DNA of 64,000 nucleotides from Klebsiella pneumoniae (GTDB lineage Bacteria; Desulfobacterota; Binatia; UBA12015), in contig CAMBZJ010000007.1 of the NCBI GenBank assembly GCA_945872365.1, positions 62,001 through 126,000 of the forward strand. Direction: 5' to 3'. The stretch's first letter is position 1; every line of letters starts with the position of its first letter. The translations under genes were made by a program, and so were the position numbers. The notes beneath the pieces are model-generated. The model worked only from the letters and a program-made list of their open reading frames with translations. It ran no database searches and had not been told where the DNA came from. Shown here one piece after another: positions 1 through 64,000 of this stretch.

Positions 1-126
1 GGCCGTTTCCCGACCACCGCGAACCCGACCGGCCCGGACATGCTGTGGGAGTTGCCCCCGCGAGACCGCGGCCCCTGCCCGACCGGGTTCTTCGATCCGC
101 CGTCGCCGGCCCGGCCTTCGCCCTGA
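1..126 (+). CDS. C-terminal tail of an unknown protein (partial)
   Basis: Frame 1 is open from the window edge to a TGA at 124-126, giving 41 residues that end in a Pro-rich tail (GFFDPPSPARPSP). Third codon positions are almost all G or C, as in the real genes nearby, so this may be the end of a gene entering from the left. The piece is too short to name a family. It could equally be chance open frame in GC-rich DNA. The stretch 127-376 behind it shows no convincing gene, RNA or promoter. Confidence 0.3.
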   Translation, partial: GRFPTTANPTGPDMLWELPPRDRGPCPTGFFDPPSPARPSP

Positions 127-376
127 TGCCGAGCAGCAGGAGCGCACGCAAATCATCGGTACGCACCTACGGGAGGCGACGCACCAGTGCGTCGATAACT
201 TCCCGGAACCGCTGCGGCGGATCGCGGGTCGGTTCGTTACGAAAGCCGCGCAAACAGGACCGGGCTTGCCGATCGGCGATCGTCCGCCCGGCACGCCCGG
301 TCGCAGGCGTTTTCGAGTCGAGTGCCGGCAGCGCTCGCAAATTGCGCCCCCCATGCCCGCGTGCGACGCTTCAGCG

Positions 377-1768
377 ATGGAGCCGGGCCTCGTGCAAGAC
401 TCGGCCGCAATCCCGGCCGTCGACGCGCGTCGAGCGCGCCACGCGGCCGAACGTGTAGTCGCCCGGTTGCGCGGTGCCGGCCACGAAGCATTGCTCGCCG
501 GGGGGTGCGTGCGCGACCTATTGCTCGGACGCCAGCCGCTCGACTACGACGTCGCGACCTCGGCCCCGGCGGCCGAGGTACAGCGGATCTTTCCGCGCAC
601 CGTCCCGGTCGGTGTGCAGTTCGGGGTCGTGCTCGTGCTCGAGGGGAGCGAGCGCATCGAGGTCGCGACCTTCCGGCGCGACGGACGCTATGCCGACCAC
701 CGCCACCCGGTCGAGGTTCACGTGGCCGACGCACGGGGTGATGCCGAGCGCCGCGACTTCACCGTCAACGGCATGTTCCTCGATCCGGACCGACCCGACC
801 AGCCGATCGACCATGTGGGCGGCCGGGCGGACCTCGAGCGTGGCATCGTCCGCGCGATCGGCGACCCCGTCGCGCGCTTCGACGAGGACCGGCTTCGATT
901 GCTCCGCGCGGTGCGCTTCGCCGCCCGATTCGACTGGGAGATCGAAGCGGAGACGCTCGCCGCGATCATGCGACTCGCGCCGACTATCAACACGATCGCC
1001 TGGGAGCGCATCGGCGACGAGATCGTGAAGATCCTGCTCGAAGGGGGTGCGCGGCGCGGCTTCGAGATGCTCGAGTCGACCGGGCTCCTGGGCGCTGTGC
1101 TGCCCGAGGTGGCCGAGATGCGCCGCGTGGAGCAGTCGCCGGACCATCACCCCGAAGGCGACGTGCTCGCGCACACGCTGCTCTGCCTCGGTCGCATCCA
1201 ACCCGGCCGACATGCCGAGCCCGTCGCACTGGCGCTCCTGCTGCACGACGTCGAGAAGCGCAGCTGCGCCGAGCACCAGCCCGACAGGCGCATCACCTTC
1301 CACGGCCATTGCGCGCGCGGCGCCGCGACCGCCGTGGCGATCGTGCAGCGCCTGCGACGCAGCGGCGACGTGCAGGAACGCGTCGAGTGGCTCGTGCGGC
1401 GCCACCTCGACCATGTCGACGCGCCGCGGATGCGCGTCGCGACCCTCAAGCGCTTCCTCGGCGAAGCCTGGATCGACGACCTCCTCGAAGTCGTCCGCAT
1501 CGACGCCCTGTCGGGGAGCGGCGACCTCTCGGCGTGGGACTTCTGCCGCGACAGCCGGGCGACGATGGTGCCGACCTCGGCGTTGCCCGAGCGGCTGCTG
1601 CGCGGCCGCGACCTACTCGCGCTCGGCTACCGGCCCGGACCGCGGCTCGGAGAGATTCTGGAGCGGGCGTTTGACGCCCAGCTCGAGGGCGACCTCACCA
1701 CGGACGCCGAGGCGCGGCGCTGGGCCGTGGAGCGATTTCCGCCCAGCGCCGAGCCCACCGGCCGATGA
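377..1768 (+). CDS. CCA tRNA nucleotidyltransferase / poly(A) polymerase family protein
   Basis: A 463-aa class II nucleotidyltransferase, which adds CCA to tRNA 3' ends or A tails to RNA. The head domain has the family signature GGCVRDLLLG at 42-51 followed by the metal-binding LDYDVAT (Asp56, Asp58). An RRDFTVNGM motif and an EDRLRLLRAVRFAARF motif of the neck and body follow. The C-terminal half has an HD-type metal site (LLLHDVEK, then FHGHCARGA), as in CCA enzymes with phosphohydrolase activity. The frame is open further upstream; I chose the ATG at 377 because it sits just before the conserved start. Its TGA overlaps the ATG of the ABC ATPase by 4 bases, an unusual coupling. Sequence alone does not separate the CCA-adding from the poly(A) activity. 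Confidence 0.88.
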   Translation: MEPGLVQDSAAIPAVDARRARHAAERVVARLRGAGHEALLAGGCVRDLLLGRQPLDYDVATSAPAAEVQRIFPRTVPVGVQFGVVLVLEGSERIEVATFRRDGRYADHRHPVEVHVADARGDAERRDFTVNGMFLDPDRPDQPIDHVGGRADLERGIVRAIGDPVARFDEDRLRLLRAVRFAARFDWEIEAETLAAIMRLAPTINTIAWERIGDEIVKILLEGGARRGFEMLESTGLLGAVLPEVAEMRRVEQSPDHHPEGDVLAHTLLCLGRIQPGRHAEPVALALLLHDVEKRSCAEHQPDRRITFHGHCARGAATAVAIVQRLRRSGDVQERVEWLVRRHLDHVDAPRMRVATLKRFLGEAWIDDLLEVVRIDALSGSGDLSAWDFCRDSRATMVPTSALPERLLRGRDLLALGYRPGPRLGEILERAFDAQLEGDLTTDAEARRWAVERFPPSAEPTGR

Positions 1769-3384
1769 GCCCGTCGTCGTCGATCGAGGGGGCCCCCGTC
1801 GCGTCCCCGCCCGAGCCGGTCCTGGAAGTCCGCAGCGTGCGCAAGCGCTTCGGTCGCGTGCTCGCGCTCGACGACGTCGACTTCACCGCCTTTCCGGGCG
1901 AGATCCATGCGCTTCTCGGCGAGAACGGTGCCGGCAAGTCGACGCTCATGCAGATCGCCAGCGGTCTCTACGCGCCCGACGCAGGGCGGATGCGTCTCGC
2001 CGGGCGCGATGTGGCATGGCGCTCCGCCGACCAGGCGCGTGCCGCCGGCGTCGCGATGGTGCACCAGCACTTCATGCTCGTGCCGACCCTGACCGTGGCC
2101 GAGAATCTCGCGCTCGCGCGCGGGATGCGCGGCTGGCTGGACCGCGCCGAACTCGACCGCGAGACCCTTGCTTTCGCCCGCGACTTCCGGCTCGCGATCC
2201 CCGACCCATCGCGCCGAATCGACGAGATCTCGGTCGGCGATCGCCAGCGCGTCGAGATCCTCAAGGCGCTGATCGGCGAAGGCATCGGTGCCGACGGTCG
2301 CCTCCATCCGCCCGGTCTCCTCATTCTCGACGAGCCGACCGCGGTGCTCACCCCCGACGAGGTTTCCGCGCTCTTCGAGCTTCTCGAAGGACTCGCCGCG
2401 CGTGGCGCGGCCATCGTCATCGTCACCCACAAGCTGCCCGAGGTCCTGCGGATCGCCGATCGGGTGACGATCCTGCGCGCCGGGCGCGTCATCGCCAGCG
2501 GAGCAGCTGCGGACCAGGACGAGCGGTCGCTCGCCACCGCGATGGTGGGAACGGGCCGCGACCGCGCGCCGGCGGCCTCGGGTCCGAGTGGTGACGCCAT
2601 CGGCGCGCCCCCCCGGGAAGGTGCCCGCCTGCTGCGGATCGAAGGCGTCTCGGCCAGCGACGTGCGCGGCGCGCCGGTTCTCGACGCGGTCTCGCTCGAC
2701 GTCGCCGCCGGCGAACTGGTGGTGATCGCGGGCGTCGAGGGCAACGGACAGGCGGAACTCGTCTCGGTACTCGACGGAACCGCCCGCGACCGCCTGCGCG
2801 ACGTGCGCGGCCGGGTCGAGATCGACGGCCAGCGAATCGAGCGCGCGAGCGATGCCCGCGCGGCGCGGCTCGCGGTGGTGCCCGCCGATCGCGTTCGCGA
2901 CGGCCTGGTCGCCGAGCTTCCGGCCTGGGAAAACCTGCTGCTGGACGTCCGCCGCCTCGCTGCGGCGGCACCGCGCGGCTGGATCCGCCGGCCCGCGGCC
3001 CTGCGCCGAGCGAGCGCGAGCATCGCCGAGTTCGGCGTGCAGCCGGCCGACCCTCTGCGTTCGGCCGGAGCGCTCTCGGGGGGCAACCAGCAGCGCCTCA
3101 TCCTCGCCCGCGAGTTGGGCGACCCGGCACCGCGGGCGATCGTCGCCGCGAATCCGAGTCGCGGTCTCGATCTCGCGGCAACCGCCGCGATCCGTGCCCG
3201 CCTGCGCGCGCTCGCCGCCGCCGGAGCCGCCGTTCTCGTCCTCTCCTCGGATCTCGACGAGGTGGAGGAACTCGCGGGCACGGTCGCAGTCCTGTTCCGG
3301 GGGCGCCTGCTGCGCCCCGCCTCCGCGACACCGGATCGGGCGGAGATCGGACGCCTCATGGCGGGCAGCGGGGTCGCTACGTGA
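1765..3384 (+). CDS. ABC importer ATP-binding protein, double NBD (nucleoside/simple-sugar type)
   Basis: A 539-aa fusion of two ABC ATPase domains, the form used by importers of nucleosides and simple sugars (YufO/NupO and RbsA relatives). The first domain has Walker A GENGAGKST at 52-60, signature SVGDRQRVEI and Walker B LLILDEPTAVLTPDE. The second has a degenerate P-loop (GVEGNGQAEL), a good signature LSGGNQQRLI and Walker-B-like AIVAANPSRGLD in which the usual Asp-Glu is Ala-Asn. The second site is therefore probably catalytically weak, as is common in this family. It starts inside the stop of the nucleotidyltransferase gene and its own TGA overlaps the GTG of the first permease. It acts at the inner face of the cytoplasmic membrane. 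The substrate is not readable from the sequence. Confidence 0.9.
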   Translation: MSPSSSIEGAPVASPPEPVLEVRSVRKRFGRVLALDDVDFTAFPGEIHALLGENGAGKSTLMQIASGLYAPDAGRMRLAGRDVAWRSADQARAAGVAMVHQHFMLVPTLTVAENLALARGMRGWLDRAELDRETLAFARDFRLAIPDPSRRIDEISVGDRQRVEILKALIGEGIGADGRLHPPGLLILDEPTAVLTPDEVSALFELLEGLAARGAAIVIVTHKLPEVLRIADRVTILRAGRVIASGAAADQDERSLATAMVGTGRDRAPAASGPSGDAIGAPPREGARLLRIEGVSASDVRGAPVLDAVSLDVAAGELVVIAGVEGNGQAELVSVLDGTARDRLRDVRGRVEIDGQRIERASDARAARLAVVPADRVRDGLVAELPAWENLLLDVRRLAAAAPRGWIRRPAALRRASASIAEFGVQPADPLRSAGALSGGNQQRLILARELGDPAPRAIVAANPSRGLDLAATAAIRARLRALAAAGAAVLVLSSDLDEVEELAGTVAVLFRGRLLRPASATPDRAEIGRLMAGSGVAT

Positions 3385-4505
3385 ACCGCGCCCTCCCGCT
3401 GCTCGCCCGCATCGCCCCCGCCCTGCTCGCTGTCGCGACGGCGCTCGGACTCGCGGCCCTCGTCGCCGGCTTCGGCGGTCGCGACCCGGGACGCGCGGTC
3501 GAGGCCCTGCTGCGAGGCAGCCTCGGCTCCGCTGAGAACGTCGCCGACACGATCGTGCGGGCGATGCCGCTGCTGTTCACCGGAATCGCGGTGATGCTCG
3601 CGTTCCGCAGCGGCATCTTCAACATCGGCGCGGAAGGCCAGTTCCTGGTCGGAGCGCTGGCGGCGGCGACCGTCGCTACGCGCCTCGGCCCGTTTCCCGG
3701 CCAGGCACTCGCGGCCCTGATCGCCGGCGTGCTTGCCGGAGCGGCATGGGCGGCGGTGCCCGCGCTGTTCCGCATCCGGCGCGGCGTGAGCGAAGTCATC
3801 ACGACGATCCTGCTCAACTTCGTGGCTCTCTACCTCGTGTCCTTCGCGGTGAACGGGCCCCTCCAGGAGCAGAGCCGCACCTACCCGCAGTCCGACCCGT
3901 TGCCGGCCGTGGCCGAACTGTGGCGGCTCGCGCCGGCAACCGACGACCGGCTCCACGCGGGAATCCCGCTCGCACTGGCGCTGGCCGTCGCGACCGGGGC
4001 GCTGCTCTCGCGGACCAGCCTCGGGCTGCGCCTGCGCGCAGCCGGCTTGAACGCCGACGCCGCGCGCGTCGCGGGCTTCCCGGTGGTCCGCGACCTGGCG
4101 CTCGCGTTCGCGCTCTCCGGGGCGATCGCCGGACTCGGTGGCGCGGTCGAACTCACGGGCGTGACGCATCGCCTGTTCGAGAAGTTCTCGCCAGGATACG
4201 GCTACACGGCGATCGCCGTGGCGCTGCTCGGTGGCCTGCGCGTGCCGGGTGTCGTCGCGGCTGCGCTCTTCTTCGCCGCACTCGGGGCGGGCGCCAACCT
4301 GATGGAGCGATCCGCCGGCGTCTCCGCGGTGCTCGCCGTGGCGGTGCAGGGGGCGACGCTGCTCGCGGTCGCGGTCATGGGCGCTCCGGCACTCGCGCGC
4401 TGGTTCGACCGATCCGCGGAAGCGACGGAACCGACGATTCCGTCGGCATCGTCGGTAGGCGCGACCGCCCCTCCCCCGGTGCCGACCACCGAGGCCCGCG
4501 GATGA
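3381..4505 (+). CDS. ABC importer permease, first subunit (YufP/NupP-like)
   Basis: A 374-aa polytopic membrane protein of the branched-chain/nucleoside permease superfamily. An N-terminal membrane helix (ALLAVATALGLAALVAG) is followed by the family hallmark FRSGIFNIGAEGQFLVG near residue 75 and RRGVSEVITTILLNF near 135. The last 35 residues are a Pro/Ser/Thr-rich cytoplasmic tail. Translation begins at a GTG that overlaps the ATPase stop (GTGA), and the stop overlaps the ATG of the second permease. This makes a tightly coupled three-gene transporter. No substrate-binding protein gene is beside it. Confidence 0.88.
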   Translation: MNRALPLLARIAPALLAVATALGLAALVAGFGGRDPGRAVEALLRGSLGSAENVADTIVRAMPLLFTGIAVMLAFRSGIFNIGAEGQFLVGALAAATVATRLGPFPGQALAALIAGVLAGAAWAAVPALFRIRRGVSEVITTILLNFVALYLVSFAVNGPLQEQSRTYPQSDPLPAVAELWRLAPATDDRLHAGIPLALALAVATGALLSRTSLGLRLRAAGLNADAARVAGFPVVRDLALAFALSGAIAGLGGAVELTGVTHRLFEKFSPGYGYTAIAVALLGGLRVPGVVAAALFFAALGAGANLMERSAGVSAVLAVAVQGATLLAVAVMGAPALARWFDRSAEATEPTIPSASSVGATAPPPVPTTEARG

Positions 4506-5413
4506 TCACCGACTTTCTCGCAAGCGGTCTCGCGCTCAGCACCCCGATCCTGCTCGCCGCTCTCGGCGAGCTGCTGGTGGAGCGCGCAGGCGTCCTGAAC
4601 ATCGGGCTCGAGGGCGTGATGCTCTGCGGTGCATTCGCCGCGGCCGTCGCCGCGCCCTCGGCCGGCGGCAGCGTGGCCGGCGTGGCGGCCTCGGCCCTCG
4701 CGGGGCTTGCCGTAGCACTGGTGTTCGGGGCGGTCGTCGTACGACTGGGCGCCGACCAGATCATTGTCGGAACCGCGATCAACCTGCTCGCACTCGGCGG
4801 TACCGGGGCGCTCTACCGCGCGGTCTACGGCGAGACCGGGACCTCGCTCGTGCTGCCGACCCTGCCGAGGCTGCGCGTGCCCCTGCTCGCGGACATCCCC
4901 TTCGCAGGGCCGATCTTCTTCGACCAGCATGCGCTGGTCTTCCTCGGCCTGTGGCTCGTGCCGCTGCTCTCGCTCTTCCTCGGTCGCACCGGGCTCGGGT
5001 TGCGACTGCGCTCGCTCGGCGACCATCCGCGGGCGGCGGCGAGCCTCGGCCTCCCGGTCCAGCGCGACCGCGTCGTCGTGATCGCCCTCGCCGGGATCCT
5101 GGCCGGACTCGCCGGCGCGGCGCTCGCTCTGTCGAGTGCCGGCACCTTCGTCGAGGGCGTCACCGCGGGGCGCGGTTTCGTCGCGCTCGCGGTGGTCGTC
5201 TTCGGGCGCTGGTCGCCGTGGGGGGTGCTCCTGGGTTCGCTGCTCTTCGGGGTGGCGAGCGCGCTTCAGTTCCAGTTCCAGGCGACGGCGATCCGGATCC
5301 CCTACCAGGTCTTCCTCATGCTTCCGTACCTGCTGACGCTGGCCGCGCTCCTGCTGCCCGCCGGCGTGGCGCGGGCACCGCTCGCACTCGGCGCGCGCTA
5401 CGAGCGCGATTGA
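4502..5413 (+). CDS. ABC importer permease, second subunit (YufQ/NupQ-like)
   Basis: A 303-aa membrane permease, the partner of the preceding one. The diagnostic segment GELLVERAGVLNIGLEGVMLCGAF lies near residues 20-43, and GADQIIVGTAINLLALGGTG around 82-100. About eight to nine hydrophobic segments follow, ending in LLTLAALLLPAG. The ATG at 4502 overlaps the previous TGA. The true start is set by this overlap, because the frame is open far upstream through the first permease gene. With the double ATPase it forms the membrane core of an importer for a nucleoside-like or sugar-like solute. Confidence 0.88.
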   Translation: MITDFLASGLALSTPILLAALGELLVERAGVLNIGLEGVMLCGAFAAAVAAPSAGGSVAGVAASALAGLAVALVFGAVVVRLGADQIIVGTAINLLALGGTGALYRAVYGETGTSLVLPTLPRLRVPLLADIPFAGPIFFDQHALVFLGLWLVPLLSLFLGRTGLGLRLRSLGDHPRAAASLGLPVQRDRVVVIALAGILAGLAGAALALSSAGTFVEGVTAGRGFVALAVVVFGRWSPWGVLLGSLLFGVASALQFQFQATAIRIPYQVFLMLPYLLTLAALLLPAGVARAPLALGARYERD

Positions 5414-5443
5414 TCGAACGTCCGGCCCGTTACCGGAGTGCGC

Positions 5444-5779
5444 TCAGGGGCGCGGGGCCGAGGGCTCTTCGGGATCGATCGCGTCGGGGGAAGCGCGCCG
5501 GCTCCAGAAGGTTCCCTTGGCGAGGTACCAGACGAAGGCCCCGGCGGCCGCATACATGAGGACGCCCTCGACGAGGCCGAGTCCGCCGCCGAGGATCATC
5601 ACGGTCACGACCATGACGGTCGAGATGACCGCCACGACCTTCTCGATGCGCGTCTCGCGATCACGCTCCGCAGCGACGTACGCCGCCACCTCGGCACCGC
5701 AGGCCGGGCAGCGTCCGGCGGGCTTGCGGACGAGCGGCTTGCCGCAGCCCGGGCAGGGCGGATGACTCACGATCGGCAC
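5444..5779 (-). CDS. Small zinc-ribbon membrane protein
   Basis: A 111-aa protein starting at GTG 5779. The N terminus is a zinc ribbon with two CxxC pairs (CPGCGKPL and CPACGAEV, residues 9-30). A charged linker and two hydrophobic segments follow (about 50-68 and 72-88, with a glycine-rich ILGGGLGLVEG turn), then a polar acidic tail. It is probably an inner-membrane protein with a cytoplasmic metal ribbon; I recognise no specific family. It is the last minus-strand gene behind the isc cluster, 86 bases after the preceding gene, and could be on the same transcript. It converges with the ABC operon. Confidence 0.65.
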   Translation of the reverse strand: MPIVSHPPCPGCGKPLVRKPAGRCPACGAEVAAYVAAERDRETRIEKVVAVISTVMVVTVMILGGGLGLVEGVLMYAAAGAFVWYLAKGTFWSRRASPDAIDPEEPSAPRP

Positions 5780-5865
5780 GTTCTCGATTCATCCTGATCG
5801 CGGACACCGGCGCAAGGCCCCCAGCGCGCCGCACCGCGCCACACCGAAGGCGGGTGCGGGCGGCT

Positions 5866-6285
5866 TCAGCCGTAGCGACGCATCGGCTCGGGCTCCTCGA
5901 CCGTGGCTTCGGCAGGGGCGGCGGGCCGCTTTTCGCCCGCCTTGGTCTCCAGCCAGCGCATCACCCCGCCACGCAGGAAGTCGGCGTCGATGTCGAGTGC
6001 TGCGCATACGGTCGTGAACGAAAACAGGGCCACATCGTGCCGCGCCCGGAGCCAGGCGAGGGCGTCGAGAAACGACTCGCGGCCCTCGGTTTCGGAGGCG
6101 TGGATGTTCTTCTGGAGGGTTTCAATACCCTCCTGGAGGACGGCCGCCATCAGTCGTCGCTCGCCGCTGGTCCTCGACGGGCCGCGCAGGGTCCCGAAGA
6201 ATTGCTCGGGAAGCATGTGGTCCGGCTCGAGACCGTCCACGCCACGTTCCTCGGAAGGGAGAATCGGCTGTTCCATGCTTGCCAT
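5866..6285 (-). CDS. Hypothetical protein at the end of the isc cluster
   Basis: A 139-aa soluble protein that I cannot assign. It is predicted largely helical. The core (residues 45-115) has a regular pattern, VLQEGIETLQKNIHAS then ESFLDALAWLRARHDVALFSFTTVCAALDIDADFLRGG, which resembles a small DNA-binding or adaptor fold, but I see no catalytic motif. The only cysteine is in FTTVCAAL. It follows the Rrf2 regulator by 96 bases on the same strand, so it may be co-transcribed with the iron-sulfur genes or have its own promoter in that gap. ATG 6285 was used; a second ATG lies three codons on. Confidence 0.65.
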   Translation of the reverse strand: MASMEQPILPSEERGVDGLEPDHMLPEQFFGTLRGPSRTSGERRLMAAVLQEGIETLQKNIHASETEGRESFLDALAWLRARHDVALFSFTTVCAALDIDADFLRGGVMRWLETKAGEKRPAAPAEATVEEPEPMRRYG

Positions 6286-6381
6286 AGACGCATCACGATT
6301 CCGGCTATTCGAAGCCGTTGCTTCGGTCTTCGAAAAACGCTCCCGCCGTCGGGCGGATCCGGTCGGCCGGTCAGGGCCGGG

Positions 6382-6858
6382 TCAGCCGGCCTGACCGCGC
6401 TCCGTGCCCAGACCGTGGGAGGTGCCCGGTCGCCCGGCCACGGTGCCCGACGGCGGCTGGAGGTCGGAGAGACGGGTCGCCGCGAAGAGTTCGATCAGGC
6501 GGCGCTGGCCCTCGGCCCAGACGTGCTGCATGCCGCAGGTCGGGCTCACCGAGCAGAGGTTCGGACCACCGGTGCAGACGTTGAGGGCGATCGGACCCTC
6601 AACGGCCTCCATCACCTGCTTGAACGAAATCTCCCCCGGGTCGCGCGTGAGCGCGTAGCCGCCGTGCGCCCCGCGGCGCGAGACCGCGACGCCGGCGTGG
6701 ATCAGGTCCTGGAGGATCTTCTCGAGGAACTTCTTGGGGATCGCCTCCGAGGCGGAGATGTCGGCCACCGAGGCGGCCTGACCCGGCGGCCTCTGCGCGA
6801 GGTGGATCGCGGCGCGCAGCGCATAGTCGACCCTTCTGCTCACCTGCATCAACGACAT
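6382..6858 (-). CDS. Rrf2-family (IscR-like) transcriptional regulator
   Basis: A 158-aa Rrf2 regulator, probably an iron-sulfur or redox sensor. The winged-helix part has SRRVDYALRAAIHLAQ (7-22), SVADISASEAIPKKFLEKIL (30-49) and the wing RRGAHGGYAL (61-70). The ligand loop carries three cysteines, Cys95, Cys102 and Cys108 (C-x6-C-x5-C), close to the three-Cys pattern of IscR. It is placed after fdx (28-base gap) at the distal end of the isc operon, whereas IscR is usually encoded first. A GAGGTG ribosome site precedes ATG 6858. It is likely to regulate the isc promoter in front of iscS, where an IscR-box-like dyad is visible. That link is inference. Confidence 0.88.
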   Translation of the reverse strand: MSLMQVSRRVDYALRAAIHLAQRPPGQAASVADISASEAIPKKFLEKILQDLIHAGVAVSRRGAHGGYALTRDPGEISFKQVMEAVEGPIALNVCTGGPNLCSVSPTCGMQHVWAEGQRRLIELFAATRLSDLQPPSGTVAGRPGTSHGLGTERGQAG

Positions 6859-6886
6859 CGCGACACCTCGCTAGGGTTCGGCACGC

Positions 6887-7210
6887 TCAGAACTCCGGGA
6901 TCTCGACGGTCACGTCGCCCTGCACGACGGCCTGACACCCGAGGCGCGAGGTTGGCGTGAGTCCGGGTGCCATGTCCAGCCGGTCCTCCTCGTCCTCTTC
7001 CATCGCCGAGAGGTTCTCGGCCCCGGCGCGGACGATCACGTGGCAGGTGGTGCAGGCGCAGTGCCCGCCGCAGTTGTGGTCGAGATCGATGCCGTGCTGC
7101 AGCGCCACGTCGAGGATCGATCCCGGCTTGCCGTCGTCCCCGTAGGGCAGGTCGGCCGGATCGACCTCGACCGTCAGGTTCGCCGGCAGGAAGGTCACCT
7201 TGTGCTTCAC
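6887..7210 (-). CDS. fdx: [2Fe-2S] ferredoxin of the Isc system
   Basis: A 107-aa adrenodoxin-type ferredoxin that delivers electrons for cluster assembly on IscU. The four ligands are Cys47, Cys53, Cys56 and Cys92, in the Isc-ferredoxin pattern C-x5-C-x2-C then a distal Cys in SRLGC. An acidic patch (AMEEDEEDRLDMAPG) for partner docking lies between them. Translation starts at GTG 7210, which overlaps the hscA stop (GTGA), so the two are coupled. The length is normal for the family, and the C terminus VTVEIPEF is typical. Confidence 0.93.
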   Translation of the reverse strand: MKHKVTFLPANLTVEVDPADLPYGDDGKPGSILDVALQHGIDLDHNCGGHCACTTCHVIVRAGAENLSAMEEDEEDRLDMAPGLTPTSRLGCQAVVQGDVTVEIPEF

Positions 7211-9042
7211 GGCGCGAGGTCCTCCACTCGCTTCGACGTCAGCGCACGCTGGATCGAGGCGTCCATGATGCGCTGAGCGAATGGTGTCCCCGCCGTGTTG
7301 AGCGCGTCGATCTTGTCGCGGATGAGGTTGTGGTCGTCGCCGGTGCAGGCGAGGCGCAGCTCGGCGGCTGCGGCCTCGATCGCGCCCCGCTCCTCCGCCA
7401 TGAGCAGTTCGCGGTGGAGTCCCGACGCCTTGTCGGTCGCGTGGAGGATCGACTCGGCCTCGGTCCGCGCCTCGATCAGCTGGCGCAGCGCGAAGTCCTC
7501 CTCGGCGAGGTCGAAGGACTCCTCGATCATCGCTTCGACCTGTTCGTCGGTGAGGCCGAAGCTCGGCTTCACCTCGATCGACTGCTCGGTGTTGGTCCGC
7601 ACGTCTCGCGCGGAAATCGAGAGGATGCCGTTCGCGTCGATGAGGAAGGTCACCTCGATGCGCGGTATGCCCGCCACGGCCGGCGCGATCGGGATGCGGA
7701 AGCGGGCGAGGCTGCGGCAGTCGCTGGCGAGTTCGCGCTCGCCCTGCAGGACGTGCAGCTCGACGTGTGTCTGGTCATCGACAGCGGTGGTGAACTGCTC
7801 GCGCGAGGCCGCCGGGATCGTCGTGTTGCGATCGATGAGCCGGGTGAAGACCCCGCCCATCGTCTCGATGCCCAGTGAGAGCGGCGCGACGTCGAGCAGC
7901 AGCATGTCGGTCGAGCTGCCAGAGAGGATTGCCGCTTGGACCGCAGCCCCCATGGCCACCACCCCGTCGGGGTCGATCCCGTGCAGGGGCTCCCGTCCGA
8001 AGGCCTCGGCGACGCGGCGCCGGACGGCGGGGATGCGGGTCGCGCCGCCGACCAGCACCACCCGGTCGACGTCGGCCGCCTCGAGGTTTGCGTCGCGCAG
8101 CGCCCGTCGGCAGCAGTCGATCGTCCGGTCGACGAGGTCCGCGGTCGCGGCGTCCATCGAAGCCCGGTCGATCTCGGCGATGCGGGTACCGTCCGGCAGC
8201 GGCAGTTCGACCCGCGCGACGTCGCTCTCGGTGAGCATTCGCTTGGCGCGCTCGGCGCCCTCGAGCAGCGTCGCGATCGCCTCGGGAGACGAGGCCTGGT
8301 CGGCGGTGAGCCCGAGGCGCTCGACGAAGAGAGCCGCGATGCGCCGATCGAAGTCGTCGCCGCCGAGCCGGGTGTCGCCGCCCGTCGAGATCACCTCGGA
8401 GAGGCCCTCGCGCAGGCGCAGGATCGAGACGTCGAAGGTGCCGCCGCCAAGGTCGTAGACCGCGATCGTGACCTCGTCCTCCTTGTCGAGCCGGTAGGCG
8501 AGGGCGGCCGCGGTCGGCTCGTTCACCAGGCGGAGCACGTCGAGTCCTGCGAGGCGGCCGGCGTCGCGGGTCGCCTGCCGCTGGCTGTCGTTGAAATAGG
8601 CGGGAACGGTGACGACGGCTCGCGAGACCTCCTCGCCGAGGGTGTGCTCGGCGCGGCGTTTGAGTTCGCGCAGGATCAGCGAGGAAACCTCGACCGGCGT
8701 GATCTCGGCGCGCGCCGGGGAGTCGCCTTCCGACTCGAGGACGATCGCGAGGCGCTTGGGATCCTCGGCGAAGCGGTACCTCTCGCGGTCGGCCGCATCG
8801 AGATGGTCGCCGCCGAGTCCCATGAAGCGTTTCACGGAGAGGATGCCGCTGCGCGGATGGAGCGATGCGCGGCGCCGCGCACCGGCACCGACGAGGAAGG
8901 AGCCGTCGGGGAGCAGGGACACCGCGGACGGAAGCAGTGGCGCACCGGAAGCGGCATCCGGGATGATCTGGGGTCGATCGTCGCGCATGACGGCAACCAG
9001 GCTGTTGGTCGTCCCGAGGTCGATTCCGACGATGAAGGGCAT
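7207..9042 (-). CDS. hscA: Fe-S assembly chaperone HscA (DnaK family)
   Basis: A 611-aa Hsp70-type ATPase specialised for handing clusters from IscU to acceptor proteins. The N-terminal nucleotide-binding domain begins GIDLGTTNSLVAVMRD, with the phosphate loop AVYDLGGGTFDVSILRL and the adenosine motif VVLVGGATRIPAVRR. The beta-sandwich substrate domain contains DVAPLSLGIETMGG and ISARDVRTNTEQS. The helical lid is shorter and less charged than in DnaK, as usual for HscA. Its position, 6 bases after hscB and overlapping fdx, fixes the identity as HscA rather than DnaK. Its expected client is the LPPVK motif, which is present in IscU here. Confidence 0.95.
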   Translation of the reverse strand: MPFIVGIDLGTTNSLVAVMRDDRPQIIPDAASGAPLLPSAVSLLPDGSFLVGAGARRRASLHPRSGILSVKRFMGLGGDHLDAADRERYRFAEDPKRLAIVLESEGDSPARAEITPVEVSSLILRELKRRAEHTLGEEVSRAVVTVPAYFNDSQRQATRDAGRLAGLDVLRLVNEPTAAALAYRLDKEDEVTIAVYDLGGGTFDVSILRLREGLSEVISTGGDTRLGGDDFDRRIAALFVERLGLTADQASSPEAIATLLEGAERAKRMLTESDVARVELPLPDGTRIAEIDRASMDAATADLVDRTIDCCRRALRDANLEAADVDRVVLVGGATRIPAVRRRVAEAFGREPLHGIDPDGVVAMGAAVQAAILSGSSTDMLLLDVAPLSLGIETMGGVFTRLIDRNTTIPAASREQFTTAVDDQTHVELHVLQGERELASDCRSLARFRIPIAPAVAGIPRIEVTFLIDANGILSISARDVRTNTEQSIEVKPSFGLTDEQVEAMIEESFDLAEEDFALRQLIEARTEAESILHATDKASGLHRELLMAEERGAIEAAAAELRLACTGDDHNLIRDKIDALNTAGTPFAQRIMDASIQRALTSKRVEDLAP

Positions 9043-9048
9043 GGCCGA

Positions 9049-9696
9049 TCAGACCTCCAGCGCGGCGCGAATGTCCCGCTCGAGCGTGCGCAGATACGAG
9101 AGTTCGGAGAGCAGCGCCTTGAGACGCGACCGCCCGGCCGCACTTCCCGCGTCGGGAGCGCCGTCGACAGGCCAGGTGAGGAGCATCTCCTCGAGCGACG
9201 CACGCCGTTCCGCGCGGCGCCCGGCGATCCCGGCACGGTCGAGATCGATCTCGGCGCGCAGCGCCTCGCGAGCGGATCCGCGCGCGGCACGCAACTCTGC
9301 GAGCTTCTCCTGGATCTCGAACACCGTCGCGGCGAGCGCCGTGGGCACCGCCGCGTTGTCGCGGCCGAGATCCTCGCCGCCGCGTCTCAGCCAGAAGCGG
9401 CCGCGTGACTCGACGTCGCGCAACTCCTGGAAGGCGGCGTTGAGCGCCGCGGTGGCCCCGACGCTGTGCGCGAGTTCGCGAGGGTCTGCTGTCTGGAAGC
9501 GGTCGGGATGCACTCGTCGGCTCAACTCGTAGTAGCGATCGGCGAGCTTCTTCTCGTCGATCGCGGGGTGGGGGGAAAGCCCCAGCACATCGAAGTGGTC
9601 TACGTCTCGGGTCGGCCCCTGGACCGCGCCGCAATCGGGGCACATGAGCACCGGGGACGGCTCGCGGCCACAGCGCCAGCAGGCCGGACCGGCCAC
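9049..9696 (-). CDS. hscB: Co-chaperone HscB with N-terminal zinc finger
   Basis: A 215-aa J-domain protein that brings IscU to HscA and stimulates its ATPase. The J domain has HFDVLGLSPHPAID, a long helix and the HPD tripeptide at 63-65. The C-terminal half is the helical HscB domain. Unusually, the protein begins with a putative zinc finger of two CxxC pairs (Cys6/Cys9 and Cys19/Cys22), a feature better known from animal and plant HSCB and absent from E. coli HscB. Start is GTG 9696, one base past the iscA stop. The zinc finger being in frame supports that start. The C-terminal region is rich in Arg/Ala. Confidence 0.9.
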   Translation of the reverse strand: MAGPACWRCGREPSPVLMCPDCGAVQGPTRDVDHFDVLGLSPHPAIDEKKLADRYYELSRRVHPDRFQTADPRELAHSVGATAALNAAFQELRDVESRGRFWLRRGGEDLGRDNAAVPTALAATVFEIQEKLAELRAARGSAREALRAEIDLDRAGIAGRRAERRASLEEMLLTWPVDGAPDAGSAAGRSRLKALLSELSYLRTLERDIRAALEV

Positions 9697-9697
9697 G

Positions 9698-10030
9698 TCA
9701 GACTCCGAAGGACGCGCCGCAGCCGCAACTCCGCTTGACGTTCGGATTGCGCAAGTTGAAGCCCGCGTGCATCAAGTCGTCGCTGTAGTCGAGCTCGGTG
9801 CCGTTCAGGTAGAGGAAGCTCTTGCGGTCCACGATGACCCGGGCGCCGTCGCGCTCGAAGACGCGGTCGCCGTCGCGCTTCTGATCGAGGTCCATCTTGT
9901 AGGACAGACCCGAACAGCCGCCACCAACGACCTTGACGCGCAGGCCCTTCTCCGCCTCCGCCGCCCCGGGGGCGAGGGAGAGGATCTTCTGCACTGCGCT
10001 GTCGCTCAGCTGGATTCCCGCTGCCGGCAC
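9698..10030 (-). CDS. iscA: A-type Fe-S carrier / assembly protein IscA (HesB family)
   Basis: A 110-aa A-type carrier that accepts clusters from IscU and passes them to apo-proteins. The three conserved ligands are present: Cys39 in GGGCSGLSY, and Cys102 and Cys104 in SCGCGASF. The frame is open far upstream through iscU, so the start is decided by a clear GGAGG (10037-10041, complement strand) placed six bases before GTG 10030. The alternative name ErpA cannot be excluded from sequence, but the location between iscU and hscB favours IscA. Confidence 0.93.
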   Translation of the reverse strand: MPAAGIQLSDSAVQKILSLAPGAAEAEKGLRVKVVGGGCSGLSYKMDLDQKRDGDRVFERDGARVIVDRKSFLYLNGTELDYSDDLMHAGFNLRNPNVKRSCGCGASFGV

Positions 10031-10036
10031 CGTTTT

Positions 10037-10041
10037 CCTCC
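10037..10041 (-). promoter_or_regulatory. Ribosome binding site deciding the iscA GTG start
   Basis: GGAGG on the minus strand, followed by six bases (AAAACG on the coding strand) and then GTG at 10030. No ATG in the open frame fits the family start, so this site decides the call. Confidence 0.75.
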
Positions 10042-10065
10042 GCTCACTGCGATTTGAAGAGCCGC

Positions 10066-10491
10066 TCAGGCGGCCTCGGTTGAGTCCTTCTCGCCGGTCG
10101 TATCGGCCCCGGTGCGGCGCGACTGCCAGTCCTTGACCGCCGCCTTGATCGCGTCCTCGGCGAGCACCGAGCAGTGGATCTTGACGGGTGGAAGCGAGAG
10201 CTCCTCGACGATCACCGAGTTCTTGATCTTCATGACCTCGTCGACCGACTTGCCCTTCACCAGCTCGGTCACGTAGCTCGAGCTCGCGATCGCGCTGCCG
10301 CAGCCGAAGGTCTTGAAGCGCGCGTCCTCGACCACGCCCTCGTCGCTGATCTTGAGCTGGAGCTTCATCACGTCGCCACACTCGGGCGCGCCGACGATGC
10401 CGGTTCCGACGCCGGCCTCGCCCTTATCGAAGGAGCCGACGTTGCGGGGGTTGCTGTAGTGCTCGATTACCTTGTCGCTGTAACTCGCCAT
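10066..10491 (-). CDS. iscU: Fe-S cluster scaffold protein IscU
   Basis: The 141-aa scaffold on which IscS and ferredoxin build the [2Fe-2S] cluster. The ligand set is complete: Cys38 with Asp40 (PECGDVM), Cys64 (FGCGSAIASS) and Cys107 (KIHCSVLAED). The LPPVK chaperone-recognition motif for HscA is at residues 100-104. The ATG at 10491 is 14 bases after the iscS stop. The last 18 residues (RRTGADTTGEKDSTEAA region) are a polar extension beyond the normal fold. Confidence 0.96.
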   Translation of the reverse strand: MASYSDKVIEHYSNPRNVGSFDKGEAGVGTGIVGAPECGDVMKLQLKISDEGVVEDARFKTFGCGSAIASSSYVTELVKGKSVDEVMKIKNSVIVEELSLPPVKIHCSVLAEDAIKAAVKDWQSRRTGADTTGEKDSTEAA

Positions 10492-10505
10492 GGTCGTCCT
10501 TCCCC

Positions 10506-11762
10506 TTAGTGGGTCATGCCCGCGAAGTAGGTCTTGAGATCCACGCCTTCCCTGGCCATCTCGTAGAGCGGCGAGAGGTCGCGCAGCCGTTTCACCTCGG
10601 AGATCACCCGGTCGGCGACCTGGTCGACCTCCTCGTTCGTGTTGAAGCGGCCGAGGCCGAAGCGGATCGAGGTGTGGGCGAGTTCGTCGCCGACGCCCAG
10701 TGCCTTCAGCACGTAGGAGGGCTCGAGCGTCGCCGAGGTGCAGGCCGAGCCCGAGGACACGGCGATCGCCGGGTGGTCGCCCTTCGACGAGCCGTTCAGG
10801 CCCATCAGCATCGACTCGCCCTCGATGTAGGCGAAGCTCAGGTTCAGGTTGCCGGGCAGGCGCTCGGTGGGGTGGCCGTTCAGGTAGATCTCGTCGAGTT
10901 CGGCTTCGAGACGCGCCTGGAGGCGGTCGCGCATCGCGCCGACCCGGACGGCTTCGGCGGCCATCTCGCGGCGGCAGATCTCCGCCGCCGCGCCGATGCC
11001 GACGATGCCCGGGACGTTCAGCGTTCCCGATCGCATGCCGCGCTCGTGGCCGCCGCCGTCCGTCTGCGAGGTGAGGCGCACGCGCGGCCCCCGCGAGCGC
11101 ACCCACAGGAGCCCGCAGCCCTTCGGCCCGTAGATCTTGTGGCCGGTCGCCGACAGCAGGTCGATGCCCATCGCCTCGACGTCGATCGGCAGCTTGCCGA
11201 AGCCCTGCGTCGCGTCGGTGTGGAAGAGGACTCCGCGCTCCTTGGCCACGCGCCCGATCTCCGCGATCGGCTGGATCGTCCCGATCTCGTTGTTCGCGAA
11301 CATGATCGAGATCAGGACGGTGTCGTCGGCGATCGCCGCGCGGACCTGCTCGGGGTCGATGCGCCCGGTGCGGTCGACCGGGAGGTAGGTGACCCGGGCG
11401 AGCCCCTTGCGCTCGAGCGCCTTGCAGGTGTCGAGCACAGCCTTGTGCTCGGTCGTGGCGGTGATGATGTGCCGCCCCTTGTCCTTGTAGAACTCGACGA
11501 CGCCCTTGATCGCGAGGTTGTCCGACTCGGTCGCACCGGAGAGCCAGACGACTTCCTTGGCCTTGCCGCCGATCAGCCCGGCGACCTGCTCCCGGGCCCG
11601 GTCGAGGGCCTCCTCGGCTTCCCAGCCGAAGGCGTGGTTGCGGCTCGCCGCGTTGCCGAAGCGCTCGGTGAACCACGGCATCATCGCCTCGAGGACCCGG
11701 GGGTCCATCGGGGTCGTGGCGTGGTTGTCCATGTAGATCCGTCGCCTGCTGCCGCCGTTCAT
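10506..11762 (-). CDS. iscS: Cysteine desulfurase IscS
   Basis: A 418-aa class V aminotransferase-fold PLP enzyme that converts cysteine to alanine and supplies persulfide sulfur to IscU. It begins [21 protein letters not shown]. The PLP lysine is in [12 protein letters not shown], and the mobile-loop catalytic cysteine is Cys341 in [14 protein letters not shown]. It is the first gene of the isc operon; there is no iscR before it. GGAGG lies nine bases before ATG 11762. The C terminus ([19 protein letters not shown]...) is the usual IscU-contact segment. A candidate promoter with an overlapping IscR-box-like dyad sits upstream. Confidence 0.96.
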
Positions 11763-11808
11763 GGGGTCGTTCCTCCGTCGGTCCAGGGGGCATCCGCCCT
11801 ATCCAGAT

Positions 11809-11833
11809 CATTCCGACCGATTGAGTCTGGTTT
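11809..11833 (-). promoter_or_regulatory. IscR/Rrf2 box-like dyad upstream of iscS
   Basis: The 25 bases on the coding strand contain CCAGACT, five bases, then GGTCGG. From memory, the type 1 IscR consensus is a dyad of GACT and AGTC around five A/T-rich bases; I count about 17 of 25 agreements. It overlaps the proposed -10 region of the iscS promoter and lies about 50-70 bases before ATG 11762, a fitting place for feedback control. The Rrf2 protein that might bind it is encoded at the end of the same operon. Confidence 0.4.
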
Positions 11834-11857
11834 AAGCGAGGCCGGCGGGTCGGTCAA
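11830..11857 (-). promoter_or_regulatory. Candidate sigma-70-type promoter of the isc operon
   Basis: On the minus strand TTGACC (complement of 11852-11857) is followed after 16 bases by TTAAAC (complement of 11830-11835). The -35 match is good and the -10 match is weak. It is the only plausible pair in the iscS upstream region 11763-12029. The rest of that 267-base gap shows nothing else I can name. Confidence 0.4.
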
Positions 11858-12029
11858 GGGACCCAAGGCTTTTGCCTGATTCAGCGCCACGCGGAAGGCA
11901 TTGGCCGCGTGAACTCGACGAAGCCGGCTGCGCCGAGTGGCTCGCCACGAACTCCCGCCCGGCCTGACGGATCGCCGCGCGGAAGGCTGCACTGGCCCGA
12001 TCAGTCTCGCCCGTCGAGACAGGGCCGGT

Positions 12030-13181
12030 CTACGGCAGAAGCGAGCACCTCGGTAAGGGCAGCGTGAAGTCCAGGGCCGCCCACGCGGCCTTGTGCTCCT
12101 CGACGTTGTTCGCGCAGACGACGTCGGCGCCCGAGGGCGTGAACGGTTCGTAGGTCGCCCGGCCGGTGGCGAGGTCGTGGAGGATGCCGATCGTGTCGTA
12201 GCCCCATCCCCAGTATTTCTGGCCGATCATCGCCTGCAGGTACTGGCCGTCGGGCGCCGATGCGACCGCACCGACGCGGGCGAAGTCGAGCGCGTCCCGG
12301 ACGGCGTCGATCGCGACGGTTCGATAGGCCCCGGAAAGAGCGCGCGAGCGCCATGTCTGCGCCGTCGCACCCTCGATGTCGACCTGGCGCTTCCCGGTGA
12401 CCTGTCCGGTGATCGGACTGCGCACCGGCTCCCCGGTGCCGACCATGAAGCGGCCCCAGTAGGCGGCGAAGAACCAGCCCCGGAGGTCGGGATGGGCCGC
12501 GATGACGGCGTCCATGTCCTCGCTGCAGTCGGGCCCCGGGATCGAGACGCCGTCGACCGTCGCCGTGCGACGGCACTTGACGGTGGCGACGACCCGAATG
12601 GCGGGGTGGAGCGCGATCTCCTCCTCGAATCCGGCCGCACGGTTCACGATGTTCGCTGCCGTGTCGTCGCTCGTCAGGACCGCGACCTTCCCCTCGTCGC
12701 CGATCTGCGCGGTGAGCAGCTGCGCCGCCTCGGCACCGGCCGCCCGGTTGTCGAGCGAGTAGTAGGTATGCCGCCGGCTCGCCGGGGCGTCCGAGTCGAA
12801 GGTGATCACAGGGATGCCGAGGGCCACAGCCTCGTCGATGAGCGGCGTCTGGGCGGCGGCGTTCCCCACGGAGATCGCGATGCCGTCGACGCCGGAATCG
12901 ATCGCCTCCCGCAGCGCGGCCGTCTGCGTGACCGCGTCGGGGACCTCGGTGGCCGGGCTCAGGTCGACGACCTCGACCAAGTGCTCGCCGCGCGCCGAGA
13001 TCTCCTGGGCGCGCTTCCGCGCCCCCTCCGGCCCCGGCGCGAACACGGCGTTGCTCGCCCCGCTCGCCTTGGCGATCCATGCGAATCGCAGCGGGCGCGC
13101 AGGCGGCGACTGGGCGCTGTCGCCGCACGAACCGATCGCCCAGGCGCCGCCGAGGATCACGATCAGGAATGCGTGCTTCAT
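12030..13181 (-). CDS. Periplasmic sugar-type substrate-binding lipoprotein (RbsB-like)
   Basis: A 383-aa binding protein of the LacI/RbsB fold. A lipoprotein signal (MKHAFLIVILGGAWAIGSC) places Cys19 as the lipidated residue. The mature part starts LRFAWIAKASGASNAVFAPG, with ALREAIDSGVDGIAISVGNAAAQTPLI, then GIPVITFDSDAP (classic hinge-side strand) and GKVAVLTSDDTAANIVNRAAGFEEEI. Start ATG 13181 is supported by GGAGGG eight bases upstream. No transporter genes flank it. The window's only ABC importer (1765-5413) lacks a binding protein, so the two may work together, but that is inference. It could also be a sensor subunit. Confidence 0.83.
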   Translation of the reverse strand: MKHAFLIVILGGAWAIGSCGDSAQSPPARPLRFAWIAKASGASNAVFAPGPEGARKRAQEISARGEHLVEVVDLSPATEVPDAVTQTAALREAIDSGVDGIAISVGNAAAQTPLIDEAVALGIPVITFDSDAPASRRHTYYSLDNRAAGAEAAQLLTAQIGDEGKVAVLTSDDTAANIVNRAAGFEEEIALHPAIRVVATVKCRRTATVDGVSIPGPDCSEDMDAVIAAHPDLRGWFFAAYWGRFMVGTGEPVRSPITGQVTGKRQVDIEGATAQTWRSRALSGAYRTVAIDAVRDALDFARVGAVASAPDGQYLQAMIGQKYWGWGYDTIGILHDLATGRATYEPFTPSGADVVCANNVEEHKAAWAALDFTLPLPRCSLLP

Positions 13182-13324
13182 CTCGAGGGTCCCTCCGGCG
13201 AGGACATGTTTCGATGCGGCGCGGCGAGCACTCCCTCGCCGGGAAGATCCTCGCGTCGGCCGGATCCTCCCGCGGGAGATGGGTGCCTGTCCAGCGGAAA
13301 AGGTGCCAAGAAAGCGTCCGGAAC

Positions 13325-13759
13325 TCAACCGCCACGGAAAGGATCGCGGACCACGAGCCCCGGGATCTTCACGAATCTGCCGTCGTGTGTCCAGAGCTCG
13401 GTCGCTCCGCCGTCGAGCGCGCAGAGGCCGATCTGCAGGTCGAAGACCCTCACCCCGACGACGCCCAAGTCGGTGGCCAATTGCGCGAGCCGGGCAGCAA
13501 AGGATGGGCCGGGGGTCAGCACCTCGATGCCTGCGTCCCTCAGCGAGGTCAGGAACTCCGCGGCGACCTTGGGTGAAGACGGCCTGCCGGCGGCCGTCGG
13601 GTGCGTGACGATGCTGAAGAACTCGGCGACGCTGGGCAGCCCGATGCCGCAACCGCCGGATGTGTTCAGGGCGGCTTCGATCGCGGCCCGCGCGGCCCGG
13701 TGTTCCTGTGTGGCCGAGCGATGGGCGTAGATCAGCAGGTTGGTGTCGAGCGCAATCAT
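13325..13759 (-). CDS. vapC: VapC-like PIN-domain toxin
   Basis: A 144-aa PIN-domain ribonuclease, the toxin of a type II toxin-antitoxin pair. It begins MIALDTNLLIYAHR with the first catalytic Asp (residue 5). SVAEFFSIVTHP holds the next acidic residue, and the C-terminal part has VRVFDLQIGLCALDGGATELWTHDGRF with the further Asp residues. ATG 13759 overlaps the antitoxin stop (ATGA), which decides between it and an ATG six codons upstream. The family typically cleaves tRNA or rRNA; the target here is unknown. Confidence 0.87.
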   Translation of the reverse strand: MIALDTNLLIYAHRSATQEHRAARAAIEAALNTSGGCGIGLPSVAEFFSIVTHPTAAGRPSSPKVAAEFLTSLRDAGIEVLTPGPSFAARLAQLATDLGVVGVRVFDLQIGLCALDGGATELWTHDGRFVKIPGLVVRDPFRGG

Positions 13760-14001
13760 CGCTGCTTTCGCAGCCACTCGTGCATCGCGGCCCGGTCCGA
13801 AACGTCGACGCCGCGGGGCAGCCCGCCGGCGACGGTGACCCAGCGGATTCTGCGGGGCTTGTCCCCGCGGCGGCCGGCTCCGCGGCCCAACTCCATCCGC
13901 AGGCCCCGTTCGATGAGGGCCCGAAGCGGCTGCCGGAGTTCGGCGGCTCGCTTCTTGGCCTCGATGAACAGGTCGTCGGGCAGCTCGACCGTCGTCTTCA
14001 T
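13756..14001 (-). CDS. vapB: VapB-like antitoxin
   Basis: An 81-aa antitoxin beginning MKTTVELPDDLFIEAKKRAAE, the ribbon-helix-helix DNA-binding start typical of VapB. The C-terminal half (GVDVSDRAAMHEWLRKQR) is the toxin-binding tail. I chose ATG 14001 over 14013 because it fits the family start and leaves the palindrome at 14011-14028 free. The gene overlaps vapC by four bases, so antitoxin is made first. The pair should repress its own promoter. Confidence 0.85.
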   Translation of the reverse strand: MKTTVELPDDLFIEAKKRAAELRQPLRALIERGLRMELGRGAGRRGDKPRRIRWVTVAGGLPRGVDVSDRAAMHEWLRKQR

Positions 14002-14010
14002 ACGGGAAAG

Positions 14011-14028
14011 CATAAACCCGTGTTTATG
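14011..14028 (-). promoter_or_regulatory. Palindromic operator upstream of vapBC
   Basis: The sequence CATAAACCCGTGTTTATG has perfect 7-base arms (CATAAAC/GTTTATG) around a 4-base centre. It is strikingly AT-rich for this genome, begins 10 bases before the vapB ATG and lies between vapB and the divergent surE-like gene (ATG 14100). This is the expected place and form for VapBC autoregulation. Confidence 0.6.
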
Positions 14029-14099
14029 GTTACTTCAAGGGAGCCGGGCGCATCGAGGGACGCTTTGCCGTCGGGTGGATCCGTAGTACGGCGGCCTTC

Positions 14100-14930
14100 A
14101 TGACCGACCATCGCTCGTATCGAAGGACGTTCCCGGCACTCTTCCTCGCCGTCGCAGCCGTCGCCCTTGTGGCCGGTTGCGGCGACTCTTCCTCCTCTCC
14201 CCCGGCCGAGAACCTCTCGATCCTCGTGACCAACGACGACGGCTATGCGTCCGAGGGAATCGACGCGATCGTCGAAGCGCTGGTCGCCGACCCGAGGAAC
14301 GAGGTGATCGTGTCGGCCCCCAGCGGAAACCGCAGCGGCAGCGGCGACCAGACCGGGCCCTCGCCGCAGTGCGGGAACCTCTCCGTCAAGTCGGCCACGA
14401 CCGCGAGCGGCTATCCGGCGACCGCGGTCGACGGGTGCCCGGCCGACGCGGTGAACTACGCGCTCGCGAACCTCTACCCCGCCGGAAGCCGGCCCGACGT
14501 CGTGATCTCCGGGATCAACGAAGGGCAGAACGTGAGCGAGGTCGTCGCGACCCAGATCTCGGGCACGGTCGGTGCGGCCAAGACCGCGGCACGCCAGGGC
14601 CTCCCCGCGCTGGCGTCGTCGCAGGGTGTACCGGGCGCCGGCGGCGTCTACGACTACCCGGCGGGCGTCGAGGCGGTCCTTGCCTGGCTCGCGGAACACC
14701 GCGCGGCCCTCGCCGCCGGCGCAATGCCGCCCGGCGTCGAGAGCGTCAACATTCCGAGCTGCAGCGCCGGGAGCATCCGCGGAACGATCGTCGGGATTCC
14801 GCTCGCGCCGACGCCCGCGGGTGCGTTCGGCACCCAGGACTGCGAATCGACGCTCGAGGACCCGGCCGACGACGTGCAGGCGCTCTCGAACGGCTTCATC
14901 CCCGTCACGACGGTCCCGTTCGAGTCGTAG
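14100..14930 (+). CDS. SurE-like phosphatase exported as a lipoprotein
   Basis: A 276-aa protein with the SurE survival-protein fold, a metal-dependent nucleoside-monophosphate phosphatase family. Conserved pieces are SILVTNDDGYASEGI with the metal aspartates at 46-47, VSAPSGNRSGSGDQTG, and VVISGINEGQNVSEVVATQISGTVGAA with the ligand Asn. SurE is normally cytoplasmic; here a signal (FPALFLAVAAVALVAGC) with lipobox VAGC puts Cys27 as a lipid anchor, so it should act on the outer side of the membrane. It stands alone, divergent from vapBC. Four extra cysteines in the mature part suit disulfides outside the cytoplasm. The catalytic residues look intact. Confidence 0.83.
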   Translation: MTDHRSYRRTFPALFLAVAAVALVAGCGDSSSSPPAENLSILVTNDDGYASEGIDAIVEALVADPRNEVIVSAPSGNRSGSGDQTGPSPQCGNLSVKSATTASGYPATAVDGCPADAVNYALANLYPAGSRPDVVISGINEGQNVSEVVATQISGTVGAAKTAARQGLPALASSQGVPGAGGVYDYPAGVEAVLAWLAEHRAALAAGAMPPGVESVNIPSCSAGSIRGTIVGIPLAPTPAGAFGTQDCESTLEDPADDVQALSNGFIPVTTVPFES

Positions 14931-14958
14931 CGCAGCGCTCGGGAAGCGGTCGCCCGGC

Positions 14959-16056
14959 TCAGAGGCGGTTGCAGACGATTCTGAAGTCGCGCTTGTACAG
15001 GCGGTGCCGCGGGCGGTAGGCGAGAAGCTCCTCGCAGCCGGTTCCGGCGAGGGCGGCGTCGACGGCCGCGCGCTCGGTCCCCGACAGTGCGGCGTAGGCG
15101 TCGAGCGGCCGCTGCAGCATCCAGAGGGTGTACGAGCTGGTGTAGCGCTGGAAGGCGACGCCGCGCAGGTGCGTCTCGTGGCCACCGATGCCGCGCGGCG
15201 GCGTATGCTCGCCGGCCGGCTGCTGGTCGGCCCACCGCTCGAAGTCGCGCACCGTGTCGAGGATCACCGGACCGGCATCGCGGCCGATCAGCTCGAGGAC
15301 GCCACGCAGCGAGGGGTGCAGGCCATCGCCTTCGCGGAAGCCGGCGAAAGCCGCCACGTTCGGGTGATTCATCCTCTCGATCCAGTTGGAGATGCGCGGG
15401 GATCGCCGGCGCAGCATCGGGCCAGGGACCAGGTCGAGGTAGAAATGCCCGTAGAACGGTCCGAGCATGGCGCAGTCGGCCAGCGACACCCGCTCGCCGA
15501 GAAGGAAGCCCTGATCGACGAACACCGACTCCATGCGCGGCAGGAGGTCGTCGAGGTGGCCGACGATGGCGTCGCGGGTGATCTCGCTGACGCCGAGCAT
15601 CGGCAGCGCGCCGCTCATCGTGTCGGCAAACTTATCCGATGCGGCCGGATCACCCGACGCCGCAGCGAAGGAGTCGCGCGCGTCGCGCTCGCCCTCGGGC
15701 GTGCCCCAGCGATGGTGCATCGCCGGCAGGATCATGAATTCGTCGGCGTAGATCTCGAACAGGTAGGCGACGACCCTCTGTACCGGCGTCGCCGGCAGGA
15801 GCGCGGGCTCGGGGCTTCGCGCTTCGAGGGCATCGATGATGTCGCTGGTGTCCTGCCAGGTGTCCCCCTCCGGGGTGACTACCGTAGGCAGGAAGAAGAG
15901 CCCGCCGGTGCGCCGGCGGATCTCCCTGTTCACGTCTCGATCGGGCAGGATCTCCTCGAAGTGGAGGCGCTTGGCGCGAAAGGCTGCGCGGGCCTTGCCG
16001 GAGAAGTAGGAGCGCTCGCTGCCGAAGAAGCGAAAAGGCGCGGGATCTTGATTCAT
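14959..16056 (-). CDS. Glutathione S-transferase-fold protein, extended
   Basis: A 365-aa protein, much longer than a usual GST (about 210). The N-terminal thioredoxin-like domain begins FRFFGSERSYFSGKARAAFRAKRLHFEEI, with the cis-proline region GLFFLPTVV and the SIDDL-like DTSDIIDALE. A helical C-terminal domain follows (FLLGERVSLADCAMLGPFYGHFY). The last 100 residues are an extension of unknown role (GVAFQRYTSSYTLWMLQRPLDAY). GAGGAA lies before ATG 16056. Glutathione use is not certain, and the substrate is unknown. It converges with the SurE-like gene, 28 bases apart. Confidence 0.78.
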   Translation of the reverse strand: MNQDPAPFRFFGSERSYFSGKARAAFRAKRLHFEEILPDRDVNREIRRRTGGLFFLPTVVTPEGDTWQDTSDIIDALEARSPEPALLPATPVQRVVAYLFEIYADEFMILPAMHHRWGTPEGERDARDSFAAASGDPAASDKFADTMSGALPMLGVSEITRDAIVGHLDDLLPRMESVFVDQGFLLGERVSLADCAMLGPFYGHFYLDLVPGPMLRRRSPRISNWIERMNHPNVAAFAGFREGDGLHPSLRGVLELIGRDAGPVILDTVRDFERWADQQPAGEHTPPRGIGGHETHLRGVAFQRYTSSYTLWMLQRPLDAYAALSGTERAAVDAALAGTGCEELLAYRPRHRLYKRDFRIVCNRL

Positions 16057-16321
16057 GGACGGTTCCTCGATGCGGGGGTGTACAGGGCTCATCTCTCGGC
16101 TGGCCTCGTTCGTTCGGACGTTCGCGTGACGCGTGTCGTCGGCTCGGCGTGGATCTTCGTTTCGGTCGGCGCGTCGCGGCACCCGCAGCAAGTGCCGAGG
16201 TAGCCACCATTTGGCAGCAAGCAAGGAGCACGTCAAGTGGCGCGCCCTTGGCGTGTCGCGATCCATACCCGGGCCGTGGTCCCGGCACCGGGAGCCTTCC
16301 GGTTCTGCTAAGGCCGGAAGC

Positions 16322-17473
16322 ATGCGGTGCGTCGTCGTCGGACTCGGGGCCATGGGCGCCTGCGCCCTCGCCGAGCTAGCGCGTCGGGGCCTCCGGCCAC
16401 TCGGCCTCGACCGCTTCTCGCCACCCCACGACCTCGGCTCCTCGCACGGCGGAAGCCGTGTGATCCGTCTCTCGTACTTCGAGCACCCCGACTACGTCCC
16501 GCTGCTCCGGCGCTCCTACGAGTTGTTCGACCGCATGTCGCGGGACGCGGGCGAAACGCTGCGCCACGAGACGGGTCTGGTCGTCGGCGGTGCGACAGGC
16601 AACGCCGCCGCCGCGGGCATGCTGCGAAGCGCGCGCGAGCACGGACTCGACGTCGAAGCGCTCGACGGCCGGGAGTTCGTGCGGCGATTCCCCGTGTTCC
16701 GGGTGCCGGCGGACTGGGAATGCGTCTTCGAGGCGCGGGGCGGCTTCGTGCGGCCCGAGCGGACCATCGCCGCGGCGCTTGCCGACGCCACCCGTCACGG
16801 GGCAGAGATCCGGACTCGTGCGCCGATTGCGACCTGGGGCGCCGGCCCGGGCGGAGCGTGGGTGGAGTGCGACGGGAAGCGCCTCGAGACCGACGCGCTC
16901 GTCCTGTCGGCCGGGTCGTGGATGCCCGGCCTGCTCGGGGGACGGGTGGCGCCGCTTCGCCCGACCCGCGAGACCATCGCGTGGCTCGACGATCGCGGCG
17001 ATGCCGGATTGTCCCGGCCCGGGATGCCCGTGTGGCTCTTCGACCGGGGCCCGGAACCCGCCGTCTACGGCGTGCCGCGCTTCGCGGGCATGGAAGCACC
17101 CGGCGGCATCAAGATCGCCCTGCACGGCGCGGGCCCCGAGGTCGCACCCGAGGCGATCCGCGACGCCGTGGACGAGAAGGCCGTCGCGCGAACCGTAGGG
17201 GCCGCGGGCGAGCGGCTCGCCGCCGCGGCCCCGCTGCGCGTCGTCGCCGCGCGCCACTGCCTCTACACGATGTCGCCCGACGGTCACTTCGTCGTCGGCC
17301 TGCATCCCGAGGCGGCGGGATCGCGCGTCGCGATCGCCTGTGGGTTCAGCGGGCACGGCTTCAAGTTCGCGCCGGTGGTCGGCGAGGCGCTCGCCGACCT
17401 GGCGACGAGCGGCGAGACGAGGCTTCCCATCGGCTTCCTCTCATCGCGGCGCTTCGGCTCCCCGACCGCTTGA
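16322..17473 (+). CDS. FAD-dependent amine oxidase (sarcosine / N-methyltryptophan oxidase family)
   Basis: A 383-aa monomeric-sarcosine-oxidase-like flavoenzyme. The dinucleotide motif GLGAMGACALAELARRG (7-23) starts the FAD domain. SSHGGSRVIRLSYFEHPDYVPL is the typical family segment next to the flavin. The C-terminal ARHCLYTMSPDGHFVVGLHP matches the covalent-FAD region (Cys plus TMTPD-like), and ACGFSGHGFKFAPVVGEALADL closes the fold. It should oxidise a secondary amine such as an N-methyl amino acid, giving an aldehyde and hydrogen peroxide. The start is ATG 16322; upstream frame is open but non-conserved. No partner genes are adjacent. Confidence 0.85.
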   Translation: MRCVVVGLGAMGACALAELARRGLRPLGLDRFSPPHDLGSSHGGSRVIRLSYFEHPDYVPLLRRSYELFDRMSRDAGETLRHETGLVVGGATGNAAAAGMLRSAREHGLDVEALDGREFVRRFPVFRVPADWECVFEARGGFVRPERTIAAALADATRHGAEIRTRAPIATWGAGPGGAWVECDGKRLETDALVLSAGSWMPGLLGGRVAPLRPTRETIAWLDDRGDAGLSRPGMPVWLFDRGPEPAVYGVPRFAGMEAPGGIKIALHGAGPEVAPEAIRDAVDEKAVARTVGAAGERLAAAAPLRVVAARHCLYTMSPDGHFVVGLHPEAAGSRVAIACGFSGHGFKFAPVVGEALADLATSGETRLPIGFLSSRRFGSPTA

Positions 17474-17512
17474 CCCGCCGTCGTCTCGCGCGACCGGTCC
17501 AGCCTGGCACCC

Positions 17513-18022
17513 TCAGCCGGGGTCGAACGTCCGAGCCGGCCGCACACGCCGCTCGATCGGTGCCCCTTGCACCCGGGCGATGTGCTCGAAGAATTCCTCG
17601 GGCCAATCGATCACGAGCCCCTTGCGGATGACGAGCAGCAACACCCAACCCCGCGCCACCACACGACCGGTCCGCGACTCCATGATCCGCTGTTCGGCGA
17701 TCGCCGCCTTGCCTTCACGATGCGAATACCGCATCACACCGACGAACGCTTCGCCGGGGAGGCCCTCGGAGTCGAAGCTGAAATGCGCCTCGCGCGCGGC
17801 CACGACCAGTTGCTCTTCGTGGAGCACCCGCTCCCACCAAGGACCCAGCACGACCTGCCTGTAACGCAGCCGCATGTCATTGCAGAGTTGCGCGATCGCC
17901 GCATTGTTCAGGTGGCCCTGGGCGTCATAGTGCTGGGGACCCGTCTCGACCGCCAGCTCGATCCATCCGGCCGCGCGCAGGGCCGCCTTGGCCGGGGAGT
18001 CACCCTTAGAAAGATGCGTCAT
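17513..18022 (-). CDS. Acyl-CoA thioesterase, 4-hydroxybenzoyl-CoA thioesterase family
   Basis: A 169-aa hot-dog-fold thioesterase. The motif HYDAQGHLNNAAIAQLCNDMRLRYRQ (about residues 31-56) is the usual catalytic Asp/helix region of the YbgC/FcbC group. A beta-sheet core follows (REAHFSFDSEGLPGEAFVGVMRYS), ending in VARGWVLLLVIRK. It hydrolyses acyl-CoA; chain type is unknown. I chose ATG 18022 because residues upstream of it are not hot-dog-like. Divergent from the secreted protein gene at 18186. Confidence 0.8.
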   Translation of the reverse strand: MTHLSKGDSPAKAALRAAGWIELAVETGPQHYDAQGHLNNAAIAQLCNDMRLRYRQVVLGPWWERVLHEEQLVVAAREAHFSFDSEGLPGEAFVGVMRYSHREGKAAIAEQRIMESRTGRVVARGWVLLLVIRKGLVIDWPEEFFEHIARVQGAPIERRVRPARTFDPG

Positions 18023-18060
18023 CGCCGTCTCGCGGCCATGGGACGCGCCTCGCTTGCCAA

Positions 18061-18089
18061 TTGACACACCTATTTGACTGGACCATAAA
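18061..18089 (+). promoter_or_regulatory. Promoter for the secreted-protein gene at 18186
   Basis: A perfect -35 TTGACA (18061-18066), 17 bases, then CATAAA (18084-18089), in locally AT-rich sequence. The predicted transcript leaves a 5' leader of roughly 90 bases before ATG 18186. This is the best sigma-70-type promoter I can see in the window. Confidence 0.6.
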
Positions 18090-18185
18090 ATCATGACTCT
18101 TGGTGAGGTGAATGGGGCTGCTCCTTCGACACGCCACGGTTGCAGATCGACTCGAAGGACTTAGACAAGAAGGGGTTCGGTTCAG

Positions 18186-18650
18186 ATGAAAACGCTGGTC
18201 CTGATGCTGATTGCTTCGGGTTTTGCTTCTGCGGCGCTTGCACAATCCACCCCCGTACTTCCAAAAGAGTGGAAGGGCACCATGACGGCCACGAGCATGG
18301 GGGCCACCAATCATCACAATCCGAATCATCATACGCTCGTAGGCAAAGACAAGGCTCCCACCGGCTGGAACGTCCACGAAGAGGCTCGAACGCTGACGAT
18401 CACACGTCAAGAAGGAAGACACCTGGAGGCAACGCTGAAGTCTCCCCGGGGTCATGGAATACAATGGGTCGGCACCTTGTCGAAAGACGGCAAGCAAATA
18501 CAAGTTGCCACCAAGGGCGGCTCACTGTTGTTTTCCTTGACCGGAGATAGCCTGTCGGCTTGCGGTACGGGTCGTGGCACCGATGGGAGCTTCGAGCACT
18601 GGCTAAACAGCTTCACTGCCGCCTGCTTCGACTTCGTTGCCGCGAAATGA
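18186..18650 (+). CDS. Small secreted protein of unknown function, lower G+C
   Basis: A 154-aa protein with a clear signal peptide (MKTLVLMLIASGFASAALA, cleavage before QST). The mature part has a His/Asn-rich stretch (ATNHHNPNHHTLVG) and alternating strands (RTLTITRQEGRHLEATL, GIQWVGTLSKDGKQIQVAT), suggesting a small beta barrel or sandwich. Cys in SACGTG and AACFDF could form one disulfide. I know no family. Codon third positions use far more A and T than the neighbours, and the gene has its own promoter and terminator, so it looks like a self-contained cassette, perhaps acquired. Confidence 0.72.
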   Translation: MKTLVLMLIASGFASAALAQSTPVLPKEWKGTMTATSMGATNHHNPNHHTLVGKDKAPTGWNVHEEARTLTITRQEGRHLEATLKSPRGHGIQWVGTLSKDGKQIQVATKGGSLLFSLTGDSLSACGTGRGTDGSFEHWLNSFTAACFDFVAAK

Positions 18651-18719
18651 CGGGTGGACATCTTCGGCCGCGGTCGATTTTCCATCCCCGGCCCGGGTGA
18701 TTCGAGGTTCTCCTTCGGG

Positions 18720-18743
18720 ACGCCGCCTTCGGGCGGCGTTCTT
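18720..18743. terminator. Intrinsic terminator, probably shared by convergent genes
   Basis: Stem CGCCGCC, loop TTCG, stem GGCGGCG (18721-18738), extended by an A-T pair and followed by TTCTT on the plus strand. It lies 70 bases after the secreted-protein stop and 69 bases past the xthA stop on the other strand, so it could end both transcripts. Confidence 0.65.
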
Positions 18744-18811
18744 GCATACGGGCTAACTGAAGCGCCCTTTGCCCGATCCAGGTCCCTGCAGGCTGCGGAT
18801 GACCGCACACC

Positions 18812-19582
18812 TCAGCCGAAGGTCGCCACCACCGGTGCGTGATCGCTCGGTTGCAACCGCCGTCGGGGTTCGACGTCGATCTCGCAACCCGAACACCGCT
18901 TCGCGAGCCCGTCGCTCGCGAGTACGAGGTCGATGCGGAAGCCCATGCGCCGCTTGAAGGCGTTCAGGCGGTAGTCCCACCACGAAAAGGCGCCGGCCTC
19001 GTCGTGATGCAGGCGGAAGGTGTCGACGAAGCCGAGTGCCAGGATCGCCGCGAGGGCCGCGCGTGCGTCCGAGTGGAAGAGCACGTCGTCGGCGACCTTG
19101 GCGGCGTCGTACACGTCGCGCGCCTCGGGGCCGACGTTGAAGTCGCCGCACACGACGACGTCGTGCCGACGGACCGAGTCGACGAGCGCGTCGCGCACCC
19201 GGCGCAACCAGTCGAGCTTGTAGGCGTACTTCTCCGAGCCGACGCTCTGGCCGTTGGGCACGTAGACGTTCCAGACGCGGATCCCGCCCACGGTTGCCGC
19301 GATCGAGCGCCGCTGCGCCTGCGCGTCGTCGTCCGGCAGGCCGCGCACGACGCCTTCCATCGGTAGCAGCGAGAGCAGGGCGACGCCGTTGTAGGTGCGC
19401 TGTCCCCAGGTTTCGACCCGGTAACCCATCGCCTCGAAGTCCGGGCGGGGAAACTGCTCGTCGAGGCACTTGATCTCCTGGAGGCAGAGCACGTCGGGTC
19501 GGTGCTCCCGGGTCCAGTCGAGCACTGCGTCCGCGCGCACGCGGATCGAGTTCACGTTCCAGGTCGCGATCGAGAGCGGCAT
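18812..19582 (-). CDS. xthA: Exodeoxyribonuclease III
   Basis: A 256-aa AP endonuclease/3' exonuclease of base-excision repair. It begins MPLSIATWNVNSIRVR with the metal-site Asn7. VLCLQEIKCLDEQFP carries the catalytic Glu, and CGDFNVGPEARDVYD the Asp and Asn. FSWWDYRLNAFKRRMGFRIDLVLAS and PSDHAPVVATFG give the final Asp-His pair. Length is normal. ATG 19582 is chosen because upstream frame is unconserved. Stands 171 bases downstream of the GST gene on the same strand; nothing else is seen in that gap. Confidence 0.93.
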   Translation of the reverse strand: MPLSIATWNVNSIRVRADAVLDWTREHRPDVLCLQEIKCLDEQFPRPDFEAMGYRVETWGQRTYNGVALLSLLPMEGVVRGLPDDDAQAQRRSIAATVGGIRVWNVYVPNGQSVGSEKYAYKLDWLRRVRDALVDSVRRHDVVVCGDFNVGPEARDVYDAAKVADDVLFHSDARAALAAILALGFVDTFRLHHDEAGAFSWWDYRLNAFKRRMGFRIDLVLASDGLAKRCSGCEIDVEPRRRLQPSDHAPVVATFG

Positions 19583-19753
19583 CGCTCCGCCCCTAGCCCA
19601 CGGCCGGCCAGGGGCACAACGGGCACCTCGTGCGAAGCGTCGAATGCAGGCGCCGCGACCGCCGCGGGCCGGGGCCCTGCCCAATCTCAGGAAACGCGGG
19701 GAACCTCCCCGACCGGCCAGCGCCTCGTCGCGGGGACGGATCGACGGGTTCTC

Positions 19754-20440
19754 TCAGGATGCCTTGATCCCCGCGACGAAGCTGCGGACGTCGGCGGCGG
19801 GCTCGCTGTACGCTTTGCCCAACTTGGCCTCGACGCGAGTCGCGTAGTCCTTGCACCAGTTCGGCAGGGGCGCGTCGGCGAGCGCCAGGAACTCGAGCGT
19901 CGAGACCAGGCGGATGTCGGCGATCGACGGGTCCGAGCCGTCGCCGATGAAGCCATCGCGTACGAAGTACGTACGAAACACCTCGAGCGGCTCGGCGATC
20001 GCGGCCTCAGCGGCGTCGCGCGCCGCGGCCTTCTGGTCGGCGGAAGCATCGGCAGCGCCGCTCACCTCGCCCGCGTAGCCGCCGAAGCCTAGGCGCGGAT
20101 ACGTCGCCCGCGCCACGAGCGGATACAGTGTGCCAGTGAAGTAGAAGTTCGCCGAGTCGACGAGCGCTCGCTTCCCGGGGTCGGTCGGGTACAGCGCGTC
20201 GAGGTGGTGCTTGTTCGCGAGGAACATCATGATCGCGCAACTCTCCCACATCGCCCCGCGCGGGTGGTCGGCGCTTTCGATGGCGGGCGTGAAATGCGCG
20301 GGGAACTTGGCGAGGAACTCGGGCGACCGCGTCTTGCCCCAGGCGTTCTCCTCGGTGAACGGCAGGCCGGAGGCGCGCAGGAACACGCGGACGGCGAGGT
20401 TGTTGACGCTGGGCGGAAGCATGTACAGGTGCGTGCTCAA
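19754..20440 (-). CDS. Glutathione S-transferase family protein
   Basis: A 228-aa cytosolic GST-fold protein. The N-terminal domain reads MLPPSVNNLAVRVFLRASGLPFTEENAWG, with the cis-Pro segment FTPAIESADHPRGAMWESCAIMMFLANKH. The helical domain ends SIADIRLVSTLEFLALADAPLPNWCKDYATRVEAKLGKAY. The conserved Asp of the N-capping box is in DPSIADIR. The start is TTG 20440, decided by AAAGGAG six bases upstream; the nearest in-frame ATG would remove the first residues of the fold. The substrate is unknown. Confidence 0.82.
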   Translation of the reverse strand: MSTHLYMLPPSVNNLAVRVFLRASGLPFTEENAWGKTRSPEFLAKFPAHFTPAIESADHPRGAMWESCAIMMFLANKHHLDALYPTDPGKRALVDSANFYFTGTLYPLVARATYPRLGFGGYAGEVSGAADASADQKAAARDAAEAAIAEPLEVFRTYFVRDGFIGDGSDPSIADIRLVSTLEFLALADAPLPNWCKDYATRVEAKLGKAYSEPAADVRSFVAGIKAS

Positions 20441-20446
20441 TCGGAT

Positions 20447-20453
20447 CTCCTTT
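20447..20453 (-). promoter_or_regulatory. Ribosome binding site deciding a TTG start
   Basis: AAAGGAG on the minus strand, six bases before TTG at 20438-20440. It is the strongest Shine-Dalgarno match in this stretch, while the ATG six codons further on has none. Confidence 0.65.
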
Positions 20454-20600
20454 GCGGGGGGCGTGTCACTTGGACGCCTCTCCTGCACCAGACTGCATTG
20501 TCGCTTGCCGCCTGTCCAGCGGGGTCGGGGGGCAAGAGGCGCCGCGGCGGTTGTCGCGGGGGCTTGCCCCGGCAAAGCCCGGCTGCGAAAGAGGCGCTCC

Positions 20601-21200
20601 ATGCGCGTCGTCGGACTCGTCGGGGGGATCGGATCGGGCAAAAGCACGGCGGCGAAGATACTCGCCGAATTCGGCGCCGAAGTGGTCGATGCGGATGCGA
20701 TCGGCCACGGCGTCTACCGCGCCGGCACCCCCGGCTTCGCCTCGGTGGTCGCGGCCTTCGGGTCCGAGGTGATCGGTCCCGACGGCGAGATCGACCGCAA
20801 GCGACTCGGCCCCATCGTCTTTGCCGACCCGGCCCGGCTTGCCGAACTGAACCGCATCGCGCATCCGCTCATCCGCGCCGAGATCGAGCGACGGATCGAC
20901 GCGGGCCGTGCCCGCAACGGACTTCGCGCGGTCGTTGTCGAGGCGGCGATCCTGCTCGAGGCGGGCTGGCGCAATCTCGTGGACGAGGTCTGGATGGTCT
21001 CAGCCGCACGACGCCGGGTGGTCGATCGCCTGGCAACCGGTCGCGGGCTCGAGCCGGCCGACACCGAGGCGCGTATGCGCCGCCAGATGCCCGACGAGGA
21101 GCGTCGAGCCGCCGCCGACCTCATCATCGAGAACGACGGTACGCTCGACGATCTGCGGGATGCTTTGGCCCGGGCCTGGAAGACCCTGCCGGCGGCCTGA
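20601..21200 (+). CDS. coaE: Dephospho-CoA kinase
   Basis: A 199-aa P-loop kinase performing the last step of coenzyme A synthesis. The Walker A is GGIGSGKST (8-16), followed by VVDADAIGHGVY and the conserved IAHPLIRAEIERR segment. VVEAAILLEAGW and the lid (ARMRRQMPDEERRAAADLIIENDGTLDDL) are typical. ATG 20601 matches the family start. It is divergent from the GST gene and 169 bases before ftsH on the same strand. Confidence 0.94.
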   Translation: MRVVGLVGGIGSGKSTAAKILAEFGAEVVDADAIGHGVYRAGTPGFASVVAAFGSEVIGPDGEIDRKRLGPIVFADPARLAELNRIAHPLIRAEIERRIDAGRARNGLRAVVVEAAILLEAGWRNLVDEVWMVSAARRRVVDRLATGRGLEPADTEARMRRQMPDEERRAAADLIIENDGTLDDLRDALARAWKTLPAA

Positions 21201-21369
21201 GCCCGTCGAGCGCGCAGGGCCAAAGGTTGCCCTCGTGACCACGTTGACACCGGCCTTTCGCGGCTTACGGTGACGTGGGCGCGCCTGCGCGGCATGCGCC
21301 CCGGAGGCGCGTGCGAGCCACGGCGTCCGAAGCTCCGGTGCGGCCGCACACCAGGCCCTTGCGGAAGGC

Positions 21370-23307
21370 ATGATGAAGAACGTCAAATTCAACCTCTGGT
21401 ATCTCCCCGCTGCCCTACTGCTCATCCTCCTCGCGCAGAGCATCTTCGTGGCACCCCGCCCGGTCTCAGTGAGCTACAGTTCGCTCGTCCAGATGGCGCA
21501 AGCGAACCGGGTCGAGCGGGCGCTGTTCACCTCGGACGAGATCCGCTTCCAGCTCAAGCCCGGAACGCCCCTCGAGGGGGAGATCGCCAAGCAGGTGCAG
21601 CGCCAGCGGGGGGCGGCTGCTCCTCCCTCGAACGAACAGCACATGACGCTCGTTGCCACTCGTCCCCCGGGACTCGACGCCGCGTCCCTCGTGAAGACGC
21701 TCTCGGACAACGCCGTGAACTTCTCCGGGGAGATCGTCGACAATTTCTGGCGCACGTTGCTGCTCGGCTGGCTCCTGCCCTTCGGCCTGATCATGCTCAT
21801 GTGGGGGGTGGTTGCGCGGCGCATGGGGCCGGGCGGCGCGGCCGGCGCGCTTTCCTTCGGTCGCAACAAGGCGAAGATCTTCGGCGAGGACGACATCAAG
21901 GTCCGCTTCGGCGACGTCGCTGGAATCGACGAACCCAAGGCCGAACTCGAGTCGGTCGTCTCGTTCCTGCGCAACCCGGCCTATTTCCAGCGCCTCGGTG
22001 GTCGCATCCCCAAGGGCGTGCTCCTCGTCGGGCCGCCGGGCACCGGCAAGACGCTGCTCGCGCGCGCGATCGCGGGTGAGGCCGGCGTACCCTTCTTCTC
22101 GATCAGCGGGTCGGAGTTCGTAGAGATGTTCGTTGGCCTCGGCGCGGCGCGGGTCCGCGACCTCTTCGAGCAGGCGAAGGCGAAAGCGCCCTGCATCGTC
22201 TTCATCGACGAACTCGACGCAGTCGGAAAGTCGCGCGCGGGTGCAGGACTCCAGCTCGGTCGCCACGACGAACAGGAACAGACGCTGAACCAGCTCCTCG
22301 TCGAGATGGACGGCTTCGACGCCTCCAAGGGCGTGGTCCTGCTCGCGGCGACGAACCGCCCCGAGGTGCTCGATCCCGCGCTGCTGCGCGCCGGCCGGTT
22401 CGACCGCAGGATCATCGTCGAATTGCCCGACCGCGCCGGCCGCTCGAAGATCCTTCAGGTACACATCCGCGGCATCAAGGTCGCCCCGGGCGTCGACGTC
22501 GAGGGGATCGCGAGCCGGACGCCCGGATTCTCGGGCGCCGACCTCGCCAACCTCGTGAACGAGGCGGCACTGCTCGCCGCGCAGCAGAACGCGGAGGCGG
22601 TCGAGACACGGCACTTCCTGCTCGCCGCGGACCGGCTCATGACCGGACTCGAGAGGCGGAGCCGTGTCCTGCGGCCGCAGGACAAGACGCTCGTCGCGCA
22701 CCACGAGTCAGGTCACGCGCTGGTCGCCTCCCTGCTGACCGATGCGGATCCGGTCACCAAGGTCACGATCATCCCGCGCTCGATCGGCGCGCTCGGCTTC
22801 ACGATGCAGTTGCCGGCGGAGGACCGCGTTCTCGCCCGTCGCGCCGAACTCATCGACCGGATCACGGTAATGCTCGGCGGGCGCGTCGCGGAGGAAATCG
22901 TCTTCGGCGACGTCAGCACCGGTGCGCAGGACGACCTCGAGCGCTCCTCTCAGCTCGCCCGGCAGATGGTCTGCCTCTACGGCATGAGCGAGCGCCTCGG
23001 ACCTCTGAGCTACGGACGGCGCGAGTCGATCTTCCTCGGCGACGGCATGCCCGGCCGTCCCCAGGCTGCAAGCGAGGCCACCGCCGAGACGATCGACGCC
23101 GAGGTCGAGGCGTTGGTGCGCGAAGCGCACGCGCACGCCCGCCAGTTGCTGGGCGAGCGGCGCCAGGGACTCGCCGGCTTTGCCGCCGCGCTGGAAGCGC
23201 AGGAGACGCTCGAAGGCACCGCCCTGAACGAAGCCCTCGAGGCGGCCAAGCTGCGCGATGTCGACCGCGAGACCGCCGCCGTCGTCGATCGCCCCCAAGT
23301 CGCGTGA
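21370..23307 (+). CDS. ftsH: ATP-dependent zinc metalloprotease FtsH
   Basis: A 645-aa membrane AAA+ protease that degrades membrane and regulatory proteins. It has two N-terminal membrane segments (about 9-27 and 129-148) flanking a periplasmic loop. Walker A GPPGTGKT is at 221-228, pore motif FVGLG, Walker [13 protein letters not shown] and second region of homology [20 protein letters not shown]. The zinc site is HESGH at 445-449 with the distal Asp in [12 protein letters not shown]. The usual HEAGH has Ser in place of Ala here, which is conservative. GGAAGG precedes ATG 21370, with a second ATG adjacent. The C-terminal coiled region is normal. Confidence 0.95.
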
Positions 23308-23308
23308 A

Positions 23309-23881
23309 CTAGGCCGGCTCCGAGGGGGCGGACTCCTCGAGTACGCCACCGACGGCGGGAACCAGCGCATCGATCACGAGCGCACGGAATCGCCCCCAGG
23401 ACGACCACGGCTCCGGGCAGGCGCGCAGCCGCTTCGCCGCCGTGTCGAGGGCCGACAAGTCGGCCTCCTGCCAGTCGGTGATCCCCTCGTGTGGATCGTC
23501 GCACTGCAGCTCTCCGTGGCGCTCCTCGAGGATGAACAGGTAGCTCGAGAAGAGCCGGGAGCCGTCGGGTCTGCGATAGGTGATCGCCGCGACGAAACGG
23601 CTGATCTCCACGCCGAGGCTGGTCTCCTCGCGGGTCTCGCGCAGCAGCGCGTGCTCGATCGCCTCGCCCCGCTTGATCCCGCCGGTCGGCAGCCGGAACG
23701 TCCCCTGCGGATAGCTGCGCTTGGTCTGCAAGAGAAAGTGGCCGCTCGGTCGGCGGATGGCCATCGCGACCTCGGCCGTGCGGCCGCGGTTGCCGGACCC
23801 GAAGCCCATCGTCGGCAGCGTGTGGACGAGTTGCCGGGGACGGCCGAATCGGCGCGAAAGTTTTGCGATCTCCGCTTCCAC
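23309..23881 (-). CDS. Nudix hydrolase
   Basis: A 190-aa protein with a Nudix box in GGIKRGEAIEHALLRETREETSLGV, which hydrolyses nucleoside-diphosphate-linked substrates. The box keeps the catalytic RETREE core but has Ser-Leu before the final Gly-Val. Around it are VAMAIRRPSGHFLLQTKRSYPQGTFRLP and a C-terminal helical tail (WQEADLSALDTAAKRLRACPEPW). The start is probably GTG 23881, 16 bases after the DHH gene stop, giving VEAEIAKLSRRFG. It is likely in one operon with that gene. The specific substrate is unknown. Confidence 0.8.
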   Translation of the reverse strand: MEAEIAKLSRRFGRPRQLVHTLPTMGFGSGNRGRTAEVAMAIRRPSGHFLLQTKRSYPQGTFRLPTGGIKRGEAIEHALLRETREETSLGVEISRFVAAITYRRPDGSRLFSSYLFILEERHGELQCDDPHEGITDWQEADLSALDTAAKRLRACPEPWSSWGRFRALVIDALVPAVGGVLEESAPSEPA

Positions 23882-23897
23882 GGGCTGAAGCCCCCGG

Positions 23898-24860
23898 CTA
23901 GGCCGGCATGCCCGGCACGACGGCGTCCGCGACCATGTCGCCGAGGCGCTCGACCAGTCCGGCGACGCTGGCCCCCGCCGCGGCCGGATGTCCACCGCCG
24001 CCGAAACGCTCAGCGAGGGCGGACAGGTCAAAGTCGTGGTCGGGCGATCTGCGGAACGAAATCGCACGGCTGCGGACATCGAACAGGGCGAAGACGGTGC
24101 AAGGACTCGTCTTGCCCCAGGCGTCGGCGATCTCGCCCGCGTAGCCGTCGCACAGGGCGGAGACGAGCGTCACCCCGCCGATCCTGCGCTCGGTGCGCGT
24201 CGCAACCGCAAGCTTGCGGTTGCGCTCCAGTTCCTCCTCGACCCGGGCGCGCGCCGCGGCCATGGCCGGCGTGTCGGCGCAGGTCGCATCGAGTTCGAGG
24301 AAACTCCGGTAGGACTCGCTCGCCGGCATCGCCCGCAGAACGAGGCCGAGCTCGCGCGACCCCTCGACCCGGTGCACCCATCGGTCGTTGTCGTCGGCCA
24401 TCGCCACGATCGGTGCGAACTCGGCGAAGCGCGCCGGCGCCGGCGACCCGCCCGAGCGCGCCTGCTCCGCGGCCCGGTCGCGCAGCCACTCGTAGACGAG
24501 CCGACTCGCCGCGAAATCGTCGCGCACCACGCGGGTGGCGAAGGACAGCGCATGGGCACCGCTCTTGAGACGCTCGATCGCGGTCTTGTGGTGATCGAAC
24601 CAGTGCAATCGCACGCCACGATCGATCAAGGCACGCAGGTGATCCTCGGTCGCCGGGTTCGCCCAGGAGATGTCGGTGACCCAGAGGTCCTCGCCCGCAC
24701 GGGGCTCGATGCCGCGCAATACCGCGTCGACCTCCTGGTTCGACGCGAATACCGTCCGCACGTCCGCACCCTCGTGAAAACGAGCGACGGTGGCGGCAGC
24801 AGCGACGCCGTCGAGGCAGTGCGGGCCGTGGCTGACGACGTGAAGGACCGGCCGGCTCAT
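23898..24860 (-). CDS. DHH-family phosphoesterase (DHHA1 domain)
   Basis: A 320-aa DHH phosphoesterase. The N-terminal domain has VVSHGPHCLDGVAAAA (a variant of the DxDG motif), DLWVTDISWANP, and the name-giving DHH at 89-91 in HWFDHHKTAIERL. MADDNDRWVH follows. The C-terminal DHHA1 domain ends with FGGGGHPAAAGASV. Family members hydrolyse oligoribonucleotides, cyclic dinucleotides or polyphosphate, all manganese-dependent; which applies here is not visible. The ATG at 24860 follows GCGAGGTC. Downstream Nudix gene suggests nucleotide salvage or clean-up. Confidence 0.82.
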   Translation of the reverse strand: MSRPVLHVVSHGPHCLDGVAAAATVARFHEGADVRTVFASNQEVDAVLRGIEPRAGEDLWVTDISWANPATEDHLRALIDRGVRLHWFDHHKTAIERLKSGAHALSFATRVVRDDFAASRLVYEWLRDRAAEQARSGGSPAPARFAEFAPIVAMADDNDRWVHRVEGSRELGLVLRAMPASESYRSFLELDATCADTPAMAAARARVEEELERNRKLAVATRTERRIGGVTLVSALCDGYAGEIADAWGKTSPCTVFALFDVRSRAISFRRSPDHDFDLSALAERFGGGGHPAAAGASVAGLVERLGDMVADAVVPGMPA

Positions 24861-24918
24861 GACCTCGCTATAAGGAACTGGGGGCGCGCGACCAAGCCGC
24901 GCCCGCGGTTCCTCGCGT

Positions 24919-25455
24919 TCAGATCGCCGGCTCTTCGCGACGCAGGAGCCGCTGGGCGAACGAGATCCCCCACGCGGCGGTGGCAAGACCGGCCCCGATG
25001 GCGAGGACGTCGAAACGGTGGGCGAGCGTGGGTTCGACGGGCAGGGCTTCGGTCGAGACACGCGCGACCCCCTCGACCGCGTGCAGGGCGAGGGTGCCGG
25101 CCGCCGCAGCGAGGTGGATCGCGGAGTTCGCCGGTGCCCGCAGCAGGCGCCAGGCCGCCGTCGTGCAGCAGGCGATGACGAAGAGGCTGCCGGCGAGGGT
25201 CATCGACAGGATCTGGGCGTCGTCCGAGCCGCGCGGGGCCGTCGCGGCGGCACTCGCGCGCATGAGAGCCATGGCCACGATCCCCAGGGCGATCGCGAAG
25301 AGCGATCGCGCCAGCCAACCGGCCTCGCCCGCGAGTTCGCCGATCGACTGCGGGGCGATTTTTCGATCGGGCCGCGGGCGCCGCGGCTTGGAACGCGCCG
25401 CGTGGTCGCGCATGTAGACGAGTTTCCCCGCCGAGGGATCCTGTTTCGGTTCCAT
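24919..25455 (-). CDS. Membrane protein of unknown function
   Basis: A 178-aa protein with a basic N-terminal cytoplasmic segment (KPRRPRPDRK) and about four hydrophobic helices (SLFAIALGIVAMALM, LSMTLAGSLFVIACCTTAAW, AAAAGTLALHAVEGVA, VLAIGAGLATAAWGIS). The layout suggests a small inner-membrane protein. I recognise no family. GAGG eight bases before ATG 25455 decided the start, although the frame is open further upstream. It lies ahead of the DHH gene on the same strand. Confidence 0.6.
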   Translation of the reverse strand: MEPKQDPSAGKLVYMRDHAARSKPRRPRPDRKIAPQSIGELAGEAGWLARSLFAIALGIVAMALMRASAAATAPRGSDDAQILSMTLAGSLFVIACCTTAAWRLLRAPANSAIHLAAAAGTLALHAVEGVARVSTEALPVEPTLAHRFDVLAIGAGLATAAWGISFAQRLLRREEPAI

Positions 25456-25698
25456 CGCTTGTGCCTCGTCGATCGGGGCTTTCGTCGCGGGCGCGCGTCG
25501 CGGCTCGCCCTTGCGCCGTGCCGAGCGACCCTCGGAGCCTACTCGCCGCCGGTCGTACAGACAAGCACTCCGGCCGGCGCGATCGACCGTTGCCGATGGA
25601 CCGCTGCCCCGCTCCGCCCGAGGGGCCGGCTTGTCGGCCACCCGTTCCTCGCGCTAGGCCAGCCATTCGTGGCAGGGGAACGCGTCTGGAGCCGTCGC

Positions 25699-27354
25699 AT
25701 GGCCGACGAACTCTGGTCGGGCCCCGTCACCCCGCTCACCTACTCGCTGCTCGCCGAAGTGATGGCCGAGCACATGGCGCACCGACGGCTCGCGAATGCA
25801 GGCCTGCCGGCCGCGGCGGCGGCACCGGTCTTCCGCCTCCACCATGGCCACGTCTACGTCAACGCGTCGCTCGTGGCGGAGGTCATGCGCGAACTGCCGG
25901 CGCCGGTCCTGAGCGATGGCCTGCTCTCCCTCCTGCCCATGGAGATGCGCCCCGGCATCCGCTCCGGGGCGCGCTCGGTGTTATCACCGGCCGTCCTCGG
26001 CACGGTCGTCTCGCTCACGCGCCGAGAGCGCGACTGGATGCCGTGGTCGCGGGCCGCAGCATTCCGCGCGGAGTCGGAACGGCTCGGCCGCGAGATTGGC
26101 CGGCCGGTCGAGGTGGGCACGCTCGACGACGTCGAACTGGCGGCACGGATCCGTTTCCTACAGGAGCGACTGGGCGGTTTCCTCGACGTGGTGAGTTGGG
26201 GCGTGATCTATGCCTACGTCTTCTTCCACCTGACGAGTCAATTGCTGGAGCGCTGGGCCGGCGACGCCTCGGGCATGGCCGCCCTGCTCGCGGGTACGGA
26301 GGGCATCCACACCTTCGAGATCCACGACGAACTGCGCGCCGCGGCGGAGGTCGCGCGACACGACCAGGTGTTGCACTCGGCGGTGGTCTCCGGGGGCGCG
26401 TCGGACGTCGCCGAGCGTTGCCTGCACGGCGACTTGGGCGAGGTCGGCGAGCGGGTGCGCTCGATCGTGGACCGCCACGGCCACCGGCTCGCCGGTCGCG
26501 ATGTCGCCTGCCCGACCTGGCGCGAGCGGCCGGCTGCGGTGGTCGAGATCCTGCGCGGCCTCCTGCTCGCACCACCGCACGACCGTGGGTCGCGCCGCGC
26601 CGAGAGCGTCGCGCAGGCCCGGATCCTGGTCGATCGCATCGGTGCCGGATTCGGGGGGACGGCGCGACGCGCCGCCTTCGAGACCTGCCTGCGATGGTGC
26701 CGAGAGTACTACGCCCTGCGCGAGAACATGCGCTATGAGGCGGACCGTTTCCTCGCCCTGCTGCGCGAAACGGCCCTGGAGGCCGGTCGGCGCTTGCAGC
26801 GGGAGACCGCTCTCGAGGATCCGGACGACGTATTCTTCCTCGAGGCGGGGGAGCTCCTCGACGCACTCGGCCGGACGCCACGTCCCGCGGTCCGCGAGAC
26901 GGCGGCGCGTCGTCGCCGCGACCACGAGCGCTTCCGCGACGAAATTCCACCCGAAGTCCTCCTCGGCGATTCGAGCCCGCCGGCGGTGCGGGCCTCTGTC
27001 CCGCCGATCCGGCAACTGCACGGCACCGGAGTGTCGCCGGGGCGGCGGTCGGGAAGCGCAAGGGTCGTTCTCGACGTGCGCGACCTGGAGAGCGTGCGCG
27101 AGGGCGATGTGATCGTCGCGCGTGCGACCGACCCCAGCTGGACGTCGAGCCTCTCCCTGGGGGCCGCGATCGTGCTGGAGATGGGTGGCCTTCTCTCGCA
27201 CGGCGCCATCGTCGCCCGCGAGCTCGGAATCCCGGCAGTCGTCGACGTGGCGAGGGCGACGCAACTGATCCGCAGCGGCGATCGGATCGAGGTCGACGGG
27301 ACGACCGGCGAGGTCGCGGTCGGCGGAAGTGGGGTTTCCGGCGAGGAGAGCTGA
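25699..27354 (+). CDS. PEP-utilising enzyme lacking an ATP-grasp domain
   Basis: A 551-aa protein related to the C-terminal two thirds of PEP synthase and rifampin phosphotransferase. It starts at ELWSGPVTPLTYSLLAEVMAEH, the segment that normally follows the nucleotide-binding domain. A large helical middle follows, then the phosphohistidine swivel domain with VIVARATDPSW and GGLLSHGAIVARELGIPAV, where His501 is the carrier. No ATP-grasp domain precedes it in any frame. It may need a separate ATP-binding partner, or bind a ligand only. The frame is open upstream; GGAG eight bases before ATG 25699 decided the start, with GTG 25669 possible. Confidence 0.75.
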   Translation: MADELWSGPVTPLTYSLLAEVMAEHMAHRRLANAGLPAAAAAPVFRLHHGHVYVNASLVAEVMRELPAPVLSDGLLSLLPMEMRPGIRSGARSVLSPAVLGTVVSLTRRERDWMPWSRAAAFRAESERLGREIGRPVEVGTLDDVELAARIRFLQERLGGFLDVVSWGVIYAYVFFHLTSQLLERWAGDASGMAALLAGTEGIHTFEIHDELRAAAEVARHDQVLHSAVVSGGASDVAERCLHGDLGEVGERVRSIVDRHGHRLAGRDVACPTWRERPAAVVEILRGLLLAPPHDRGSRRAESVAQARILVDRIGAGFGGTARRAAFETCLRWCREYYALRENMRYEADRFLALLRETALEAGRRLQRETALEDPDDVFFLEAGELLDALGRTPRPAVRETAARRRRDHERFRDEIPPEVLLGDSSPPAVRASVPPIRQLHGTGVSPGRRSGSARVVLDVRDLESVREGDVIVARATDPSWTSSLSLGAAIVLEMGGLLSHGAIVARELGIPAVVDVARATQLIRSGDRIEVDGTTGEVAVGGSGVSGEES

Positions 27355-27372
27355 ACGAAGGGCACGGGCCGG

Positions 27373-28140
27373 TCAGGGCTCCGCGCGCACGCCGGTGAAG
27401 TGCACCAACTCCTCGGCGCTCGCCGCCTGCTCCTTGCCGCTTGCGTCGGCGAGCCGGGTGTCGCGCTTCACGAGGCCGATGCCGCGAACGTACCACTCGC
27501 GGATCTCCTGCCGCGCCTCGCGTGCCTTCGGGCCTTCGCCGGTGCGCAGCGTCTCGATGCTCGACACCTGCAGGGATTGGGCGAACTTTCCGGCTCTGGT
27601 TTCGACCGGGAAAAAGCCGTCGACACGACTCTCGCGACGGATCGTCGTCGTGCTCCGATCGTAGCCACCCTGGGTCTCGATCCGACCCTCGGCCCGCCAC
27701 TCGAACCCGGGGACCAGCTTCTCGGCCGGCGGAAATCCCGGCAGCTCCGCGCGCACCCGCGCGGCCGCGCCCGAGCCGGTCCTGGCCGTGCCCTCGACCG
27801 AGGTCGCGATCGCGCCCGAGGCGCAACGGACGATCGTACGTCCGCCGCCCGTTCCGCCTGCATCGCCGCCGACGCCGGCGCCCGCCTGAACGTCCTGGCT
27901 CATCACGGCGGTCACGACATGGGCGTCGCCTTCGACGCTGTCGACGGCGAGTCGGCGCTCGATCGCGGCCCCTGCCTGCTGACGCAGATCGCGGTAGCTC
28001 CAACTCGCCCCGGCCTGTAGCGGAAAATACGGGTTGCACGCCGGGACGGTGCGGGTGCTGCAGCCGGCGGGCGCCGCACCGAGACAAGCCGCGAGCGCGC
28101 AAGCCGTGGCGACGTGCGCCGATCGTCGAGCCGGACTCAT
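27373..28140 (-). CDS. Lipoprotein of unknown function
   Basis: A 255-aa lipoprotein: signal MSPARRSAHVATACALAACLGAAPAGC with Cys27 as the anchor. The mature part begins NPYFPLQAGASWSYRDL, a motif common in proteins that store a measured or secreted value; then beta-rich sequence including EKLVPGFEWRAEGRIETQGGYD and a terminal REWYVRGIGLVKRDTRLAD. This resembles the DUF3108-like or outer-surface beta-sandwich style, but I cannot assign it. It starts 10 bases after the mutase stop, so is probably co-transcribed. Confidence 0.68.
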   Translation of the reverse strand: MSPARRSAHVATACALAACLGAAPAGCSTRTVPACNPYFPLQAGASWSYRDLRQQAGAAIERRLAVDSVEGDAHVVTAVMSQDVQAGAGVGGDAGGTGGGRTIVRCASGAIATSVEGTARTGSGAAARVRAELPGFPPAEKLVPGFEWRAEGRIETQGGYDRSTTTIRRESRVDGFFPVETRAGKFAQSLQVSSIETLRTGEGPKAREARQEIREWYVRGIGLVKRDTRLADASGKEQAASAEELVHFTGVRAEP

Positions 28141-28150
28141 CGGGCGATGC

Positions 28151-29734
<1,584 letters not shown>

Positions 29735-29765
29735 CGCAGGCTCCAGGCGCCCGGCGACGGGCGCG

Positions 29766-30503
29766 TCAGTAGGCGACGGGTGGGGCCGCGCTCGCGGAAG
29801 CGGGCCGCTGCTGCTCCTCGCCGTCGCGGGGCCGAAGCGCCTTCACCTGGATTTCGGGCTTCACCGCCCGCTGGTTGATCTTGCCGATGGCGTCGCGGCC
29901 GAGTTGCTGCAGGCGCGGATCGGTCGTCGACGTGTCGAGTTTCTGCAGGTTGGGGATCGTCTTGGGATCGCCGATCTCGCCGAGCGCGAAGATCGCAGTC
30001 CCGAGAAGCGCCCTGTCGGTGTCGCGACCGAGGAAGTCCGCGACGGGCTCCGCCGCACGGGCATCGCCGATCTTGCCGAGGGCGACCAGGACGCGCTGCT
30101 TGAGCCAGGGTTCGCTGTCGCGCAGGTAGAGGATCTGGACGAGGGCGGGGGTCGCGTCGGTCGCCCGGAGGGTGCCGAGGGCGTCGATCGCCTTCAACTT
30201 GACGCGCGGATCGGGGTCGGCGGTCGCCTCGATGAGCAGCGGTACGGCGCCCTTGTCGGTCGAGGCCGAGAGGTCCTTCACGCCTTCGAGACGCTGCAGG
30301 GGATCCGGGTCGCGCAGCTTCTTGGCGGCCTCGGATACCTCGCCGGAGGTAGCGGCCTTCTTGCGCTCGGCCTCCTTTGAGGTGTTGCGCTGCGCCCCGC
30401 CGCCCAGTCCGCCACCGAACTGGGCTCGCGCGGAGGTGACCGCGAGGGCCGGCAGCACGAGTGCGAGAGCGGCGATGAGCCGCAGGCGTCCGAGGGTGTT
30501 CAC
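29766..30503 (-). CDS. Periplasmic HEAT-repeat protein
   Basis: A 245-aa protein starting at GTG 30503, with signal sequence [28 protein letters not shown]. The mature part has about four HEAT/PBS-lyase-like repeats ([71 protein letters not shown]), a scaffold for protein contacts. It ends in a proline-alanine tail. No enzyme motif is seen. It precedes the mutase by 31 bases. Start is uncertain because the frame is open upstream, but the signal peptide sets it. Confidence 0.75.
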
Positions 30504-30593
30504 CCCATGACTACCCGCAGAAAGCCCCGGACCGCGCAAGGCGCGGACGACCCGCCGGACGCCTTTGCCGTGCAGCGCCCGAGGGCGAAAGTG

Positions 30594-30625
30594 AGAAGGG
30601 CGCCCGCTTGCGCGGGCGCCCTTCT
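30594..30625. terminator. Strong perfect hairpin, probable terminator
   Basis: A 14-base perfect stem (AGAAGGGCGCCCGC and its complement) with loop TTGC. It lies between the stop of the secreted-protein gene (30682) and the HEAT gene start (30503), both on the minus strand. It lacks a long U-run, so termination efficiency is uncertain. Confidence 0.55.
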
Positions 30626-30681
30626 TCGAACTCGGCGGCTGCGCCCTTGCGGACTCGGCGGCCGGGATCACGAAAATCCGA

Positions 30682-31647
30682 TCAGAGGACCGGTTCGAAC
30701 TCGATCTTCGCGCGCGAGCTGGCGCCGAATTGGCCGACGGCCTGGCCGACGATCGCGAAGAGGTAGCCATCCGAAGCTTCCTTCGGCCAGAGCGACAGAA
30801 TGCCCGAGCTGTTGATCTGCACGTAGTTCGGAACCAACGGCTGCTTGCCGGCGCTCGCGATGCTGTTGAACTCGACGCAGCCGACCTCGACGTCGGGCAG
30901 CGAGGTCGCGATCTCGAGGTTGTCGTGATGGGTCATCCAGAACTGCTTGCCATCATCCGACGGGACCGCGAGGCCGTTCTTGTCGATGATGAGCCAAGAG
31001 GTGATGACCAGGCTCTCCGTCTCGACGCCCGGCACCGGCTGCGGGTTCAGCGCCTGGAGCACGTAGCGGCGAACGTTGCCGGTCGGCAGGTCGACGTAGT
31101 TGTTCTCGGAGAAGAGTCCGAGTGCGTCGTTGCCGAACGAGTAGCCGAGGTTGGTGTCGGCAATGGTGAAAGTGCCAACGAGGGCGCTCTTTGCGAGCTG
31201 GCGTCCGGTCTGGTCCCAGTCGCCGCAATACTTGTCGGTCTGGTAGGCGGTCACGGTCACGATGCCGCGCTCGCCGGTCAGGTTGACCGTCGGGCCGCTC
31301 AGCTTGTTGTCCGGGCCGACGGCCGACATGTTCGTCGGGTCGACGACGATCGTGTCGTTCGTGGTCAGGCAGATCGACAGGTTGGCGAGCTCCTGGCAGT
31401 TCGCGTTCCAGAACGTCCAGTGCGTGGAAACCGCCGCGATCTCGGCCGAGCTCGCATGCGGATTGCTCACGATGAGGAACGACGACTTGCCGTAGCTGTT
31501 GTCAAAAGGCATCACCAGCTCGGTCGCCGGCTGGGTCAACGACGAATTGTCGTCCTGCAGGGCGAGGGCCGACGAAGCAAGGCCCAAGCTCAGTGCACTC
31601 GCCGCCATGAGCGACGCAACGATTCTCTCCACTCGTCTCACGATCAT
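30682..31647 (-). CDS. Secreted protein of unknown function
   Basis: A 321-aa protein with signal sequence MIVRRVERIVASLMAASALSLGLASSALA cut before LQDDNSS. The mature part is beta-rich and polar (ELVMPFDNSYGKSSFLIVSNPHAS, VNLTGERGIVTVTAYQTDKYCGDW) with four cysteines that could pair (NCQELANLSIC, KYCGDW, VGCVEFN). The start pattern resembles extracellular beta-sandwich proteins that appear with PEP-CTERM-like or structural surface proteins, but it has no anchor. AAAGGAG lies just before ATG 31647. It is followed by the strong hairpin at 30594. Confidence 0.7.
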   Translation of the reverse strand: MIVRRVERIVASLMAASALSLGLASSALALQDDNSSLTQPATELVMPFDNSYGKSSFLIVSNPHASSAEIAAVSTHWTFWNANCQELANLSICLTTNDTIVVDPTNMSAVGPDNKLSGPTVNLTGERGIVTVTAYQTDKYCGDWDQTGRQLAKSALVGTFTIADTNLGYSFGNDALGLFSENNYVDLPTGNVRRYVLQALNPQPVPGVETESLVITSWLIIDKNGLAVPSDDGKQFWMTHHDNLEIATSLPDVEVGCVEFNSIASAGKQPLVPNYVQINSSGILSLWPKEASDGYLFAIVGQAVGQFGASSRAKIEFEPVL

Positions 31648-32075
31648 AACTCCTTTCTCTCCGTGGGCTCGAAGGCCGCACGGAAACGCCACCTCAGTCG
31701 CTCCGGAAGTCGTCTCGATCACGTGTCTCATACGTCAGCGAGAAAACCTCGGTCGCTCCCTTTTTCCTTCCTCTGGAACCGAGCCGCCCTCCGAGCGGTG
31801 TTCCGCAGGTCGACTCGCGCCGCCCCGGAACCGGGACGATCCCGGTCCACCTCCATCCGACCGTCGCTGAGTAACAAGATCGGCCGGACATGACAATCAC
31901 TGTAGTTCTCGCCAACCGTGGCGGAGTTTTCCCCGCTACCCCCTGAAAACCCCCTCAGGCCTAGCCTCTCCGGTTCATCGACCCGGTTGCAGGGACGGGC
32001 GGAGGGGCGGCTTTCTTACAGTCTTCCGAACCCTCGAACCGGAACCGCTCGGCCTGCCGAAGGGGCGTGTTGATC
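31648..32075. other. 428-base intergenic stretch without a gene
   Basis: Contains the leader and promoter region of the secreted-protein gene (minus strand) and the downstream side of the sigma-54-type regulator. It has short pyrimidine tracts (CTTTTTCCTTCC, CCCCCTGAAAACCCCC) but I find no matching -35/-10 pair, no sigma-54 -24/-12 pair at correct spacing, and no open frame with coding character. Confidence 0.5.
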
Positions 32076-33380
32076 TTACGCCACAGCCGGTTGGGCCGCA
32101 CCGACGGGGATCCACTGCCAGTCGCGCGTCGGGCCGCCGGAAATCGCCGGGAGGGCTACTGTCGAGGGGCCAGGCTCCCCGACCGTCCAGTGGGAGTCGA
32201 CGAGGATCGTCGCCTTGACGCCGCCGGGCAGAACGACGCTCGGTCCGTACGGAATCACCCCCTCCGGGGTGGAGCCCTCGGCCGCGAGGTCCGCGGAGTT
32301 CCAGGACTTCCGTTTGAGTTTCTCGAGCAGGGTGGTGCGGTTCAGGTTGAGCAGCCGGGCCGCCTCGCGCTTGCTCCCCCGGGAGAGTTGAAGGGCCCGG
32401 CCGATCATCCGACGCTCGAAAAGGTCGAGCTCGGCATAGAAATCCGCGCCTTCCGGCCCGAAGTGCCAGGGCTCGGCGGCGCCGGAGTCGGCCTCGGTAC
32501 CCACCGCGCGATCGACGCCGGCCGGCTGCGGGCGGACCTCGGTCGCCTCGGTCGCCACCGCGGCGACGGGTCGGCTGCTCTGGATCGAGGCCGGCAGGTC
32601 GCAGGCCCGCAGGACCCCCGCGCCGTCGCCGAGCAGGGCTGCTCGCTCGAGCACGTTGCGCAACTCGCGGACGTTTCCGGGCCAATCGTAGGACGTCAGC
32701 AGGTCCGCAGCATCGTTCGAGAGCCGGAGGCTGGGGAAGCCACGGCCGCCCATGTACGACAGGAAGTGCCGCGCGAGCAGCGGGATGTCCTCGCGCCGTT
32801 CGCGCAAGGCCGGCAGGTGGATGGAGACCACGTCGAGCCGGTACAGGAGGTCGGCGCGGAAGTCGCCCTTCTCGGCGAGTGACGCCAGGTCGCGGTGAGT
32901 CGCCGCCACCACGCGCACATTAACGCGCTGCGTTGTCGTGCCGCCGACCTGGTCGAAGGTCCCGTCTTCGAGGACCCGCAGGAGCTTGACCTGGAAACGC
33001 GGGCTCATCTCGCCGATCTCGTCGAGAAAGATCGTGCCGCCATGGGCCAGGCGAAAACGGCCAGTGCGGGCGTTCACGGCCCCGGTGAAGGCTCCCTTCA
33101 CATGGCCGAACAACTCGCTTTCGAGCAGTTCCTCGGGGATGGCGCCGCAGTGGACCGGGACCAAGGCGTCCCCGCGTCTCGGCGAGATTTCATGGATGGC
33201 GCGAGCCACGAGTTCCTTGCCCGTCCCGCTCTCGCCGGTCACCAGGACCGGTGCGCTCGAAGGGCCGATGCGGCGAATGAGGTCGAAGACCCTCTGCATC
33301 GCGGGGTGCCGGCCGACGATCCCCATGAAACCGTCGGCATCGAGTTCGGCCGTGTGTCGATCGCTCATCATCATCCTCAT
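32076..33380 (-). CDS. Sigma-54-dependent activator without receiver domain
   Basis: A 434-aa bacterial enhancer-binding protein. After a short N terminus the AAA+ domain begins MGIVGRHPAMQRVFDLI, with Walker A GESGTGKE (49-56), the sigma-54 contact loop GAFTGA (96-101), Walker B TIFLDEIG (about 116-123) and VRVVAATHRDL. A Fis-type helix-turn-helix follows (RMIGRALQLSRGSKREAARLLNLNRTTLLEKLKRK). It has no receiver, PAS or GAF sensor. A C-terminal extension of about 70 residues of unknown role follows the HTH. GAGGGG before ATG 33380 was used; other ATGs follow at once. Divergent from the PhaR-like gene. Confidence 0.88.
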   Translation of the reverse strand: MRMMMSDRHTAELDADGFMGIVGRHPAMQRVFDLIRRIGPSSAPVLVTGESGTGKELVARAIHEISPRRGDALVPVHCGAIPEELLESELFGHVKGAFTGAVNARTGRFRLAHGGTIFLDEIGEMSPRFQVKLLRVLEDGTFDQVGGTTTQRVNVRVVAATHRDLASLAEKGDFRADLLYRLDVVSIHLPALRERREDIPLLARHFLSYMGGRGFPSLRLSNDAADLLTSYDWPGNVRELRNVLERAALLGDGAGVLRACDLPASIQSSRPVAAVATEATEVRPQPAGVDRAVGTEADSGAAEPWHFGPEGADFYAELDLFERRMIGRALQLSRGSKREAARLLNLNRTTLLEKLKRKSWNSADLAAEGSTPEGVIPYGPSVVLPGGVKATILVDSHWTVGEPGPSTVALPAISGGPTRDWQWIPVGAAQPAVA

Positions 33381-33555
33381 CCTTCCCCTCGAGCGCTCCC
33401 CATCGGGGTTCGCTGCGGTCCGCCACGGGGAGAAGCAAGGAGGACGCCATAGCCGAAGCGTCACCGGTCCGGTCGGAAAAACGACCGTCCTGTCAGGGCT
33501 TTGCCAGGGAGACCGGCTTGGCGGGCGAAGGCCGTCGTACGGGATCGAACGCTTT

Positions 33556-33579
33556 CGGCCGTACAATTGCGGACGGCCG
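33556..33579. promoter_or_regulatory. Inverted repeat in a divergent promoter region
   Basis: CGGCCGT and ACGGCCG, seven-base arms separated by 10 bases, in the 286-base gap between the sigma-54 activator (ATG 33380) and the PhaR-like gene (ATG 33667). It could be an operator for either gene. GC-rich arms can arise by chance in this genome. Confidence 0.3.
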
Positions 33580-33666
33580 TTCAGGTTTGAACGCGGGCCG
33601 GCCGGGTTACGACGCGCTGCGATAACAGCGTTGCCGCTGTCGGGGACGGGTGCTACCCTCCGGCGA

Positions 33667-34266
33667 ATGCCGCGGGTCGTCAAAAGGTACTCCAACCGCA
33701 AGCTCTACGACACGAACACCAGCCGCTATGTCGCTCTCGACGACATCGCTGGCATGGTGCGTCGCGGCGAGGAGGTCGCGGTCACCGACAACGAAACCGG
33801 GGCCGACCTGACCGCTGTGACTCTCGCCCAGATCATTCTGGAGGACGAGCGCCGGCGGTCCGGGGTGCTGTCGCTCTCCCTGCTGCGCGATCTCGTCCGT
33901 TCGGGTGGGAGCACGATCGCGGACGTGACCTCGCGGAGCCTCGAGGCCATCGGGGAGATCCGTGACGCGGCCGGCCGCCGAGTCTCCGAGATCGTGAGCG
34001 AGTCCCCCATGGGGCCGGCGATCGACGAGGTGCTGAGCGGCCCCCGGCGCCGGATCGACGAGATGCAGAAGCGCATCGACCTCGGCATCAAGACCTCGCT
34101 TGAGCACCTGCGCAATCATCCCGCGATCGGCCCCGAACTCGAGCGGGTCGAGGGCGGTCTGCGCGAGATCGAGGCGCGGTTGAAGAGCCTGCTATCCACC
34201 GAGGGTAACTCGCAGGCCGGATCGTCGAAGAGCGAGCGCGACTCGTCGGGCCCCCGCCCATCCTGA
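33667..34266 (+). CDS. phaR: Polyhydroxyalkanoate synthesis regulator-like DNA-binding protein (PhaR)
   Basis: A 199-aa protein with the PHB/PHA accumulation regulator DNA-binding domain: MPRVVKRYSNRKLYDTNTSRYVALDDIAGMVRRGEEVAV, then TGADLTAVTLAQIILEDER. Such proteins sense storage polymer and repress phasin and PHA genes. The C-terminal half is a long helix-rich segment (RRIDEMQKRIDLGIKTSLEHLRNHP, LREIEARLKSLLS) likely to mediate oligomers or granule binding. No phaC or phasin gene is in the window. Adjacent convergent gene is a universal stress protein, 14 bases away. Confidence 0.85.
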   Translation: MPRVVKRYSNRKLYDTNTSRYVALDDIAGMVRRGEEVAVTDNETGADLTAVTLAQIILEDERRRSGVLSLSLLRDLVRSGGSTIADVTSRSLEAIGEIRDAAGRRVSEIVSESPMGPAIDEVLSGPRRRIDEMQKRIDLGIKTSLEHLRNHPAIGPELERVEGGLREIEARLKSLLSTEGNSQAGSSKSERDSSGPRPS

Positions 34267-34279
34267 TCCGCCGCTCCGG

Positions 34280-35116
34280 TCAGCGGTGCAGGACGACCGG
34301 GCAGTTCACGTTGCGCAGGACGTACTCGGTCGTGCTGCCGAGCACCCATTCCAGGATGCGGCCGTGCCCGTGCGATCCCATGAAGACGAGATCGTGCCCG
34401 CGCGACTTCACCTCAGCCGGGATCTGCTCGGCGGCATGCCCCTCGGCCACGACGGTCTGCAGCTTCAGCTGGTAGGACCCGAGGTAGCGGCGCGCCTCCT
34501 CCAGCGTCTGCTCGCCGAGGTCGCGGTCGCGCTCGACGGTCATCACTTCGAGCGGCAGACCTAGCTTCGTGCAGATCTCGGCGGCGAAGTGCATGGCGGC
34601 ACTCGCGCGCTCGCTGCCGTCGTAGGCGAGCATCGGCGAGCGGATCTCGGCGAATTCGAGCGGGGTCACGAGCACCGGCTTGCTGCACTGCCGGGTGATA
34701 CTCTCGGCGACGCCGCCGAGCAGTCCGGTCGAGAAGCGCTGGTTCGCGCCGCGATGGCCGATCACGACGAGGTCGGTCTCTCTCGCGCGATCGCAGATCT
34801 CGCTCGGGATGATGCCGAACCGCATCGAGGTGTCAGAGCGCACCCCGGCCTCGGCGCAGGAGGCGGTGAACTCCTCGAGGATGACCTTGCCGCGTTCCCC
34901 GAGCGCCTCGCGCACCTTGGAGGTGAAGTCGAGGTACGGCTCGAACCCGAGCGACCCGGAGATGTCGTGGAAGAAGGGGCCCTCGACCGACACGATGTCG
35001 ACGACGTGCAGCCCGGTGATCCGGGCGTCGAACCGCGAGGCGAACCACTGTGCGTAGCGCACGGCGGTGCGCGAGTGCTCGGATCCATCGACGCCGACGA
35101 GGATGTTCTTGATCAT
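34280..35116 (-). CDS. Tandem-domain universal stress protein
   Basis: A 278-aa protein of two UspA domains, each about 140 residues. The first begins MIKNILVGVDGSEHSRTAVRYAQWF and ends GHRGANQRFSTGLLGG, a degenerate nucleotide motif with Gly-Gly where Gly-Ser is usual. The second begins SPMLAYDGSERASAAMHFAAEI and ends GSHGHGRILEWVLGSTTEYVLRNVNCPVVL, which keeps the G-x2-G-x9-G-S ATP-binding pattern. Thus probably only the second half binds ATP. Tandem Usp proteins respond to stress and starvation. Divergent from the 170-aa gene, 98 bases apart. Confidence 0.9.
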   Translation of the reverse strand: MIKNILVGVDGSEHSRTAVRYAQWFASRFDARITGLHVVDIVSVEGPFFHDISGSLGFEPYLDFTSKVREALGERGKVILEEFTASCAEAGVRSDTSMRFGIIPSEICDRARETDLVVIGHRGANQRFSTGLLGGVAESITRQCSKPVLVTPLEFAEIRSPMLAYDGSERASAAMHFAAEICTKLGLPLEVMTVERDRDLGEQTLEEARRYLGSYQLKLQTVVAEGHAAEQIPAEVKSRGHDLVFMGSHGHGRILEWVLGSTTEYVLRNVNCPVVLHR

Positions 35117-35214
35117 GTTCGCCTGCTCCCCCGGGTCGCCGACCGTCGCGCACCGATGCGCGTGGCTACCTTGAACTTTACAAGGCCGCGTCCAAACGAT
35201 AGTAGCGCGGTCGG

Positions 35215-35727
35215 ATGGCCACGGGAAGCGAGCAGCATGCGCGCCGCGGCAGGGGGAGGGGAGGACGTCGCACGAACGGCGGCCGCACCACTTCGGGCCG
35301 CGTCGCAAGCAAGGGGGCCAAGGGCGCGACCTCCAGCCAAGAGCGTCGCGTCGAGGCGCTGGCCGACGAACTCGGAAACCTGGCCGAACGGCTGGGCATT
35401 CGCGTGCGCCGCGAGAAACTGCTCCGGGAAGTCGGCTATCGGGCACGCGGAGGATTCTGTCGCGTGGGCGGTGCGCCGGTCCTGATCCTCGACTCCGAGA
35501 GTCCCGGCGAGGCCCGGCTCGACCTGCTGCTCGACGTGCTCGGGGGGCGGGACCTCTCGGGCCTCGAGATCTCCAAGGAGGCGCGTGGGGTCCTCGCCTC
35601 GGCCCGGCGAGACCGTTCGACTCCGCCGTCCGAAACCGCATCCGCCGTCGCGCCGCTGCCCCCCGCCGATCCGGGGGACGGGTCGGAACTACCCGTGTCG
35701 GTTGACACGGAGGGGGCGCCTCTCTAA
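35215..35727 (+). CDS. Hypothetical protein encoded directly before fur
   Basis: A 170-aa protein of no family I know. The first 45 residues are Arg/Gly/Thr-rich and probably disordered (RRGRGRGGRRTNGGRTTSGR). A conserved-looking core (45-130) reads RRVEALADELGNLAERLGIRVRREKLLREVGYRARGGFCRVGGAPVLILDSESPGEARLDLLLDVL, a helix followed by beta strands. The tail is acidic and Pro-rich. It sits nine bases before fur on the same strand and should be co-transcribed, so a role in metal or redox control is possible. That is inference. Confidence 0.65.
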   Translation: MATGSEQHARRGRGRGGRRTNGGRTTSGRVASKGAKGATSSQERRVEALADELGNLAERLGIRVRREKLLREVGYRARGGFCRVGGAPVLILDSESPGEARLDLLLDVLGGRDLSGLEISKEARGVLASARRDRSTPPSETASAVAPLPPADPGDGSELPVSVDTEGAPL

Positions 35728-35736
35728 CCGAGGCTC

Positions 35737-36219
35737 ATGGTTTCGCGCACGGAACGATTCGCCGCGTTCCGCCGTGCGCTGAAGGACAAGGGCCTCAAGT
35801 CCACCGCGCAGCGCGACGACATCGCGCACGTGTTCTTCGGCAGCCAGCGCCACCTGAGCGTGGACGAATTGTACCGCGAGGTGCGCAAGGTGAACCCGCG
35901 AGTCGGGTACGCCACCGTCTACCGTACGATCAAGCTCCTGAAGGAGTGCGGCCTCGCAGACGAGCAGCACTTCGCCGACGGCCAGACGCGCTACGAGAGC
36001 GCGACCCGCGACGACCAGCACCACGACCACATCCTGTGCGATCGCTGCGGCAAGATCGTCGAGTTCGCCGACGATGTACTCGAGCGCCTGCAGGAGGAGA
36101 TCGCCGTGCGGCTCGGCTTCGTGCTCGCGCGCCATCGCATGGAACTCTACGGGATCTGCCGCGAGTGCCGTGAAGGCGTGCGGGCGCCCGGTGCACGCAC
36201 GGTGCAGACCCGCCCCTGA
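35737..36219 (+). CDS. fur: Fur-family metal-responsive repressor
   Basis: A 160-aa ferric-uptake-regulator-type protein. The winged helix includes KGLKSTAQRDDIAHVFF, HLSVDELYREV and VGYATVYRTIKLLKECGLADEQ. The dimer and metal domain has HHDH at 95-98, Cys101/Cys104 (CDRCGKIVEF) and Cys141/Cys144 (CRECREG), the structural zinc pairs. Zur, PerR and Fur share these features, so the metal is not certain. It follows the 170-aa gene by nine bases and is convergent with metG. Confidence 0.9.
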   Translation: MVSRTERFAAFRRALKDKGLKSTAQRDDIAHVFFGSQRHLSVDELYREVRKVNPRVGYATVYRTIKLLKECGLADEQHFADGQTRYESATRDDQHHDHILCDRCGKIVEFADDVLERLQEEIAVRLGFVLARHRMELYGICRECREGVRAPGARTVQTRP

Positions 36220-36286
36220 AGCGCGGTCGTGGGCGGCACCGCCCCGCACGGGGAGGAACCACGAGCGCCCGCGCGAGGTCGCGTCT

Positions 36287-37870
36287 TCAGGACCGCCGGT
36301 CGGGCTTGGCCTTGGCGCCAGCCGCGCGTCCCGCGGTCTTCGCGCCGTCCGCGGTCTCGATCCGGGGAAACAGGTTCACCGGGTCACCGGTTCGACCGCC
36401 GGGAGTCAGCGCGGTCCCCCAAGGCAGGTCGAGATCCGCGAAGCGCTTCGCGTCGAGCCCGAGCGCCTCGCGCAGGCGCTCGGCCGTCTCTGGCATGAAC
36501 GGGGCGGCGAGCTGCGCGGCGACCCGCAACGCCTCCAAGCAGTTGTGCAGGATCGCGCCGACCCGCGGAAGTTGTGAGGAATCCTTTGCGAGGGTGAAGG
36601 GCGCCGTCTCGACGATGTACTTGTTGGCCGCGTCGAGTCCACGCCACAGCGACTCCAGCGCCCGGTGGAAGGCTAGCCCCTGCACGTGCTCCTCGAGTTC
36701 GACGCGGGCCCGCGCGAATGCACGCTCGAGGGCAACGTCCACCGGCTCGCGCGGCTCGATCGCCTGCACCACGCCGTCGAACCACTTCTTCGACATGGCC
36801 AGCGTGCGGCTCGCGAGGTTGCCGAGCCCGTTGGCGAGGTCGGAGTTGCGGCGCCCGATCAGCGCCGCCTCGGTGAAGTCGGCGTCCTGCCCGAAGGACA
36901 TCTCGCGCAGCAGAAAGTAGCGCAGGGTGTCCATGCCGTAGCGGTCGCGCATCTCGAGCGGCTGCACGACGTTGCCGAGGCTCTTCGACATCTTCTGACC
37001 GCCGCTCGACCAGAAGCCGTGGACGTCGAGGTGGCGGAACAGCGGGAGTCCGGCGGCCATGAGCATCGTCGGCCAGAAGACCGCGTGGGTCTTCAGGATG
37101 TCCTTGCCGATGAAGTGGTGCGTCTGCGGCCAGAGTTCCATGCGCCCGGCGCGGTCGAGGCCGCTCGGGTAGTTCAGGAGGGCATCGAACCACACGTAGG
37201 TGACGTAGTTCCGGTCAAAGGGGATCTCGATGCCCCAGTCGAGCCGCGTCTTCGGCCGCGAGATGCACAGGTCGTCAAGCGGCTCGCGCAGCATCGCGAG
37301 CGCCTCGTTGCGATAGCCCTCGGGCCGGATGAAGTCGGGCGTGGCCTCGATGTGCCGCCGCAACTCGTCCTGGTAGCGCGACATGCGGAAGAAGTAGTTG
37401 GGTTCGGACACGGCGACCGGTTCGGTCAGGTGCTGCGGGCAGCGTCCGCCGACGAGTTCCTTCTCGGTGTAGAGCCGCTCACAGCCGATGCAGTAGAGGC
37501 CGGAGTACTCGCCGAAGTAGATGTCGCCGCTCTCGTGGATACGTGCGAGCACGTCCTGCACGAACCGTACGTGGTGCGCGTCGGTGGTGCGGATGAAGCC
37601 GTCGTAGGCGATGCCGCACTCGTCCCAGGCCGAGCGGAAACGGGCGCTCACCTGGTCGACGAAGGCCTGCGGCGTGACCCCATCGCGGGCCGCCGCCTCG
37701 GCGATCTTCTCGCCGTGTTCGTCCGTCCCGGTGAGGAAGAAGGTCGGCACGCCGCGCTGGCGATGGAAGCGCGCGAAGGCGTCGCAGACCACGGTCGTAT
37801 ACGTCGACCCGATGTGTGGATCGGCGTTCGCGTAGAAGATCGGCGTGGTGATGTAGACGCTCGGCTGCAT
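36287..37870 (-). CDS. metG: Methionyl-tRNA synthetase
   Basis: A 527-aa class I aminoacyl-tRNA synthetase. The HIGH-like motif is NADPHIGSTY (about 15-24), with LTGTDEHGEKI following. The zinc insertion carries CIGCERLYTEKELVGGRCPQH, in which the last ligand position is His. KMSKS is in GGQKMSKSLGNVVQP. An anticodon-binding helical domain follows. It ends at a Lys/Ala-rich tail without the C-terminal EMAP/tRNA-binding domain found in many MetG. It is the last gene of the long ppk1-to-metG cluster, 17 bases after ricT. Confidence 0.94.
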   Translation of the reverse strand: MQPSVYITTPIFYANADPHIGSTYTTVVCDAFARFHRQRGVPTFFLTGTDEHGEKIAEAAARDGVTPQAFVDQVSARFRSAWDECGIAYDGFIRTTDAHHVRFVQDVLARIHESGDIYFGEYSGLYCIGCERLYTEKELVGGRCPQHLTEPVAVSEPNYFFRMSRYQDELRRHIEATPDFIRPEGYRNEALAMLREPLDDLCISRPKTRLDWGIEIPFDRNYVTYVWFDALLNYPSGLDRAGRMELWPQTHHFIGKDILKTHAVFWPTMLMAAGLPLFRHLDVHGFWSSGGQKMSKSLGNVVQPLEMRDRYGMDTLRYFLLREMSFGQDADFTEAALIGRRNSDLANGLGNLASRTLAMSKKWFDGVVQAIEPREPVDVALERAFARARVELEEHVQGLAFHRALESLWRGLDAANKYIVETAPFTLAKDSSQLPRVGAILHNCLEALRVAAQLAAPFMPETAERLREALGLDAKRFADLDLPWGTALTPGGRTGDPVNLFPRIETADGAKTAGRAAGAKAKPDRRS

Positions 37871-37887
37871 GACGACGGGCCGTCGCC

Positions 37888-38802
37888 TCAGGCCGACGGC
37901 GGATCTTCGGGCGCGTCGGCCCGGCGCTCGACGAGGTCCTCCAGCGAGCACTCGACCGTGACGCCGTCCTCCTCGCGTTGCAGCAGGACTCGCTGCTTGA
38001 GCGTCAGGTGCTTCACGACCGTGCCGTCCCCCCTGACGCTGCGTACCTTCGCGCCGACCCGGGGAAGGCCGCGACGCAGCGAGACGTACGTGTCGTACTC
38101 GTAGCGCAGGCAGCACTTGAGGCGGCCGCACATCCCGGCGAGCTTCGTCGGGTTGAGCGAGAGGCCCTGTTCCTTCGCCATCTTTACCGAGACGGCCTCG
38201 AACTCGCGCAGCCAGGAGTTGCAGCAGAGTTCACGGCCGCAGGGGCCCACGCCGCCGATCAGCTTGGTCTGGTCCCGCTCACCGATCTGCCGCATCTCGA
38301 CACGGGTGTGCAACGCCTGGGAGAGGTCGCGCGCGAGGCCGCGGAAGTCGGCGCGCTCGCCCGAGAGGAAGTAGAAGACCGCCGTGCCGCCGTCGAACCG
38401 GTAGTCGACACGGACCAGCTTCACGGCGACGCCCAGCCGTGCCGCGCGGTCGAAGAAGACCTGTCGCGCCGTTCGCTCCTGCCCCCGGTTGTGCTCGGCT
38501 CGCGCGAGGTCGCGCTGGTCGGCGCGCCGGGCGACGCGAGGCAGGCGCTGCCGATCCTCCGCGGCCCAGCGTGGACGGGGGGCGCCGGTGACTTCGCCGA
38601 GTTCCGGACCGCGGTCCGTGTCGACGACCACCTGCTCGTTCGGCCGCAGGCCGACGATCGACCCGATGTCGAAGGCACGGGCCCGGCCGTTGATCCGGAA
38701 GCGCACGTCGACGGTCGTCGCGGGTGGCGGCGGCGCCTCCGGCAGGGACTGGGCCGGGAGCGCGTCCTCGGTTTCTTCGGCGTTTCGAGTGTCGTCTTCC
38801 AA
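37888..38802 (-). CDS. ricT: PSP1-domain protein RicT (YaaT)
   Basis: A 304-aa PSP1 C-terminal domain protein. In Bacillus, RicT works in a complex that controls RNase Y and other processes. The core is VDVRFRINGRARAFDIG, then LVRVDYRFDGGTAVFYFLSGERADFRGLARDL. The iron-sulfur/cysteine motifs are GPCGRELCCNSWL and MCGRLKCCLRYEYDTYV. A proline-rich N terminus and an acidic C terminus are extensions. Its position between holB and metG is a classic conserved neighbourhood. It ends 17 bases before metG. Confidence 0.92.
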   Translation of the reverse strand: MEDDTRNAEETEDALPAQSLPEAPPPPATTVDVRFRINGRARAFDIGSIVGLRPNEQVVVDTDRGPELGEVTGAPRPRWAAEDRQRLPRVARRADQRDLARAEHNRGQERTARQVFFDRAARLGVAVKLVRVDYRFDGGTAVFYFLSGERADFRGLARDLSQALHTRVEMRQIGERDQTKLIGGVGPCGRELCCNSWLREFEAVSVKMAKEQGLSLNPTKLAGMCGRLKCCLRYEYDTYVSLRRGLPRVGAKVRSVRGDGTVVKHLTLKQRVLLQREEDGVTVECSLEDLVERRADAPEDPPSA

Positions 38803-38814
38803 GGGGCGGCTCGC

Positions 38815-39807
38815 TCAGTTCCCGGTCGTTCCACTGCGGCGCAGGTCGAGGAGGAGGCAATCCCACGACAGGTGCGCATTTGCGTAGCGATCGAGATCCC
38901 GGCTCGTAGCATAGGCGCGTTCCAACTGACGAACGGCGCCACGCAGCCGCTCCCGGGCCTCCGGGTCGGCGGCCGCCGAGGACTCCGCCACGGCTGCCCG
39001 CATCCGCCGCCGACACCAGTCCAGCACCGTCGTCACCAGGATCGCCTGCTCGGCCCGGGCGCCGCGCGCCGGCGTCAATTCGGCCGCCAGGTCGAGCACT
39101 TCGGGGATGGACGTGCGCGGCAGGTCATCGAGGCGCGACTGGAGGTCGCGGCAGCGCTCGGCGAGATCGCCCGAGGCGAGTTCGCGCGCTCGTTCGAGAC
39201 TGCCCTCCGCCAAGACCGCCGCCGTGCGGGCATCCGCTTCGGACACGCCCTCGGCGACGAGGAGCCTCTCGACGCAGGACTCGTCGAGGGGAGCGAAGCG
39301 GATCTGCTGGCAGCGGGAGCGGATCGTCGGCAGCAGGACGGCTGCGTTCGTCGCGACGAGCACCAAGGTGGTGCAGCCGGGAGGCTCCTCGAGGGTCTTG
39401 AGCAGCGCGTTCTGCGCGTCGACCGTCATGCGCTCGGCATCGTCGACGATGCCGATCTTGCGCGGACCCCGCACCGGCCGAAGCCCGAGGTGGCCGCGCA
39501 CGCGCCGCACCTGTTCGATCGACACCTGCGACGCACCGGCCCGCTCGGCCTGCGCGCGCTCGAGGTCCTCGATGAAGAGGTCGGGATGCGACCCCGCCTC
39601 GACGAGTCGGCACTCTCTACACGAGCCGCAACCCGAGCCCGGCTCGCGCTCGCAGAGGCAGGCCCGGGCGAGTGCGAGGGCGGTCGTGCGCTTCCCGACG
39701 CCGGGCGGACCGGAGAAGACGTAAGCGTGCGCGAGGCGGTTTCCTGCCAGCGACCGGCGCAGCAGGTCGACCGCGCGATCCTGGCCGACGACGTCGTCGA
39801 GCCTCAT
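38815..39807 (-). CDS. holB: DNA polymerase III delta-prime subunit
   Basis: A 330-aa clamp-loader AAA+ subunit. It begins MRLDDVVGQDRAVDLLRRSLAGNRLAHAYVFSGPPGVGKRTTALALAR, with a Walker A at GPPGVGKRT. A four-cysteine zinc module follows (CLCEREPGSGCGSCRECRL). KIGIVDDAERMTVDAQNALLKTLEEPP is the Walker B/sensor region. The C-terminal domain is alpha-helical. It overlaps tmk by four bases at its start and lies 12 bases before ricT. The usual delta-prime lacks ATPase activity in E. coli, but here the P-loop is intact. Confidence 0.92.
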   Translation of the reverse strand: MRLDDVVGQDRAVDLLRRSLAGNRLAHAYVFSGPPGVGKRTTALALARACLCEREPGSGCGSCRECRLVEAGSHPDLFIEDLERAQAERAGASQVSIEQVRRVRGHLGLRPVRGPRKIGIVDDAERMTVDAQNALLKTLEEPPGCTTLVLVATNAAVLLPTIRSRCQQIRFAPLDESCVERLLVAEGVSEADARTAAVLAEGSLERARELASGDLAERCRDLQSRLDDLPRTSIPEVLDLAAELTPARGARAEQAILVTTVLDWCRRRMRAAVAESSAAADPEARERLRGAVRQLERAYATSRDLDRYANAHLSWDCLLLDLRRSGTTGN

Positions 39808-40430
39808 CGGCGCGCCAGCCTCTCCCTTGCGACGGTGGCGATTTCCCGCGCGAGTTCGTCGACCGGTCGAGAAGCGTCAAGGAGCACGACGCGACCGCGG
39901 GAGGCGGCGGCGATCGTGCGGAACCCCTCGCGCACGCGGCGGTGAAACCCGATCGTCTCGGACTCCAGCCGGTCGGCCGGACCGACCTGGCGCGCCCGGG
40001 CGAGGCCCTGCTCCGCGTCGAGGTCGAGGACGAACGTGGCCAGCGGCGCGGTTCCGCCGCGCGCGAACTCGTCGATCGTGCGAACGGTCTCGAGCGCAAG
40101 CCCTCGCCCGTGGACCTGGTAGGCGATCGTCGAGTCGGAGAAGCGGTCGGCGACCACGATCGCACCCCGCTCGACCGCCGGTTCAACGACCCGCCGTACG
40201 TGCTCGGCACGGTCCGCGAGATAGAGCAGCAACTCGGTCTCGGGGGCGGGCGCTTCCCCGGTCGCGTCGAGCAGCATCCTGCGGATGTCGCGGCCGAGCG
40301 ACGTTCCACCGGGCTCGCGCGTCGGCACGACCTCGAGACCGGCGGCGCGCAGCGTCTCGACGAGCCGCGCGGCCTGCGTCGTCTTGCCCGCGCCTTCGAC
40401 GCCTTCGACAGTGAGGAGCGCGCCCTTCAT
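39804..40430 (-). CDS. tmk: Thymidylate kinase
   Basis: A 208-aa P-loop kinase phosphorylating dTMP to dTDP. The P-loop is VEGVEGAGKTTQ. The substrate DR-motif is TREPGGTSLGRDIRRMLL, and DRFSDSTIAYQVHGRGL follows. The lid LDAEQGLARARQVGPADRLESE contains the expected Arg residues. ATG 40430 overlaps the hemG stop (ATGA) and its TGA overlaps holB, so three genes are translationally coupled. The pairing tmk-holB is a widespread neighbourhood. Confidence 0.95.
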   Translation of the reverse strand: MKGALLTVEGVEGAGKTTQAARLVETLRAAGLEVVPTREPGGTSLGRDIRRMLLDATGEAPAPETELLLYLADRAEHVRRVVEPAVERGAIVVADRFSDSTIAYQVHGRGLALETVRTIDEFARGGTAPLATFVLDLDAEQGLARARQVGPADRLESETIGFHRRVREGFRTIAAASRGRVVLLDASRPVDELAREIATVARERLARR

Positions 40431-41917
40431 ACGACGACCTCGCCGTATCCGTCGTGGTCGCGTGCGAGCAGGCCGTCGACCGCACTCTCGGCGCTGCGGA
40501 CGCAGTCGGAGAGGCCGACGCCGTCGTAGGCGTTGCCCGCGAGAGCAAGGCTGGGGATCCGGCGCTCGAGTTCCCGGATCCGGGCCACCCGCCGTGCGTG
40601 GCCGACCCGGTATTGCGGCATCGACTCGGGCCAACGGTTCACGCGCGTCAGCACGGGTGCCGCCGTGGTGCCGAGCAGTTCGCGCACTTCCCCGAGGACG
40701 GTCGCGAGGAGAGCGTCGTCGCCGGCCTCGCAGGCCTCCGGTTGCATGGCGCCACCCACGAAGACGCGCATCAGCACCCGGTCGGAAGGCGCGCGGCCGT
40801 CGTACTTCACGCTGGAGAACGAGCAGGCGATGATGCGTCGCCGCTCGATCTCGGGGACGACGACACCGAAGGCGTCGAGGGGGTGGCGGACATCGGAGCG
40901 GCGGAAGGCGAGCGTCACGACCGCCGAGGAGGCATAGGGGATGGCGGCGAGTTCGTCGGCGAGGGCGGCCGATTCGCGGCGCAGGACCGCCGCCGCGCGT
41001 GGCGCCGGGAGCGCAATTACCAGCGCGTCGGCGGACAGGTTTTCACCGCTCTCCGAGGTCACGCGCCAGGCGGCCCGGTCGCGAACCACGTCGGTCACGC
41101 GCCTCCCGGTCCGGATCGACCCCGCGGGCAGACCCCGCGCGAGCGCATCGACGAGCGAGTCGAGACCTTCGCGCAGGGTGACGAACAGCCCGAAGCGCGC
41201 TCCGCTCGTGCCGGCACCGTTCTCCCGCGCACCCCGCATCAGCCCGAGGATCAGGCTGCGGTGCTTGCGCTCGAGTTCGATGAAGCGCGGCATGGTGGCG
41301 GCGAGGGAGAGGTCCTCCGGGTCCGCGGTGTAGATGCCGCCCACCATCGGCTGCGCGATCCGGTCGAGGACCTCCTGTCCGAGTCGCCGGCGCACGAAGG
41401 AGGCGAGGCTCTCGTCGCCGCCGGGCGGCGGCCCACCCCGTGGTGCGACCAGGTCGCGCAACGCGGCGAGCTTGCCGCGCAGGCTCAGGATCGGCGAGCG
41501 CAGGAACGGCCCGAGTTTCGCCGGCGCGAGCAACTGGAACGCCTCGGGCAGCGGCACGAGTCGGCCGTCGTGCACGACAAGGGTGCGGCGGAAGCGATCG
41601 TTCGTCGGCATGATCGAGTCGCCGAGGCCCATGCGCCGGGCGAGTCCCGCCGCCTGGGGCTTGTCGGTCACGAACGAATCCGGCCCGCCTTCGAGCAGGT
41701 AGCCCTCGGTGCGCTCGGTCGCGATGACCCCACCGAGGCGGTCGGAGGCCTCGAGAAGCACGACGTCGAACTCTCCCGCACCGCGTTCCACGACCCGGTG
41801 TGCGGCGGCGAGTCCCGTGATGCCGCCGCCGAGGACGGCGACCCGCCGGCGCGGGCCGGTGCGACGCGGCGCGACCTCGTGCGGCTCCGTCACGCGAAGA
41901 GCTTCGGCTCCGGTCAT
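40427..41917 (-). CDS. hemG: Protoporphyrinogen oxidase (FAD, HemY type)
   Basis: A 496-aa flavoprotein that oxidises protoporphyrinogen IX (or coproporphyrinogen III) in heme synthesis. The FAD-binding start is VAVLGGGITGLAAAHRVV with LLEASDRLGGVIATER. EGYLLEGGPDSFVTDKP follows. The substrate and C-terminal FAD region reads PSLALAGNAYDGVGLSDCVRSAESAVDGLL. It is the oxygen-dependent HemY type, not the small E. coli HemG flavodoxin. Its ATG overlaps the hemE stop, and its stop overlaps the tmk ATG. Confidence 0.92.
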   Translation of the reverse strand: MTGAEALRVTEPHEVAPRRTGPRRRVAVLGGGITGLAAAHRVVERGAGEFDVVLLEASDRLGGVIATERTEGYLLEGGPDSFVTDKPQAAGLARRMGLGDSIMPTNDRFRRTLVVHDGRLVPLPEAFQLLAPAKLGPFLRSPILSLRGKLAALRDLVAPRGGPPPGGDESLASFVRRRLGQEVLDRIAQPMVGGIYTADPEDLSLAATMPRFIELERKHRSLILGLMRGARENGAGTSGARFGLFVTLREGLDSLVDALARGLPAGSIRTGRRVTDVVRDRAAWRVTSESGENLSADALVIALPAPRAAAVLRRESAALADELAAIPYASSAVVTLAFRRSDVRHPLDAFGVVVPEIERRRIIACSFSSVKYDGRAPSDRVLMRVFVGGAMQPEACEAGDDALLATVLGEVRELLGTTAAPVLTRVNRWPESMPQYRVGHARRVARIRELERRIPSLALAGNAYDGVGLSDCVRSAESAVDGLLARDHDGYGEVVV

Positions 41918-42957
41918 CGGGCGCTGGCCTCGTGCACGGTGTCGACGAGGGCACGCACGTTGTCGACCGGCGTCTCGGGGAGGACGCCGTGGCCCAGGTT
42001 GAAAACGTGCCCGTTCCGGCCGCCCGCCGCCGCGAGGATCTCCTTCGCCCGGGCGACGACCACCTCGCGCGGCCCCAGCAGCGTGACCGGATCGAGGTTT
42101 CCCTGGATGGCCCGGTCGTGGCCGATGCGCCGCCAGGCGTCGTCGAGCGGAACGCGCCAGTCGACACCGACGACGTCGCCACCCGCCTCGCGGACGAGTT
42201 CCAGGTAGCCACCGGTCCCGGTGCTGAAGTGGATCGCCGGGACGCGCCGGTCGAGTCTCGCGAACAGGTCGCGCATGTGCGGCAGGACCGCGGTCGCGTA
42301 GTCGGTCGGGGCGAGGTGCCCGACCCAGCTGTCGAAGACCTGCACCGCATCGGCGCCCGCCTCGACCTGTGCGTTCAGGTAGTCGGCCGTCACCTCGACC
42401 AGGCGCGACATCAGGGTGTTCCAGGCCGCCGGTTGTTCGAGGAGAAAGCGCTTGGTGCGCTCGTAGTTGCGCGAGGAGCCGCCCTCGATCGCATACGAAG
42501 CGATGGTGAAGGGCGCGCCGGCGAACCCGACGAGCGGCACCCGACCGGCGAGCCCCTGCTTCACCCGGCGCACCGTCCGAAAGACGTAGGAGAGCGAATC
42601 GGCCACGTCGACGCGTGGGAGGCGCTCGACCTGCTCCGGGCTGCGGATCGGATGCGCGAGGGAAGGTCCGTCGCCGGGCGAGAAGGACAGGCCGAGTCCG
42701 AGCGGCTCGAGCACGAGCAGGATGTCAGCGAACAGGATGGCCGCGTCCACGCCGAGGCGGTCGATCGGCTGCAAGGTGACCTCGGCCGCGGCTTCGGGAT
42801 TCTTGCAGAGTTCGAGGAAGGAGAAGCGTGCCCGGACCGCCCGGTACTCCGGCAGAAAGCGGCCCGCCTGGCGCATGAGCCAGATCGGGGTGTGTGGCAC
42901 GGGCTCGCGGCGGCAGGCGAGCAGGAAGGGCGCGGTGGCCTGCGTCATGTGCGGCAT
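41914..42957 (-). CDS. hemE: Uroporphyrinogen decarboxylase
   Basis: A 347-aa TIM-barrel decarboxylase that turns uroporphyrinogen III into coproporphyrinogen III. The family starts with RREPVPHTPIWLMRQAGRFLPEYRAVR, and the catalytic Asp lies in the ILFADILLVLEPLGL segment. GFAGAPFTIASYAIEGGSS and VFDSWVGHL are also typical. The C-terminal NLGHGVLPETP is the usual end. ATG 42957 begins the protein; ATGA overlap to hemG follows. A 79-base gap separates it from hemD. Confidence 0.95.
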   Translation of the reverse strand: MPHMTQATAPFLLACRREPVPHTPIWLMRQAGRFLPEYRAVRARFSFLELCKNPEAAAEVTLQPIDRLGVDAAILFADILLVLEPLGLGLSFSPGDGPSLAHPIRSPEQVERLPRVDVADSLSYVFRTVRRVKQGLAGRVPLVGFAGAPFTIASYAIEGGSSRNYERTKRFLLEQPAAWNTLMSRLVEVTADYLNAQVEAGADAVQVFDSWVGHLAPTDYATAVLPHMRDLFARLDRRVPAIHFSTGTGGYLELVREAGGDVVGVDWRVPLDDAWRRIGHDRAIQGNLDPVTLLGPREVVVARAKEILAAAGGRNGHVFNLGHGVLPETPVDNVRALVDTVHEASAR

Positions 42958-43036
42958 GGTAGCGCCGCGCACTACCCCGCGGCAAAGCGACGCATGGCCG
43001 GACCGCGCGGTCCGAACGGTCCGAGCGGGCGGCGGC

Positions 43037-43906
43037 TCAGGTTGCCGCGCGGTCGCGCTTGCGCGCGAGCGCCGCCGGCGCCTCGGCCGCGATGGCGGAG
43101 GCGAACCACCCGAGCTTGGGGTGTTCGGGCAGCACGTCGAGGGGAACGCGCAGCGCTTCGAGCGCCTCGCGCACGCTCGGGCCGATTCCCGCGACCACGA
43201 CACGTTCGCGCAACGCCTCGAGGACGGCGTCGCGCCCACCCGGCAACCCGTCCGCCACGGCAAGGAGGTGATCGACTTGGACGGCGGTGGTGAACGCCGC
43301 GACCTCGGCCTCGCCCCGCGCGAGGCGCCCGGCGGCGTCGCGCAGCGGGCCGGCGTCCTCGGGGAGCGCCCAGCGGTAGACGGGCACCCGGAATACCGCT
43401 GCGCCGCGTTCCGCGAGCCCGCCGAGAAGCTCGGCGTTCGAGCGGCCGTACTCCTGCACCGCCACGCGGCGTCCGAGCACCGGGAGCTCGCGGTCGAGAG
43501 CGGCGAGCAGTTCCCGCCAGGTGTTGGGCTCTCCGACGACGAGCGTCGGTTCGAGTCCGATCGAGCGGAGTGCCTGCACCGGCTTCGGACCCCGCGCGAC
43601 CAGGGCCGTGCGGCGGAGGAGCGCCGCCGCTTCGGCCGGCGTGCAACGGGTGGTCCAGGCTTCGACGAGCAATCGGAAACCGACACCGGTGAGCAGGACG
43701 AAGACGTCGATCTCGCCACGGCGCAGTCGGTCGAGCCCCTCGAAAGCGGCGGGGTTGTCCTCGATGGCCACCTCGCGCAGCGCCGGTGCCGAGATCACCT
43801 CGGCCCCGTGGCGCTCGAGCAGGCGGGCGGTCTCGACGGCACGCCTGTTCTCGAAGGCGACGACCCGCAGGCCGCGGAGGGCTCCGTCCGCGTCGCGGTG
43901 CTCCAT
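43037..43906 (-). CDS. hemD: Uroporphyrinogen-III synthase (HemD-like)
   Basis: A 289-aa protein of the HemD fold, which cyclises hydroxymethylbilane to uroporphyrinogen III. It begins LRGLRVVAFENRRAVETARLLERHGAEVISAP, typical of the first domain. VARGPKPVQALRSIGLEPTLVVGEPNTWRELLAAL is the second-half signature, and FTTAVQVDHLLAVADGLPGG and VVVAGIGPSVREALEALRVPLDVLPEHPK the last. Catalytic residues are poorly conserved in this family, so support comes from the pattern and its place between ppk1 and hemE. Start ATG 43906 is 13 bases after the ppk stop. Confidence 0.85.
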   Translation of the reverse strand: MEHRDADGALRGLRVVAFENRRAVETARLLERHGAEVISAPALREVAIEDNPAAFEGLDRLRRGEIDVFVLLTGVGFRLLVEAWTTRCTPAEAAALLRRTALVARGPKPVQALRSIGLEPTLVVGEPNTWRELLAALDRELPVLGRRVAVQEYGRSNAELLGGLAERGAAVFRVPVYRWALPEDAGPLRDAAGRLARGEAEVAAFTTAVQVDHLLAVADGLPGGRDAVLEALRERVVVAGIGPSVREALEALRVPLDVLPEHPKLGWFASAIAAEAPAALARKRDRAAT

Positions 43907-43919
43907 CGACCGGCCGTTC

Positions 43920-46181
43920 TCAGGCGCTTCCGGCGACCGGCCCGCCCGGACGCAACGGACCGGGGGCCTGGTGGCGACGCGGCTCGAGTCCCGCGCGCCT
44001 CGGCCTGCCCTTCCCTTCCTCGGCGTCGACCTGCTGGTCGGTGGCCGCCGACTCGATCGGGAGGGAGGACTCCGGAGGGAGCGAGGGTACGGGGACGTCG
44101 GCGAAGGCGTCGACGAAATCGACCGCCTCGCCGCGGGCGAGGCACATGAAGGCCTCCTGGGCATCAATCCCGCGCTCGCCGTCGCGCGGTTGCAACCGGA
44201 CCTCGCTGCCGTCACTGCGCAGCTCGCGCGCCTTCACCGTGTCGGCGAGGTAGAGCGAGAGGATCTCGCTGCGCAGCCTGCGCCGCAGTTGCGGATCTTC
44301 GATCGGGAAGACCACCTCGACACGCTTGCGCAGGTTGCGCGGCATCCAGTCGGCGCTGCCGAGCCAGACCTCCGGGTTCCCGCCGTTGTCGAAGGAGAAG
44401 ATGCGCGAGTGTTCGAGGAAGCGTCCGACGAGGCTGCGGACCCTCACGTTCTCGCTCAGGCCGGGGATTCCGGGCCGCAGCGCGCAGATACCGCGCACGA
44501 CGAGGTCGACGCGCACGCCGGCCGCCGAGGCGTCGTAGAGTGCGTCGATCACGTCGGCGTCGAGCAGGGCGTTCATCTTGGCGACGATCCTCGCGGGCCT
44601 TGCGCTGCGGGCGTGCTCGGTCTCGCGGCGGATGAGCGCCAGCATGCCGTCGAGCATGCTCGTCGGTGCGAGGAGGATACGGCGCAGGCGGGGCTCGGGC
44701 GAGAGCGAGGTCAGCACGTTGAAGACCTCGGCCACGTCCGCGGTGATGTCGGGCCGGGAGGTGAACAGGCCCAGGTCGTCGTAGAGGCGCGCGGTGGAGT
44801 GGTGGTAATTCCCGGTGCCGAGGTGGGCATAGCGCACCAGCGTTCCGTTTTCCGAACGCACGAGCATCGAGAGCTTGCAGTGCGTCTTGAGCCCAACCAG
44901 GCCGTAGACGACCTGCACGCCTGCGTCTTCGAGGCGACGCGCCCAGCGGATGTTCGCTTCCTCGTCGAAGCGCGCCATGAGCTCGACGACGACGGTGACC
45001 TCCTTGCCCGCCTCGGCGGCGGCGATGAGCGCCTTGACGACCGCCGAGTCGTCGCCGGTGCGGTAGAGGGTCTGCTTGATCGCGAGGACGTCCGGGTCAC
45101 GGGCCGCCATCGACACGAAGTCCACGACCGCCCCGAAGCTGTCGTAGGGGTGGTGCAACAGGACGTCGCCGCGCCCGATCGACTCGAAGAACGCACCCGG
45201 CTCGAGGGCCGGTGGTTCGACCGGGATCCACGGCTCGTCCTTCAGGTCGGGCCGTGGCGTGTCGAGGTGGAGACGCATGATGCGGGCGAGATTCACCGGA
45301 CCGTCGATGCGGTAGACTTGCTCGCGGCCGAGCTCGAAGTTCGCTTGCAGCAGGCCGACGAGTTCCACCGAGGCGCCCGCTTCGACCTCGAGTCGCACCG
45401 CCTCACCCTTGCGGCGGTTGTGGAGTTCGGCCTCGACCGCCGACATCAGGTCGTCGGCCTCCTCCTCGTCGACGTAGAGATTGGAGTTGCGCGTGACCCT
45501 GAAGGACGAGGTTTCGACCACGCGCAGCCCGTGGAACAGCACCGGCGCGAGCGCCTGGACGAGATCGGCGATGAAGACGTAGCCGATGTCGCGATCCTTC
45601 GAGGGCAGCCGCAGGAGCCGCGGGAGAACGCTCGGAACCGTGACGACGCCGAGCCGCCGCGAGGACGAGCCGTCCTGCTCGGTCGCCTGGATCAGGACCG
45701 CGATGCAGAGCGCGGTGTTGCGCACGTGTGGAAAGGGATGGGCCGGGTCGACCGTGATCGGCGTCAGGACCGGGAGCAGCGAACCCTCGGCCCAGCGGTC
45801 GAGCGCAGCGCGCTCGTCGGGGTCGAGCTCCCCGAGCGGTCGGACGTGCACGCCTGCTCGCGCGAGTTGCGGCAGCAGGGCCTCGTTCCAGCATCGGCTC
45901 TGGTCCTCGACGAGCCGGTGCGTCTCGATCGCGATCGCCTCCAACTGTTCGGCCGGCGTGAGCCCGTCCTGGCCGGGCTCCTCGACGCCGGCTTCGACCT
46001 GCTGCAGGAGCCCGCCGACGCGGATCTCGAAGAACTCGTCGAGGTTGCTCGCCGAGATGGCGAGAAACTTGACCCGTTCGAGGAGCGGCTGGCGTGGATC
46101 GAGAGCCTCCTCGAGGACCCGCCGGTTGAAGGCGAGCCAGGACAGTTCGCGGTTGAGGAAAAACTGCGGCGGGCGGTGCAT
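43920..46181 (-). CDS. ppk1: Polyphosphate kinase 1
   Basis: A 753-aa enzyme that polymerises ATP gamma-phosphate into polyphosphate. It starts FFLNRELSWLAFNRRVLEEALD. The two phospholipase-D-like halves carry LMARFDEEANIRWARRLEDAGVQVVYGLVGLKTHCKL, the phospho-accepting His in GTGNYHHSTARLYDDLGLF, and RGICALRPGIPGLSENVRVRSLVGRFLEHSRIF. Length is normal apart from a C-terminal disordered tail of about 60 residues (Pro/Arg-rich). First gene of the minus-strand cluster and divergent from yacG, so its promoter lies in 46182-46285. Confidence 0.95.
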   Translation of the reverse strand: MHRPPQFFLNRELSWLAFNRRVLEEALDPRQPLLERVKFLAISASNLDEFFEIRVGGLLQQVEAGVEEPGQDGLTPAEQLEAIAIETHRLVEDQSRCWNEALLPQLARAGVHVRPLGELDPDERAALDRWAEGSLLPVLTPITVDPAHPFPHVRNTALCIAVLIQATEQDGSSSRRLGVVTVPSVLPRLLRLPSKDRDIGYVFIADLVQALAPVLFHGLRVVETSSFRVTRNSNLYVDEEEADDLMSAVEAELHNRRKGEAVRLEVEAGASVELVGLLQANFELGREQVYRIDGPVNLARIMRLHLDTPRPDLKDEPWIPVEPPALEPGAFFESIGRGDVLLHHPYDSFGAVVDFVSMAARDPDVLAIKQTLYRTGDDSAVVKALIAAAEAGKEVTVVVELMARFDEEANIRWARRLEDAGVQVVYGLVGLKTHCKLSMLVRSENGTLVRYAHLGTGNYHHSTARLYDDLGLFTSRPDITADVAEVFNVLTSLSPEPRLRRILLAPTSMLDGMLALIRRETEHARSARPARIVAKMNALLDADVIDALYDASAAGVRVDLVVRGICALRPGIPGLSENVRVRSLVGRFLEHSRIFSFDNGGNPEVWLGSADWMPRNLRKRVEVVFPIEDPQLRRRLRSEILSLYLADTVKARELRSDGSEVRLQPRDGERGIDAQEAFMCLARGEAVDFVDAFADVPVPSLPPESSLPIESAATDQQVDAEEGKGRPRRAGLEPRRHQAPGPLRPGGPVAGSA

Positions 46182-46285
46182 CTCAGAGTCGAGCCTCCGG
46201 AAATCGCCCTAGCCGCCCCGCCGAGGTGCCGCAAACCTCACCGCAGGCGTGGAACCGCCGCCCTCGGGGCGATATGTAGCCCGCC

Positions 46286-46531
46286 ATGGCGGAACGTCGA
46301 TGCCCCCAGTGCGGCTCGGTGGCGGGGTGGGAGGGAAATCCCCATCGCCCGTTCTGCTCCGAGCGTTGTCGCCTGGTGGATCTCGAGGGCTGGCTCGGCG
46401 GCCGTTACGCGATCCCGGGCGAGTCGGTGCCCGAGTCGCCCGGTGAGGCGGATCCAGAGGCGGGCGATGCTGTCGCCCGGGCGGGCCAGGCGCGGACCGT
46501 CGTACGCGCGAAGGGACGGGCCCCGCGGTGA
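46286..46531 (+). CDS. yacG: Zinc-binding protein YacG
   Basis: An 81-aa small zinc protein, known in E. coli as a DNA gyrase inhibitor. The metal site is CPQCGSVAGWEGNPHRPFCSERCRLVDLEGWLGGRYAIPGE, with the CxxC and CxxxC pairs. The C-terminal tail is disordered. The last codons overlap the lpxA GTG by four bases. Although yacG usually lies beside coaE, here coaE is at 20601. Confidence 0.9.
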   Translation: MAERRCPQCGSVAGWEGNPHRPFCSERCRLVDLEGWLGGRYAIPGESVPESPGEADPEAGDAVARAGQARTVVRAKGRAPR

Positions 46532-47352
46532 TCGATCCCCGTGCCATCGTCGATCCCGCAGCGCGGATCGCGGCCGACGTCGAGATCGGCCCCTTCACGA
46601 TCATCGAGGCGGACGTCGAGATCGGCGCGGGTACCCGCATCGGAGCCTTCACCCAAGTCTGCCGTGGCACCCGGATCGGGCGCGAGAACCACATCCACAT
46701 GCACGTCGTTCTCGGCAACGAGCCCCAGGACCTGTCGTACCGCGGGGCGCCCACGCGCCTCGAGATCGGCGATCGCAACACCATCCGCGAGGGCGCCCAC
46801 CTGCATCGCGGGAGCGCCGAGGACTCGCCGACGGTCGTCGGCGACGACTGCTTCCTCATGACCAACAGCCACGTCGCGCACGACTGCAGGGTCGGGAACG
46901 GCGCGATCCTGGCGACCGGGGCCACGCTCGGTGGCCATGCCGTGGTCGGCCCGCGCGCGTTCCTCTCGGGCTATTGCCTGGTGCACCAGCACGTCCGGGT
47001 CGGGCGGCTCGCGATGGTGCAGGGCGGTTGCGCGGTGTCGCGCGAGGTGCCGCCGTTCCTGATCGCGGCCCTGCCGACCAACCAACTCGCGGGGGTGAAC
47101 GCCGTCGGGTTGCGCCGCGCGGGGCTCGACCGCCCGGCGATCACCGCGTTGCGCCGCGCCTACCGGGCGCTCTTCGCCCACCGTGTCAACCTCGGGCGTG
47201 CCAGCGAGGCGCTGCTCCGCGCCGAGTCTGAGCGCGGCGGGCCGACGGCCGAGGTGCGCGAACTCCTCGATTTCATCGCGGCCTCCAAGCGGGGCGTCTG
47301 CTTCGGTCGTCGCCGCAGCGCCGCGCGGACCGCGGACCATGCGGAGGACTGA
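46528..47352 (+). CDS. lpxA: UDP-N-acetylglucosamine acyltransferase LpxA
   Basis: A 274-aa left-handed beta-helix acyltransferase, the first committed step of lipid A synthesis, hence evidence for a lipopolysaccharide outer membrane. The hexapeptide repeats run from IDPRAIVDPAARIAADVEIGPF to about residue 170. The catalytic His lies in TNSHVAHDCRVG, matching the E. coli His125 motif. LPTNQLAGVNAVGLRRAGL starts the helical C-terminal region. It starts at GTG 46528, overlapping yacG, and overlaps the next gene by 14 bases. A further lpx operon (lpxD, fabZ, lpxB) is not present. Confidence 0.93.
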   Translation: MIDPRAIVDPAARIAADVEIGPFTIIEADVEIGAGTRIGAFTQVCRGTRIGRENHIHMHVVLGNEPQDLSYRGAPTRLEIGDRNTIREGAHLHRGSAEDSPTVVGDDCFLMTNSHVAHDCRVGNGAILATGATLGGHAVVGPRAFLSGYCLVHQHVRVGRLAMVQGGCAVSREVPPFLIAALPTNQLAGVNAVGLRRAGLDRPAITALRRAYRALFAHRVNLGRASEALLRAESERGGPTAEVRELLDFIAASKRGVCFGRRRSAARTADHAED

Positions 47353-49738
47353 GGCCCGCTCGCCCCGGCCCCCCGCAGTGGCGCCTTCCTGGCCGCCCGC
47401 CCACGACCTGCTCCGAGCCGCCTGCGTCCACGCATTCCTGGTCGCGCTCTTCCTGTGGCCGGTGTTCACCGGCCGGCTGCTCTCGCAGACCGGGGCGCTG
47501 CGCGAGATGCCGCCCTGGCGAGGGGCCGTGCCGGCCGTCGGCTCGCCGCTGCCCGGGACGGTTTCCATGAACCGCATGCTCGACGACCAGACGCGGGAGT
47601 TCCTGCCGTTCTTCCTGGTCGCCCGCGAGTCGCTCCGCCGCGGCGAACTGCCGCTGTGGAACCCCACGATCTTCGCGGGGACGCCGCTGCTCGGCGATGC
47701 CCAATCGGCGGTGCTCTTCCCGCTGAACTTCGGGCACTACCTGCTGCCGACGGGCTGGGGCTTCACGGCGAGCGCCGCTGCGAAACTGCTGTTCTCCGCC
47801 CTCGCGGCCTACGTCCTCGGTCGCCGCCTCGGGCAGTCGCACGCGGGCGCCCTGGTCGCCGGGGCCGCCTGGGCATTCTGCTCGTTCACGGTCTTCTGGC
47901 TGTCGCATCCGCACACCAATGCGACACTTTTGTTTCCGTTGCTCCTCTCGGCCGCTGAAGAGACCGTGGACTTCCCCGGCCGTCGCGCCCGGATCGCGCT
48001 CGCCGCTCTCGTCGCGCTGCAGCTGCTCGGCGGCCACGTCGAGATCGCCTTCCTCGAAGCCGTCGCGGGGGCCGCTTGGATCGCGCTGCGTTGCCTGCAG
48101 GCCGGCCGCACGCCATGGCGACCGTTCTCCTCCTGGATCGCGGGACACCTGCTCGGCGCGGCAGCCGGCGGGATCGTGTTGCTGCCTTTCGCCGAGTTCC
48201 TCCTGCACAGCGCCACCTGGTCGATCCGATCGGCCGAAAACCCGTTCTTTCTCCCCCAGGTCGCCTGGACGGCGCTGCTCCTGCCCGGCCTCTTCGCCCT
48301 GCCCGGCTGGGGCGAAGGGCCGCACCTGCTCCATGCACTCGCACCCCACGTCGGCATGCTGACGCTCGTTCTCGCGGGCACGGCGCTGTTCGCGGCTCGG
48401 TCCGGCCCCCCTTTCGCCTTCGCTGCTCTCGGCGTCCTCGGCTGGGCGATCGCGACCGGCCCGGGGGCGGTCGGAAGGCTGCTCGTCCACCTGCCGCTGT
48501 TCCGGCAGAATCCCAACTACTACGCGTTGCTCCTGCCGCTGCTTGCGATCGCCCTGCTGGCCGGGTTCGGTGTGGACGTCGCGCGTTCTTACGCTCGCCG
48601 CCCCGAAGAGCGCCCGCGCGTGCGCCGCGCGTTCCTGCTCGCCGCCGCGCTGCCGGCAGCGGTTCTAGCCGCCGTGCTGGTCGACCGGGGAAGCTTGCTC
48701 GGGCCCGTCGTCGCGGCGCTCGGTGCGCGGGATCCGGACCTGGTCGTCCGCGGCGCGTCGGCGGCGGCCCGGATCGCCTTCGCGAACCTGGCTCTCGCCG
48801 CCGCGGCCAGCGCAGCGCTCGCACGGTCGGTGGCCCCGGGATCCGGCAGACTCCTGCTCCTCCTGCTCTTCGCGCAGCTCTGGTGCGACGGATCGAGATG
48901 GAATCCGTGGCTTCGCGCCGACGAGGTGATGCCACCGCCGCCCGCCGTGGTCGCTGCGATCGAGCGCGGCGACACTCCGCCTCGCATCGCCGCGCTCGGC
49001 GGCATCCTTCCCCCCGATACCGGCGTCTTCGCGGACCTGCACGACATCCGCGGTTACGACGTACCGGTGCAGAGCAGCTTCCACGAATGGTTCGAGCGCG
49101 CGCTGGGCGGCCGCGACTCGTTCTGGATCTACGAACTGCCCGCAGTTCGAGCGGAGTCGCAACCGTTTCTCGATGCAGCCTCCGTCGAGTGGCTGCTCTC
49201 GCCGAGCAGCGCCAAGCCCGGAACGCCACCCGACGCAGGGGCGACGGTCGAGGTCCGGCGCAACGACGGCGCCTTTCCCCGGGCGTACTTCCTGGCCTCG
49301 GCCGAGGCCGCCGCGGATCGCACGGCCGCGCTCGACCGGGTGGTGGCACTCGGTTCGGCGCTGCGCGACACGGTCGTCCTCGAGGGCGACCCGCAGGTCC
49401 CGGTCGCGGAGCTGCGACCGCCGACCCCCGACGACGAGCGTGGGCCGCGCCCGGCCCGCATCGTGCGTCACCTGGCACGCCGGGTCGAGATCGACGTCGA
49501 TGCGCCTTGCGCGGGTTGGCTCGTCCTGACCGACGCCGACTACCCCGGCTGGCGGGCTCGCGTCGACGGCGTCGCGACGCCGATCCGTCGTGCCAACGCG
49601 CTCTTCCGGGCGGTCCATGTCGGTCCGGGGGGACACCGGGTCGAGTTCGACTACGACCCGGTAAGCGCCCGATTCGGCCTCTTCACGGGACTCGCCTTCC
49701 TGGGCTACTGTCTCGTCCCATGGCTCACCCGAAGGTGA
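47339..49738 (+). CDS. YfhO-like polytopic membrane protein
   Basis: A 799-aa membrane protein resembling the YfhO family, whose members help glycosylate cell-surface polymers such as lipoteichoic acid in Bacillus. It has about 12 hydrophobic segments from residue 25 to 480, for instance [20 protein letters not shown] and [13 protein letters not shown], and the family pattern [39 protein letters not shown] in a loop after helix 1. The C-terminal soluble domain ends [20 protein letters not shown] catalytic role is inferred. ATG 47339 starts 14 bases inside lpxA. The GT2 gene overlaps its 3' end. Confidence 0.82.
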
Positions 49739-50511
49739 TCGTGGTCATGCCGGCCTACAACGCCGAGCAGACCCTCGAGCGGACGCTCGGCGACATCCCG
49801 CCGGGAGTCGCCGACGAAATCGTCGTCGTCGACGACGCGAGCCGCGACGGCACGGCGGAACTCGCCGAGCGGCTCGAACTCGTGGTCGTCCGTCACGCGC
49901 GCAACCGGGGCTACGGGGGCAACCAGAAGACGTGTTACCGGACCGCGCTCGAGCGCGGTGCGGACGTCGTGGTGATGCTCCACCCCGACTACCAGTACGA
50001 CGCCCGCTTGATCCCCTATTTCATCGGCTTCCTGCGCGACGGCATCTGCGACGTCATGCTGGGCGCACGCATCCGCACCCGCCGCGAGGCCCTGCAGGGC
50101 GGGATGCCGCTCTACAAGTACCTGATGAACCGGAGCCTCACCCTGATCATGAACGTGGTGCTCGGGCAGAATCTGGCTGAATGCCACTCGGGATTCCGTG
50201 CCTACCGTCGCGAGGTGCTCGAGACGATCGACTTCGAGAGCAACTCCGAGGACTTCGGATTCGACGCCGAGTTGCTCGCGCAGGCCGCCTACCACGGCTT
50301 CAATCTCGGCGATGCCCCGATGCCGGTGCGATACTTCCCCGAGGCATCGAGCATCAGCTTCAAAGACAGCGTCGTCTACGGGATGAAGATCCTCCGGGTG
50401 CTCGGCGCCTTCGTTCTCCAGCGAGCCGGACTGGCTCATTTCGCGCTCTTCGAGGTCGCCCGGGATCGGCCGGGATCGGCAATCGCCCCCAGGCCTGCCC
50501 CTAGGGGTTGA
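49720..50511 (+). CDS. Family 2 glycosyltransferase (DPM1/polyprenyl-phosphate type)
   Basis: A 263-aa GT2 enzyme, probably transferring a sugar to a polyprenyl phosphate at the inner membrane. It begins [21 protein letters not shown], with the nucleotide Asp pair VVVDDAS (38-39). LHPDYQYD is the variant DxD/QxxRW-region acidic motif. [21 protein letters not shown] is the DPM-like acceptor loop. No membrane helix is obvious, so it may rely on the YfhO-like partner whose gene it overlaps by 19 bases. The C terminus is Pro/Ala-rich. Confidence 0.85.
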
Positions 50512-50540
50512 GGGATCGAGGTCAGGGGCTGACCTAGGGG
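50498..50540. repeat. Two CCTAGGGG sites 33 bases apart ahead of the AAA+ regulator gene
   Basis: CCCCTAGGGG at 50498-50507 is a 10-base palindrome; a second CCTAGGGG lies at 50533-50540. Their spacing is about three helical turns. The first overlaps the end of the GT2 gene. A third, partial copy (CCCTAG) follows at about 50564. Possible operator pair; could be chance. Confidence 0.35.
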
Positions 50541-50575
50541 TGGCATTCCCCCCTAAGATTGCGCCCTAGCTATTA

Positions 50576-50587
50576 ATATGGCCATAT
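50576..50587. promoter_or_regulatory. AT-containing palindrome before the AAA+ regulator
   Basis: ATATGGCCATAT is a perfect 12-base palindrome, about 13 bases before ATG 50600. Its AT content stands out against the surroundings. TATTAAT just upstream could serve as a -10 element. It could be an autoregulatory operator. Confidence 0.35.
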
Positions 50588-50599
50588 ACGCACTCGGCC

Positions 50600-51640
50600 A
50601 TGCGAAGTGTAAACAGATCGACAGCGTCCCATACGACTACGTCGTCCGGGGAAATCGAACGCTCCCTCGCCTCCCGCCATCTCGGAGCCCGGATACAGGC
50701 GGCGGCGCGAACCACCCTCGCGATCCTGATCGAGGGCGAGACGGGTACCGGCAAGGAGCGCGTCGCGCGACGAATCCATGCTCTCGGCCCCGAGGCCGAG
50801 GCACCGTTCGTCGTCGTCCACTGTGCCTCACTGCCGGAATCGCTGCTCGAAGGCGAACTCTTCGGATACGGCCGAGGCAGCGCGAGCGAGCGCGAGCGTG
50901 CCGGTCTGCTCGAGTCTGCCGGGACCGGGACGGTGTTCCTCGACGAGGTCGGCGATCTTCCGGTCACGGTGCAGACCCGGCTATCGAGGGCGATCGAGCG
51001 CTCCGAGGTGATGCGACTCGGCGACGCCTCGGCGCGCCCGATCCGAGCGCGCATCGTCGCTTCCACCAACCGCAACCTGCGCGCCGAAATGCGTAGTGGG
51101 AAGCTCCGGCCCGATTTCTACTTCCGCATCGCGGCCTTTCCGATCCGCGTGCCGTCCCTGCGCGAGCGCCGCGAGGATCTGCCGGAATTGATCGAGACCC
51201 TCGCGCTCGAGGCGCAGCAGCGACTCGGGCGTCGGCGCACGGGCATCGACCCCGACGCGACCGCCCGGCTCGTCGACGCCCCCTGGCCGGGCAACCTGCG
51301 ACAACTCGAGAACGCGCTCATCCGCGCGGCCGCCTTGGCGAACGACGGGACGCCGATCTCCCTCGAGGAGTTCGATCCGGAATCTCTCGAGGCCGAGCCC
51401 GAAGCCGAGGATCTGATGGCCGGCGCGGCGGGTGCCAGCGGACTCGTGCGCCCGCATTCGCGCATCGTCGCCTCGGCCACGGCACGCAAGCCCCTGCGCG
51501 CAGCGCGCGCCGAGTTCGAGGCCGCCTACATCGCCGAATCGCTCGCCGAGCAACGCGGCAACGTCAGCCGGACCGCCCGCCTCCTCGGCGTGTCCCGGGT
51601 CGCCCTCCACAAGAAGATTGTCGCCTACGGGCTGCGCTGA
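50600..51640 (+). CDS. NtrC-type AAA+ regulator lacking the GAFTGA loop
   Basis: A 346-aa protein with an AAA+ domain and C-terminal Fis-type HTH. Walker A GETGTGKE is at 46-53, Walker B TVFLDEVG at 111-118, IVASTNRNLRAEM and the RIAAFPIRVPSLRERREDLP segment are typical. Where GAFTGA should stand it reads GYGRGSASERERAG (89-102), so it should not activate sigma-54 in the standard way. TyrR-like proteins also lost this loop. The HTH is ESLAEQRGNVSRTARLLGVSRVALHKK. No sensor domain. ATG 50600 lacks a clear ribosome site. Confidence 0.83.
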   Translation: MRSVNRSTASHTTTSSGEIERSLASRHLGARIQAAARTTLAILIEGETGTGKERVARRIHALGPEAEAPFVVVHCASLPESLLEGELFGYGRGSASERERAGLLESAGTGTVFLDEVGDLPVTVQTRLSRAIERSEVMRLGDASARPIRARIVASTNRNLRAEMRSGKLRPDFYFRIAAFPIRVPSLRERREDLPELIETLALEAQQRLGRRRTGIDPDATARLVDAPWPGNLRQLENALIRAAALANDGTPISLEEFDPESLEAEPEAEDLMAGAAGASGLVRPHSRIVASATARKPLRAARAEFEAAYIAESLAEQRGNVSRTARLLGVSRVALHKKIVAYGLR

Positions 51641-51694
51641 CCCGATGGCGGCCGGAGCCGAACGCCGTCCGTCCGGGCCCGGCGGTCGCAAGCC

Positions 51695-52648
51695 GTGAGC
51701 GGGCAAACTTCGCGCTACCGCGAGCAGGGCGCTCCCGACTACGGCCACGGCTTTCACGCGGGCAACGTCGGCGACGTCTGGAAGCATTGCGGGCTGCTCG
51801 AGGCACTGCGTCTCGCGTCGCCGGGCGCGGCGACGCTCACCTTCGTCGAGAGCCACGCCGGCGAGGGTGGCTACCGTCTCGGCTCGACCGGGGAATGGAG
51901 TGCGGGGATCGCCCGCGTGGCCGTCGCGGCGGACCCGGCGTCACCGGCGGCCCGCCATGTCGATCTCTGCCGGCGCCTGGGATTCGCCGGACCGTCGACC
52001 TGGTACCCAGGCTCGCCGGCCCTGGCTCGCGCAGTCCTCGGCGAGCACGACCAGATGATCCTCTGGGAGCGCGATCCGGCGGCGCATGCGCAACTCGCTC
52101 GCCGCTTCGCGGAAGCCCCGGGCGTCCTCGTGCACGCGGGCGACGGCGTCGCCGCGCTCGCACAGGAGACACGGTCGGCCGAGTCACGGCCCGGAGCCGT
52201 CGTGGCCCTCGTCGATCCCCCGTGGACGGCCAAGGAGGACTGGATCCGCATACCCGATGCACTCGCGCAGGCGGTCGGTGCCACGGAGCGTACCTGCTTC
52301 CTCCTTTGGTACCCCGTGAAGAGCCTGACGCGGCCCAACGCGATGCTTGCACGCCTCGCGCGAGCCGGCGTGCGCGCGGCGATCGCCGAACTCGTCACCA
52401 CGCCCCTCGACCAGCGTCGCAACCGGCTCAACGGAAGCGGGCTCCTGGCCATCAGGCCCCCCTCGGGCTGGATGGCGGCGATGGGCTCGGCGGCACCGAC
52501 GATCGGCGCAGCTTGCGCGACGCACGGCGGAGCCTGGTCGCTCCGCTTGTCGGACGCAGGCGGGTCTTCGGAGGGATCCTCCCGCTCGCCCGAGGGCGTC
52601 GAAGACGGCGTCCTCAGCGGAAGCGCGGAATCACATGGCGCCCCATGA
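51695..52648 (+). CDS. rlmJ: 23S rRNA (adenine-N6)-methyltransferase RlmJ family
   Basis: A 317-aa RlmJ-like methyltransferase that modifies 23S rRNA (A2030 in E. coli). The N terminus YGHGFHAGNVGDVWKHCGLLEAL matches the RlmJ start. VESHAGEGGYRLGSTGEW is the SAM site. The catalytic motif DPPY appears as VDPPWTAKEDW, and CFLLWYPVKSLTRP follows. The last 60 residues are low-complexity Gly/Ser and lie where the gene overlaps the convergent LLM gene by 35 bases. It starts at GTG 51695. Confidence 0.87.
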   Translation: MSGQTSRYREQGAPDYGHGFHAGNVGDVWKHCGLLEALRLASPGAATLTFVESHAGEGGYRLGSTGEWSAGIARVAVAADPASPAARHVDLCRRLGFAGPSTWYPGSPALARAVLGEHDQMILWERDPAAHAQLARRFAEAPGVLVHAGDGVAALAQETRSAESRPGAVVALVDPPWTAKEDWIRIPDALAQAVGATERTCFLLWYPVKSLTRPNAMLARLARAGVRAAIAELVTTPLDQRRNRLNGSGLLAIRPPSGWMAAMGSAAPTIGAACATHGGAWSLRLSDAGGSSEGSSRSPEGVEDGVLSGSAESHGAP

Positions 52649-53717
52649 GTTCGATCGTCTGCATCACCTTCGCGTGCGGTATCTTGTAGGGGTTCACGAG
52701 GCAGAGCAGCAGGTCGACGCCCGCGTCGCGGTAGCGTTCGCACGTCTCGACGCACTCCTCGGGTGTACCGAGCACGCAGGCGCCGGCACCCGTGAGGTAG
52801 TCGAGGCTCATCAGGTCGAGGGCCCCGGAGTCGTCGACCGAGCGCATGTCGCCGGCGTAGGCATAGTTGCCGAGATCCTTGCCCTGTTCCTCCATCCAGC
52901 GGGCGAGTGACCCGATGATGCGCGCCCCGGCCTTCGGGTACCACTCGAAGGACTCGCGAGCGGACTCGAGCGCCTCGGCTCGCGTCGGCGCGCAGAGCGT
53001 CATCGTGAACGTCGCGGCGCGCGAGTTCACGAAGCGCCCGATCGGCTTCGTGCACTTCGCGACGGCGTCGCGGTAGAGATCGATCTTCTCCTTTACGTTT
53101 TCCGGCGAGATGCCCACGGCGAAGGAGCACAGTCCGAGTCCGAGCGACCCGATCTGGCGGTGGCCGTCGTCGCTCGACGTCGCTCCCCAGATCGGCGGGT
53201 GCGGATCCTGCAGTGGCTTGGGGTGCACGCGACGCGGCGGCATCTTCCAGGTCGGTCCGTCGAACGAGACTTCGTCGCGGGTCCAGCAGTCGACGACGTT
53301 CCCGATCGCTTCCTGCCACATGGCGCGTGTCGAGTGCGGATCGATGCCGAAGCCCTCCAACTCCGCGCGCGAAGACGACCGCCCGGTGCCGAAGTCCACG
53401 CGACCGTCGGAGAGCAGGTCGAGCACCGCCACCGATTCCGCCGTCCGGACCGGGTGGTTGTAGGGCTGCGGCATGAGGCGCACGCCGTAGCCGAGCCGGA
53501 TCCGGCTCGTGCGCGCCGCGATCGCGCCGTAGAGAACCTCCGGGTTCGAGCAGTGCGAGTACTCGTCGAGAAAATGATGCTCGACGCTCCAGAAGGCATC
53601 CCAGCCCCATTTCTCGCCGGAGAGGGCCTGTTCCAGGGTCTCCTTGTAGGCACGGTGCTCGGCGCCGGGAGTCCAGGGCCGGGGGACGGGGATTTCGTAG
53701 AAGAGCGCGAACTGCAT
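52614..53717 (-). CDS. LLM-class flavin-dependent oxidoreductase
   Basis: A 367-aa luciferase-like monooxygenase/oxidoreductase (TIM barrel, using FMN or F420). The N terminus is MQFALFYEIPVPRPW, and WSVEHHFLDEYSHCSNPEVLYGAIAARTSRIRLGYGVRLMP follows. VAVLDLLSDGRVDFGTGRSSSRAELEGFGIDP is typical. It ends ECVETCERYRDAGVDLLLCLVNPYKIPHAKVMQTIELMGRHV. Cofactor is not decidable from sequence. GGGAGG seven bases before ATG 53717 decides the start. Its 3' end overlaps rlmJ. Confidence 0.88.
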   Translation of the reverse strand: MQFALFYEIPVPRPWTPGAEHRAYKETLEQALSGEKWGWDAFWSVEHHFLDEYSHCSNPEVLYGAIAARTSRIRLGYGVRLMPQPYNHPVRTAESVAVLDLLSDGRVDFGTGRSSSRAELEGFGIDPHSTRAMWQEAIGNVVDCWTRDEVSFDGPTWKMPPRRVHPKPLQDPHPPIWGATSSDDGHRQIGSLGLGLCSFAVGISPENVKEKIDLYRDAVAKCTKPIGRFVNSRAATFTMTLCAPTRAEALESARESFEWYPKAGARIIGSLARWMEEQGKDLGNYAYAGDMRSVDDSGALDLMSLDYLTGAGACVLGTPEECVETCERYRDAGVDLLLCLVNPYKIPHAKVMQTIELMGRHVIPRFR

Positions 53718-53889
53718 GATCAATCCTCCCGGTGGTCCGCACGCGTTCGCTCGGCTCCGCTGCATCTCTACGAAACGCGTGCGGCCAGTCAACGCAGCGC
53801 CGGACGCCGCGCTGCGGCCTCCGGAAGAGCCGGCGGAGCCGGGTTGGTCCCGCGACGGCCGCCGGGGGACCAGCCAGGCGGCTCCGGGA

Positions 53890-56800
53890 TCAGGGAACCG
53901 GCGGGCAGACCACCGGCTTGGGAGCCGACTTGGCCGAGTCGAAGCGTGCCGGCGTGTCGACCGACGCACTCAGGGCGGGTGCTTTCGCACACATGGCGGG
54001 GTCGAAGCCGACGCGGAGCCGCACCGCGACCGATCCCTGCGGCGCGTTCGCCAGCCCGAGCAGGACGGCGCCCTTGCCCTTGATGACGAGCAGGCCGTTG
54101 CGCAGGTCGATCACGCCGATCGCGCCGGTGCCCTTGAACTTGTAGGTCGGCGCGGTCGCGGTTCCGCCGCGGGTCCATCCCGTGGCGGGCAGGTCGATCA
54201 CCGCCTTGTTGGTCTTTCCTTCGCCGTTGTAGATCGTGATCGACCCCCCGTGAATGGACGGATCGCCCTGGGTGAGCGGAGCGGGTGCGACAACACCACT
54301 GCCGAGGGTTCCCGAGTTCTTGGCCTTGAAGGTGAAGGAACGCCCGGACGGATCGATGGGCGGCAGAGCGTCGTCGCGCAGCGCCATCGAACCCGTGACG
54401 ATCAGGGTCGGTGGAACCGGCGTGGCCGTCGGTACGAGCGTCGCCGTGGGCACGGGCGTCGGTGTTGCCGTGGGCACGGGCGTCGGTGTTGCCGTGGGCA
54501 CGGGCGTCGGTACGAGCGTCGCCGTGGGCACGGGCGTCGGTGTGGCCGTCGGCACGGGCGTCGGCGTGGCCGTCGGCACGGGCGTCGGTGTCGCCGTCGG
54601 CACGGGCGTCGGCGTGGCCGTGGCTAGGGGCGGCGTCGGTGTCGCCGTCGGCACGGGCGTCGGAGTGGGAGTGGGAGTGGGAGCCAGCGTAGGCGTCGGC
54701 GTTGCCGTGGGGACCGGCGTGGGAGTGGGCGTCGGTGTCGGTACCGGTGTGGGCGACGCGGCCGGATTCGCTCCCGCATCGAGTTCGTCGCGGTCGAACA
54801 CGCCGTCCGAGTCGCGGTCGACGCCGGCGCGCGGACCAGAGCCGGGCGGCATCGCCGTGTACGTCAGCTCCTGGCCTGTCGTCGCCGCGAGCGCCCGCAC
54901 CTGGGCTTCGGTGCGGACATCCGAGGCCCGGTCCATCTGGAAGCTTCCGTTCGAGAGCCGGTAGCCGCCACGCTCGACGCCGCTGACGACTCCCTTCACG
55001 ATCACATCGCACTCGCCCGCGGCCGCGCGCGCGAGCAGCAGGTCGACGCGGGCCCCCACGGTCGCCGAGTTCGTCGGGCTGACGGTGATCTGCTGGCCGA
55101 CGACCGGTGCGACGTTCGTGTCGAAGGCGAATACGAAGTCCTGCAGCTGGTTCCGCTGGGTGCTCGTCAGGCTGAAGACGGGCGCCTGCAGGAAGCGGAT
55201 CAGCGTCGAGATGCTTCCGTCGTGGGAGAAGCCGAAGCCGCGGACCTGCGCGCCCTGGTTGGCATCGACCAGGCCCGAAGCGGGCCCCACCATCCCGAAC
55301 ATGCCCACCTTGGTGTAGGCGTTGCGCAGGTGCGCGATCTTGAATTCCTGGGTCTCGCCCTCGAAGGAGGACTTGCCGTTCGCTCCGAAATAGAGCTTCG
55401 TGGGGTCGAGTTCATGGCAGGCGTTGCAGGTGATTCCGACGCCCGAGCCCAGGCCGCCGCCGTCGGCGAGCGTGTTGAAGTAGACGGTGCGGCCGTTGTT
55501 CTGCGAGGTGGTGAGTGAGTTGTCGAGGTTGCGGATCGGGTTCGGCGGGTAGTCCACCGTGAGGACGAAGTCGGTGTAGGCCTGCATCTGCGCGTCGGTC
55601 AGCGTGCTCTTGCGGCCGAGAAGGCTCGTGAATGCGCCGTTGAACTGCTTGAACGCGAGGTCTTCGTCCTCGGGTGCGGAGAAGCCGCCGTTGCGATCCC
55701 CGCGCCAGTGCATCGGACCGGCACCCACCATGCCGCGCAGGGACTGGGTGGTCATCGGGCCCTTGAGCGGGTGGAACTGGATCGGGCTCGTAAAGGGGGG
55801 GATCTCGAAGTCGCCCGGATTGAGTTCGATCTGGCCCTCGGGGTTGCCGAGGTCCCAGCCGAGGCTGTCGAGGTCGCCGAATATGTGACAACTCGAGCAG
55901 GACGCTTCGCCGTTGCTCGAACTCACCACCGCATCGTACAGGAACGGCCGGCCGGCGAGGACCTTCGCGGGTTCGGGATTATGGAGCGCGACCTTCTCCT
56001 GCTCGACGAAAGTCGTGAGGTTGACGACCGAGATCGAGTCGTCGAGCCGATTCATGACGTAGAGTCGCAGGCGAGACTCGTCGAGGGCCATGCCGGTCGG
56101 CCCCTTCCCGGAGAGCGCCAGGCGGTCCGACGCCGCGGGCACGAAGGTGTCGTTCTCGATCTGCGACGTGGAGAAGACGCCGATCGAGTTACTGCCGAAA
56201 CCCGCGACGTAGAGCGTCGTTCCGTCGGAGGAGACGGCCATGCCGACGGGCATGGCGAGACTCTTTTCACTGGTCCCTTCGGGCGCCGGTCGCACCGAGT
56301 AGTCGATGTGCTTGTTCAGGCGGCGGGGCAACACGCTCGTTCCGGAGAGGACCGTGATGCGCGCCTCGTGGAGGTGGCCCTGTACGGTGGTCGCGGTCAC
56401 GCCGTCCCAGTACTTCGTGCCGGAGCCCTCGAAGCGGACCTCGTTGTGGGCCTCGGTGTTGGTGACGTAGACCTTCCCGCTCACCGGGTTCACAGCCATA
56501 TTGAAGAGGATCGTACCGACATGGGCGTACTGGGAGGTGGCGACCTCGGCGGGCGTCGACGCCGTGGCGTTGATCGTGAACACGTCGAGATCGGGCAGGG
56601 TGAAGCGAACCGCGTTGCTCCAGTTTCGGCCGAGTCCGTCCTCCCACTTCCCGGACGCCGTGTTGAAGCGGACGATGAGGCTCGTTTCGGGGCCACCTGC
56701 GCCGAAGGATCCGTCGTCGATCGAGTTCGGGGCGGGCAGCCCGCCCGGCACCGAAACACCCGTGAAGGGCGTACAGCCGGAGGCCGAAGCGCCGCCGTCG

Positions 56801-57519
56801 CAGACCGCGTTCTCCGGCACGGCGGTCGTCTGGTTGCCCGAGTGGAAGATCGCCGCGTAGACGGTGCTGCCGTCGGCACTCTTCGCGAGTGCCCGAGGCG
56901 TGTCGGCGAAGAGGAAGATGTTCGTCAGCGGGCGGACCACCAGCGTGGTGCCGAGATTCGACGCGTCGTAGACCTGGACCATCGCGCGAGGGGTCCCGGC
57001 CGTGCCGCCGCTGAAGGCGACCGCCACTCCGGCCGAATCGACGCAGTTCTGCCCACGTCGCGCGGTCGTGACGAAGGCGCGGTTGCCGCCGGTGCCGGCG
57101 AAGACGATGTCGCGCGGCTCATCGCAGGTGAGGATCGTCCGGGTGACGTGCGGCGGGTTCGACGAGACGTCGACGATGCTGATCGAGTCGGACAGGTGGT
57201 TCACCACCCAGACCTCGGACGCATTGCGCGTGGCGACCGAAACCGGGTCGAGGCCGACCGGGACCGAGGCAGATCGGGTCAGCGATCCGCCGGTCCCCAC
57301 GTCGAAGATCTCGAGGCGGCCGTCGGGGGTATTGACCGCGAACAACTTCGTCCCGTCGGGCGAGAGCGCGATCGGACGGACGTGGCCGGTCGTCTCGAAG
57401 TTGGTGTAGCTTTCGGCGGCACGGACGGGACGGTCGGTCGAAACCAGGGCGACCACGGCGACAAGCATGACCACGGCCCGGCGGAGCAGGCGAATTCGGG
57501 ATGATCTTGGTGTCAGCAT
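53890..57519 (-). CDS. Secreted beta-propeller / di-heme cytochrome with Pro-Thr linker
   Basis: A 1209-aa exported protein. It has a signal peptide ([21 protein letters not shown]), then a propeller of YVTN-like blades to about 500 ([40 protein letters not shown]). A cytochrome domain has heme motifs CSSCH (541-545) and CNACH (698-702), 157 residues apart, as in di-heme cytochrome c peroxidase/MauG proteins. A calcium-type [16 protein letters not shown] follows, then a Pro/Thr linker (about 924-1037) and a C-terminal beta-rich domain (about 1038-1209). GAGAGG precedes ATG 57519. Likely a periplasmic or surface electron-transfer or peroxidase protein; substrate unknown. Confidence 0.82.
54409..54751 (-). 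repeat. Tandem repeat coding for the Pro-Thr linker
   Basis: Imperfect direct repeats of roughly 18 and 24 bases, coding for variations of TPTPVPTA over about 114 residues. The repeats are in frame within the cytochrome gene. Repeat number is likely to vary between strains by slippage or recombination. Confidence 0.85.
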
Positions 57520-57706
57520 GGAACCTCTCTCGCCCCCGGCTCCCCTCGCGGATGCCGTTTTAGGACAATTCCCTACTAGCCCCAAGGCGGCGGTCCAGAC
57601 AAGCCGCGATCATCGCGGCTCGGGCAGCCACTTCGCGGGTTAGGGGGCGAACCAACCCGAGGCGAGCCTTGAGAGGCCAGCCGGGGTCGATCCCGGTTCC
57701 CCCGAT

Positions 57707-57716
57707 GGGTATACCC
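57707..57716. promoter_or_regulatory. GGGTATACCC palindrome before the short-chain dehydrogenase
   Basis: A perfect 10-base palindrome, 26 bases before ATG 57742, upstream of AAGGAGG. It could be an operator site. No -35 or -10 pair is evident. Confidence 0.25.
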
Positions 57717-57741
57717 CAACCCCACAAGGAGGATTCGATCG

Positions 57742-58647
57742 ATGTCCGACATTCGATTCGACGGCCGCGTGGCCCTCATCACCGGAGCCGGGGGCGGCCT
57801 CGGCAAGACCTATGCACTGGAACTGGCACGGCGGGGTGCCAAGGTCGTCGTGAACGACCTCGGCGGCAAGGCCGACGGCACCGGAGCCAGTCACAGCATG
57901 GCCGACCAGGTGGTCGCCGAGATCGAGAAGGCCGGGGGCCAGGCACTCGCGAACCACGATTCGGTCGCTACCCCCGAGGGCGGCGAGGCGATGGTCAAGG
58001 CGGCGATCGCCAAGTTCGGCAAGCTCGACGTCGTCATCAACAACGCCGGCATCCTGCGCGACAAGACCTTCGCGAAGCTCACGCCCGAGGATCTCGGGCT
58101 CGTCCTCGACGTCCACCTGAAGGGCGCCTTCTACGTCTCGCAGCCCGCCTTCCGCGCCATGAAGGACCAGGGTTACGGGCGCTTCGTGTTCACGTCCTCG
58201 GCCGCGGGCATCTTCGGAAACTTCGGCCAGACGAACTACGGCGCGGCGAAGATGGGCCTCGTCGGCCTGATGCACGTGCTCGCCGTCGAGGGGGCGAAGT
58301 ACAACATCCGCTCGAACGCGATCGCGCCGACCGCGCGCACCCGCATGACCGAGGACCTGCTCGGTCCGCTGGCACCACTGCTCGAGCCCGAGACCGTCAC
58401 CCCGCTGGTCGTCTACCTCTCTTCCGAGGGCTGCGAGGTGAACCACGAGATCTTCTCCGTTGGCGGCGGGCGCTACGCGCGCATCTTCGTCGGCCTGGCC
58501 CCCGGTTGGGTCGCCGATCGCGGTGCGACGGTGAGCGCGGAGGACATCGCGCACCATCTCGGCGCGATCCGCGATCCGCAGGGATACGTGATCCCCGAGA
58601 ACATCACCGACGAACTCCGCATCCTCTCGAAGGTATTGAAGGCATGA
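57742..58647 (+). CDS. Short-chain dehydrogenase, MFE2/HSD17B4-like
   Basis: A 301-aa SDR similar to the dehydrogenase part of peroxisomal multifunctional enzyme 2, which oxidises 3-hydroxyacyl-CoA. The cofactor motif is GAGGGLGKTYALELARRGAKVVVNDLGG (16-43), then NNAGILRD. The catalytic site is FTSSAAGIFGNFGQTNYGAAKMG with Ser, Tyr and Lys. A C-terminal extension of 60 residues (WVADRGATVSAEDIAHHLGAIRDPQGYVIPENITDEL) is family specific. A strong AAGGAGG precedes ATG 57742. It overlaps the next gene by 4 bases. No hydratase or sterol-carrier domain is fused. Confidence 0.9.
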   Translation: MSDIRFDGRVALITGAGGGLGKTYALELARRGAKVVVNDLGGKADGTGASHSMADQVVAEIEKAGGQALANHDSVATPEGGEAMVKAAIAKFGKLDVVINNAGILRDKTFAKLTPEDLGLVLDVHLKGAFYVSQPAFRAMKDQGYGRFVFTSSAAGIFGNFGQTNYGAAKMGLVGLMHVLAVEGAKYNIRSNAIAPTARTRMTEDLLGPLAPLLEPETVTPLVVYLSSEGCEVNHEIFSVGGGRYARIFVGLAPGWVADRGATVSAEDIAHHLGAIRDPQGYVIPENITDELRILSKVLKA

Positions 58648-59117
58648 GCTCGATCGAAGAGCCCACCCGTCGCCGCGGGACGACACGCGCTGCTTTTTCG
58701 CGGCGTGCCGTCCTGCTTGTCGCCGTCCTCCTCTTCGCCGGTCGGGCCAGCGCCGATTCGGCAGAGCAACAGATGCTGCGCGGCACGACCCCCGAGCAGC
58801 GCGCCACGGCCCAGACCGATTACCTGAAGACCAAGCTCGGACTCTCCGGCGACGCCGCTTCGCGGGTCGCGGACATCAACCTCGACACCGCGAAGAAGAT
58901 GGAGCCGGTCCTCAAGGGCGACCTGAACCCGATGTCACGGCTCTCCCAGGGCCAGGCCATCCAGCAGGAGCGCGACACGGATCTGCAGAAGGTCCTGACC
59001 CCCGACCAGTTCCAGACCTATCTCGCGTCGAAGAATGACATGCGACAGAAGGTCGAGGATCAACTCGCAGCACAGGTGAAGGCCGCGGGCGGCACGACCG
59101 CACCGGCGGCTCAGTGA
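58644..59117 (+). CDS. Small secreted helical protein of unknown function
   Basis: A 157-aa protein with an N-terminal signal (AAFSRRAVLLVAVLLFAGRASA, cut before DSAEQQ). The mature part is helical and polar (TPEQRATAQTDYLKTKLGLSGDAASRVADINLDTAKKMEPVL; GQAIQQERDTDLQKVLTPDQFQTYLASKNDMRQK), a pattern like periplasmic Spy/CpxP-type or other LTXXQ-like proteins (VLTPDQF). A periplasmic chaperone-like role is conceivable but not shown. ATG 58644 overlaps the preceding stop (ATGA). A large GC hairpin follows at 59133. Confidence 0.7.
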   Translation: MSSIEEPTRRRGTTRAAFSRRAVLLVAVLLFAGRASADSAEQQMLRGTTPEQRATAQTDYLKTKLGLSGDAASRVADINLDTAKKMEPVLKGDLNPMSRLSQGQAIQQERDTDLQKVLTPDQFQTYLASKNDMRQKVEDQLAAQVKAAGGTTAPAAQ

Positions 59118-59132
59118 CGTCCCGCTGAAACC

Positions 59133-59174
59133 GAAGCGGGGGTGCGCGCTGGACTTCGGCGCACACCCCGCTTC
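59133..59174 (+). terminator. Long stem-loop after the 58644 gene
   Basis: GAAGCGGGG and a matching distal arm, with a bulge, form a stem of about 15 pairs (59133-59147 with 59159-59174) around an 11-base loop. There is no T-run afterwards, so it may terminate weakly or protect the mRNA end. Confidence 0.45.
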
Positions 59175-59230
59175 CGCGCAACCCGCGGGTCCCGGAGCGG
59201 TGGAGGACGCTCAGGCGGCCCTTCCCGGAG

Positions 59231-59506
59231 CTAGGGAGTCGCCCCGAAGTCGCCCCCGGAACCTTGGTCGGTTTCCCCGTTGCAGCGCGCACAGCCGGCG
59301 AGTCCGCAACTCGGACCGCTAGCATCGAAGCTCGCGCAGCCGAATTTCTCGGCGAGACGCTCGCATTCCGCCGGTGTGGCGTTGATCGTGACGAAACCGG
59401 CGCAGCCGTCGTTGCCGCCGCAGCCGGCGAGGATCGCCAGGCTGCCGAGCGCCAAGGCCCACCGGATCGCCACCCCGCACCCGGGCCAGCCTGAGGAATC
59501 CTCCAT
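59231..59506 (-). CDS. Small cysteine-rich lipoprotein
   Basis: A 91-aa lipoprotein. A signal with lipobox LAGC (LALGSLAILAGCGGN) precedes a short mature domain containing seven further cysteines (DGC, ECERL, FGCAS, PSCGLAGCARC). They could form three disulfides or bind metal. I know no family. The start at ATG 59506 is a guess, as the frame is open to 59563. It is divergent from the TerB-like gene. Confidence 0.55.
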   Translation of the reverse strand: MEDSSGWPGCGVAIRWALALGSLAILAGCGGNDGCAGFVTINATPAECERLAEKFGCASFDASGPSCGLAGCARCNGETDQGSGGDFGATP

Positions 59507-59583
59507 GCGACCCGCATAGCATTCGGCCGCGGGCTTGTTCCGGTCGCCCCCGACTGCGAACATCCGGCTCGCAGGAGGAATCC

Positions 59584-60150
59584 ATGAGCGACTCGTTTGA
59601 ACGTCGTCGGCAGGCCCTGGAAGAGGAATTCTTCAAGAAGCAGAGTCAGGACCTGCTCGAGAAACTCCGCGACCAGATGGAGACCGAGCAGCCGCGCGCG
59701 GTCCTCGCCCGGGTGACCGGGATCAAAGACGACAAGGTGCTCGACACGCTCCTCTCGCTGAACCTGAGCCACGAGACGCTGGCCGCCTTCGCCCTCTACC
59801 CGCTGGTCGAGGTCGCCTGGGCCGACGGCCGGGTGGACGATCGCGAGCGCGAGGCGCTTCTGAAGGCTGCGGCCGAGCAGGGCCTCGCGCCGGGCACGGC
59901 CATCCACGGCGTCTTCGAGGACCTGCTGCGCGAAGCGCCCCGTCCGGAAGTGCGCGATGCCTGGTACGCATGGGCCCGGTCGCTGCGCGACCGCGTCGAA
60001 CCCGGCGAGGCGGCCAAGATCGCGTCGAGCCTCGCGGACCAGGCGCGCTCCGTCGCCGAGGCGAGTGGCGGCTTTCTCGGTCTCGGTCGCCGCGTAAGCG
60101 ATCGCGAGCAGGTCGTGCTCGATTCGATCGACAAGGCGTTTCGCGCCTGA
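59584..60150 (+). CDS. TerB-like protein
   Basis: A 188-aa protein with a TerB-like fold: FALYPLVEVAWADGRVDDREREALLKAAAEQGLAPGTAI (about 60-99), the typical Asp-bearing motif. The N terminus is a charged helix (RRQALEEEFFKKQSQDLLEKLRDQ). TerB domains bind metal and occur in tellurite and membrane-stress systems, but no other ter gene is here. GGAGGA before ATG 59584. It converges with the ABM-domain gene, 19 bases apart. Confidence 0.75.
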   Translation: MSDSFERRRQALEEEFFKKQSQDLLEKLRDQMETEQPRAVLARVTGIKDDKVLDTLLSLNLSHETLAAFALYPLVEVAWADGRVDDREREALLKAAAEQGLAPGTAIHGVFEDLLREAPRPEVRDAWYAWARSLRDRVEPGEAAKIASSLADQARSVAEASGGFLGLGRRVSDREQVVLDSIDKAFRA

Positions 60151-60169
60151 GCGCCGACCGGACCCCGGT

Positions 60170-60478
60170 TCAGCGACGGTACGAGCGCTCGTACTCGACC
60201 GTCGCGACCTGGATCCGCAACTCGGTGTAGAACTCGGCGTAGCCGCGGCGTATCGCTTCGCGGTGTTCTGGATGGTCGCGCCAGGCATCGTGGCTCGCCC
60301 GATCGGCGAAGGTGACGATCGTCACGCGTTCGCCGTCGGGTGCCGTGAAGGTTTTGGCATCGAGGAGCCCCGGCATGCCGCGCGCGAGGGACTCGATATG
60401 GAGCGACGTCGTCGCATAATCGTCGCGTACCTGCTCGTCGAGGCGGCTGCGAAACACGGTGACCACGGGAGCTTCCAT
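60170..60478 (-). CDS. ABM-domain (dimeric alpha-beta barrel) protein
   Basis: A 102-aa protein of the antibiotic biosynthesis monooxygenase/ferredoxin-like fold (VVTVFRSRLDEQVRDDYATTSLHIESLARGMPGLLDAKTFTAPDGERVTIVTFADRASHDAWRDHPEHREAIRRGYAEFY). Such small proteins are heme-degrading monooxygenases or quinol oxidases, but no catalytic residues define one here. AGAGGAG precedes ATG 60478. It is 44 bases after the membrane-protein gene, on the same strand. Confidence 0.8.
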   Translation of the reverse strand: MEAPVVTVFRSRLDEQVRDDYATTSLHIESLARGMPGLLDAKTFTAPDGERVTIVTFADRASHDAWRDHPEHREAIRRGYAEFYTELRIQVATVEYERSYRR

Positions 60479-60522
60479 CGGGACTCCTCTCTCCCCATTC
60501 GGAATCCGGGCGAAGCGGCTGC

Positions 60523-61122
60523 CTAGCGTTTTTCCCTGCGCTCCTGCCAACGCCGCACGATCGACGGCATCACCAGCATGAACACGAGCATGCCGCCGAT
60601 CGTCCAGCGCTCGTCGCCCAGCACGCTGTTGAGCCAGAGCGTCGAGACCATGAGCACCGTGAAGTACATCATGTCGCCGGTGATCGCGATGGCCCAGCCC
60701 GGAACGAAGCCGTGTCCGGCCACGTGGGCGGCCGCTCGTCCGGTCATCGGGTCGACGCCGAAGGCGATCATCACCAGCGCGAGCGGACCGCCCTTCGTGC
60801 CGTAGCGAGCGGTCGTCTGCCTGACCATCTGCCTGATCGCACCGGTCACCCGGCCCAGGAGAGGGAGGGAGCGGCCCGCGAGGATGAGCATTCTCAGGAG
60901 CGGTTCGAAGGTGCAGGCGAGGATGACGTCGGAGACGAAGTACAGCGCCATCATGAGCGGCCACGACAGCCCGCGGTCGCGGGCCATCAGGACGCCGGCG
61001 GGGATGCCGCCGCCGATCGGGACGAGGAAGAGCAGAAGGACGCCCCATGCTCCCGCGGGCCAGCCGGGCGGAATCGGAGCCGTGGGGTCGAGGAGAGCGC
61101 GCTGGAGGTCGTCGGGGCTCAT
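60523..61122 (-). CDS. Membrane protein of unknown function
   Basis: A 199-aa protein with about five hydrophobic segments (GAWGVLLLFLVPIGGGIPAGVLM, WPLMMALYFVSDVILAC, PLALVMIAFGVDP, AIAITGDMMYFTVLMVSTLWL, GGMLVFMLVMPSIV). PIGGGIPAGVLMARDRGLS is characteristic of some small transporters, but I cannot assign a family. The frame is open to 61209; I chose ATG 61122 because upstream residues are Pro/Arg-rich and not membrane-like. It is likely cotranscribed with the ABM-domain gene. Confidence 0.6.
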   Translation of the reverse strand: MSPDDLQRALLDPTAPIPPGWPAGAWGVLLLFLVPIGGGIPAGVLMARDRGLSWPLMMALYFVSDVILACTFEPLLRMLILAGRSLPLLGRVTGAIRQMVRQTTARYGTKGGPLALVMIAFGVDPMTGRAAAHVAGHGFVPGWAIAITGDMMYFTVLMVSTLWLNSVLGDERWTIGGMLVFMLVMPSIVRRWQERREKR

Positions 61123-61270
61123 CGGGCTGGGGTGGTGCGCGGCCACGCGGGGCTGCACGTCGGGCCGATCATAGGGTTTCCCGACCCACGGCGACAGCGA
61201 TGTGGGCAACCGTTGGCCCTGGCGTCTGTTTCAGTCGATACGAGACGAAGCCGAAATGGAGGAAGCCGAC

Positions 61271-61861
61271 ATGAAGCCGCCCAGCACACGTCCCGGGGTA
61301 CGCCGGCTTGCTGCGGGTTGGAGGCTGCGCCGGGTCGCCGGTTTTCTAGCCGTCTTCGCCGGAATCCAGAGCGGCGGCATCCCGGTCTTCGCGGACGAGT
61401 CCTGCCGTCCGAACGTCTTCGGCGGCGAGGACTGTCGAGCCTCGGACGGACGCAGCACCTCGACGTCGCGTCCGAACGTCTTCGGTGGTCGCGACACGAC
61501 ATTTTCCGACGGCACCCGCGCAACGTCGCGCCCAAACGTCTTCGGCGGCGAGGACATCACGGGGCCACACGGCCGCGTGGACAGTCGCCCCAACGTCTTC
61601 GGGGGCCAGGACTATCGGCTGCCCGACGGCAAGCAGGTGACGTCGCGTCCGAACGTCTTCGGAGGCCAGGACTATCGGCTGCCCGACGGCAAGCAGGTGA
61701 CGTCGCGTCCGAACGTCTTCGGAGGCCGCGACTACCGGGGGCCCGACGGCAAGCAGGTGACCTCGCGTCCGAACGTCTTCGGAGGCCGCGACTACCGGGG
61801 GCCCGACGGAAAGACCGTCACGTGCCGTCCGAACGTCTTCGGCGGGCAGGATTGCCGCTGA
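61271..61861 (+). CDS. Secreted protein of eight RPNVFGG repeats
   Basis: A 196-aa protein of unknown family. A signal (RVAGFLAVFAGIQSGGIPVFA) is cut before DES. The whole mature part is eight repeats of about 20 residues, each starting (C/S)RPNVFGG(E/R/Q)D and ending around DG-x4-T. Only the first repeat (CRPNVFGGEDCR) and last repeat (CRPNVFGGQDCR) contain cysteines, two each; the inner six have Ser and a neutral residue. Repeats 4 and 5 are identical, and 6 and 7 nearly so. It looks like a capped beta-solenoid. GGAGG eight bases before ATG 61271 fixed the start. It converges with the 319-aa gene. Confidence 0.75.
   Translation: MKPPSTRPGVRRLAAGWRLRRVAGFLAVFAGIQSGGIPVFADESCRPNVFGGEDCRASDGRSTSTSRPNVFGGRDTTFSDGTRATSRPNVFGGEDITGPHGRVDSRPNVFGGQDYRLPDGKQVTSRPNVFGGQDYRLPDGKQVTSRPNVFGGRDYRGPDGKQVTSRPNVFGGRDYRGPDGKTVTCRPNVFGGQDCR
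61403..61858 (+). repeat. 60-base coding tandem repeats
   Basis: Eight in-frame units of about 57-63 bases, each centred on CCGAACGTCTTCGG. Units 4 and 5 (about 61585-61700) are identical or nearly identical at DNA level, and units 6 and 7 nearly so, which suggests recent duplication. The array is entirely within the preceding feature. Confidence 0.85.
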
Positions 61862-61948
61862 GCGTCGCCGAGCGCGACGGCGCCGGCCAGGCACGTCCGC
61901 GGCCACGGAGGGTTGCGCGCCGAGGCGCGCCGCACCGAAGGCCGGTCG

Positions 61949-62908
61949 CTACTTCTTGTTCTTGCGACCGCCCTTCTTGTCCTTCCTCTTCCCCGCCTTC
62001 GCCTTCTTCGCGGGCCGCTCCCGCTCCGCCGCTGCGGATGCGGACTTCGACTTTGCTCGAGACTCGACGACGTCCGAAACGGAACCCCGCGCCGGTTTCT
62101 TCGGAGCGGCTTTCGCGACAGCACTCAGCTTCCCCGGCTTCGGGGTGTTCGCCGGCCTGGTGCCCCGGGCCGTTGCCGAGGGTTCCCCCACACTCGCCGT
62201 GCTCGGCGCGATCCGCGCGCCGAGCGCGCGTCCCGCGGCCTTGGCTGCGGCGAGGCGTCCCGGTGCGGTGATCGAGGCGACCGAAGGGCGGCGCAGAGCG
62301 GCCGCGGCATCGAGCGTGTCGCGCGCGGCGCCCAGCGCGGCGGCGATCCGCTCACGGGTACCCTCGCGCGGCGGAAGTTGGATGCCGAGTGAGGCCGCCA
62401 TGTTCACTGCTTCGCGGCTCGGCGAATTCGTCCCTGGTTCGTCGTCGTCGGCGTCAGCTTCCGCCTCGCGGCTCGAGTCAGCTGCGGCTTCGCCCGGGGA
62501 AAATTCGCACGCGGCGGCGGATTCCTCGGCGGAAGTCGCTTCGGCTTCAGAGGTCTCCCCGGGTGCGCTCGCAGTGACCGCCTCGGTGCCGGGTGTGCGC
62601 GGCGTCTCCGGTCCGGTCGCCGAATCGTCGAGAGTCGGCTTTGGAGCCGACCTTTCGTCGACGGCTACCGTCCGCCCGGACTCGTCGTCCCGGTCGTCCT
62701 CGACAGCGTCGTCCTCCGGCTCGAGGTCGGCCTCCGCCGCGTGACGCCGCGCCTCCGCCCACGGGTCGGGGTGTGCCACCTCTTGCGGCTCGGAGTCGGC
62801 GGCATCGAGCAGGCCCGCAACCTCCTCGACGACGTCCGCCGCGCCGCGCAGAACGCTGGCGGCGATCCGTCCTCCCCAGGCGAAACAGCCCATGATCACC
62901 GACGTCAT
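61949..62908 (-). CDS. Low-complexity acidic-to-basic protein of unknown function
   Basis: A 319-aa protein without a recognised domain. It begins with a hydrophobic/amphipathic segment (GCFAWGGRIAASVLRGAADVVEEVAGLLDA). Then comes a long acidic, Asp/Glu/Ala-rich stretch (40-165), and a short helical part (NMAASLGIQLPPREGTRERIAAALGAARDTLDAAAAL). The C-terminal 70 residues are Lys/Ala/Pro-rich (PKKPARG, KKAKAGKRKDKKGGRKNKK). It is reminiscent of histone-H1-like tails or granule/phasin-associated proteins, but unproven. GGAGG six bases before ATG 62908 supports a real gene. It converges with the RPNVFGG gene. Confidence 0.6.
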   Translation of the reverse strand: MTSVIMGCFAWGGRIAASVLRGAADVVEEVAGLLDAADSEPQEVAHPDPWAEARRHAAEADLEPEDDAVEDDRDDESGRTVAVDERSAPKPTLDDSATGPETPRTPGTEAVTASAPGETSEAEATSAEESAAACEFSPGEAAADSSREAEADADDDEPGTNSPSREAVNMAASLGIQLPPREGTRERIAAALGAARDTLDAAAALRRPSVASITAPGRLAAAKAAGRALGARIAPSTASVGEPSATARGTRPANTPKPGKLSAVAKAAPKKPARGSVSDVVESRAKSKSASAAAERERPAKKAKAGKRKDKKGGRKNKK

Positions 62909-62999
62909 GACGTTCCTCCGGTCCGAGTTCGACGATAGCGCAACCAGACCGTGCCGCCACCGAGTCCCGTCGGGTGGAAGGCAGCCGGCGCGAACTCTC

Positions 63000-63806
63000 T
63001 CAGGCGACGGCGACCCGCAACTGCTCCCGGGGCGGTGCGCCCCGCAGGTCGTCGCGGGTCAGGCCGAGAGAGCGCAGCGTGGCGAGCACCGCGCGCTGCA
63101 GGAAGGACCGCGCGCTGATACCCCCACCACCTTCCTGGAGTCGCTGGCGATAGTTCGGGATGCGCTCGTCGCCCGGCATGCGAAAGTGGGAGAGGACGTG
63201 CGCCAGGTCGGCGATCGTGCCCACGCGATCCTCGTCGAGGTGGATCGCGATAACGGTGCGGTAGAACCCGGCATGCGCCGCCTCGTCGCGGCTGATGTGA
63301 GAAAAGATCGCTTCCAGTGCGGCGTCGCCCGCCTCAGCGGCGACGAGTTTCTGCGCCTGGTAGGCGGCATATGTAGCCGCCTCCTGGATGGCCCCGTAGC
63401 AGCTCATCTCGCGGGCCGTACTGAAAGGTAGGCTCCACGGCTTGGCGAAGACCTCGCTCCAGAGTACGTCGAAGTCCGCCTCGCTGCGCAGCCCCGAGCG
63501 GATCAGGTACTCGCGCAGCGCGAGTCCGTGCTTGGCCTCCTCTGCACTCCAGTTGATCTGGAACCAGGCGAGTCCGAACCAGGGGCGCATGAGCTCGACT
63601 CCGCGCGCGCAGTAGTCGGGGACGTAGAGTTCCTCGAGGCAGAACGTCTCGATGAGGATGGCCTTCTCCTCGTTCTCCTGTCCGCCGTCGATCGCGTCCC
63701 AGGGAATGTCGTCGTAGACGCTCCAGTGGCGCTTGCGCTCGGCAGTCTGAACGAAGTCCGAGTAGGCGCTGTACAGCTTGCGCTGCATTTCGGTCGACGA
63801 CGTCAT
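63000..63806 (-). CDS. Acyl-ACP-desaturase-like diiron oxidase
   Basis: A 268-aa ferritin-like diiron protein of the acyl-ACP desaturase family. The ligand set is complete and correctly spaced: Glu59 (CLEELYVPDY), Glu90 and His93 (SAEEAKH), Glu142 (AIQEAATY), Glu175 and His178 (RDEAAHAGFY). The distances between the last pairs (52 and 33) match the plant stearoyl-ACP desaturase. It should insert a double bond or hydroxylate an acyl or similar chain with oxygen and ferredoxin. It is shorter than the plant enzyme. GAGGAG precedes ATG 63806. No redox partner is adjacent. The end region 63807-64000 shows no gene. Confidence 0.83.
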   Translation of the reverse strand: MTSSTEMQRKLYSAYSDFVQTAERKRHWSVYDDIPWDAIDGGQENEEKAILIETFCLEELYVPDYCARGVELMRPWFGLAWFQINWSAEEAKHGLALREYLIRSGLRSEADFDVLWSEVFAKPWSLPFSTAREMSCYGAIQEAATYAAYQAQKLVAAEAGDAALEAIFSHISRDEAAHAGFYRTVIAIHLDEDRVGTIADLAHVLSHFRMPGDERIPNYRQRLQEGGGGISARSFLQRAVLATLRSLGLTRDDLRGAPPREQLRVAVA

Positions 63807-64000
63807 GGGGCTCCTCGCGGACGTCGTGTCGGGACGGGTCGTGAGTGACCCGCCAGAAAACTCATGGCGACCGTTGGTTCAGGGTACCCCGAGCGCCGAC
63901 ACCTCGCCAGCCGGAGTCGCCTCGCGGCCCCGTCGAGCCGGTCGTCTGACGGGCGATGCCTTATTTTCAGGCACATATTCCCGCGAGCCCCCGCCCGGGG

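Follow-up and report, generated by a model that had tools for sequence, protein, structure and literature searches.

In the β-flowers, hairpin petals form a shallow symmetric barrel whose symmetry is four-, five- or six-fold and whose strands number 8, 10 or 12 (Durairaj et al., PMC10584680). They are described as having Phe at the loop tips, a hydrophobic channel and a semiconserved [DNEQ]XXG tip motif, and have been likened to 1ZXU; many of them, not all, enclose a C-terminal hydrophobic helix (PMC10584680). The Pfam families Bflower (PF21784), Bflower_2 (PF21785) and Bflower_3 (PF21786) of clan CL0395 stem from that work, and the Encyclopedia of Domains places β-flowers among its high-symmetry domains (PMC7618865). 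Outer-membrane β-barrels are closed antiparallel rings whose size is set by the number of amplified β-hairpins (PMC6193526, PMC6340704).

The window, which is the whole stretch of 64,000 nucleotides that was analysed, carries a gene whose mature product consists of eight RPNVFGG units and nothing else, as the original prediction had it and as the reading of the ORF and its repeats bears out; successive spacings are 21, 20, 19, 20, 20, 20 and 20 aa. The sole cysteines of the protein are C45/C55 in unit 1 and C185/C195 in unit 8, also as foretold. Residues 1–41 read by eye as a Sec-type signal peptide, and this region of the window protein, likewise read by eye, shows no lipobox. Relatives described below have the same signal-peptide layout, with an AxA site 2–3 residues ahead of the first Cys. 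The features of the gene are:

61258..61265, plus strand: Shine-Dalgarno-like GGAGGAAG, 5 nt 5′ of the ATG, read directly
61271..61861, plus strand: CDS of the repeat protein, 196 aa, ATG start, TGA stop (stop included)
61271..61393, plus strand: putative signal peptide, aa 1–41, with Arg-rich n-region and hydrophobic core, ending in VFA and followed by DE (by eye)
61403..61405, plus strand: Cys45 codon, position −5 from the loop centre, unit 1 petal
61406..61468, plus strand: unit 1, RPNVFGGEDCRASDGRSTSTS, Cys petal
61433..61435, plus strand: Cys55 codon, position +5, facing Cys45 in the modelled hairpin
61469..61528, plus strand: unit 2
61529..61585, plus strand: unit 3, 19 aa
61586..61645, plus strand: unit 4
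61604..61727, plus strand: trace of tandem duplication, 64-nt exact run at period 60 (61604–61667 vs 61664–61727), straddling units 4 and 5
61646..61705, plus strand: unit 5, same protein as unit 4
61703..61809, plus strand: trace of tandem duplication, 47-nt exact run at period 60 (61703–61749 vs 61763–61809), units 6 and 7
61706..61765, plus strand: unit 6
61766..61825, plus strand: unit 7, DNA 52/60 against unit 6
61823..61825, plus strand: Cys185 codon, position −5, last petal
61826..61858, plus strand: unit 8, RPNVFGGQDCR, C-terminal Cys petal
61853..61855, plus strand: Cys195 codon, position +5, last petal

Tandem Repeats Finder scores the array at 374 for period 60 and 396 for period 120. 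The 64-nt and 47-nt exact runs are marks of recent tandem duplication within the 3′ half of the array, and uphold the earlier claim that the array is changing. Units 4 and 5 had been called identical at the DNA level; they are identical as protein (20/20), and their DNA agrees at 57 of 60 positions, the three differences being synonymous. Counted from RPNVFGG, unit 8 has only 11 residues, and it becomes a complete hairpin once units are centred on NVFGG. Among the older units the motif codons show synonymous variation, and comparison with the same-genus relative L013 gives dN 0.024 against dS 0.79 (NG86; five aligned unit cores, 55 codons, a small sample), which indicates purifying selection on the unit; for both reasons the array lies far beyond chance.

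The gene is single-copy in its own genome, a second, minus-strand row in the genome search being its own antisense. On that strand an open frame of 186 aa with repeats of its own (61346–61906) is the source of false antisense matches in searches; the simplest explanation is that the 60-bp period keeps this reverse frame free of stops, and antisense matches of the repeat protein to its own locus were accordingly discounted. The next gene (61949–62908, minus strand) codes for a protein rich in Ala and Glu whose C-terminus is strongly enriched in Lys (KKAKAGKRKDKKGGRKNKK) and which has no match in a Pfam search. Farther off (53890–57585, minus strand) lies a gene for a large secreted protein with a Lactonase-type β-propeller match and the haem motifs CSSCH and CNACH; its long linker (12 protein letters not shown) corresponds to a tandem repeat at 54427–54753. 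All-against-all comparison of neighbours at 25 loci found no operon or partner gene common to different lineages, apart from weak matches of 25–37% among a few large neighbour proteins. Proteins of about 36–37% mutual identity adjoin the Planctomycetes repeat genes (L018:2581–3924, L019:1–2679, L023:1864–3615); this likeness may reflect a common large family instead of synteny.

A profile of 126 family units, numbered from the loop centre (Phe = 0), has N(−2), G(+1) and G(+2) almost invariant, [VIL](−1) nearly so, and a strong preference for R(−4) and D(+4). Positions −7, −5, −3, −1, +5 and +7 are held by apolar or small residues, and −8, −6, −4, −2, +4 and +6 by polar ones, an alternation from which the unit is read as an amphipathic β-hairpin. 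The [DNEQ]xxG tip motif of the β-flowers appears as N-V-F-G in all eight window units, and across the family the N is found in 124/126 units and the G in 120/126. Phe stands at the petal tip in 8/8 window units and 98 of the 126 family units, with S, K or R in some relatives. In the enterobacterial versions the inner face is Ser/Thr-rich, so a hydrophobic lumen is not universal.

Relatives were sought in public genomes and viral contigs. The distribution is patchy, with the gene in 4 of 14 genomes of its own family and 2 of 395 sampled from its own phylum (the window's genome included). Same-class relatives are L013, L014, L005 and L015, the last from a MAG titled Polyangiaceae UTPRO1 that was put in the window's class (matching coordinates in G050). 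Others come from a Gemmatimonadetes MAG (L016), Enterobacter (L017), Planctomycetes (L018–L022), a MAG titled Kuenenia (L023), viral contigs (L025–L033) and a conjugative plasmid of Pseudomonas nitroreducens (L003), where the relative is annotated ‘hypothetical protein’. Within the family of the Enterobacter genome, 11 of 295 sampled genomes match; E. coli genomes gave no DNA match to the enterobacterial form. The neighbours in the ‘viral’ contig L026 are 99–100% identical to those of a chromosomal locus in G558, so this contig need not be a virus, and viral scans with other queries returned only loci already found. Weak plasmid and phage matches were to a Hymenobacter tail fibre domain and a Streptomyces kinase (E 0.07–0.2) and to Bacteriophage sp. 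(E 0.01). Two degenerate enterobacterial relatives, L084 (6644–7129, minus strand) and L085 (6653–7096, minus strand), keep a recognisable first Cys petal (CQPNGLGGTFC and CQPNGIGGSFC), beyond which their sequence has drifted.

Exactly six units were found in 18 of the 22 relatives counted (L013, L005, L014, L015, L016, L017, L025, L026, L065, L066, L067, L068, L069, L003, L018, L019, L059 and L044), several of these being close kin, so that 18 is no tally of independent events. Three members of the Planctomycetes group have seven units, mostly at 16-aa spacings (L020, L021, L023), and one has four (L022). Where the regular expression had overlooked an N-[IVL]-x-G-G or picked up a false one (L005, L068, L003, L019, L020, L023, L059), the count was corrected on reading the protein, and the two-unit viral contigs (L027–L033) and broken or very degenerate copies (L070–L073) stand outside the 22. 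Six petals (12 strands) is thus the family standard, and the window copy has eight. The differing counts expected among relatives do exist; the proposed solenoid with a length set by unit number is not supported by the six-unit norm. In L027–L033 the protein is a two-unit mini version following a signal peptide (SRPNIFGGQRYY...YSRPNIYGGQNYN), which could in principle form a six-petal ring as a trimer. L044 (803–1174), from the same phylum, has six degenerate units (PNVFGGMDHHDPSGQISYST), no signal peptide and no Cys, so a cytoplasmic form of the repeat protein may exist.

By sequence, the protein falls into no known family: searches of Pfam, NCBIfam, PHROGs and PDB sequences gave no credible match, and a literature search for NVFGG/NIFGG found nothing relevant. 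The Pfam match to CSN7_HB_subdom (E 3.9e-6, above cut-off) was rejected, as no single stretch passes and the score sums a 10-residue match in the repeat; PHROG matches were rejected as summed short matches of the same kind. To this extent the original remark that no such family is known holds; the predicted fold, though, has already been described (PMC10584680). Like the β-flowers, the protein is small, bacterial and of a kind often envelope-associated, and it shares with them the tip motif (here NVFG) and the tip Phe, to which the six-unit form would add the predicted shallow hairpin-petal barrel and a six-fold likeness to 1ZXU. It differs from the β-flower Pfam families in its near-perfect sequence repeats and terminal Cys-pair petals, the window copy also lacking a lipoprotein box, and from the four to six petals of the described β-flowers (PMC10584680) in the eight of the window copy. 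Genome searches with each of the models PF21784, PF21785 and PF21786 gave no match at the repeat gene, nor did hmmscan of the window protein, and neither structural model has a C-terminal helix, the window protein ending at unit 8 (QDCR-stop). Because these models do not detect the gene and the helix is missing, we regard the protein as a separate, new sequence family of predicted β-flower architecture, not a member of PF21784/5/6.

The structural models were made with AlphaFold2. The mature window protein (14 sequences) was predicted with 16 short strands at mean pLDDT 84.8 and pTM 0.62, and the six-unit relative L014 (10 sequences) with 12 short strands at pLDDT 93.6 and pTM 0.75; predicted strands are 3–7 residues long in both. 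At the head of the VIA-align ranking for L014 stands 1zxu, a 12-strand Tubby-like barrel (Z 8.8, rmsd 3.2 Å, 107/114 residues, 10% identity over the aligned part), followed by the designed protein 9lx4 (Z 8.4, rmsd 3.7 Å, 113/114) and then by a row at Z 5.5. The L014 model is therefore ring-like over its whole length, and a whole-length fit to a 12-strand barrel speaks for a ring, as it is not expected of an open sheet. On these superpositions six-unit members are predicted, with good probability, to close into a ring of 12 strands. The best-fitting barrel, 1zxu (At5g01750), is of the Tubby C-terminal/LURP-one-related type, with which only the barrel shape is shared. Tubby-like/LOR barrels are built around a hydrophobic central helix, and their strands are longer (PMC10584680). 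The L014 model has no helix; the window protein has no Pfam match to this family, and no function can be transferred from it.

For the 16-strand window model the picture is more evenly balanced. Its superpositions are led by 8cp6 (Z 7.2, rmsd 10.6 Å) and the porin-like 4ghb (Z 7.2, rmsd 3.8 Å, 145/155 residues), with teneurin and Rhs shells ranked after these at about 10–11 Å, and Z values of 7–8 can be background. On balance they favour a larger ring that is closed or almost so; closure of the eight-unit copy, inferred from them, is to us an even call. Strand limits from DSSP suggest a register shift of about 2 residues per unit, i.e. a shear equal to the strand number, which would give a tilt near 37 degrees for 12 and 16 strands alike and radii of about 10.6 and 14.1 Å; as the tilt is equal, petals could be added without change of local geometry. 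The protein would resemble outer-membrane barrels in having its size given by the number of amplified hairpins and, as predicted for the six-unit form, in closing into an antiparallel ring. Membership of that class was rejected, since strands of 3–7 residues are too short to cross a membrane and there is no sign of insertion or homology.

The solenoid of the original prediction corresponds to an open array of β-hairpins, a single-layer sheet or spiral of the kind seen in Rhs/YD shells, OspA and the CPAP G-box, its ends closed by disulfides, its length free and its role that of a surface or spacer protein. Most Foldseek matches of the eight-unit model are indeed hairpin sheets that are open or that spiral (Rhs, teneurin, CPAP, OspA), with E down to 4.6e-4 for the Rhs/teneurin YD shells, which share with it a long antiparallel meander, short hairpins and DG-type turns; unit number does vary as well, from eight in the window through seven (three cases) and four (one case) to two in some viral contigs. 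But six units recur across several phyla, and the better-determined L014 model fits closed 12-strand barrels and superposes poorly on Rhs shells (rmsd mostly 5.6–10 Å). Those shells, moreover, wind in large spirals that enclose a toxin or cargo; the 155 residues of the repeat protein are far too few for one, and no RHS-repeat Pfam signature is found in the window protein or its relatives. We consider an open array unlikely, if still a serious competitor. Units of 20 aa that follow head to tail, are nearly identical and each contain a GG would also suit a multi-copy precursor cut into identical short peptides after export; we reject this as very improbable, since the conserved positions alternate polar and apolar like paired strands, beyond any peptide core, most relatives have six units, the Cys pairs are terminal, and no protease or export partner is conserved nearby.

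In another reading the four cysteines could bind a metal (e.g. Zn, Cu or Fe-S) at the junction of the first and last petals in the interior of the barrel. If the ring is closed and its register is as modelled, all four would come together on the inner wall beside the seam. However, only the N-terminal pair is retained in the enterobacterial and Pseudomonas relatives, and no pair is conserved in the Planctomycetes; relatives of the same class, and the Gemmatimonadetes protein too, have one at either end. The paired residues, at −5/+5, lie on the apolar face directly opposed across one hairpin by the strand limits of both models, as in a hairpin disulfide, and are symmetric about the loop centre (residues 4/14 and 144/154 of the window model; 3/13 and 103/113 of the L014 model). 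The protein is exported, and the window's genome and all four relatives tested encode a VKOR homologue that scores above the curated cut-off. VKOR is a component of periplasmic disulfide formation. We therefore hold a metal site to be improbable, and each pair to be a probable cross-strand disulfide within one hairpin, stapling the first and last petals. Of the two end closures first proposed, disulfide or metal, the models favour the former. That the staples stand in exactly these two petals would make sense because the two would be neighbours in a closed ring.

The reading we prefer, given roughly an even chance as a whole, is that of a secreted β-flower-type petal barrel with eight petals, a disulfide-stapled seam and a partly hydrophobic lumen. 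The protein would be periplasmic or released. Each petal would run from a strand -(T)(S/C)RPN- through a five-residue loop N-V-F-G-G into a strand -xD(Y/T/C)x-, followed by a second turn close to (P/S)DG, and the petals would close into a shallow barrel of β-flower architecture, the window copy having grown from six to eight petals (16 strands) by two 60-bp tandem duplications. One strand face, probably the inward one (V/W at −7, S/C at −5, P/A at −3, V/I at −1, Y/T/C at +5, Y/L at +7), would give a partly hydrophobic lumen; the opposite face would carry the conserved cross-strand Arg(−4)/Asp(+4) pair, and the loop tips, with Phe at 0, would ring one rim. The −5/+5 disulfides would staple closure from both sides of a non-covalent seam. 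Our leading guess at function, though a doubtful one, is that a hydrophobic or amphipathic ligand (a lipid or envelope component, for example) is bound or sensed outside the cytoplasm by the open lumen and Phe rim, the protein working by itself and not as part of an operon; the literature searched mentions no member, and functional evidence turned up for none. A bolder version, to which we give only tentative credence, is that of a 16-strand, eight-petal β-flower, larger than those of PMC10584680, arisen by very recent single-petal duplication, its disulfides locking the seam petals and its petal number changing now and settable by adding or removing 60-bp units.

Closed β-barrels, for example those of the outer membrane, are thought to stem from amplification of a single hairpin, and most present-day ones have lost the sequence trace of it. 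Here the hairpins are still nearly identical and petal number varies among relatives (six as the norm, eight in the window, seven or four in some Planctomycetes), which makes the rule that petal number sets barrel size directly testable on one small soluble protein. The β-flower architecture, described from predicted models, would also gain a previously unrecognised family, with members in Enterobacteriaceae, Pseudomonas and several uncultured phyla.
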